DNA from: a virus
Direction: 5' to 3' (one strand)
Virus record (IMG/VR): IMGVR_UViG_3300020195_000129
Coordinates: 1-28,789 of that record
DNA: 28,789 nucleotides
The notes under the pieces are model-generated. The model was not told the DNA's origin and did no database searches. It saw only the letters and a program-made list of their open reading frames with translations. This document shows positions 1 through 28,789 of this stretch, piece after piece. The first letter of the stretch is position 1; every line of letters begins with the position of its first letter. The translations under genes and the position numbers were made by a program.

Positions 1-1
1 G

Positions 2-139
2 CGCACGTCGTCGGATGTCCTGGACGACCTGAACGACGTTGGCGGGGGCGAGGATGTGGAGGCGTTCGGGGTGGCGTGTGACCGCGTGGCCGAGGCCCTC
101 GACTCCTTGCTCGGCTGGACCCCAGAGGAAACCCCATGA
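2..139 (+). CDS. Partial hypothetical protein, C-terminal end only
   Basis: This open frame enters from the left edge and ends at a TGA at 137-139. Its last 45 residues are visible. The composition is acidic and protein-like (DVLDDLNDVGGGEDVEAFG, then AEALDSLLGW), unlike the arginine- and proline-rich shadow frames around it. The stop overlaps the next gene's ATG in an ATGA junction, which suggests translational coupling and supports both frames. I do not recognise a family. Since it runs opposite to the long minus-strand late operon, it probably belongs to another transcription unit, perhaps early genes. Confidence 0.6.
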   Translation, partial: RTSSDVLDDLNDVGGGEDVEAFGVACDRVAEALDSLLGWTPEETP

Positions 140-636
140 CGCCAGAACAGACCACCACGCTCATCGCCATCGTGACCCGCTATCAGCAGGCCGATCTGGC
201 GTTCATGGCCGACGGCTCGCGGGCGCATGGAGCGGCCCTCGCCGCGTCCCTCGCGGAGCTGCTCGACTGGAAGGAGGCGCCGCCCTGGACCACCAGCCCG
301 ACAGCGTCCAACGGGGAGACCCGCGAGCGACCCTTCAACACGCCCGGCACCTCGGTTGGCTGTGAAGACGCGGACGGCCTTTTGCGTATCCACCCGGAGG
401 CGGAGACGTGCGCCGTGTGCGCGCAGCCCACGCCCGGTTCATGCGGGACGTGCGCGCACTTCTGGCCGTGGGACCGCGCGACGCTGACCGGCACGGGTGA
501 TTGTCACCATCCGGCTTACCGAGGTCGCCGCAACGGCTTGCCTGACGATGACGGCTGCCTCAAAGGCTACATGCCGAAGGCCACGGCTGAATTTCTCGGC
601 CCTGACCCAGGTGTGCAGTTTACCTGGAGGGGTTGA
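136..636 (+). CDS. Cysteine-rich hypothetical phage protein (possible zinc binder)
   Basis: This is a 166-residue protein starting at an ATG that overlaps the upstream stop (ATGA), with AGAGGA about 7 bases before the start. The first 60 residues look helical. The C-terminal half has paired cysteines: CAVC, then CGTC followed by AHFW, then a GDCHHP segment and a DDDGC segment near residues 115-145. Such an arrangement could hold one or two zinc ions or an iron-sulphur site, but I recognise no named family. Similar short CxxC proteins are common among uncharacterised phage early genes. Its last 17 bases overlap, tail to tail, the end of the minus-strand endolysin gene. Confidence 0.7.
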   Translation: MTPEQTTTLIAIVTRYQQADLAFMADGSRAHGAALAASLAELLDWKEAPPWTTSPTASNGETRERPFNTPGTSVGCEDADGLLRIHPEAETCAVCAQPTPGSCGTCAHFWPWDRATLTGTGDCHHPAYRGRRNGLPDDDGCLKGYMPKATAEFLGPDPGVQFTWRG

Positions 637-1150
637 CAGATGCAGACGGGAGTAAGTCAAACAGTGCACGCTCGGCTGCACGGCGCAAGACTAACCCTGG
701 GAGTGTTTGCAGCACGCCCTTAACCCTGCCTTTGATCCAGCGGCCAAATTCGGCAGAGGCCCTCTTGATATTCCCTTCATTCAACGCACGACGCATCGTG
801 CTATTCCAAAGGGACCCTACATTGAATTGAAAACTGACGAGTGCAGAAAACTGGTTGTCCGAAAGTGGCACTTTAATAAGGTGCGAGACGTCTAATGCCG
901 CTTGCATGAGGTCCGCTCTCAGAAGCACCTCGGCCTGCTCGAGGGTGATCCCATCAGGGTAGAGCACCCTCGCGATAGATTCCCTGCGCACAAACTCCCC
1001 GTCTGGCATACGCAGCGCATGACCCCAGCCTATCGTCCAGATGCCGACAGGATCGCAGTAGGGGTCGAGGTTGACCGTGGTCGGGTCGCCATCCATGATG
1101 CCCTCCCACCGCTTGACGAGGCTGATGCCTGCGTCGTTGATCTCTCTCAT
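620..1150 (-). CDS. Endolysin, R21/T4-like lysozyme (glycoside hydrolase family 24)
   Basis: This muramidase is expected to cut the glycan strands of peptidoglycan at the end of infection. It is 176 residues, the usual size for the family. The family signature is clear: KRWEG with the likely catalytic Glu16, then YCDPVGIWTIGWGHA with Asp33 and Thr39 filling the second and third positions of the E-D/C-T triad. The C-terminal half has the usual helical lobe (LSDNQFSALVSFQFNVG, residues about 97-113). The stretch between Glu16 and Asp33 is about eight residues longer than the common spacing. There is no N-terminal signal or SAR segment, so export should depend on a holin, which is not visible here. 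The start is ATG in an ATGA overlap with the upstream spanin-like gene. The family is secure. Confidence 0.93.
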   Translation of the reverse strand: MREINDAGISLVKRWEGIMDGDPTTVNLDPYCDPVGIWTIGWGHALRMPDGEFVRRESIARVLYPDGITLEQAEVLLRADLMQAALDVSHLIKVPLSDNQFSALVSFQFNVGSLWNSTMRRALNEGNIKRASAEFGRWIKGRVKGVLQTLPGLVLRRAAERALFDLLPSASVNPSR

Positions 1151-1464
1151 TTCACAGGTCCGAACGTCAGCGTGGCCCAGTCGAACGTGCGGCCCTCGGC
1201 CGGCTTCATCTCGTCGCGCAGCATCGCCTCAAGCTGCGCTCGTTCCGCGGTGAGCTTCACGAGCTCGACCTCCGCCTGCGCCTGCGCGAGTGCAGCGCGA
1301 AGCTGCACGACCTGCACGCGCAGCACATGCGCCTCGGCCTTCAGCTGTGTCACCTCTGACATGACGGCGGCAGGCGGTAGGACGGTCAGGCCCTCAACGC
1401 GCGACACTTGCGCTGAGAGTGTCAGCGGGAGGGCGACGACGAGAATCATACACGCTATTTTCAC
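1147..1464 (-). CDS. Exported coiled-coil protein, candidate spanin (Rz-like)
   Basis: The protein has 105 residues. A hydrophobic N-terminus (MKIACMILVVALPLTLSAQ) could be a signal peptide cut after LSA or an uncleaved anchor. A heptad-like helix rich in Ala, Leu, Glu and Gln follows at about residues 36-86 and should form a coiled coil. That layout, directly before the endolysin and overlapping it by four bases, fits an inner-membrane spanin that helps disrupt the outer membrane. No lipobox, C-terminal membrane segment or embedded Rz1 frame is evident. The start is GTG at 1464, supported by AAGGA six bases upstream, which overlaps the TAA of the preceding fibre gene. An internal ATG (codon 6) is a weaker alternative because it removes the basic residue before the hydrophobic core. 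Spanin function is inferred from layout and position. Confidence 0.6.
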   Translation of the reverse strand: MKIACMILVVALPLTLSAQVSRVEGLTVLPPAAVMSEVTQLKAEAHVLRVQVVQLRAALAQAQAEVELVKLTAERAQLEAMLRDEMKPAEGRTFDWATLTFGPVK

Positions 1465-1473
1465 GGCAAGTCC

Positions 1474-4248
1474 TTAGGGGTTATACGCAGGAACAATGAA
1501 CACATTACCAGCAGCGTCCGCGACATGGAGATACGCTGCGGGGTTCGCGGTCAGCGCAGCAGCGGCGCCGTTTGCGCCGATGGTGAGTTGTGTCAGCGCA
1601 TTTGCCCACCGCGGCGCTGTGCTGACGAATGACGCACCATACATCGTTTGTCGACCACCAGCAAACCCCATGATGATGTCGGCGGCGTTGTCATTCGACA
1701 TGTAGATCGCGCCCCCGTTGGCGTTACTGCGACTCTCAATCACAAGGAAGTTCCCGTTAGAGCGCATGTACGGGATGGTCGTGGACGTGCCGTTGTTGGT
1801 AAAGATGCGTAGGTCAGTGTCGAATTGCACGTAATTAGATGCGCTAATGGACACGAAACCTAGCGTTGAAGACGTATCCGCATGAGCCGACACACTGGCA
1901 GATAGATTAGTGCCGCCAGATGAGGGTAAGTTAGCGGCATAAATAGACGCTATGAGTGCAGGGCCAAGATTGTAATTTCCAACGCCAGTCCACGTGGATT
2001 GCACTCGAGCTGCTCGTCCTGAGCCATCCGGGTCGGCAGCGTACAGACCAAGACTCCCAGTTGTAGTGGAAAACACATAACCACGAGCGTCAGAGAATAC
2101 CGTGGACGGGATAATCGCTGTCCCAGATGAACTCGTGGTGAAATTAGCACTCTTAATTGTGAGGTTCGTTCCATCCCACTTCATCTCATTACCGCCAGGG
2201 ACCCCCACGCGGAACGTCGGCGTGCTCGTCGCGTCCAGCCAGTAGCCCGTGCCGGTTCCGAGTGCTGTCGCACCGCTACTGCGGATCGTGTTTGCGATCA
2301 CCATGTCAGTAGCGAAATGCTCGCCAGTGATCTGTGAGATCCCCGCCGCACTCCACGGGCTTGCCGTCGTCTGCCCAGTGGTCGCCTGTCCGAAGTACAG
2401 ACGCGTGTAGAATAAGAATGGGTCAAGCTGAGCACCGGGGTAATACTGTCTGAGGTTCGGATGCCCACGCACCGCTCCAGCAGGGGCCACCGCAATCACA
2501 AACGCACGACCCCACGTGTCCCAGGTCGTTCCGCCAAGCTTTGCGCCGTCAGAGCATGTGCCGTTCGCACCTTGCGATGTGCTGAGATTCGTATTCGCGG
2601 CGTTATACCACGTAATCTCAGCATTCACTGCGGCCCCGCGATGGTTGCCACAAAAGAAGCTAAACTCGTAGGTATCCCCAGCCGTGACAGGGTAGGCCGG
2701 GCCATAGGTATTAGAATGTGTGCCCACGGATGGAGTGCCTATCATTTGGAAATAGCAGCTTCCGCTTCCATTTACGAACCACGACGCCAACGCGCAATTC
2801 TGGTTGTAGCCTAACCCAGAGGTTCCGCCAACTCCTTCAGCGCCCCAGTCCGCCCCCGGTGCCGTGCCCGTGCTCCACGAAACCCCGTCACTCGATAGCG
2901 CGAAGCCCGCGGCCGTGAAGCGCATCATCTGACTGTTCGTGATCTGGTTCCGCCCGCCGCTGCCGACCGTGACGCTTCCGCCAAACGTGCCGTTGCCGAC
3001 GAACGTGGCGTTACCGGCCGCATCGACCTGGAAGTTCGTAGTTCCTGCGCGCCCGATGCGGACGCCGTTCGTGGGGTCAATCTTCACCCAGGCGTTATCA
3101 TTGTCGCCGAATGCCGCACCGTAGGTCGTCACACCATAGCCATACGTCCCGTTGAGGTTGCCAATCGCCCAGCGTGGTGCAATATCACTGAACGTGTTAC
3201 TCAGTCTTACATTGCCCACAATCGTGGGACCAGCCGTCGACCCCGCCACCACGCCAGCCACCGAATACAAATCGATAAATCCGTTGCCCGTGGTCCCGCT
3301 GTTGAACACGGCGTCACCAGCCGTCCAGACGTTTGCACCACTGCCGTCCTGGTTGCGCGCGATGGTGTAGCTATAGGGTCCGCCGCCACCAGCAGATCCA
3401 GTGACCGCGAGCCATTCGAGGCTGCCATCGACTTGGAGCACGACACGATCGCCGCTTTGCATTTGATTATGCTTGACGTACATTGTCGTGTCAGCTGCCG
3501 CGAGGTCACTCGTGAGTGTCGTCGTCGGTCCCACAAGGATGCGACCGCCAATCGTCGCGATCGTGTTCTGTGCAACCAGCGTCTCGACCCATAGCTCAGC
3601 CGCGTGCAGCGTCAGATACTTGTTGGTCAACATCCCGATGTTCGTCGTGTAGCCAACACCGGGCAGAATGTCGAGCCCCGTAGGTGCCGTGATGATGTCA
3701 CCGGCGGGGCTCAGCGTGAGATTTGCCGAGGCGGTGAGCGTGGGCGTGGTCATCGACGTCGTGCCTGTTACCGTCGCACCCTGGACCGCGCCAGACGCCG
3801 TGAGCGACGTCACTGCCGGCGTGGCCGAGTAGACAGGGGCCGTGCTCGTGCCCGCACTCGTGAGCACCTGCCCTGACGCTACCGCCGCACGCCCGGCAAT
3901 CGTCGTGGCCCCACTCGCGTAGAGCACATCCCCCGTGGTGTAGGACGACAACCCCGTGCCGCCATCCGCCACCGCCACATCCGTGCCGCCAGCGCGGTAG
4001 ATTTCGCTCCATGTCGAGGCGGCCGTCTTCACAGAAATCGTGTAGGGGCTGTCTTTTCGGATGTACGTATCGCACACCGCGCCGAGGCCAGCCGCAGGTG
4101 CGCCGGTCCCCGAATGCACGGTGCACACACTCCCTGTCACGCCAACATTGACGCGGAGAGCATTCACGGTCGCCTGCGCCGACGCAAACACGGCCGTCAG
4201 CACGAGGGGGATGAGCACGCTACAAACTCTGAATGCTGCCGATGCCAT
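1474..4248 (-). CDS. Tail fibre / receptor-binding tail protein with apparent signal peptide
   Basis: This 924-residue protein has the low-complexity Gly/Ser/Thr/Ala composition of phage fibres. Residues 60-200 hold repetitive trimer-like segments (GGTGLSSYTTGDVLYASG). The middle carries a beta-rich domain of the kind seen in tail proteins (VDAAGNATFVGNGTFGG, then ITNSQMM), and WLDATSTPTFRVGVPGGNE lies near residue 670. It probably forms the fibre or tip appendage that contacts the host. The ATG at 4248 is chosen because AGGAG lies about nine bases upstream; the gene then overlaps the hub gene by 29 bases. The oddity is the N-terminus, MASAAFRVCSVLIPLVLTAV followed by FASAQ, which looks like a cleavable signal peptide with an ASA|Q site. 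That is unusual for a virion protein assembled in the cytoplasm. Confidence 0.8.
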   Translation of the reverse strand: MASAAFRVCSVLIPLVLTAVFASAQATVNALRVNVGVTGSVCTVHSGTGAPAAGLGAVCDTYIRKDSPYTISVKTAASTWSEIYRAGGTDVAVADGGTGLSSYTTGDVLYASGATTIAGRAAVASGQVLTSAGTSTAPVYSATPAVTSLTASGAVQGATVTGTTSMTTPTLTASANLTLSPAGDIITAPTGLDILPGVGYTTNIGMLTNKYLTLHAAELWVETLVAQNTIATIGGRILVGPTTTLTSDLAAADTTMYVKHNQMQSGDRVVLQVDGSLEWLAVTGSAGGGGPYSYTIARNQDGSGANVWTAGDAVFNSGTTGNGFIDLYSVAGVVAGSTAGPTIVGNVRLSNTFSDIAPRWAIGNLNGTYGYGVTTYGAAFGDNDNAWVKIDPTNGVRIGRAGTTNFQVDAAGNATFVGNGTFGGSVTVGSGGRNQITNSQMMRFTAAGFALSSDGVSWSTGTAPGADWGAEGVGGTSGLGYNQNCALASWFVNGSGSCYFQMIGTPSVGTHSNTYGPAYPVTAGDTYEFSFFCGNHRGAAVNAEITWYNAANTNLSTSQGANGTCSDGAKLGGTTWDTWGRAFVIAVAPAGAVRGHPNLRQYYPGAQLDPFLFYTRLYFGQATTGQTTASPWSAAGISQITGEHFATDMVIANTIRSSGATALGTGTGYWLDATSTPTFRVGVPGGNEMKWDGTNLTIKSANFTTSSSGTAIIPSTVFSDARGYVFSTTTGSLGLYAADPDGSGRAARVQSTWTGVGNYNLGPALIASIYAANLPSSGGTNLSASVSAHADTSSTLGFVSISASNYVQFDTDLRIFTNNGTSTTIPYMRSNGNFLVIESRSNANGGAIYMSNDNAADIIMGFAGGRQTMYGASFVSTAPRWANALTQLTIGANGAAAALTANPAAYLHVADAAGNVFIVPAYNP

Positions 4249-6112
4249 AAATCTCTGCTCCTGTGTTATTCGAGGTAATCTGGAGTTCGTAACGTCTTCC
4301 GGCGACAAGTGCTGTCGTGGTGTAGAACGTCGTGAGTGAAGGTGTCGTGCTCGTGACACCTGAACTTGTGGCGACTGTCACACCGGTGTCGATATCTCGG
4401 AGGCGTGCGGTCACTTGCACGCCTGACTGTCCCCATAGCTCAGCGCGGATCACCGCACTCATCGCTGCCGGTGAGACGAACGGAATAGCGTTGACCACGC
4501 GAACATAGGTGCCAGAATTAGGCGTCTGTGCCTGCTCTGTTGCTCCACCGAGCGAGATTGACAACGATCCCGTGAGCACAACCGAGGTGTTCACGCCTCC
4601 GCTGAACGTCGAACCGCCACCACCCGAGGCGGTGAACCCTCGAAACGTATCGAGGGCGCTGCCAGTAACAGCCCCGGTGTTTACCTTCACCGTGTAGACC
4701 CAGCGTCCCTCCTGACCGGTAGCCTGAACCTCCAGGATGAAGCCTGTTACGTTGAGCGCAAGGTCCGTTAAAACGATTGAGATTATCTGCCCGGGCTCAA
4801 ACCCGTGCTCGACAGTATCAAACTCAATCTCATAAGGTATCACGCCATGCTTCGCCGCAAGGCTCGCGAGCATGACGTTTGCCGCAATAGGGTCGGTGAT
4901 GTCCCCGAACTCGAAGAACCTCGTCACTTTCGGCGAGCTTAGGTTGTCAACACTTACGTAGAACGGGTATTGTGCCGTGAACGTGATAGCGAACACATCC
5001 CCGATACTCGGTATCGGTGAGATGCTTCCTACGGTGACACGGCCCACAAGGTTCGCACCGCCATTCCAAGTCCAGATGAACTCAGCGCCAGTGATGCCGA
5101 TAGTTTTCGACACGCTGTTGAGTTTGCACGTTACGCCGCCTGTTGGGGTAGACGGAGCGAACACATCGAGGTACCCGAGTGAGGTATGCGCGGCCGTAAG
5201 TGTGACCGTCTGCGTAACCTCAGCGGCTTTCTCAGAGCCGCACTTGAGCACGATATTGCTTCCGTATTCTCCGGCGCTTTTCTTCCACTTGATTCGAGTG
5301 TTGCGCTCTGATGCATCAGTAATTGCGTAAGGCGCAGATGGTGTTCCGAGGTTCGGATTCACCATACGCAACACTTTCGTCGGGGATATGCTCGCGACCC
5401 AGCCGGCTCCTGTCGCAAGCCCCGAGAGGGCGGAGAGATCCCGAATCACGTCGCTCGCTGACTTATTTTTCCATTGCAGCCCTACGTGCGTACCCGTCGG
5501 TCCCACGTCTTGCGCGGCATCGAGAGTAATCGCGTAGGGCGTGTTGAGGAAATGTACGACGAGGTCTGACAGAATACGTTGGAGAGTAAGATTCATCGAC
5601 CGCGCACAATAGCCAACGGCTGCGGCGCCAGGAATGTTGATCGGGATCGTGAACGTGTCAGCGTCTACAACGGTCACGGTGTAGAACGTGTTCGGCACGC
5701 CTGTGTGGTCCTGAATCAGCACGACATCGCCAGTCGTGAAGTTGTGCGCCGTTGCTGTGTTGATCGTGCCCGGGTTACCGACATTGCTGGATGCAATATT
5801 GATGTTTGCTCCGACATAGCCGCCAGTCACAAGCGTCCAGTCGAGCGCTGCCCACCAATCGACGCACTCCACGACGTGGACCAGTCCGCCCTCGTTGTGC
5901 AACCGCCCGGCGTCTATCTCATGAATGTAACCACCAAACTGTGCGGTGATGCCGTCGTTCGCGTAGATGATGATCTCTTGCAGAATTGTTGGCGTGAAGC
6001 CTGTTGCGAAAGCCAACGACGCTTTTGCCCGCTCGTTGTATGTCCGCGTGATTGTCACGCCGGCCGAGTCCAGTGTGTGTCGGTCTATGCCGCCAACACT
6101 GACTCGTATCAC
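4220..6112 (-). CDS. Tail hub / tail-associated structural protein
   Basis: This 630-residue protein follows the tape measure gene, where siphophages encode the distal tail and hub proteins. Residues 1-90 are beta-rich and include FGGYIHEID and VVECVDWWAALDW, typical of hub-like tail proteins. An inserted module at about residues 110-170 (GTINTATAHNFTTGDVV, then YTVTVVDADTFTIPI) matches the small beta-sandwich often labelled FCCH-like in phage proteins. Residues 190-480 continue the hub fold (IRDLSALSGLATGAGW; HGFEPGQIISIVL). A Gly-rich linker near residue 500 leads to a C-terminal beta-sandwich that may bind carbohydrate. The GTG start lies in a four-base GTGA overlap with the tape measure stop. 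The exact family is not settled, but a structural tail-tip role is likely. Confidence 0.78.
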   Translation of the reverse strand: MIRVSVGGIDRHTLDSAGVTITRTYNERAKASLAFATGFTPTILQEIIIYANDGITAQFGGYIHEIDAGRLHNEGGLVHVVECVDWWAALDWTLVTGGYVGANINIASSNVGNPGTINTATAHNFTTGDVVLIQDHTGVPNTFYTVTVVDADTFTIPINIPGAAAVGYCARSMNLTLQRILSDLVVHFLNTPYAITLDAAQDVGPTGTHVGLQWKNKSASDVIRDLSALSGLATGAGWVASISPTKVLRMVNPNLGTPSAPYAITDASERNTRIKWKKSAGEYGSNIVLKCGSEKAAEVTQTVTLTAAHTSLGYLDVFAPSTPTGGVTCKLNSVSKTIGITGAEFIWTWNGGANLVGRVTVGSISPIPSIGDVFAITFTAQYPFYVSVDNLSSPKVTRFFEFGDITDPIAANVMLASLAAKHGVIPYEIEFDTVEHGFEPGQIISIVLTDLALNVTGFILEVQATGQEGRWVYTVKVNTGAVTGSALDTFRGFTASGGGGSTFSGGVNTSVVLTGSLSISLGGATEQAQTPNSGTYVRVVNAIPFVSPAAMSAVIRAELWGQSGVQVTARLRDIDTGVTVATSSGVTSTTPSLTTFYTTTALVAGRRYELQITSNNTGAEIYGIGSIQSL

Positions 6113-9100
6113 CGCACACCCCCGAGCGCGAGCCGGTTGCCCATGCGGTTAATCACGACGTCGGTCATCTTCTTCCCATCCACAATTAGCTGCACGATCT
6201 GCGGCTGCTCTGACCTAGAAAAATCTGGCGCCGCGACAGAGGGCATGCTCAGTTGCTCAGGCGTAATGACAATCTCGCCGCGCCGCAACCATGCGGGGAT
6301 TACGTCGCGTGACGAGGGCGTTCTACCATCGCGGCCGACAATACCGCCCCTGTCGTAGCCCTGCTCGCGGTTGCCGCTGGGGCCAGGACCGGTCGGGGTA
6401 GTCCAGTCCCTGAACGGGTTCGGTAGGCTGTTCGGCAGCCCTCGGAAAGCAATAATCAGCTTATTGATTGCTTCAGTGAGATTCTCGGTCGCCGTCTGCA
6501 TCAGCTCCTGCGCCGAGGGGCCTTTCTCTTTCCAGATGCCCGCCGCAATAGACTGGTCGAGAAGCGCCTGCGTGTTCGCGTCGAGTGGAATGCCGAGACG
6601 CGTTGACGCCTCGACAGCACGTTGCAGATAGTCCTGCATCGGAATCAGTGCGTCAGTCGCGCTGCCGCCAGCCTCGAGGACCTTTTCCTTCAGCCGCTCA
6701 TAGGCGTCTGAGGCGAGACGTCCTGTGAGTGCGAACGAATCCGCGTTGAGCATGTTCAGGTTCGCCAGCGCCGAAATACGCGAGCCGAGCGCGTCGACCG
6801 AGGCCATCAGCTCGGGGTTCTTATCAGCGACATTGCCAAGCACAACGAGCATCCGCACGAACGGATCCTCGATGTTCATGCCGAGGTCTGTGTAAGCCTT
6901 GTGCAGCCCTGAGAGCCCCGGTAGTGCAGCCTTCAACGCCTGGTTGAACGTCGAGCCTGTCGCAAGGGCAATCGCGAACGACTCGGCGGCAGCCTGCCCG
7001 AGGTCCTTCAGCTCCCGTGTAGCACCTGTGCCAGCGGCATGTTGTGCAGCAAGCGCGGCGGTGAGCTTTTTCTGCGCTGCTTCCATGTCACGCGTCCATT
7101 CGACGCCGCGTCCCTTGGCCTCGACCTCGTTTAGCTTCTTTACCTCTGAGGTCGCATCATCGATGTTTTTCTTGATGTCAGCGTAGCCCTTGCGCGCACT
7201 GACAGTACCGGCGACGATCGTGTTGAACGAGTCCATGATAATGTTGGACTGGCCCTTCATCGCGTCTTGAATGGCTTTCGAGCCCACTCCCATGATTGAG
7301 TTCAGCTCGATGATCTCTTTCAGCGAGTCGCTCCAGAAGCCGAGTTCGTCAGTGTTCCCCTCGACCAACGCTGCGAAGTTCTTATCGAGCACCTCGAGGG
7401 CCTGCGCCGAGCTGAATGCGCCCATCTCCAGCATGACAAAGACATCGCGCATCTTTGCCGTGTAGGACCCGACGTTCTGCTGATTGACACCACCACCCTC
7501 GGCGATGATCTTGTCGAGGTTGAAGAGGCTGGATGCTTGACGCGAGCCGCCAAAGTCTTTCTTCGCCTGCGCGGCGATGCTCTTTGCAAGCTCGTCGCTG
7601 ATCTTGACGCCAAAGTCCCGCCCGACCTCAGACGCCGCCTGCGCCCAGGCCGGCTTCCCGCGCAGCACGCCTGTGACGAGGCCCGCTGCTGCGCCGACCG
7701 CCACGCCCCAGGGGCCGAACATCGCGCCCGCCTGGGCGCCGGCCAGGGCGCCGCTCATGGCATTCTGCGCCTTTGAGGCCGATTGCCCGGTGGCATTCCA
7801 TATGGATATCGCGCCCTGGGCGATGCCAGCGGCCGAGGCGACGCCAGCGGCGAACCTATTAGCGCCCGATGCACCCTTGTCGAACATGACGCTAAGCGAC
7901 CCGAACTTCGCGTCCTTATGGACAGACTCCCCCGCCGCATTCGTGACCATACTCATCTTCTGCGTTTCTTGCCGAGCGAAACGCAGGCCGACGACCATGT
8001 TACCGATAGAGGTCAAAAACTTGCTGCCCAGGCCGTCGCCCGAGATCTGACCCATTGCCGTGAAGAGGTTAGCGAGGCCGTCGAATGCTGCAAGATTCGC
8101 TTCCTCGCCGAACCTTCTTGCAGCATCGCCATCAGCCCGCATTGCCGCGATGAATGCGTCAGACTTCGCGTCCATGTCTTTCTGGTCGTCGTAGATCGCA
8201 CCCGTCTTTTGGTTCGCGGCAAGGGTGACAATCCCTAGGGCTGCCTTCTGCGAGCCGATAGGATCGGCGTAATGGTCAAGCCGTGCAAGCGAGTCCTTCA
8301 TCCGTCTGTCGATCTCGGAAAGCTTGCGGTCTAATTCGGTCCCCGCACGGCTTCCCATGAAGTCAACAAGATCGCGCTGCGCTGACTGAAGCGCCGCGTG
8401 GTTTGAGATCATCGCCTTTGCGATGCGGTCCGTGTAGACCTCGATAGACTTCGTCAAGTCCTCCCACGTCGAATTGACGTTTTTGTTCAGGTCAAGCAGC
8501 GTTTTTGAGACGATGAGATAATCAGAAACCGCAAGCGCGTTGAGCCCTAGTTTGAGCGCAGCCTGCTCGGCGCTGTAACCCTCTTTGATAAGCGCGTCGA
8601 CTGAGGCCATCTGCCAAACAAGGAGCCCCTTTTTGGCTATTGTGAGGTCTCCCGTGAATTTAGCCAGCGCCTTTAGCTCTTCAGCGTGTTTCTGAGCAGC
8701 GGCTATCGCCGCATCCTCAGCAATCTGCCCGACACGGGCCTGCTTTTCAGCGACCTCAGCCGCAGCAGTCGTAGCAGCCTTAGCTGCGGCCTGCGCAACT
8801 GTTGCCTCCTCAGCCCTTTGACGGGTTGCCCTCATGGCATCGTTGATGTCGGCGTAGCTTGTTCCGAGGTTTTTGTTGATCGTCGCAAGGTTTTGCGCTG
8901 CAAAGGCTTCGTTCGCAGTAGCCGAGCGCATGCGCTCTTGGCCCTCAGAGCGCAGCTTGTAGACTTGATAGAGCGTAGCAAGACCTGCGCTCAGCCCAGT
9001 AAGAATTAGCACGGGGGCCGCAGCAGCGCCAGCCACTAGCACAAGATCAGCCGCCAAAGCTTTTGCTGCGGCGCTTCCGAGCCACATAGCACCTTCAGCA

Positions 9101-10086
9101 AGCCCGATGGCAGTGCGCATTGCTACCCACGCCGCAGCCGCCGCAATAAGTGACTCCTGGTGCCGCCATAGGAATGCAGTGAAGTCAACGATGAATTTGC
9201 CGAGCGCCGTCACATACGGCATAACCGCCGTCACAGCGTCAGCAAATTTGTTGACCCCTCGAATGACAATATCAAGAGCCGACTGTGTTGACCCGCCGAA
9301 GACATCAGTGAAAGCTTTGCCTATCGCATCAAGCGCTCGCATTACGCTGGGGGATGAGGCAACGCCGGCCGCGAGCTGGTTAAACCAGTTTTTGACCGTT
9401 ACTACTACTCCGTTCAGGATATCAGCAAAGTCTTTCTGCGCGACGCCGGCAGACTTAACCTTCTGCGCGAGCATCTCGAGCACGCCCGCACGCCGTGCTT
9501 CGGTTTGCTCCAGCACAGTAAGATCTTCACGTGTCGTTTTTAGGGCAGCGGCGTAGGTTTCTTCGGCTTTCTTGACATCCAGCTTCACGCCAATCGAGGC
9601 CAACATCTGCGTGCGCCCGGTCATCAGCGCGGATGTAACCTTGTCGAGCATTTCTTTCGTCGTACCAAGGCCCTGATCAGCCAGCACGGAGGCGGCAGAG
9701 CCGAGTAGTTTAAAGTCGTCTGTACTCAGCTTTACGCCGCCTGCGAGCAGCCTCGTCGAGGTCTTCATCAGGTCAAAATCGGCGATGACACCGAGTGTGC
9801 TCGATCTGAGCGTCTCGATGATCTCTTTTGCTTTTATGCTGCTGCCTGACAACTGGTCGAGTGATTTGCTGACATCGTTGATATCAGAACCGCGCATGCC
9901 AAGCGCGCCGATAGCTGTTCCGACTGCGGTGAGAGCTACAACGACAGCAAGCGGCCCCTTGACGAGCAGGCCCATCGACCCGTCAAAGCTGTCCGCAAAG
10001 TTCTTTGTCCTCTGCGCGAGCGTAGCCAGCACGCCAGAAAGCTGGTCCTCTATCTCGACGCGACCTGTTAAAGTTCCGACGTCCAA
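6109..10086 (-). CDS. Tail tape measure protein
   Basis: At 1325 residues this is the longest gene in the window. It has the features of a siphophage tape measure: long Ala-rich helices, coiled coil, and hydrophobic stretches near residues 40-65 and 310-375 plus a Gly/Ala-rich one (GAQAGAMFGPWGVAVGAAAG). It lies directly after the G/GT chaperone genes apart from an inserted endonuclease. In this family protein length sets tail length; at about 1.5 angstroms per residue the tail would be near 200 nm. The start is TTG at 10086, immediately after the TAA of the endonuclease gene, supported by a perfect AAGGAGG eight bases upstream. The C-terminal end (RRGEIVITPEQL) resembles the usual tape-measure tail segment. 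Confidence is high. Confidence 0.92.
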   Translation of the reverse strand: MDVGTLTGRVEIEDQLSGVLATLAQRTKNFADSFDGSMGLLVKGPLAVVVALTAVGTAIGALGMRGSDINDVSKSLDQLSGSSIKAKEIIETLRSSTLGVIADFDLMKTSTRLLAGGVKLSTDDFKLLGSAASVLADQGLGTTKEMLDKVTSALMTGRTQMLASIGVKLDVKKAEETYAAALKTTREDLTVLEQTEARRAGVLEMLAQKVKSAGVAQKDFADILNGVVVTVKNWFNQLAAGVASSPSVMRALDAIGKAFTDVFGGSTQSALDIVIRGVNKFADAVTAVMPYVTALGKFIVDFTAFLWRHQESLIAAAAAWVAMRTAIGLAEGAMWLGSAAAKALAADLVLVAGAAAAPVLILTGLSAGLATLYQVYKLRSEGQERMRSATANEAFAAQNLATINKNLGTSYADINDAMRATRQRAEEATVAQAAAKAATTAAAEVAEKQARVGQIAEDAAIAAAQKHAEELKALAKFTGDLTIAKKGLLVWQMASVDALIKEGYSAEQAALKLGLNALAVSDYLIVSKTLLDLNKNVNSTWEDLTKSIEVYTDRIAKAMISNHAALQSAQRDLVDFMGSRAGTELDRKLSEIDRRMKDSLARLDHYADPIGSQKAALGIVTLAANQKTGAIYDDQKDMDAKSDAFIAAMRADGDAARRFGEEANLAAFDGLANLFTAMGQISGDGLGSKFLTSIGNMVVGLRFARQETQKMSMVTNAAGESVHKDAKFGSLSVMFDKGASGANRFAAGVASAAGIAQGAISIWNATGQSASKAQNAMSGALAGAQAGAMFGPWGVAVGAAAGLVTGVLRGKPAWAQAASEVGRDFGVKISDELAKSIAAQAKKDFGGSRQASSLFNLDKIIAEGGGVNQQNVGSYTAKMRDVFVMLEMGAFSSAQALEVLDKNFAALVEGNTDELGFWSDSLKEIIELNSIMGVGSKAIQDAMKGQSNIIMDSFNTIVAGTVSARKGYADIKKNIDDATSEVKKLNEVEAKGRGVEWTRDMEAAQKKLTAALAAQHAAGTGATRELKDLGQAAAESFAIALATGSTFNQALKAALPGLSGLHKAYTDLGMNIEDPFVRMLVVLGNVADKNPELMASVDALGSRISALANLNMLNADSFALTGRLASDAYERLKEKVLEAGGSATDALIPMQDYLQRAVEASTRLGIPLDANTQALLDQSIAAGIWKEKGPSAQELMQTATENLTEAINKLIIAFRGLPNSLPNPFRDWTTPTGPGPSGNREQGYDRGGIVGRDGRTPSSRDVIPAWLRRGEIVITPEQLSMPSVAAPDFSRSEQPQIVQLIVDGKKMTDVVINRMGNRLALGGVR

Positions 10087-10809
10087 TTAGACACCCTCCT
10101 TAACCGCTTTGCGCGCTGCCCATACTTTGCGCTGTTTTTCGCTAGCAGCGGTGCGTGCTTCAGGGGTGCGTTGTGCAGCAGCGATCCCGATGCTCTGTTT
10201 CTTTCTCGTTTCTTCAGAAGCGGTGCGGCCTGTCAGCGTGGAACTAATTTTAGCGCGGTGGCTTTCTGAAATGGTGCGTCCTTTTTGGGCCACGCGCATA
10301 TTCGCACGAGCTTTATCGGAGCGTTTCATCCCTGTATGAGACGCCGCTATCTTATTACGCGTCTCCTTAGACAGGTTATTCCCTGTAAGAGTCGCTGCAA
10401 TTTTAGCTCTAACATCAGCAGGTAACGCTCGGCCCTTCATACGCTCGCTAACCTCTTTGCAGAATTCAGCCGTGCGCTTAGCGCCTTTTACGCCGCCGCC
10501 GTCGCCGCCGTCTGTCACGTTTGTCAGCCTGTGCCCAATCTCGCGCAAAGACCTAATGTAACATTGCTCGACAAAGCCAAGCAACTTACGTGATGCGTTT
10601 TCTTCCATTTGCTCTAAGACCATCACGTCATATTCTCGACCTTCAGCGTGAAGTTTTCTTACCCAATGGAAAAGGTATGTAGGTCTTGACGACCCCTCAG
10701 CATTTCTCGAGTGATCATACGGACGACCAACACGACTCCCGGCCATTCCCACGTAACGCACGTGGCCTGGATCAGCGGGATCGATCAATCCGTATACAAA
10801 TGGCTGCAT
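10087..10809 (-). CDS. GIY-YIG homing endonuclease with NUMOD3 repeats
   Basis: This is a 240-residue free-standing homing endonuclease of the Seg/GIY-YIG type. The N-terminal nuclease domain shows VYG (residues 5-7) and YVG (19-21) in place of GIY and YIG, then RPYDHSR with the conserved Arg, and Glu81 in FVEQCYIRSL as the metal ligand. The C-terminal half holds NUMOD3-like DNA-binding repeats: SKETRNKIAASHTG, SDKARANMR, SESHRAKISSTLTGR and SEETRKK. Such enzymes cut a homologous phage lacking the gene and spread by repair. It sits between the tail chaperone T frame and the tape measure, which are normally adjacent. It enters through a TAATG overlap and carries the tape measure's SD in its own 3' end, so the insertion preserved expression of its neighbours. 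Confidence 0.9.
   Translation of the reverse strand: MQPFVYGLIDPADPGHVRYVGMAGSRVGRPYDHSRNAEGSSRPTYLFHWVRKLHAEGREYDVMVLEQMEENASRKLLGFVEQCYIRSLREIGHRLTNVTDGGDGGGVKGAKRTAEFCKEVSERMKGRALPADVRAKIAATLTGNNLSKETRNKIAASHTGMKRSDKARANMRVAQKGRTISESHRAKISSTLTGRTASEETRKKQSIGIAAAQRTPEARTAASEKQRKVWAARKAVKEGV
10095..10101 (-). promoter_or_regulatory. Perfect Shine-Dalgarno for the TTG-started tape measure gene
   Basis: AAGGAGG is complementary to the 3' end of 16S rRNA and sits eight bases before TTG at 10086, inside the last codons of the homing endonuclease gene. It fixes a rare start codon for an essential tail gene. A strong SD with a weak start may set tape measure dose. Confidence 0.85.
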
Positions 10810-11512
10810 TAGTGGCTCTTATCCCCAGCAGAGTACGACGCGGCGATGGCTTTGATGATCGCGATCTTTTCTTCGACCGTCTGCGTGTGCGTGTGCATCG
10901 GCGAATTGAACTTCAGCAGAAAATCCGAGAGCGAGTAGGCGCGTTGCCCGGCTCCGCGGTTGACGTTCGCAATCGTCGAGGCAATCGATGCCGCTCTGTA
11001 GTCATCCCGCTCTTCCCCGAAGGGCTCTATCTGCGAGTAGCGCTCCCAGTCTAGAAGCTGTCTAGCTGTCAGCACTCGACACAGCCGGTCGACGTTGGCT
11101 ATGCCGAGTGCAGCTGCTAGGCGATAGGCGAATCGCCGTCGAGGGGAACGGATTAGTCTTTTTTTGCTTCGTTGTCCTTCTTGACGTTCATGCCGTTGAG
11201 CTCGAGGATCGCCATGACGATTCGCTCCGTCGTCTTGTGGTTCTTCTTGCGAAAGACGGCGAGGTTCTTCGGGTCGGTCGCGTAGCGCACGCCCTTCGTG
11301 TTGACGAGGCTCTTCGTGATGAGGCGCAGCCCTGCGGTGCGCTTCTCGTCACCCTCGTTCGCCTCGGCCCACTCGATCATGTCGCCTGCGGTCAGCGACC
11401 CGATGCGGAACGATTCGTCTTCCTTGTAGCCCGGCACGAGGGCGTATTCGATGTCCTCTCCGGCTTCGATTTCTTCGATGGTCTCGATGACTTTTTTCAC
11501 TGCTTCGCTCAT
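10809..11512 (-). CDS. Tail assembly chaperone GT fusion, made by -1 frameshift
   Basis: This entry is the long product of the G/T pair. Reading starts at ATG 11512 in the G frame and moves back one base on the A7 run at 11159-11165. It then continues in the T frame to TAA at 10809-10811, giving about 234 residues. The -1 frame is open all the way from the slippery site to the T stop. The T part holds LTARQLLDWERYSQIEPFGE and RAASIASTIANVN, the signature of the lambda T-like DUF4035 chaperone family. These chaperones bind the tape measure and tail tube subunits during assembly and are absent from the finished virion. The only T-frame start is a GTG at 11075, so fusion is the likeliest route. 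The frameshift is inferred from sequence. Confidence 0.82.
11153..11512 (-). CDS. Tail assembly chaperone G (short product)
   Basis: The 119-residue short product of the G/GT pair is read without frameshifting; its TAA lies two codons past the slippery AAA AAA. It is acidic at the N-terminus (VIETIEEIEAGEDIEY) and ends in Lys-rich NVKKDNEAKKD. GDMIEWAEANEGDEKRTAGL fits the G-like phage tail chaperone family, and the position between tail tube and tape measure agrees. ATG 11512 is preferred to the GTG five codons upstream because GGAG lies nine bases before it. That SD falls inside a 10-bp inverted repeat, so initiation may be controlled by RNA folding. Family assignment is good. Confidence 0.85.
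   Translation of the reverse strand: MSEAVKKVIETIEEIEAGEDIEYALVPGYKEDESFRIGSLTAGDMIEWAEANEGDEKRTAGLRLITKSLVNTKGVRYATDPKNLAVFRKKNHKTTERIVMAILELNGMNVKKDNEAKKD
11159..11165 (-). other. Programmed -1 ribosomal frameshift site (A AAA AAA)
   Basis: In the G frame the codons read GCA AAA AAA GAC TAA, so the heptamer A AAA AAA has the classic slippery phase. After a -1 slip, reading continues AGA CTA ATC and stays open into the T domain. A 6-bp hairpin (GGCGAT, six-base loop, ATCGCC; plus-strand 11120-11137) lies about 21 bases downstream, farther than a standard stimulator. Position and phase match known G/GT pairs. Confidence 0.85.
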
Positions 11513-11519
11513 GATGTTT

Positions 11520-11606
11520 TGCTCCACGCAAAGAATGCCGGTCTACTACGGTTCATCTACGACTCTGAGACCGGCAGAGTGAGTCGTCAATGCTGCGCGT
11601 GGAGCA
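11520..11606 (-). promoter_or_regulatory. Nested inverted repeats in the G leader that would hide its ribosome binding site
   Basis: Between the tail tube stop and the G start, the RNA can pair TGCTCCACGC (11606-11597 complement) with GCGTGGAGCA (11529-11520), a perfect 10-bp outer stem. Inside it GCCGGTCT pairs with AGACCGGC, a perfect 8-bp inner stem (11575-11568 with 11544-11537). The outer 3' arm contains the GGAG of gene G, so folding would block initiation. Two alternative hairpins are possible: GCTGC/GCAGC just after the tail tube stop, and ACGACTC/GAGTCGT inside. The pairing is seen; regulation is inferred. Confidence 0.6.
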
Positions 11607-11611
11607 GCTTG

Positions 11612-12058
11612 TTAGACTCCGAAGACCGCGCCGCCGATGGTCATCAGCCCACTGAAGCGCAGCGTGATGTCAGCGGCCAGCTTGCCGTCGACCGGAGCCT
11701 TGGGAACGAAGCTCTGCACCTGACCGCTCATGATCCAGTCCATCGAGGGCGTCAGCGCCCCCGGGAACGTGATCTTGAAGCCGGTGACCGTGTTGTCCTT
11801 CAGAAGCTTCATCACGCCCGTCAGATGATCGTGCGTGTTGTTGGTGGGCAGGAAGTTGATCGGCACCGTGAATGCGCCGCGCCGAACGACACCGAGCACG
11901 TAGGCATCGATGTCCTTTTCCTGTGTCGTGGCATCGAATTCGTTGCGCGAGAGGGAAGGCGGCGTGATGTCGCCAAGCTCCGCGATGGGGGTGAACGCGC
12001 CCCCGGGCGTCAACTGCACGTGGACGAGAGTGCCGTGGGAACTGAGTCCGAGTGTCAT
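11612..12058 (-). CDS. Major tail (tube) protein
   Basis: This 148-residue beta-rich protein fits the siphophage tail tube protein that polymerises around the tape measure. TPGGAFTPIAELGDITPPS and LSRNEFDATTQEKDIDAYV are typical of the family N-terminal half, followed by RRGAFTVPINFLP. The C-terminal end (LAADITLRFSGLMTIGG) matches the usual last strands. It stands directly before the G/GT chaperones, the expected order. ATG 12058 has an excellent SD, AGGAGG, eight bases upstream, consistent with high expression. The following leader can fold into stable hairpins, which may separate high tail tube output from lower chaperone output. No C-terminal Ig-like domain is present. Confidence 0.88.
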   Translation of the reverse strand: MTLGLSSHGTLVHVQLTPGGAFTPIAELGDITPPSLSRNEFDATTQEKDIDAYVLGVVRRGAFTVPINFLPTNNTHDHLTGVMKLLKDNTVTGFKITFPGALTPSMDWIMSGQVQSFVPKAPVDGKLAADITLRFSGLMTIGGAVFGV

Positions 12059-12070
12059 GTGGCTGTCCTC

Positions 12071-12472
12071 CTAAGAACGTTGCTTCTCTGCGTCGATGTT
12101 GAACGAATAGGTTACTCGTCCAGCCTCGTCCGCTCCTGTGTCGGTAGGTTGTTGCCGTGGGATGAGCGTGAGATAGGTCACGCCATCCAACTCGATGTTG
12201 TGGAGACCATCGGGGCCTCCGAGAGCATCATATGCTGCGCGTATCATCGCACGGGCATAAGCAGGCGTCTTTGCTCGCACGTAAACTTGCGCTGTTGGCC
12301 TCTCGGTCGAGGAGTTGTGCATACGCATAGCGCCCGTGCCACCTGTCTCTGTCAGCGTGAGAAACGGCCCGTCACCGACGGGGATCTGCGCTCTGCTGCC
12401 GAGAAGGATAGAGGCATTGACGATTCCGACGCCCTGGTTCACTAAGAGGTTGGCTATTTCTTCGATAAACAT
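12071..12472 (-). CDS. Tail terminator-like / minor capsid family protein
   Basis: This 133-residue protein lies between the HK97 gp10-like completion protein and the tail tube protein, the usual place of the tail terminator. It starts MFIEEIANLLVNQGVG, as many small phage minor capsid or terminator proteins do. Central segments (TGAMRMHNSSTERPTAQVYV, then ARAMIRAAYDAL) fit the alpha/beta fold of those families, as does the C-terminal RVTYSFNIDAEKQ. Its likely role is to cap the tail tube and join it to the neck. ATG 12472 is one base beyond the previous stop. Assignment rests on layout and overall pattern. Confidence 0.72.
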   Translation of the reverse strand: MFIEEIANLLVNQGVGIVNASILLGSRAQIPVGDGPFLTLTETGGTGAMRMHNSSTERPTAQVYVRAKTPAYARAMIRAAYDALGGPDGLHNIELDGVTYLTLIPRQQPTDTGADEAGRVTYSFNIDAEKQRS

Positions 12473-12473
12473 C

Positions 12474-12878
12474 TCACAGCCCTCTCAATTTGTTGAGGTG
12501 TGCACGGCGTGCGATGCGTGCCCCCATGCTGCTACGCGATTCATTCAGCACGGATTCCATGAACTTCCACTCGCCGATAGGGTGGATCGCGTCAGGATTC
12601 TCGTGCACATGAACCGCGTAGGGAGCCTCTTTGCCCGTAGCAACTGCTACAGTAATAGTGTTGCCTTTTTGCTCAGGCCGTAGCACGCGGATTGAATTGC
12701 GCAGCCGGCCAGGGTGCGGCGCATTTTTGGTCGTGTCGACAGGCGTCCGCTTTTTCATTTCGACGGCTTCAACCTGCATCTCTTGGTAAGCGGCTGCGGC
12801 AAGGTGGTCTGGAAATTTCTTCTTGATTTTTCCGAGGTTCTTGACAACCTGCGAGACGCCGAACATCTTACTTGGCAT
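12474..12878 (-). CDS. HK97 gp10-like tail completion protein
   Basis: The protein has 134 residues from ATG 12878, chosen because GGAGGT lies about five bases upstream; the frame is open further but has no comparable signal. Family features are clear: a Lys-rich N-terminal helix (VVKNLGKIKKKFPDHLAAAA), then KKRTPVDTTKNAPHPGRLRN, the counterpart of the usual K-x-PVDTG-x-L-R-x-S motif, then APYAVHVHE and a C-terminal arginine-rich helix. Proteins of this family join or complete the tail at the head-tail interface. The start overlaps the end of the glycosyltransferase gene by 11 bases, so the glycan cassette lies between this gene and the connector genes it would normally follow. Confidence 0.88.
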   Translation of the reverse strand: MPSKMFGVSQVVKNLGKIKKKFPDHLAAAAYQEMQVEAVEMKKRTPVDTTKNAPHPGRLRNSIRVLRPEQKGNTITVAVATGKEAPYAVHVHENPDAIHPIGEWKFMESVLNESRSSMGARIARRAHLNKLRGL

Positions 12879-14736
12879 CAACGACCTCCCGCAGCACATC
12901 GAGGTAACGAGCGCCGATGTTTTTCCAGTCGTACCGGTGCTGGTATGCGGTAGCGAGCGCCCTCTTGCTGTAGTCCTCTCGGATAGAGGGCTCCCGGTAG
13001 AGCCTATCCAGCGCATTAACGACGCCCTCGTAATCCATCACGCCGCCAATGACATTCACGTAGGGCGGACCGATAGCGGTTTCGGTGCAGGGCACGATCC
13101 ACGAGCCCTCACGTGCCCAGTCTCCGAGGGCGGACCAGTCGGGCAGAATGCACGGAATCTTGCACGCCATAGCCTCCAACGCCGTCAGCCCGAAGCCCTC
13201 GCCCTGCGTCGTGCTCAGCAGCACGTCGAAGCACTGGTACGTTTGCGCCATGATTTCCTCCTCGACGCCATACCACGTCGGTGGTTGCACGAGGATGAGG
13301 CGCTCTGTGATGCCGTAATAAGCGGCAAGCTGCTGGACGTTGATGCCAAGATCCCCGGTCGGCGCAGTGTGCAGAAAGAGCATCGCGTTCGGTGCGTCGA
13401 ACGCGCTTACCCAGTCAGCGAAATACTTCAGCGTAAGATCCCAGCGCTTGCGTGGCTGGTTTCGGTTCACGTTGCCGACGATGAATGCATCTCTGAACCG
13501 CTCGTCCGCAAGCCCTCGTGCGGAGCGCGCATGGTTGCGCGAATGCGGCTTGTAGACGCTGCGGTCAACGCCGAGGGGAATGATTGAGGCCGGCCCTTCG
13601 TAGCCACTCCCTCGCGCCTCTTTCAGCGCGAACTCGGTCCAGAAGATAACATGCGCAACGCCGTCAAGCCAGTTGCTCTGAAAATTCTTTCCGTCGACCG
13701 CAACAACAGCGACGATAGGAACCCCATCGAATTCCTTGAACTGCCGCATCTGCTGCACATACAATGGGATGTTCCACCCGTCGTTCTGTAGCACGACAAC
13801 ATGCGGCTTTGCATAGTCGCACATCCACACAAGACGCCCGACGCCGAAGCCATCGCCTGCGACCGCCGCTGCGAAGATGGGGTAAGGGAATTCGTGTGGG
13901 TCGCCGCGGTAGTTGATGCCCAGCACCGTGACGTCGTAGGTCTCTTTGAGCGTGTCGAGAATGTTGTGCGTTGCCTTCGCAAAGCCGCTCGGGCAGCCAG
14001 CATCCCCGACCCAGAGTAGCCGTTTCTTTGGCTCAACAAACGACCACTCATGCCCCGGAAACGATGGAAACGTGATGAGCGCCCCGCCGTTTGGATTATC
14101 GGCAATCGAGGTAATGTGCCCGATGTGCTGCACAAAGCTCGGCGCTGAGGCCTGAAACCACGTCAGTCCTCGAGCCCCCGCCCAGCGGTGCAATTCTATG
14201 TCGTGCGCGTTGTGCTCGGGCAGGCCGTGCGTTTCGAGCCACTCGGCGATGTCTAAGGCGACCGCAGGCCGCACGGCAAAGCATTGCATGCCCCAGAACT
14301 TCTCGACCGGATATTGCCATTCAACGTTACCCTTTTGCGCGAACTGCGGATAGTCGCCAGAGAAGATGTTCGGCCTGTCGTCTTTGCCGTGTGCGTCGAG
14401 CCAGCGGCTCAGGCTTCCGACAAAGTCTCCGCATACATCGAGGTCATCCTCGAGGTGCACGATCCAGTCCGCGCCCGACACCGCGCCGTGCCGTAGTGCT
14501 GCTGCGCAGTTCCACTTTGCTGAGCGTCGTTCCGTTGGGCGATGCGACCAGACCTTGCTATGCGTCAGTATGATGTTCGCCGTAGGCCATGCTTTTGCAG
14601 AGCCTGAATCGACGAGGTGCAGGCTATGCAGCTGCGGGTGCTTCAGCACACCAGACCGCTTCAGGTTCTCCAGCGTCTCGAACAAATAGTTCGGGTTAGG
14701 GCTTCTGTTGAACGTCGAAATGACAATCGTAATCAT
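12868..14736 (-). CDS. Two-domain glycosyltransferase (GT-A-like N-terminus, GT4-like C-terminus)
   Basis: This is a 622-residue fusion of two sugar transferases. Residues 1-230 resemble a GT-A (family 2-like) domain: MITIVISTFNRSPN at the start, ADWIVHLEDDLD with a metal-binding-type acidic cluster at 96-100, and FWGMQCFAVRP. Residues 240-620 resemble a GT-B family 4 enzyme: LLWVGDAGCPSGFAKATHN, IIPLGVDRSVYKP, and EGFGLTALEAMA (513-524), the nucleotide-sugar binding motif. The donor sugars cannot be told. ATG 14736 is chosen for its ATGA overlap and AGGTG upstream. It forms a three-gene block with another transferase and a methyltransferase inside the structural operon, so glycosylation of virion proteins or of the host surface is a reasonable guess. 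Confidence 0.87.
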   Translation of the reverse strand: MITIVISTFNRSPNPNYLFETLENLKRSGVLKHPQLHSLHLVDSGSAKAWPTANIILTHSKVWSHRPTERRSAKWNCAAALRHGAVSGADWIVHLEDDLDVCGDFVGSLSRWLDAHGKDDRPNIFSGDYPQFAQKGNVEWQYPVEKFWGMQCFAVRPAVALDIAEWLETHGLPEHNAHDIELHRWAGARGLTWFQASAPSFVQHIGHITSIADNPNGGALITFPSFPGHEWSFVEPKKRLLWVGDAGCPSGFAKATHNILDTLKETYDVTVLGINYRGDPHEFPYPIFAAAVAGDGFGVGRLVWMCDYAKPHVVVLQNDGWNIPLYVQQMRQFKEFDGVPIVAVVAVDGKNFQSNWLDGVAHVIFWTEFALKEARGSGYEGPASIIPLGVDRSVYKPHSRNHARSARGLADERFRDAFIVGNVNRNQPRKRWDLTLKYFADWVSAFDAPNAMLFLHTAPTGDLGINVQQLAAYYGITERLILVQPPTWYGVEEEIMAQTYQCFDVLLSTTQGEGFGLTALEAMACKIPCILPDWSALGDWAREGSWIVPCTETAIGPPYVNVIGGVMDYEGVVNALDRLYREPSIREDYSKRALATAYQHRYDWKNIGARYLDVLREVVDAK

Positions 14737-15419
14737 CGCCACACCTGCTGAGGCTGCTCGTTCAGGGGTTTCCAACTTGACGCCCAGTGGTGAATAGCAA
14801 TCGTGTCGGGTTGAATTGCCGCGGACGTCAGCGGCTCATACCACGGATAGGGGTGAAACACCTGACTACGCCGCACCGTAATGCCGGCGATAGTCGTGTC
14901 CCCGTCGCGGCCGTTCCAGCCATTTGCGTAGAGCAGCGATGAGACCAGCCCAGGCCCTGACATGTTTCCATAATCGGGATGTCGAGTGTCGACCTTGCGG
15001 AGCGCCTTCACCTGGTCCTCGAGGAACGGATGCGCTGCACCGCACGCCATCACCGCGTTGTTCGCCCAGCCCTGGCCGGCTCCGATATGCCCGAGGGTGT
15101 AGCTGGTTTCTAGCAGCGGATCAAACCTCTGCACCGCCTCGACATCTGCATCGAGAAACACACCGCCCAGCACGGCCAGAAATTTCAGCCTCGCCCACTG
15201 ACTACAAGCGATGAAATTCCCCTCAGCAATGCGCTCTTCGAGCCACGGCTCAGTGCCGAACAGACGCAGGTTGCCGAGTGTTACGACCATGATTTCGTAG
15301 TCCGGCATCAGCTTCAGCCACGATGTCATGCAGTGTGCGAACATCTCGCGGTGACGCGGCTGATAGCGGTCGCGCTCGGCGTCGCAGATCCACGTCGTGA
15401 TAATACGTTTCGGGATCAT
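14733..15419 (-). CDS. DXD-type glycosyltransferase (GT32-like)
   Basis: This 228-residue protein begins MIPKRIITTWICD, typical of the GT32/capsular polysaccharide family, followed by MTSWLKLMPDYEIMVV. ARLKFLAVLGGVFLDADVEA (residues 76-95) holds the family's DXD metal and nucleotide-sugar site at Asp90-Ala-Asp92. The C-terminal part (NAVMACGAAHPFLEDQV, AIHHWASSW) agrees with the family, where a late His lies near the active site. It probably adds a hexose to a glycan begun or extended by its neighbour. Both ends are four-base ATGA overlaps, so it is co-translated with the methyltransferase and the larger transferase. The donor sugar and the acceptor are unknown. Confidence 0.88.
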   Translation of the reverse strand: MIPKRIITTWICDAERDRYQPRHREMFAHCMTSWLKLMPDYEIMVVTLGNLRLFGTEPWLEERIAEGNFIACSQWARLKFLAVLGGVFLDADVEAVQRFDPLLETSYTLGHIGAGQGWANNAVMACGAAHPFLEDQVKALRKVDTRHPDYGNMSGPGLVSSLLYANGWNGRDGDTTIAGITVRRSQVFHPYPWYEPLTSAAIQPDTIAIHHWASSWKPLNEQPQQVWR

Positions 15420-15949
15420 CGTGATGTTGGCCTCAGCAAATAGGACGGGCAGCCGTCACGCGTTAGATGCGTTATCTCCCAGCCGAATTTGTTGCAGAAC
15501 GTATCGACTGCTCGCACCACACCGTCGAATCTTGGGCAGTAGTCGTGGCCACCGATACCCCAGAGCGTTTTCCGCATTGCCATCACAAGGTCGGCATAAA
15601 CAGCCTCCTCAGAATGGTCCGCGTCTACGTAGATGAAGTCAAAATAACGATCAGGGAACGTAGATAGCGCGACTGTGGTGTTTGCGCGGTGGAGCGTATA
15701 GCGGCGGTCCCCGCGGAGCGCGAGGGCAAGAAAGACCACCTCCATGCTATCGACGACCTGGATGTTCTCGCCGTCCTTGTCGCCGCACTCGACACGCCCC
15801 GTCCACGTATCAATAAGGTGCAGCTCCGCAGGGTCGCATACGCGCAGAATCTCTGCCGAGAACGCGCCAGTGAATACGCCAAGCTCAGCGATGACAAAGC
15901 GCTTCGGCACGAGCCGAAGCAAATCGCTGCGCGTCTCAAGCAGATTCAC
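15416..15949 (-). CDS. SAM-dependent methyltransferase (Methyltransf_24-like)
   Basis: This is a 177-residue class I methyltransferase. Motif I is AELGVFTGAFSAEIL (residues 21-35). HLIDTWTG (44-51) supplies the acidic residue after strand 2. DFIYVDADHSEEAVYADL (104-121) is the motif typical of the Methyltransf_24 group, often found next to glycosyltransferases and acting on sugars. The C-terminal segment GGHDYCPRFDGVVRAVDTF is also usual. Methylation of a glycan built by the two downstream transferases is the simplest role; a small-molecule or protein target cannot be excluded. The GTG start overlaps the connector gene stop (GTGA) and is the first base of the glycan block within the operon. 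Confidence 0.87.
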   Translation of the reverse strand: MNLLETRSDLLRLVPKRFVIAELGVFTGAFSAEILRVCDPAELHLIDTWTGRVECGDKDGENIQVVDSMEVVFLALALRGDRRYTLHRANTTVALSTFPDRYFDFIYVDADHSEEAVYADLVMAMRKTLWGIGGHDYCPRFDGVVRAVDTFCNKFGWEITHLTRDGCPSYLLRPTSR

Positions 15950-16329
15950 ATAAACACCCGCGTCGCAATGGGCTGGCTCGTGCCCGCGTCAATGAAACCA
16001 TCAACGCTGAGAATCTCGCCCGTCTCGCCGCTCGGAAGCACGATTCTGTCTGCCTCTTGAATCCCGCGCCCGCCCGTTGCTGCGCTGAGCGCCGCAACGT
16101 CGAGGAACTGTACCGAGACCTTCGCCAGACTCAGCACACCGTTGGCGCGTCGGACCTCTTCCTGCTTCCAATCAACGATCGCCTTGAGCGTGATCATCCC
16201 CTCGGCATAGGTTCCCCCGCCATAGGGGTCTGTGCCCGTCATGCGCTCGAAGAACACGTTTGCCTGCAAAGTCTTCGTCACCGTGTCGGCGATTTTCACG
16301 CCAGCGCGCAGCACATTGAGCAGGCTCAT
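15946..16329 (-). CDS. Head-tail connector / head closure protein
   Basis: This 127-residue protein lies between the adaptor gene and the glycan block, in the neck gene position. MSLLNVLRAGVKIADTVTKT is followed by a beta-rich core (ITLKAIVDWKQEEVRRANG; SVQFLD). RIVLPSGETGEILSVDGF is typical of small head-closure or stopper proteins, whose barrel carries a substrate-like loop. Similar sequences in siphophages form the ring that closes the filled head and receives the tail. ATG 16329 lies in an ATGA overlap with the upstream adaptor. Assignment depends on order and motif feel rather than a diagnostic residue. Confidence 0.72.
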   Translation of the reverse strand: MSLLNVLRAGVKIADTVTKTLQANVFFERMTGTDPYGGGTYAEGMITLKAIVDWKQEEVRRANGVLSLAKVSVQFLDVAALSAATGGRGIQEADRIVLPSGETGEILSVDGFIDAGTSQPIATRVFM

Positions 16330-16910
16330 TCAGACACCACATCGAAAAGCGCCAGCAACCCGGAGCCCTCGAAGATCTCGTTAGTGAACCACCAGGCTGG
16401 CAGAAGCTCCCAGACTAGGTCGGGCAAAACGTGACGCTCGATCATGTCCTTGAACGTGACCGCCACGCTGCCCGCACTCACAGATTTGATGCCGCCGACA
16501 GAGACTGCATTGTCAAGCGTTGAATCCGACATCAGAAGTTGCCCGGCAAGCTCTGCGGTCGCATCCTTCAGGTCCTGCGGAATGACAGTCGAAAGGATGT
16601 CATTGCCGTTGCGGTCGCGCATGCCTGTGCGTGGCCACGCAAGCCGCTGCGTTGTCGTCGCGGGCGTGCCAGTCCATGCTCGGTTGGTGTAGTAGTAACG
16701 CGACTGACCGTCGACGCGCAATGCGCGGTTTGCGACAGACAGCGTTTCAAGCACCCGCGTTGCCATGATGAGCGCACGCGTTGGCACATCGCCAGTGGCA
16801 ACCCACGGCGTCGGGAGTGGAATTCTTGCGTCGTGATACACGGCAGCCTCAAGTAACGTCGCGTATGAATTCGACGTCACGCCGCCGACCGTTGCGTCAA
16901 TGCTTGGCAC
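16326..16910 (-). CDS. Head-tail adaptor (DnaT-like phage family)
   Basis: This 194-residue protein has the hallmarks of the phage family often labelled DnaT-like: SYATLLEAAVYHDAR near the N-terminus, RALIMATRVLETL, then QRLAWPRTGMRDRNGNDI (residues 88-105) and IPQDLKDATAELAGQLLMSD. Members sit after the capsid gene and are thought to be head-tail adaptors; the DnaT label comes from distant similarity and does not show DNA binding. The GTG start at 16910 has AAGGAG seven bases upstream and overlaps the preceding small gene by 14 bases. The C-terminus is rich in Trp and Leu. Confidence 0.82.
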   Translation of the reverse strand: MPSIDATVGGVTSNSYATLLEAAVYHDARIPLPTPWVATGDVPTRALIMATRVLETLSVANRALRVDGQSRYYYTNRAWTGTPATTTQRLAWPRTGMRDRNGNDILSTVIPQDLKDATAELAGQLLMSDSTLDNAVSVGGIKSVSAGSVAVTFKDMIERHVLPDLVWELLPAWWFTNEIFEGSGLLALFDVVSE

Positions 16911-17106
16911 GTCTGCGCTCCTTCTTGGTCTGCGGCTTCGGGTGCATGCGTCGGATCACGCCTTGCTCGTCGCGTCGATATACGGTGCGGTCACAAGTCC
17001 GAAAGACGTGTGTGCCCGCAGACGTAGGGTGCTCGATGGGCACGAAGACGCGCCGCCTGAGCTGTTCGGCGGTTGTGAACTCCTCGACGGGCTTCTCGGT
17101 ATCCAT
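16897..17106 (-). CDS. Small basic hypothetical protein downstream of the capsid gene
   Basis: This 69-residue protein starts at ATG 17106 and has no recognised family. The N-terminus is acidic (MDTEKPVEEF), the middle is beta-prone (VFVPIEHPTSAGTHVFRTCD), and the last 20 residues are strongly basic (HPKPQTKKERRRAKH), suggesting nucleic acid binding. Small genes at this spot in siphophages are sometimes head accessory proteins. No strong SD precedes it; GGGG lies about twelve bases upstream. Overlap of its end with the adaptor start, and codon-like composition, support it as real. Confidence 0.6.
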   Translation of the reverse strand: MDTEKPVEEFTTAEQLRRRVFVPIEHPTSAGTHVFRTCDRTVYRRDEQGVIRRMHPKPQTKKERRRAKH

Positions 17107-17258
17107 ATGCGGCTAGAACCCCTTAAATCCTTGTGGCGTTCTCGCAGGAACCGCGAACGGCTGTCTGGCTAGAGCTAACTAGCTTTGACTTGGCTCGCGG
17201 TTCCTGCGGCATCCTCGTAGCTTTTTATGGCTGAGCTACCTTACGGCTGAGCTGCCCT
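17107..17258 (-). other. Structured intergenic stretch after the capsid gene
   Basis: This 152-base gap is the largest non-coding stretch in the window. It holds a perfect 14-bp inverted repeat (17143-17156 with 17195-17208), a 6-bp hairpin (GTAGCT with AGCTAC, 17217-17239), and an imperfect direct repeat GGCTGAGCT at 17229 and 17244. No U-run follows any stem, so a simple intrinsic terminator is not supported. A processing or mRNA-stabilising element between very highly and less highly expressed genes is one possibility. Confidence 0.6.
17143..17208. repeat. Perfect 14-bp inverted repeat with 38-base spacer
   Basis: CGCAGGAACCGCGA at 17143-17156 is exactly complementary to TCGCGGTTCCTGCG at 17195-17208. 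The spacer contains a smaller GCTAG/CTAGC stem. In RNA it would make a long, strong hairpin starting about 50 bases after the capsid gene's stop. Confidence 0.9.
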
Positions 17259-18320
17259 TTAGGCGCGGGTGCCGTGCACGATTCCGCTGTTGCCGTTGTA
17301 GTCCGAGCGGACGCGGGGGATCATGATGCCCATCACGATGTTGTGGATCGTGAAGCCATCGAGCGACGTCCACGGAATGACCGTGGGAGGCTGTCCGACG
17401 ACGATGTCAACGACATCGTTCGTCATCTGCACGAGCGTCGCCTGCTTGCCGACCGCGGCAGCCGGGTAAAGGTCCGCCGAGCGGAACTTGATCGGACGAC
17501 CGCCCGCCTGGATCATCTCCAGGCGCTTCTGGATCGTGTCGGTCGTGTTGACCTTGAAGTCGCCCTGCATCAGGTTCATCGTCTTCGTCCCGACGTAGAG
17601 GTTGTAGGGGCCGTATTTGAAATCGGCCTGGAGCGCGTCGATCATGCCCAGCAGATCAGCGGCCATCGCCGGACCCGTCGTGCCAATCGTGTTCGCGCCC
17701 GTCCAGTCTACCGAGAGGGGGTAGAGGTTGGCGTCGGGCGCGTTGAGCAGGCCGGGAGCCGTGTAGCCTGCGACGTTGAGGTCGAGACCGTCGAGGGTCG
17801 TCGCGCCGTTCAGCGCCGCGTCCTCGAATGCCTCGTTGACGGCACGCGTGCACTGCTGCACGAGCGAGACGTCGAGGGGCGTGCCGATGCGCTGGGACAT
17901 CTTGAGCGTGCGGATGTCCAACTCGAAGCCGTCCGTCGTCAGGTAGATCGGCAGACGGCTCGACAGCACGTTCGGCAACTTGTTCTCGGTGCGCGACGAG
18001 GGCGTCATGACGCGCTGAGCGGCGCCGACGCGGTTCGTCTTGTTCCACTCAATCTGCGTGACGCTGAGCGGGTCGGTCAGGTTGTAGGTGAGGCCCTCGG
18101 CGAGCAGATCGGCCACGAACGTCAGCCGCTGCATTCCGACCTCAACCACCGCCTTGTCGATCACGACCTGCGCCCGATCCGTGAGGGGCGCGAGGGCGCG
18201 AAAGCCCGGAGCGCGCAGGTTGGTGACGTTCAGCTCACCCTCCTGCAACGCCTTGAGCACGACGTCGGACAACGGGCTGTTCTTGCCCATCGCCGTGATA
18301 CGCATCTTGTCAAACGACAT
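17259..18320 (-). CDS. Major capsid protein (HK97 fold, encapsulin-like family)
   Basis: This 353-residue protein has the length and layout of the encapsulin-like phage capsid proteins. MGKNSPLSDVVLKALQEG forms the N-terminal segment, followed by LRAPGFRALAPLTDRAQVVI. SSRLPIYLTTDGFELDIRTL lies in the peripheral region, and a helix (VQQCTRAVNEAFEDAALNG) with an A-domain-like end (PYNLYVGTKTMNLM, DVVDIVVGQPP) completes the fold. Large gene dose is suggested by a perfect AAGGAGG eight bases before ATG 18320. It follows the protease-scaffold and decoration genes, as expected for a capsid module. No long N-terminal delta domain is seen, consistent with a scaffold supplied by the upstream fusion protein. 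The family is confident, the exact subfamily less so. Confidence 0.87.
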   Translation of the reverse strand: MSFDKMRITAMGKNSPLSDVVLKALQEGELNVTNLRAPGFRALAPLTDRAQVVIDKAVVEVGMQRLTFVADLLAEGLTYNLTDPLSVTQIEWNKTNRVGAAQRVMTPSSRTENKLPNVLSSRLPIYLTTDGFELDIRTLKMSQRIGTPLDVSLVQQCTRAVNEAFEDAALNGATTLDGLDLNVAGYTAPGLLNAPDANLYPLSVDWTGANTIGTTGPAMAADLLGMIDALQADFKYGPYNLYVGTKTMNLMQGDFKVNTTDTIQKRLEMIQAGGRPIKFRSADLYPAAAVGKQATLVQMTNDVVDIVVGQPPTVIPWTSLDGFTIHNIVMGIMIPRVRSDYNGNSGIVHGTRA

Positions 18321-18362
18321 GTCTTGATCCTCCTTCTGAGATTGTTAGGCGCTAACCTGCGC

Positions 18363-18803
18363 CTAGATGGTTTCGACGCGGATGCGCGTCAAGACGGTGA
18401 CAGAGGGCTTGTTCTCCAGCGCCACGAAGAGCGCCGTGCCGGCTGCGAGAGCACGCAGCGTGCCGTTGCCGGCCGACTCGAGCTTCACGCCTGCCGCGAT
18501 GTCCTGACCCGACGCGATCAGCATCCAGAACGTCGAGCCGCCGCGACCGATGGACGCCTCCACGAGGTTGCCCGCCGCGTAGTTGTCGTCGACGCCCAGG
18601 TTCATCATCGACTGGTTGGTTGCGACAGCGCGGCCCGTGTCGCCGGCCGCCGTTGCGTGCTTGCGCCACCGGATGACACCGGCGCTGTTGAACCGCTCGA
18701 TCAGATGACCGGGCGTGATGGCCTCGCTTGCGGCGAGATCGTTCACCTGGATGCGGTCACCGCCCAGGTAGACGGTGTTCGGCGAGTAACGCGTGATCGA
18801 CAT
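18363..18803 (-). CDS. Probable head decoration protein
   Basis: This 146-residue protein lies between the protease-scaffold and capsid genes, the usual slot of the capsid-stabilising decoration protein. It is small, beta-rich and Ala/Gly-rich: NDLAASEAITPGHLIERF, then GVDDNYAAGNLVEASIGRGG, AAGVKLESAGNGTLRALAAG, and a final strand pair. This pattern of short strands joined by Gly-rich turns resembles phage decoration proteins that bind capsid three-fold sites. ATG 18803 has GAGGAG eight bases upstream, a signal strong enough for a high-copy virion protein. Identity is inferred from order and composition. Confidence 0.75.
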   Translation of the reverse strand: MSITRYSPNTVYLGGDRIQVNDLAASEAITPGHLIERFNSAGVIRWRKHATAAGDTGRAVATNQSMMNLGVDDNYAAGNLVEASIGRGGSTFWMLIASGQDIAAGVKLESAGNGTLRALAAGTALFVALENKPSVTVLTRIRVETI

Positions 18804-18839
18804 TCTTTCTTCTCCTCTGTTTGAGCTGCTGTGTTACTG

Positions 18840-20498
18840 TTACTTGGACGCCTGAAGAGCCTTGATGCTCTCGGCGTAGGCGTCGGGAGGTGCGAAGTTC
18901 TCGCCGGCCGCACGCATGCGCGGAATCGGACGAGCGCTGTAGTCGGGAGCGTCGACCTTGGCAATCGCTGCCAGCTTGCGCAACGCGGGGAGGGGCATCT
19001 CCTTGAGTTCCGCCTCGCTGAAGATGCTCTCGGCCGCAACCTTCAACGTGGTGATGAGCGCGGTCTGCTCGGCTTCGTCTTTCGCCTTCGCGTCGGCGAC
19101 GAGCGAGCGGATGGATGCGGGTGCACGCTTGAGGAAGTCGGCCTCATCGAGCACGCGCTCGGTCGAGGCGCGGAGGTCGGTCGTCAGCTTCTCGACCTTC
19201 TCCTCGAGGGACCGCTTGTCGTTGCGGTCGGACTCGGCCTGAGCGCGCTCACGCGCTTCCTTGGCCTTCGCCAGCTTTTCAGCCTCGGCATCGGCCTCAG
19301 CCTTGGTCTTGGCCGCTTCCGTCGCCGTCTTGGCCGCTTCCACCGCCGTCTCGGCGAGAGAAAGGAAATGGGTCAGGCGGTCGTCTGATGCCGCTTCGAG
19401 CATCTTGACGTCGTCTGCCGTGAATCCGCTGCATGCGCAGCTGGTGAGCTTGCTGATCAACACTTTCCGGTCCATGCTGTCCTCCTGGCGGGTTTCTGCC
19501 GCCTTCAACTGTCCAACTCCGTCGCAGGCTTCGCACGGGTTTCCGCCGTGCGCGCCTGAGCCTTTGCACCTCGGGCATTCTTCCGCACCCGCAAGCGCAC
19601 GCTTCACAAAGACCACCTCAGCAGGGACGTCTGAGGGTGCCGCATCGAACAGCTTAAACCCCTGCTTGCTCATCTCCTCGACGAGCGTATCGAGCTTCGT
19701 GCTAGGCGCAGACACCGTTTTCATCTCGCCGCCCTTGTCGAGAATCTTACGCAACGATGTTTGCGCTGCGGGGTCCATCCACTTAGGCATTGAATGCCCG
19801 CCGCCGCTGCTACCGCCTGGATTACCCGGACCACCCTCGCCCCCTGAGTGCCCGAAGTTTCCTGAGCTTGAACCACCAAGCGCCTTAAGATCCTCCGCGT
19901 CGAACGCGAAGACATCCGCCGACGCTGCCGACGCTGCTCGGTGTGCGCCGCAGCCCATTTCAACAGAGCAGGCTCCGCGACCATCCGGCAGGAACGCAAG
20001 GTGGTCTGAGCTAAGCGCAGCCCATGCGGTTTGATACGCCTTGCCGTTGTGCTCGCCGGGCTTCGAGTGCGTCGCGACCATCGCTCCGACGCTGACCTCG
20101 ATCACGGTCCCTGCGCGCAGCTTTGCGACAACATCAGCGCGGCCGAGCGCCTCGAGGCGCGTTGGATCGATATAGGCGTCCATCAACAGGCGCTTGTTCT
20201 CGATGCGCGTGTTGAAAATCGTGCCGATGTATTGCCCATCGAGGACCGTCGGGTCATTGGCGGCGATGTGTATGCCGTTCTTGACTGGGTGCATAAGCAC
20301 CACAGGGCGCCCGTTCCACTGATGGACATTCGCAGACAGCGTTGCGAGCGGGACAAACTCTTTCTCGCTCGCGTTCACGGCATGAATGACGCCCTCCATG
20401 AGCGCGATAACAGGCACGACAAGATGCTCACGCCCGCTAAACATCACAGACTTGATCTTGCCTGCGGTATTCGAAAGAAGATGTCGGATCTCGTTCAT
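18840..20498 (-). CDS. Prohead protease-scaffold fusion (DUF2213-like) with inserted Gly-rich module
   Basis: The 552-residue protein has several parts. Residues 1-195 match the DUF2213 group thought to be prohead proteases of MuF-type phages: MEGVIHAVNASEKEFVPL, GRPVVLMHPV, GTVIEVSVGAMVATHS and LSSDHLAFLPDGRGACSVE. Residues 208-231 are the module SSSGNFGHSGGEGG..NPGGSS shared with the next upstream genes. About 70 unassigned residues follow, then a DnaJ-like zinc-finger segment (CPRCKGSG, CEACDGVG). Residues 370-480 are an Ala/Glu/Lys-rich coiled coil, and a C-terminal helical end completes a scaffold-like half. Fusion of protease and scaffold is common in heads of this kind. ATG 20498 overlaps the upstream stop (ATGA). 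The shared module suggests a link to assembly or proteolytic processing. Confidence 0.82.
   Translation of the reverse strand: MNEIRHLLSNTAGKIKSVMFSGREHLVVPVIALMEGVIHAVNASEKEFVPLATLSANVHQWNGRPVVLMHPVKNGIHIAANDPTVLDGQYIGTIFNTRIENKRLLMDAYIDPTRLEALGRADVVAKLRAGTVIEVSVGAMVATHSKPGEHNGKAYQTAWAALSSDHLAFLPDGRGACSVEMGCGAHRAASAASADVFAFDAEDLKALGGSSSGNFGHSGGEGGPGNPGGSSGGGHSMPKWMDPAAQTSLRKILDKGGEMKTVSAPSTKLDTLVEEMSKQGFKLFDAAPSDVPAEVVFVKRALAGAEECPRCKGSGAHGGNPCEACDGVGQLKAAETRQEDSMDRKVLISKLTSCACSGFTADDVKMLEAASDDRLTHFLSLAETAVEAAKTATEAAKTKAEADAEAEKLAKAKEARERAQAESDRNDKRSLEEKVEKLTTDLRASTERVLDEADFLKRAPASIRSLVADAKAKDEAEQTALITTLKVAAESIFSEAELKEMPLPALRKLAAIAKVDAPDYSARPIPRMRAAGENFAPPDAYAESIKALQASK
19806..19877 (-). repeat. 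Gly-rich module copy 6 (in protease-scaffold)
   Basis: This 24-residue copy begins GGSSSGNFGHSGG and ends NPGGSS. It carries the 17-base core CCTGAGTGCCCGAAGTT (plus strand), identical in four of the six copies. It joins the protease part to the rest of the fusion. Confidence 0.9.
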
Positions 20499-21616
20499 GA
20501 TAATCCCTCTGTGCAGCGGCAGCGTGGGTGCAAAGGAGGGCCCTCGATATCGCCTTTGTAGGTTCCGTCAAGGCGCGCTGTGGTTCCGTCAAGCTCCTCG
20601 CAAAGCGGGCACGCGCCAGGAACGGCAATCCACACACGCCTCTCGCGTCCGGTAAGCCAGCCCTCCTCAACATCGCGAGCCCAGGCTTGACGCTGACCGG
20701 CTGAAACAGCTGCCATGCTTTCGGTGCGTGCTATCAGCTTCGCGCGGGCCTCATCGCCTACCATCTCCATCACACCCGCAACGACTGTGTCAAAGTCCAC
20801 GCCTTCGAACCCGAGGGCTATGGCTTCGCGGATGTTCTTGCGCGTCGTCTTCGAGAGGCCCTTCGCCAGCTTCGCTGCGTGCTTGCGAGCCCAGTCCGCG
20901 GCATCCTCGTTTGTGACGTCGTAGCGGATCTTCGCACTGCGTACGCGGCTGCCTGTTTTCTTGGCGACGCGGAGACCGAGGGTTCGACCGCCCGCATCAC
21001 GAAGCTCATTAGATTCTCGCGGAACCAGCAGAGGAACATAAAACACCACGCCCTGTTGAGGTTCTTCCGCGCTACGCCACTCTTCCCTCTTTTGGTCAAA
21101 TATCCATATATCCGAGATCCACTCTGGTTTGATGTCACCGTGAAACTCGAACTCTTTGTCAGTATGCCCTATGTTCGAGTCCGCACGTAACAACGCTCGC
21201 ACATCATCCGGGATACGCACCCCAAGAATGACAGGATCGGTCATGCGGAAGCCTCGTTCACTCGTGCGTTTCAAGTCTTCTTTTCTTTGTGCCATCAACG
21301 CGTAGTTTGTGGCAGTCACTCTATCTGATGCGATATAGACAACACCAGGCTTTGACTGCTGCCAGTATTGTCCTACCTTTGCTCTCAGTAAGCCAGAGGT
21401 TCTAATCTGTTCGAGGTTTTCTGCCGAGGTTCCATGGAAATACGATTCACTGCCCCCCTCCGAAGCGCTGCTCCCACCCGGATTGCCCTTACCGCCCTCA
21501 CCGCCTGAGTGCCCGAAGTTTCCGCTGCCAGGACCGCCGAGGTCCCTCAGCTGCATGAGAACCGCATCCTCAACAGGGGTGCCCATATGCGACACAAAGT
21601 CAAGTGGGTTCGTCAT
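20495..21616 (-). CDS. Module + ADP-ribosyltransferase-like domain + C-terminal half of MuF minor head protein
   Basis: This 373-residue protein has three parts. Residues 1-26 lead into the Gly-rich module (27-50). Residues 58-190 look like a small ADP-ribosyltransferase-fold domain: YFHGTSAENLEQIRTSGLL with His61, then GVVYIASDRVTATNYA with Tyr94; the third catalytic residue is uncertain, perhaps in EWRSAEEP. Residues 200-373 match the C-terminal part of SPP1 gp7/Mu F-type minor head proteins: ADWARKHAAKLAKGLS, LIARTESMAAVSAGQ, then CPLCEELDG and PPLHPRCRC, the metal-binding cysteine/histidine end. The N-terminal MuF helices are missing here and seem to lie in the gene three upstream. ATGA overlaps bound both ends. 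MuF is secure; the ART call is moderate. Confidence 0.78.
   Translation of the reverse strand: MTNPLDFVSHMGTPVEDAVLMQLRDLGGPGSGNFGHSGGEGGKGNPGGSSASEGGSESYFHGTSAENLEQIRTSGLLRAKVGQYWQQSKPGVVYIASDRVTATNYALMAQRKEDLKRTSERGFRMTDPVILGVRIPDDVRALLRADSNIGHTDKEFEFHGDIKPEWISDIWIFDQKREEWRSAEEPQQGVVFYVPLLVPRESNELRDAGGRTLGLRVAKKTGSRVRSAKIRYDVTNEDAADWARKHAAKLAKGLSKTTRKNIREAIALGFEGVDFDTVVAGVMEMVGDEARAKLIARTESMAAVSAGQRQAWARDVEEGWLTGRERRVWIAVPGACPLCEELDGTTARLDGTYKGDIEGPPLHPRCRCTEGLS
21467..21538 (-). repeat. Gly-rich module copy 5 (before ART-like domain)
   Basis: This 24-residue copy (GGPGSGNFGHSGGEGG, then KGNPGGSS) includes the 17-base core CCTGAGTGCCCGAAGTT. It lies just before the ART-like domain. Confidence 0.92.
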
Positions 21617-22215
21617 AGCTTGCGGAGCCCCATGCCGCCGGTTTTGATGGCGTTGCGGGCGTTCTTGTCCGTGCTGCCAAGCACGCCATAGAGTTTCGCT
21701 TTGTAGAGGTATTTCAGGTAACGGCCGCGATCATAGGTAATGCCGAAGTATTTGCTGTTCTCCGGGTTATCCCATGTCGGATCAACCACTGTGCCGTCTT
21801 TTGTTACTGCCCACGCGTGCTGAAAGGGTAGGTCGCCGAGTTCACCGCTATACGCAATACCCTCAGCATAATCAAGATCCTCGCGCTCCATGACGAGTAG
21901 CGATGCGTTCTTGTAGCATTGCTTCGGCGTACCGCGTCCGACATCAGAGGGCAGAGGCGCAGCAGTATGTTCCTCACCGTAAGCTGCGATGTAGCGCACA
22001 GCATCTGATCCGTTAGAAGAACCGAGTGGCGGAATAAAAGGCATCGCTAATGTGTTCGTCTGAGCACTCGCGAGCGTTTCTTGCCGACGCACCTCAGGGG
22101 TCTCATCGCCCGGCCCGCTGCTACCACCAGGGTTGCCCTCGCCACCCTTACCACCTGAGTGCCCGAAGTTCCCGCTGCCGGGACCGCCAGCACCGCGGAA
22201 CTGCTGCATAATCAC
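21613..22215 (-). CDS. Module + papain/transglutaminase-like Cys-His-Asp protein
   Basis: This is a 200-residue protein. Residues 10-33 are the Gly-rich module, followed by a variable linker. The domain from about 70 has an ordered Cys-His-Asp set: GTPKQCYKNA with Cys100, LPFQHAWAVTKDG with His133, and TVVDPTWDN with Asp145, then KYFGITYDRGRYLKYLY. That order and spacing suits papain-like or transglutaminase-like cysteine enzymes. It could cleave or deamidate a protein; the substrate is unknown. The start is GTG 22215 in a GTGA overlap with the small upstream gene, or the ATG two codons on. It stands between the two presumed halves of the minor head protein. Catalytic class is inferred. Confidence 0.7.
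   Translation of the reverse strand: MIMQQFRGAGGPGSGNFGHSGGKGGEGNPGGSSGPGDETPEVRRQETLASAQTNTLAMPFIPPLGSSNGSDAVRYIAAYGEEHTAAPLPSDVGRGTPKQCYKNASLLVMEREDLDYAEGIAYSGELGDLPFQHAWAVTKDGTVVDPTWDNPENSKYFGITYDRGRYLKYLYKAKLYGVLGSTDKNARNAIKTGGMGLRKL
22117..22188 (-). repeat. Gly-rich module copy 4 (before papain-like domain)
   Basis: This 24-residue copy (GGPGSGNFGHSGGKGG, then EGNPGGSS) carries the same 17-base DNA core as copies 3, 5 and 6. It is only nine codons from the start of its gene. Confidence 0.92.
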
Positions 22216-22385
22216 AGGTCCGGAACCTCATAGGGAACATCGACATCGAGCCCGCGAGCGCGGATCTCATCGCACTCCTTTTCAAGCTGCGCGTACATCG
22301 CCTCGGCCTCGGGGCCGGTCATTGTATGCGGCTTCTTGGCCACAATCTCGACAAGCATACGAGAGATGTCGTCGCTATCGATCAC
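22212..22385 (-). CDS. Small acidic hypothetical protein in the head cassette region
   Basis: This protein of about 57 residues is rich in Asp and Glu (SDDISRMLVEIVAKK, AYAQ-like helix AEAMYAQLEKECDEIRARG, then VDVPYEVPDL). GTG 22385 is chosen because it overlaps the upstream stop as GTGA and has AAGGGG five bases before it; a GTG ten codons upstream is the alternative. No family is recognised. A small acidic helical protein beside a toxin-like kinase might be an inhibitor or antitoxin, but nothing in the sequence shows this directly. Confidence 0.55.
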   Translation of the reverse strand: MIDSDDISRMLVEIVAKKPHTMTGPEAEAMYAQLEKECDEIRARGLDVDVPYEVPDL

Positions 22386-24193
22386 CGGTTCCCCTTTTCC
22401 AAAAATGCGAGCCACAGCGGTTGGTTGTGAATTGTTAGATTACGTCGTGCACCGCTAGCAACAAGCACTGGCGGTTTCCCCGTAGAATCCCACAGCTTCA
22501 CCTTGTCAAACATGCCTTGTTTAACTGCCTCTGGAAACACGCGACTAACGGCCGCGTGCATCTCACGCATAGCTGTCGGGGGAACAACACGACCGAAGCT
22601 CGCTGAATTCGGGTTTAAGGTCCTGCCATCGGCGCGTTGCTGCGCTACCTCAACGGAGGTCGTAACATAGATTGCATCGACCTTATGACCCTTGGAGCGC
22701 AATACAGCAATCTTTCCACCAAGCTTCTCAACCGTCGAATCGCCGGTCCCATCAAGCACTAAGTTTCGGCTAGTGGACGCTGAGCGCATGATAAGCTTCG
22801 CGGAAATATCGCTAGCTTCCTCATGCGTCATCGCAGTTAGCGGGGGTCTCTTGCCGTTGGCATCGGGCGCATATTCAGGCAGGTCGTTGCGGAGATCATC
22901 AACGTTGATCTGAACCGTATTTTCTTTGCCGATGTTTTCTTGCGCGACTAACGTGCTCTTGCCAACACCAGGCGCGCCGCCGAGAATGACTGCAAGCGGT
23001 TCATCAACTGGCGTCGTTCCGCGGAGGGCCTTTGCGATAATTTCCTCGTGAAGCAATTTACGTTCAGGCGTGTAGTTGCCCTTCCCGTCGGAAAACCTCT
23101 CGCGGGTATCGCGGCCATGCTCGAACATCGGCGTGTAGGCTGAGACAGGCTTGCCGATCCAGGCATTACTGTTGCGACTGCTCCCACCAGGATTCCCCTC
23201 GCCGCCCTCACCGCCTGAGTGCCCGAAGTTCCCTGAGCCAGGACCGCCTGCGGCCCGCAGGCGCCCTCGCAGCAGGCCCCGGCCCACCCCCGCGCCAGCC
23301 CGCGCAATGCGCGCCAGCGTGCCCGGCAGCACGCCCAGCAGCGCAGCCTCAACAACAGCGGGGACAACGCTCATGATTTCTTCAATCTCGTCAAGCGTCG
23401 TCGCATGCTGAAGCTTGTCATGCACCTCGCGGCGACCGAGGGCGAACGCATAGCGCACCGCCACTTCTAGGTCAGCCTCGTAGCGGTCAGCGACGGCGTG
23501 TAGCGCGGCCTGGGCGTTGTTTGCGGAGGCGGCCGCTCGAAACTCCTCATCATCAGGATCATCGTCAAGCTCATCGACCTCACGGGCGCCGCCTAACGAT
23601 CTCGTAACGTCTCGGCCCGAGAGTTTGGTAAGTAGTTCCCAGTCACCCTGTCGCTCAATCGTAGCCCCGTGGCGTTTGAACGAGTCCCACATTTTTTGCG
23701 CCGCGGGTTGACGAAACCAAGTATGGCTAGAAATACCCTTATAGCCGAGTTTTTGTAGGTGGACAAGCGCAGCTTCGTACAATTTAACGGCTTCGCCCCT
23801 GCCTTTATCCCGAACACCAACTAGTGAGACGCTGCCATACCCCGGGGGAGGCGTAAATTGTCCGACACGCTCGCCACTTAGCCACTTAGTTCGAACGAGC
23901 ATAGAACCACGACCATCGGGCAAGACGAAGTCGTAATCATCACCATATTCTGTGCTATGCGTCACAGTTACGCCGTGAGGTAAATCTGTTGACGAACCGC
24001 TTCCGCCCACCTCACCCGGCCTGCCCGCATGCCCGAAGTTCCCTGAGCCGGGACCACCTGCCGCTCGAAACTCCTCATCCTCAGGATCATCGTCAAGCTC
24101 ATCGACCTCACGCCACGGGCGCACAGGGCCGACATACTCCACCGTTTCGATGAAGTCAGTCATGAGCGCGTCGAGGTCTTCTATTTTTTCCAT
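22382..24193 (-). CDS. Composite head protein: MuF N-terminal part, GNAT-like domain and zeta-toxin-like kinase, with two Gly-rich modules
   Basis: The 603-residue protein is a mosaic. Residues 1-45 end in REVDELDDDPEDEEF. A Gly-rich module (46-65) is followed by a GNAT-like domain to about 205 (SVSLVGVRDKGRGEAVKLYE, LQKLGYKGISSHTWF). A second copy of REVDELDDDPDDEEF then leads to helices (ALHAVADRYEADLEVAVRYA, GTLARIARAGAGVGRG) like the N-terminal part of MuF minor head proteins. A second module near 316-339 precedes a zeta-toxin-type kinase: GGAPGVGKST (Walker A, near 402-411) and INVDDLRNDLPEY with the catalytic-type Asp and Arg. Zeta kinases phosphorylate UDP-GlcNAc; here the substrate is unknown. 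ATG 24193 is preferred to GTG 24202; both overlap the upstream gene. The domain calls are good; the composite nature is striking. Confidence 0.78.
   Translation of the reverse strand: MEKIEDLDALMTDFIETVEYVGPVRPWREVDELDDDPEDEEFRAAGGPGSGNFGHAGRPGEVGGSGSSTDLPHGVTVTHSTEYGDDYDFVLPDGRGSMLVRTKWLSGERVGQFTPPPGYGSVSLVGVRDKGRGEAVKLYEAALVHLQKLGYKGISSHTWFRQPAAQKMWDSFKRHGATIERQGDWELLTKLSGRDVTRSLGGAREVDELDDDPDDEEFRAAASANNAQAALHAVADRYEADLEVAVRYAFALGRREVHDKLQHATTLDEIEEIMSVVPAVVEAALLGVLPGTLARIARAGAGVGRGLLRGRLRAAGGPGSGNFGHSGGEGGEGNPGGSSRNSNAWIGKPVSAYTPMFEHGRDTRERFSDGKGNYTPERKLLHEEIIAKALRGTTPVDEPLAVILGGAPGVGKSTLVAQENIGKENTVQINVDDLRNDLPEYAPDANGKRPPLTAMTHEEASDISAKLIMRSASTSRNLVLDGTGDSTVEKLGGKIAVLRSKGHKVDAIYVTTSVEVAQQRADGRTLNPNSASFGRVVPPTAMREMHAAVSRVFPEAVKQGMFDKVKLWDSTGKPPVLVASGARRNLTIHNQPLWLAFLEKGNR
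23177..23248 (-). repeat. Gly-rich module copy 3 (before zeta-like kinase)
   Basis: This 24-residue copy (GGPGSGNFGHSGGEGG, then EGNPGGSS) directly follows the MuF-like helices (GRLRAA) and precedes the kinase domain. It has the 17-base core shared by copies 4, 5 and 6. Confidence 0.92.
23532..23584. repeat. 53-bp direct repeat, copy A (inner side of the GNAT cassette)
   Basis: Matches 24060-24112 with a single mismatch and is offset from it by 528 bases, exactly 176 codons. It encodes REVDELDDDPDDEEFRAA. Together the copies bracket the first module and the GNAT-like domain, in frame. Confidence 0.93.
23999..24058 (-). repeat. Gly-rich module copy 2 (RPGEV variant, before GNAT-like domain)
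   Basis: This 20-residue copy reads GGPGSGNFGHAGRPGEVGGS and differs from the others after GNFGH. At DNA level it shares CCCGAAGTT but has CCGCAT instead of CTGAGT in front of it. Confidence 0.9.
24060..24112. repeat. 53-bp direct repeat, copy B (outer side of the GNAT cassette)
   Basis: Partner of 23532-23584. It encodes REVDELDDDPEDEEFRAA and runs straight into the module. Similarity stops sharply at both ends, as expected for a duplication made when the intervening segment was gained. Confidence 0.93.
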
Positions 24194-25161
24194 TTGCCCC
24201 ACGCAGCAGGATCGATGTAAGACTTGATGGCGACTTCAGGTGTGTTGCCGAGATGCTTTGAAACAGCGGTCGAGATTCGCTTGCGCTCCCCTTTGTAGGC
24301 TTCCTCTGTTTTCGGCTTCTGCGTTCTCGTGATGAGGCTCAGTGCTTTGGCGGTGCCGTGATAGGTGCGGAAGTCTTTGGGTATGAACGAGGGGTCGGCA
24401 ATCGTCTTCATGTAGCGCCCTGCTCTACCGTCGCTCGTGTCAAACAACGTCCCCGGGGATGCAAGGCGCGGAGTGAGAATTTTCGCCAGACGGGCATCGT
24501 CAACCGTTTTATCGATCTCGACGCCCTTCTTTCCGACGAAGGAAAATGTGACACGTGAGCCACTGATGCTAACATGCTCGCTTTTCAGCGTGCTTGCGCC
24601 GAACGCCTCGACGTCGCCGCCCCGGTCCCGCTTGGCCCCGGGCCTGAAACCGGTCCGGTCTATCAAGTATAGCACAGATGCGTCCTCGCGGGTCGCTAAA
24701 TTTTCTGAATCGAGGTCCCTTATGATGGACTTGCGGATGGCCGGCAGCTTATTTGAGAATTCTCTGACCCGAGCAAACTTTACGGCGGCATTCTTGTCCG
24801 TCTGCGCGGGGTTCATCTTCGGCTGCGTGCGCCCCTTCTCGTCGACGCCTGTGCCAAAGTAGGGCGCGTCAGGATCGTCGGAGATCATGACATCCGTCCA
24901 TGCAGGCGGGAAGCCTAGCTCTTTCATGCGCGCTGCGTCGGCCTTTGTTGCCGGACGCAGGTTTGACTGGTCCTTCAGCGTGGGACCCTTTGGTGAGCGC
25001 TGGCTCTTTGGGTTGCCGAACGCGTCAGGAGCGCTGCCGCCTGGGTTGCCCTTGCCGCCCTCACCGCCCGCATGGCCGAAGTTCCCTGAGCCTTTGCCGC
25101 CGAGCAGCAACAGCGCGAACAGCCGCGCACCAACCGCAGGGATCTTCAAAACGTCAAGCAC
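24181..25161 (-). CDS. Gly-rich module + type IB DNA topoisomerase
   Basis: This 326-residue protein starts at GTG 25161, overlapping the previous stop by eight bases; an in-frame TTG at 25206 is a weaker option. The module lies at residues 21-43. The rest matches bacterial/viral topoisomerase IB: PPAWTDVMISDDPDAPYFGT, DEKGRTQPKMNP, FSNKLPAIRKSIIRDL, then RTGFRPGAKRDR with catalytic-type Arg173, the FVGKKG turn with Lys211, KDFRTYHGT with Arg265, and LGNTPEVAIKSYIDP with the nucleophile Tyr315. All catalytic positions appear present, so it should relax supercoils by nicking one strand. Topoisomerase IB is uncommon in phages, and its place in a structural operon is odd. A role in packaging or in DNA release after injection is possible. 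Confidence 0.87.
   Translation of the reverse strand: MLDVLKIPAVGARLFALLLLGGKGSGNFGHAGGEGGKGNPGGSAPDAFGNPKSQRSPKGPTLKDQSNLRPATKADAARMKELGFPPAWTDVMISDDPDAPYFGTGVDEKGRTQPKMNPAQTDKNAAVKFARVREFSNKLPAIRKSIIRDLDSENLATREDASVLYLIDRTGFRPGAKRDRGGDVEAFGASTLKSEHVSISGSRVTFSFVGKKGVEIDKTVDDARLAKILTPRLASPGTLFDTSDGRAGRYMKTIADPSFIPKDFRTYHGTAKALSLITRTQKPKTEEAYKGERKRISTAVSKHLGNTPEVAIKSYIDPAAWGKWKK
25033..25101 (-). repeat. Gly-rich module copy 1 (before topoisomerase IB)
   Basis: This 23-residue copy (GGKGSGNFGHAGGEGGKG, then NPGGS) lies near the N-terminus after a short hydrophobic segment (ARLFALLLL). It mixes features of the two variants: HAG like copy 2, GEGG..NPGGS like the rest. Confidence 0.9.
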
Positions 25162-25501
25162 GGTAGACCCCGATCTCGTCAGGTGCGCCGTTCGGAAAGA
25201 ACACAACCTTGCCTGCGATATCCGTCACCTGCCAGTGCGTGCGGTAGGTATGCACAGCGCCGTAAACGCTCGCAGGAAAGACGAAGTCGCTGGCCGCTGG
25301 TGTGTAGAAAACCTGCCCTGGGTAGAGCGCTTGATCGCGCACGTCGACCGTGCCCGTCGGCACCACGACAGCACCGAGAGCATTGCGCAGCTTTAGCACG
25401 ACCGTCATTCCCACCAATGTAGTTGGCACCCCATCGATACGGAGCGTGAAGGGTCCGAGGGGTCCGGTCCATCCCTCAACGATTGACAACAGCATGGTCA
25501 T
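25154..25501 (-). CDS. Small beta-rich structural protein (possible BppU-like domain)
   Basis: This 115-residue protein has a run of predicted strands: GWTGPLGPFTLRIDGVP, TTLVGMTVVLKLRN, VVVPTGTVDV, then GQVFYTPAASDFV, YRTHWQVTDIAGKVVFFPNG. The pattern resembles the small beta-sandwich found in phage adaptor or BppU N-terminal-like proteins, where a modifier of a linear gradient or limit is displayed at the virion surface. ATG 25501 is in an ATGA overlap with the repeat protein gene, which suggests they act together. A virion role is likely; the specific one is not known. Confidence 0.65.
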   Translation of the reverse strand: MTMLLSIVEGWTGPLGPFTLRIDGVPTTLVGMTVVLKLRNALGAVVVPTGTVDVRDQALYPGQVFYTPAASDFVFPASVYGAVHTYRTHWQVTDIAGKVVFFPNGAPDEIGVYRA

Positions 25502-27474
25502 CCCTCGAAAGTCGTTGATCTAATGGGCTCAGTAAACGCCTGCGTGTAATCAGGCATCTCAGAGATTTGCGAGCGCTGGGGCTCACTTGTGGTCTGCGTG
25601 GTCAGCAAGATGTTTGAGGGAAAAGCCCCCTCGAACAATACCTCGGGCGCAAAGACCTGCGCAGCTGATGCAGCAAACCCGGTATACAGCGCGTTGCCCG
25701 CCGGCAGCACGACAGGCGCAAAGACTTGCGCACTGCCTGCAACCGTGCCAGCGGTAATCGTGAACGTGAGCGAAGGCGCGTGGACGATAGAGCCAGCAGC
25801 AATCGTCGGTGCACTGAGGGAAAAGCCGAGCGTTGGCGTCGTGACTGTCGCGGTGCTGACAATAAACGGCGACGCGATTGAAACCGCCCCGGCGCTCAGC
25901 AGTGGCGCATAGAGCGAAGAGGTTCCCGGAACCGTTGCGCCCTCAAGCGTGACAGCGCCCGCCGAGATCAAGGGCACCGATAGCGTTGCTTCAGAGGCGA
26001 TAAACTCTGTGCTAACGGCGTTAGACCCAAGCACTAACGGGGCGTAGACGGACGCAGTTGAGGCGAGCGTCGAGGTCGTGATCGTCCGCGCTACAGAGGG
26101 TGCGTAGACGTTCTCAGTCGAGGCGAGCGTCGAGGTCGTGATCGTCCGCGCTACAGAGGGTGCGTAGACGTTCTCAGTCGAGGCGAGCGTCGAGGTCGTG
26201 ATCGTCCGCGCTACAGAGGGTGCGTAGACGGATGATCCGCCCACAACAGTTGCGCCTATAAGCGTAACAGGACCGGCCGCAATCTCGGGTGTAAAGAGTG
26301 TTACAACGCTCGGCAGATGCGCGGTTGAGAGATTATTTCCAGCTGGCGCGACTACCCCAGCAAAGACGCTTGAGCCAGAAGAAATAACAGGGGGCGAGAT
26401 CGTAACCGCGCCCGCTTCAACGCCCGGCCCGTACACGCTCGTGTTGCTTGCGAGAGATGCAAGGCTAATGTTCAGCGCAAGCGAGGGGGCAAAGACACTA
26501 GACGTCGACCCGAGTGTTGCAGTTATCGCGCTAAGCGTTACACTCGGCGTAAACGTCGCGCTGCCCGCAGCAATCGTGGGTAGGTTAATTACAAAGGCTT
26601 GCGTAGGCGCAAACGTCTGCGCAGTCGATGCAATCGTCTCGGTCGTAACGTTGAGACGTAATGCGGGCGGAAATAAGGACGCGCCGCTCGTGACCCCAAC
26701 AAGCGACACGCCCTGTGCCCCGACTTCAGGGGCAAAGAGAGCAGCGACCGACGCAATGCTCGGCGCAGCGATAGTGCGCGCAACCGAAGGGGTAAAGACC
26801 GTCGAGCCGCTTGAGATGAATGCTGGGTTAAGCCCGCTGGCAGAGACAACCTCAGGCGCGTAGACCGCAGATGTCGCACCTATTAACGGGGTCGTCAGCG
26901 TAACCACGCCTGCCCCTACCGTTGGTGCGTAGACTACAGCGCCAGTGGAGACCGTCGCAGTAACGGCGTTAAGCGCAGCCGCAGGCGCAAAGACCTGTGA
27001 TGCTCCGGCAACCGTCGGAGTCGTGATAGCGAACGTAACGGCCGGAGCGGTAAGCGATACACCCGAAGTAATCGTTGCGGTCGTGACGTTTAGCGCAAGC
27101 GAGGGTGCGTAGCTAAGCGCGCTGCTCGCAATCGTGCTTGTCGTGACCCTGTGCTCTAACGTCGGCGCGTTGACGCTTGCGGACGAGGCAATCGTTGGTG
27201 CTGCAACGCTGAGCGATGCTGTCGGCGCGAATACCTGCGAGCCGGGCGCAACTGTTGCCGTCGTAACACTGAGCGCAACATGCGGCGCGAAAACCTGCGA
27301 GCCAGATGAGATCGTTGATGCGTTGAGACTGTTCCCGGAGAGCGCAACAGCAGCAAGAAGGACGAAATGTGCTGCCCGCTGGCGTCTCGACCGCGCCTCT
27401 CCAGACACAGGAACAGCCGCTGTTGGCGGTGTTGTGCCGAAGGGCTCAGTTCCGAATGGAAACGATCCAAACAT
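25498..27474 (-). CDS. Repeat-rich virion surface protein (about 27 repeats of 20-23 residues)
   Basis: The 658-residue protein has a short N-terminus (MFGSFPFGTEPFGTTPP), a basic stretch, then about 27 imperfect repeats with the pattern IASxAxVFAPxVxxxVTTxT. The repeats run from about residue 55 to 625. Their Ala/Ser/Thr/Val make-up and fixed length suggest a beta-solenoid or string of small strands, as in fibrous appendages. Three units near the middle are almost identical in DNA (60-bp period), pointing to recent expansion. The C-terminus (ILLTTQTTSEPQRSQISEM, then ending TTFEG) is distinct. ATG 27474 follows the upstream stop by six bases. It is probably an elongated head fibre or appendage, but no family name can be given. 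Confidence 0.75.
   Translation of the reverse strand: MFGSFPFGTEPFGTTPPTAAVPVSGEARSRRQRAAHFVLLAAVALSGNSLNASTISSGSQVFAPHVALSVTTATVAPGSQVFAPTASLSVAAPTIASSASVNAPTLEHRVTTSTIASSALSYAPSLALNVTTATITSGVSLTAPAVTFAITTPTVAGASQVFAPAAALNAVTATVSTGAVVYAPTVGAGVVTLTTPLIGATSAVYAPEVVSASGLNPAFISSGSTVFTPSVARTIAAPSIASVAALFAPEVGAQGVSLVGVTSGASLFPPALRLNVTTETIASTAQTFAPTQAFVINLPTIAAGSATFTPSVTLSAITATLGSTSSVFAPSLALNISLASLASNTSVYGPGVEAGAVTISPPVISSGSSVFAGVVAPAGNNLSTAHLPSVVTLFTPEIAAGPVTLIGATVVGGSSVYAPSVARTITTSTLASTENVYAPSVARTITTSTLASTENVYAPSVARTITTSTLASTASVYAPLVLGSNAVSTEFIASEATLSVPLISAGAVTLEGATVPGTSSLYAPLLSAGAVSIASPFIVSTATVTTPTLGFSLSAPTIAAGSIVHAPSLTFTITAGTVAGSAQVFAPVVLPAGNALYTGFAASAAQVFAPEVLFEGAFPSNILLTTQTTSEPQRSQISEMPDYTQAFTEPIRSTTFEG
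26041..26220. repeat. Three tandem 60-bp repeats within the repeat protein gene
   Basis: Copies at 26101-26160 and 26161-26220 are identical over all 60 bases. The copy at 26041-26100 differs only in the first 20 bases. Each equals one 20-residue unit (VYAPSVARTITTSTLASTEN), so number changes keep the frame. Confidence 0.97.
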
Positions 27475-27480
27475 GATGTC

Positions 27481-28662
27481 TTAGCGATCCGACTCGGTGT
27501 AGACGCTGGCGATCCCGATGGCCGACGTGGTCACGGTGACATTCGCCGTCCCGTTGCTCATCGCACACTGTGGCCCCATGAACACCGTGTTCACTGGCAG
27601 CGTCGTGCTGGTGCTCCCGGTGTAGGACACGTTGTTCACGATGTCGTCTAGCCGCCAGTTGATCGTGCTCCCGTTCGGCGCAGCGAACATATAGAAATCA
27701 TAGCTATTGCCCGCCACAATGGCATTCGCGAGCGTGATCGACTGCTTCGTGGTCGTCGCCGCATTGCGGGTGACAAAGTTGAACGCGCCCGCGCCGCTGC
27801 TCGGGTCGGTGGTGTCGTGCCACAGACCGCAGGTATTGTTCAGCACCGTATCGCTCGCGACCACGTAGGCGGCTGCCGACGCCGTTAGCCCAGCGAAGAT
27901 CCGCACCGTGGCTGCCGGATAGAGTTCGACGATGAACCGGGCCGCGTAGAAAAAGCCGCCAAGGCCCGCCGCGTTGCCGAGCCAGTAGTTCAGACTGTCA
28001 GCCGCCGCCGCCCTGATGCCGAGGGACTGGTTCGTCGTCGTGACGACGTTCGCATAGCGCGTGCGGCGCATCTGGTTCGAGATGGCCGGGGCGGTTGTGG
28101 CTGGCGTCGGGTGCGACACGGTGCCGCCAGAGTTCCAGATCGGCCCGAGGCCCGTGCCTGACCCCGTACCCGTGGTGCCCGTTGAGGGCACATAGGTCAG
28201 AATGCGGTTTTGGAAAATCGCCGTCTGCAAGCAGGTGTCAATGCCGCTCGGTCCGATGATCTTCGGCAACACGCGCCCGCCGACCAAGAACGAGTAGAGC
28301 GTGAGCGAGTCCGCCGCAGGGGTCGCTGGGTTGGCCGACTCCGCGACGAGGTTCAACATCCGGCCTGCGGCCTGGGCGATGAACACATCTTTTGTGCCCG
28401 CCGAGAAGTTTACCAGCGCATCCGCGTTCGAGGATTTCAACACCGTCGTGCGCGCCAAGGCTGGCGTGGCTGACACGTAGGTGCCGAGGCCGATCTCCCA
28501 CTCTGACCCGGTTTGTCCGACGATGGCGTAGTACGTCGTGTCGTTATTCGCCAGCGCCGATGAGAACGCCCGGAACGCCGCAACCGCCCCAGCCAGGGTC
28601 ACGTTCCCCGTGCCGGTCGTCGTGGTCGTCTCCTTGATGCGGTCTGCAACAATATGGGCCAT
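27481..28662 (-). CDS. Virion appendage protein with common phage N-terminal adaptor domain
   Basis: Residues 1-105 of this 393-residue protein are a widespread phage structural domain: DRIKETTTTTGTGNVTLAGA, then NDTTYYAIVGQTGSEWEIGL and FSAGTKDVFIAQAAGRM. In many phages this domain begins fibre or appendage proteins. The rest is Gly/Thr/Ser/Asn-rich and beta-type (STGTTGTGSGTGLGPIWNSG; NSYDFYMFAAPNGSTINWRL), as in receptor-contacting or head-fibre domains. ATG 28662 has GGAG seven bases upstream. It lies before the head genes instead of with the tail fibre at the far end of the operon, which hints at a capsid or neck attachment. Exact location on the virion is unknown. Confidence 0.8.
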   Translation of the reverse strand: MAHIVADRIKETTTTTGTGNVTLAGAVAAFRAFSSALANNDTTYYAIVGQTGSEWEIGLGTYVSATPALARTTVLKSSNADALVNFSAGTKDVFIAQAAGRMLNLVAESANPATPAADSLTLYSFLVGGRVLPKIIGPSGIDTCLQTAIFQNRILTYVPSTGTTGTGSGTGLGPIWNSGGTVSHPTPATTAPAISNQMRRTRYANVVTTTNQSLGIRAAAADSLNYWLGNAAGLGGFFYAARFIVELYPAATVRIFAGLTASAAAYVVASDTVLNNTCGLWHDTTDPSSGAGAFNFVTRNAATTTKQSITLANAIVAGNSYDFYMFAAPNGSTINWRLDDIVNNVSYTGSTSTTLPVNTVFMGPQCAMSNGTANVTVTTSAIGIASVYTESDR

Positions 28663-28664
28663 CG

Positions 28665-28789
28665 CTATGCTCCGTTCACGATGGTGAACACATCACCGAC
28701 AGCCGGTGCGGCCGGGAGGGCCTCGCACGTCACCGTGTCCGTGGTGAAATTGAAGGCGGTGATCTTCTTGGTCGCGCTGGCACAGGTGC
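28665..28789 (-). CDS. Partial structural protein, C-terminal end
   Basis: The open frame enters from the right edge and ends in TAG at 28665-28667, three bases before the next gene's ATG. The visible 40 residues (ITAFNFTTDTVTCEALP, then AAPAVGDVFTIVNGA) match the usual beta-type ending of phage structural proteins with a PAxGDxFTI motif. The rest lies outside the window. Confidence 0.7.
   Translation of the reverse strand, partial: TCASATKKITAFNFTTDTVTCEALPAAPAVGDVFTIVNGA

Follow-up and report, generated by a model that had tools for sequence, protein, structure and literature searches.

Module copies and their genes in the window

The stretch of viral DNA analysed here (the window) is a complete IMG/VR record of 28,789 bases. 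Between positions 19806 and 25101, its minus strand encodes six copies of a glycine-rich module of about 20 residues, distributed over five consecutive genes, with the decoration and major capsid genes following shortly downstream (Table 1). An earlier note on this DNA had reported six such copies in the proteins of this region, and this was borne out: the string GGNWSNGGNAAYTTYGGNCAYKCNGG is matched exactly by five of the six copies and not once in 100 dinucleotide shuffles of the window, and the sixth, located in the gene for the protease-scaffold protein, has SSGNFGH instead. Only the copy at 24058-23999 takes the global consensus form GHAGRPGEVGGS; the remaining five are a local variant containing GGEGG.GNPGGSS.

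Table 1. Module copies, module-bearing genes and neighbouring head genes of the window
Feature	Positions	Strand	Remarks
Module copy 1, GGKGSGNFGHAGGEGGKGNPGGSA	25030..25101	(-)	precedes topoisomerase IB
Module copy 2, GGPGSGNFGHAGRPGEVGGS, global consensus form	23999..24058	(-)	precedes GNAT-like domain
Module copy 3, GGPGSGNFGHSGGEGGEGNPGGSS	23177..23248	(-)	precedes zeta kinase
Module copy 4, GGPGSGNFGHSGGKGGEGNPGGSS	22117..22188	(-)	follows leader of ~10 residues, precedes papain-like domain
Module copy 5, GGPGSGNFGHSGGEGGKGNPGGSS	21467..21538	(-)	precedes ART-like segment and MuF
Module copy 6, GGSSSGNFGHSGGEGGPGNPGGSS	19806..19877	(-)	between gp21-like protease and scaffold
Leader, module, topoisomerase IB	24181..25206	(-)	PF01028 E 3.9e-25, PF21338 E 1.3e-8
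Leader, module, GNAT-like, helical arm, module, zeta-type kinase	22382..24202	(-)	PF06414 E 4e-23
Short leader, module, papain-like (C..H..D) protein	21613..22215	(-)	motif reading and alignment
Module, ART-like, MuF	20495..21616	(-)	PF04233 E 7.3e-9; TIGR01641 SPP1 gp7 E 4e-6
DUF2213 protease, module, CxxCxGxG/coiled-coil scaffold	18840..20498	(-)	PF09979 E 1.9e-6
Head decoration protein, next gene downstream of protease	18363..18803	(-)	phrog_766 E 2.5e-9
Major capsid protein	17259..18320	(-)	PF19774 E 1.3e-13; phrog_771/264 head

Pfam matches are significant for four of the partners that had been read by eye (topoisomerase IB, the zeta kinase, MuF and the DUF2213 protease), whereas the ART-like, GNAT-like and papain-like assignments are weaker. 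The protein encoded at 22382-24202 matches the PHROG minor head protein phrog_16619 (E 4e-32) and combines two conflict domains, GNAT-like and zeta, in a single polypeptide, as in polyvalent proteins; its GNAT-like identity, assigned by eye and below Pfam significance, is plausible. The ART-like segment reached E values of only 0.08-0.27 against Pfam PARP, and its weaker reading as an ART is suggested by an HGT...Y...E pattern and by homology to other module-borne ART-like segments. Similarly weak is the assignment of the putative papain-like protein, which has no Pfam match and an AF2 model with a pLDDT of 37, and whose C..H..D pattern is kept in two relatives (L051 and L077).

In the AF2 model of the DUF2213 domain, most of residues 21-170 exceed a pLDDT of 90, and the best PDB matches of the domain in Foldseek are T4 gp21 (5JBL, E 6e-4) and then herpesvirus proteases. 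H70, S136 and H166 are invariant across 21 protease homologues. By its predicted fold and conserved catalytic His and Ser, the product of 18840-20498 belongs with the prohead proteases of the gp21/assemblin type. When the protease was modelled together with the module, the latter was disordered and undocked. It follows the catalytic domain in 7 of the 21 homologues and is absent from the other 14; it has therefore been inserted where protease and scaffold meet and does not belong to the enzyme proper. Between the module and the coiled-coil scaffold, residues ~305-336 contain a DnaJ-like CxxCxGxG zinc motif; in homologues without the module (L019, L124 and L085), similar Cys motifs directly follow the protease domain.

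No close relatives of the window protease were found in viral contigs. L241, a relative found via its major capsid protein (53% identity), stops within the scaffold and has no cargo block. Elsewhere in the window, a 635-aa gene amid the tail genes (12868-14775) encodes a family-4 glycosyltransferase domain (PF20706 GT4-conflict, E 2.8e-9) and is kept at 61% identity in this relative (L241/G053), while a 658-aa protein (25498-27474) with many degenerate repeats of ~18-25 residues (..ASTAQVFAPSLA..) matches the minor tail protein family phrog_8501.

Conservation and occurrence of the module

The module has the consensus GG-x-GSGNFGH-x-GRPG-x-VGGS, of which ...SGGEGG.GNPGGSS is the local variant; its extended form is [LIV][RK]x[LKD]-GGxGSGNFGHxGRPGxVGGS-[AG]P.G. 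Among the modules detected, H10 and G12 are invariant, G1, S5, G6, G15 and G18 occur in 98-100%, N7 in 92% (His in 5%) and F8 in 80% (otherwise Y, W or H), and R13, P14 and V17 are common; because some core positions were fixed in the initial scan, variation in columns 4-12 is somewhat under-counted. The core is flanked on its N-terminal side by a weak [LIVF][RK]x[LKDN] motif and on its C-terminal side by a Gly/Ser/Ala tail of about seven residues, and outside -4/+7 the information content is at noise. A cut motif of the gp21 type ([LI]xE or AxE) was not found: there is no invariant Glu, and E occupies column 16 in only 35% of modules.

One to five modules are present per ORF, spaced by at least about 117 residues in 95% of cases, and in 95% of cases at least 111 residues lie C-terminal to the last one. 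The first module has a median position of 45, and many are internal or come after more than 180 residues. Conservation does not differ between modules no more than 15 residues from the N-terminus, those preceded by a longer leader, internal ones and those that follow an anchor (Kruskal p = 0.60). The earlier remark that a tandem set like that of the window seemed unusual understated the matter, as other carriers have up to 12 copies per phage.

A position-specific matrix, which gave no matches in reversed proteins, retrieved at least 326 module instances in at least 287 distinct contexts from roughly 90 uncultivated viral contigs, with 190 distinct sequences among the 326 modules listed. A degenerate pattern matched at least 119 viral-contig stretches, compared with one for a reversed pattern of equal composition and degeneracy; these scan figures are a lower bound on prevalence, and the contigs may be fragments. 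In 84,980 prokaryotic genomes, the degenerate pattern had 22 matches, of which only four were full modules; the other 18 lack the second half and are chance matches. The sole cultured carrier among the four is an Oxalobacter prophage. The consensus 25-mer had no match in 50,697 GenBank phage records or in 72,556 plasmids, and these empty results are informative because the consensus query was unmasked, recovering 301 local modules at comparable database size, and the 25-mer positive control works. The bare module has no significant match in PHROG, NCBIfam or the PDB, the strings GSGNFGH and NFGHAG were not found in the literature searched, and no description of the module was found among the literature and families searched. 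To date, then, the module has been seen in uncultivated phages and in a handful of genome contigs. In its full form it is almost restricted to phage contigs and prophages, which answers the concern that the motif might be generic low-complexity sequence.

The uL2/L8 loop of the ribosome is an extended segment contacting RNA. The only PDB match of the module, at a non-significant E of 1.2, is to this loop (GGGNHQHIGKPSTI; 11he_L8 residues 212-232), with which it has G.GN[FH].H.G[RK]P...[VI] in common; the resemblance is probably a coincidence.

Partners, genomic location and selection

Among 261 downstream segments, ADP-ribosyltransferase families were the most frequent Pfam matches at E <= 0.001 (12 ADPrib_exo_Tox, 10 ART-PolyVal, 4 ART and 3 PARP, in overlapping categories), with further MuF (8), zeta (8), topoisomerase IB (6) and PI3/4-type kinase (5) domains as well as GNAT, PBECR2, CdiA_C, nuclease and metallopeptidase-like domains. 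Upstream, 74 segments had a length of 90 aa or more, and they included portal (15), DUF2213 protease (9) and MuF (7) domains; all these tallies count distinct segments, not independent events. MuF thus occurs on either side of the module, and in the window it is C-terminal. These partners support, beyond the window, the reading that the module joins head proteins to varied cargo, and the motif search with partner tabulation proposed in the earlier note has thereby yielded at least 326 modules with diverse C-terminal domains and head-gene neighbours. When units were compared in pairs, both arms were homologous in 10, the left arm only in 144 and the right arm only in 111. Arms are homologous singly far more often than jointly, and domains have therefore been exchanged at the module. 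The right arms form about 170 families among the modules listed, 130 of them singletons and the majority of them lacking a Pfam match. One upstream segment matches an intein splicing domain and one, possibly the same, a PT-HINT domain; such segments may offer another route to self-processing. In L060:1296-3179, a stretch consisting of SASDVYECGE.DFKED and the module is present twice within one protein, probably a recent duplication of a protease tail plus module.

Each of 24 larger records, like the window and the prophage of Oxalobacter, has all its modules on a single strand and mostly in one block. Head genes were identified in 18 of these; there, 61 of 78 modules are no more than 5 kb from a portal, protease or capsid gene, where 29.9 would be expected at random. 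The module block usually comes after terminase and portal and before protease, decoration and capsid; G008, G011 and G045 are exceptions, with a few modules far from identified head genes. In G011, a stand-alone 159-aa protein (L023, G011:35231-35707) carries a module about 18 kb from the portal gene of the same record, a placement that a head-cargo block does not account for. The Oxalobacter paraformigenes HOxBLS prophage has the order terminase, portal, minor capsid protein, tagged polyvalent protein, phrog_1028 protease, capsid, and its tagged protein of 1,961 aa contains PBECR2, ART-PolyVal and a helicase. A second large polyvalent-type protein (WGR and ADPrib_exo_Tox; L158:17-3073), upstream of the terminase of this prophage, is without the module.

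The proteases of the carriers are diverse: DUF2213 was found in 19 of 48 carrier records, XkdF-type S78 in 2-4 of 48, S78 in 2 of 23 and S49 in 0 of 22, and those of Oxalobacter and G005 belong to other families (by PHROG). A universal maturation protease of carriers was sought, and none was found, as the families differ among records.

The earlier note had seen similarity at both protein and DNA level and proposed a mobile or selected tag. Across 67 records, codon identity at conserved residues between copies within a record is 0.385, compared with 0.347 expected from the codon usage of the same genes. Codon identity is thus near background while the peptide is kept, which argues for a selected peptide and against mobile DNA; a mobile DNA cassette was rejected on these grounds. 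The similarity at DNA level stands, weakly, for the window but not for the class; in the window, codon identity is 0.57 versus 0.40 expected, and its modules may be of more recent origin or partly homogenised. At variable columns, copies within a phage agree more often than copies of different phages (0.66 versus 0.485; 1,000 permutations, mean 0.487, maximum 0.519) in a comparison that left out pairs with homologous flanks, and this persists in pairs with codon identity of at most 0.4 (0.637 versus 0.482). Our reading of this co-variation is that each phage has one partner to which its copies are all matched, although it could derive partly from old duplication.

A candidate tag for head cargo

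Our preferred explanation, with slightly better than even confidence, is a portable tag for head cargo of tailed phages, which some component of the procapsid would recognise in trans for loading, release or ejection. A disordered tag of ~20 residues would lie directly N-terminal to every effector domain destined for the capsid. The phage itself would encode the reader, with the scaffold/protease core as the likeliest candidate and the portal or MuF as possible ones, such that any domain behind the tag would be treated as head cargo and kept in the procapsid. The maturation protease would probably then free the cargo by acting on or close to the tag, and the cargo would be ejected together with the DNA. 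At the level of sequence the case for a tag is strong: the sequences show conservation, purifying selection, co-variation of the copies of a phage, exchange of domains at the tag, a location among head genes, and head-lumen anchors upstream with conflict enzymes downstream. Binding by a head component, a virion location of tagged proteins, cleavage and injection are what we infer. A release site by itself accounts for the anchors and polyproteins but not for the equal conservation in proteins that start with the module, whereas a docking tag by itself accounts for those but looks superfluous on portal fusions. A tag that is both bound and subsequently cut would reconcile docking with release, and the co-variation within phages is expected under the tag reading, since a single partner per phage would read all copies. 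The idea of packaged cargo enzymes, already raised in the earlier note, fits the partner tallies, the gene position and the virion mass spectrometry of a homologous cargo domain: the window zeta domain is 34% identical to part of cyanophage P-SS2 ORF030 (MuF-zeta-ART), which was detected in virions with 96.5 peptides (PMC2784084). ORF030 is without the module, however, and cargo loading is thus not generally module-dependent. Also speaking against a tag, it seems redundant where the cargo is fused to portal or protease, a few modules are distant from identified head genes, and the protease and capsid families of the carriers differ, which does not point to a single conserved receptor.

We consider it rather unlikely that the module is instead a cleavage site or recognition peptide of the maturation protease, splitting polyproteins of up to five effectors and freeing cargo from portal, MuF or protease anchors. 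Such a role would suit its placement: every domain boundary has exactly one module, with gaps starting at ~117 aa, the module separates cargo from head domains that face the lumen, and in protease-scaffold genes it comes right after the catalytic domain, where assemblin-type enzymes carry their release site. It would also suit the disorder in the AF2 model and the fold that the window protease has in common with T4 gp21, which trims the T4 internal proteins (PMC7411985). However, ~20 conserved residues make a long footprint for a cut site, and conservation is no weaker at 1-15 residues from the N-terminus, where cutting frees nothing. Moreover, 14 of the 21 protease homologues have no module although their phages bear modules elsewhere, and the protease families of carriers differ. 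Of the capsid-targeting or processing linker suggested earlier, a pure cleavage linker is disfavoured by this N-terminal conservation and by the optional presence in the protease.

A signal acting after packaging, guiding or priming each effector for passage via portal and tail or across the host envelope, would explain why the tag persists on cargo that is anchored to portal or protease in any case and for which a loading signal would seem superfluous, and why it is Gly-rich, disordered and always N-terminal to the cargo; we think this improbable, as the within-phage co-variation favours a phage partner over a host factor. Very improbable is an inert Gly-rich spacer or recombination joint that tolerates fusions and gives DNA homology for shuffling. 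Glycine content, the shuffled arms and the excess of codons shared between copies in the window (0.57 versus 0.40) agree with it, but N7, F/Y/W8, H10, R13, P14 and V17 are held, class-wide codon identity near background preserves little DNA homology, and four full modules in 84,980 genomes and a single match of the reversed control are not the pattern of generic linkers. Chance low-complexity sequence or an annotation artefact, for which only the Gly-rich composition speaks, is already refuted by the shuffle and reversed controls (0-1 matches) and by purifying selection.

The candidate tag resembles the capsid targeting sequence (CTS) of T4, which is carried by IPI-III and Alt and cut by gp21, in being a short peptide on head cargo that includes an ADP-ribosyltransferase, and the window phage likewise encodes a gp21-fold protease. 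The T4 CTS is a strictly N-terminal propeptide of 10-20 aa (PMC7411985), in contrast to a module of ~20 aa that is often internal, occurs up to five times per protein and 12 times per phage, and is common to unrelated phages. It would act much as a capsid targeting signal does, but as neither a strictly N-terminal position nor the cut motif was found, we do not class it as a T4-type CTS. In P1, the first 30 residues of DarB target a reporter to the capsid (PMC9024508); DarB is an injected multidomain helicase with an N-terminal signal, and the tagged Oxalobacter protein also ends in a helicase, but the P1 signal was reported for one protein (PMC9024508), and the module occurs in none of 50,697 phage records. 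Effector fusions to MuF, portal and capsid protease have already been described (PMC5512222, PMC9503650, PMC5576092), and the ART-PolyVal, PBECR2, zeta and 2H repertoire encoded among head genes is like that of polyvalent proteins and MuF polymorphic toxins. Consistent with polyvalent proteins, at least two conflict domains per polypeptide are present in the window and in the Oxalobacter PBECR2-ART-helicase protein, both located among head genes. A term search of PMC5512222, PMC9503650 and PMC5576092 found no common junction peptide, whereas here one peptide marks the junctions. A single sequence-conserved peptide at the junctions across unrelated phages was not found described in the literature searched.

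MIX and FIX are marker domains of T6SS effectors. Like these, RIX and the signal peptides of eCIS, which lie N-terminal to many injected effectors (PMC10435454, PMC11495950), the module precedes varied cargo; those markers, however, are folded domains or N-terminal signals of tail-derived machines, whereas the module is a disordered 20-mer in the head genes of intact phages.

More tentatively, and with somewhat less than even confidence, the module may represent a sorting code across phage lineages, in which one disordered tag and a cognate procapsid reader would serve swappable effectors, up to a dozen per phage. On this reading, it would be a natural modular protein-delivery platform, one not found among sequenced isolates. 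The same tag precedes dozens of unrelated enzymes among the head genes of many uncultivated bacterial viruses and has the appearance of a general label for packing or delivering proteins that the virus carries into its host. The selection of head cargo by phages is understood in few systems (T4, P1 and giant phages). A 20-residue peptide makes the question of targeting versus cleavage testable, and Oxalobacter paraformigenes is a cultured bacterium whose prophage bears the module. A tag recognisable in sequence would allow the injected arsenal of uncultivated phages to be listed directly from metagenomes.
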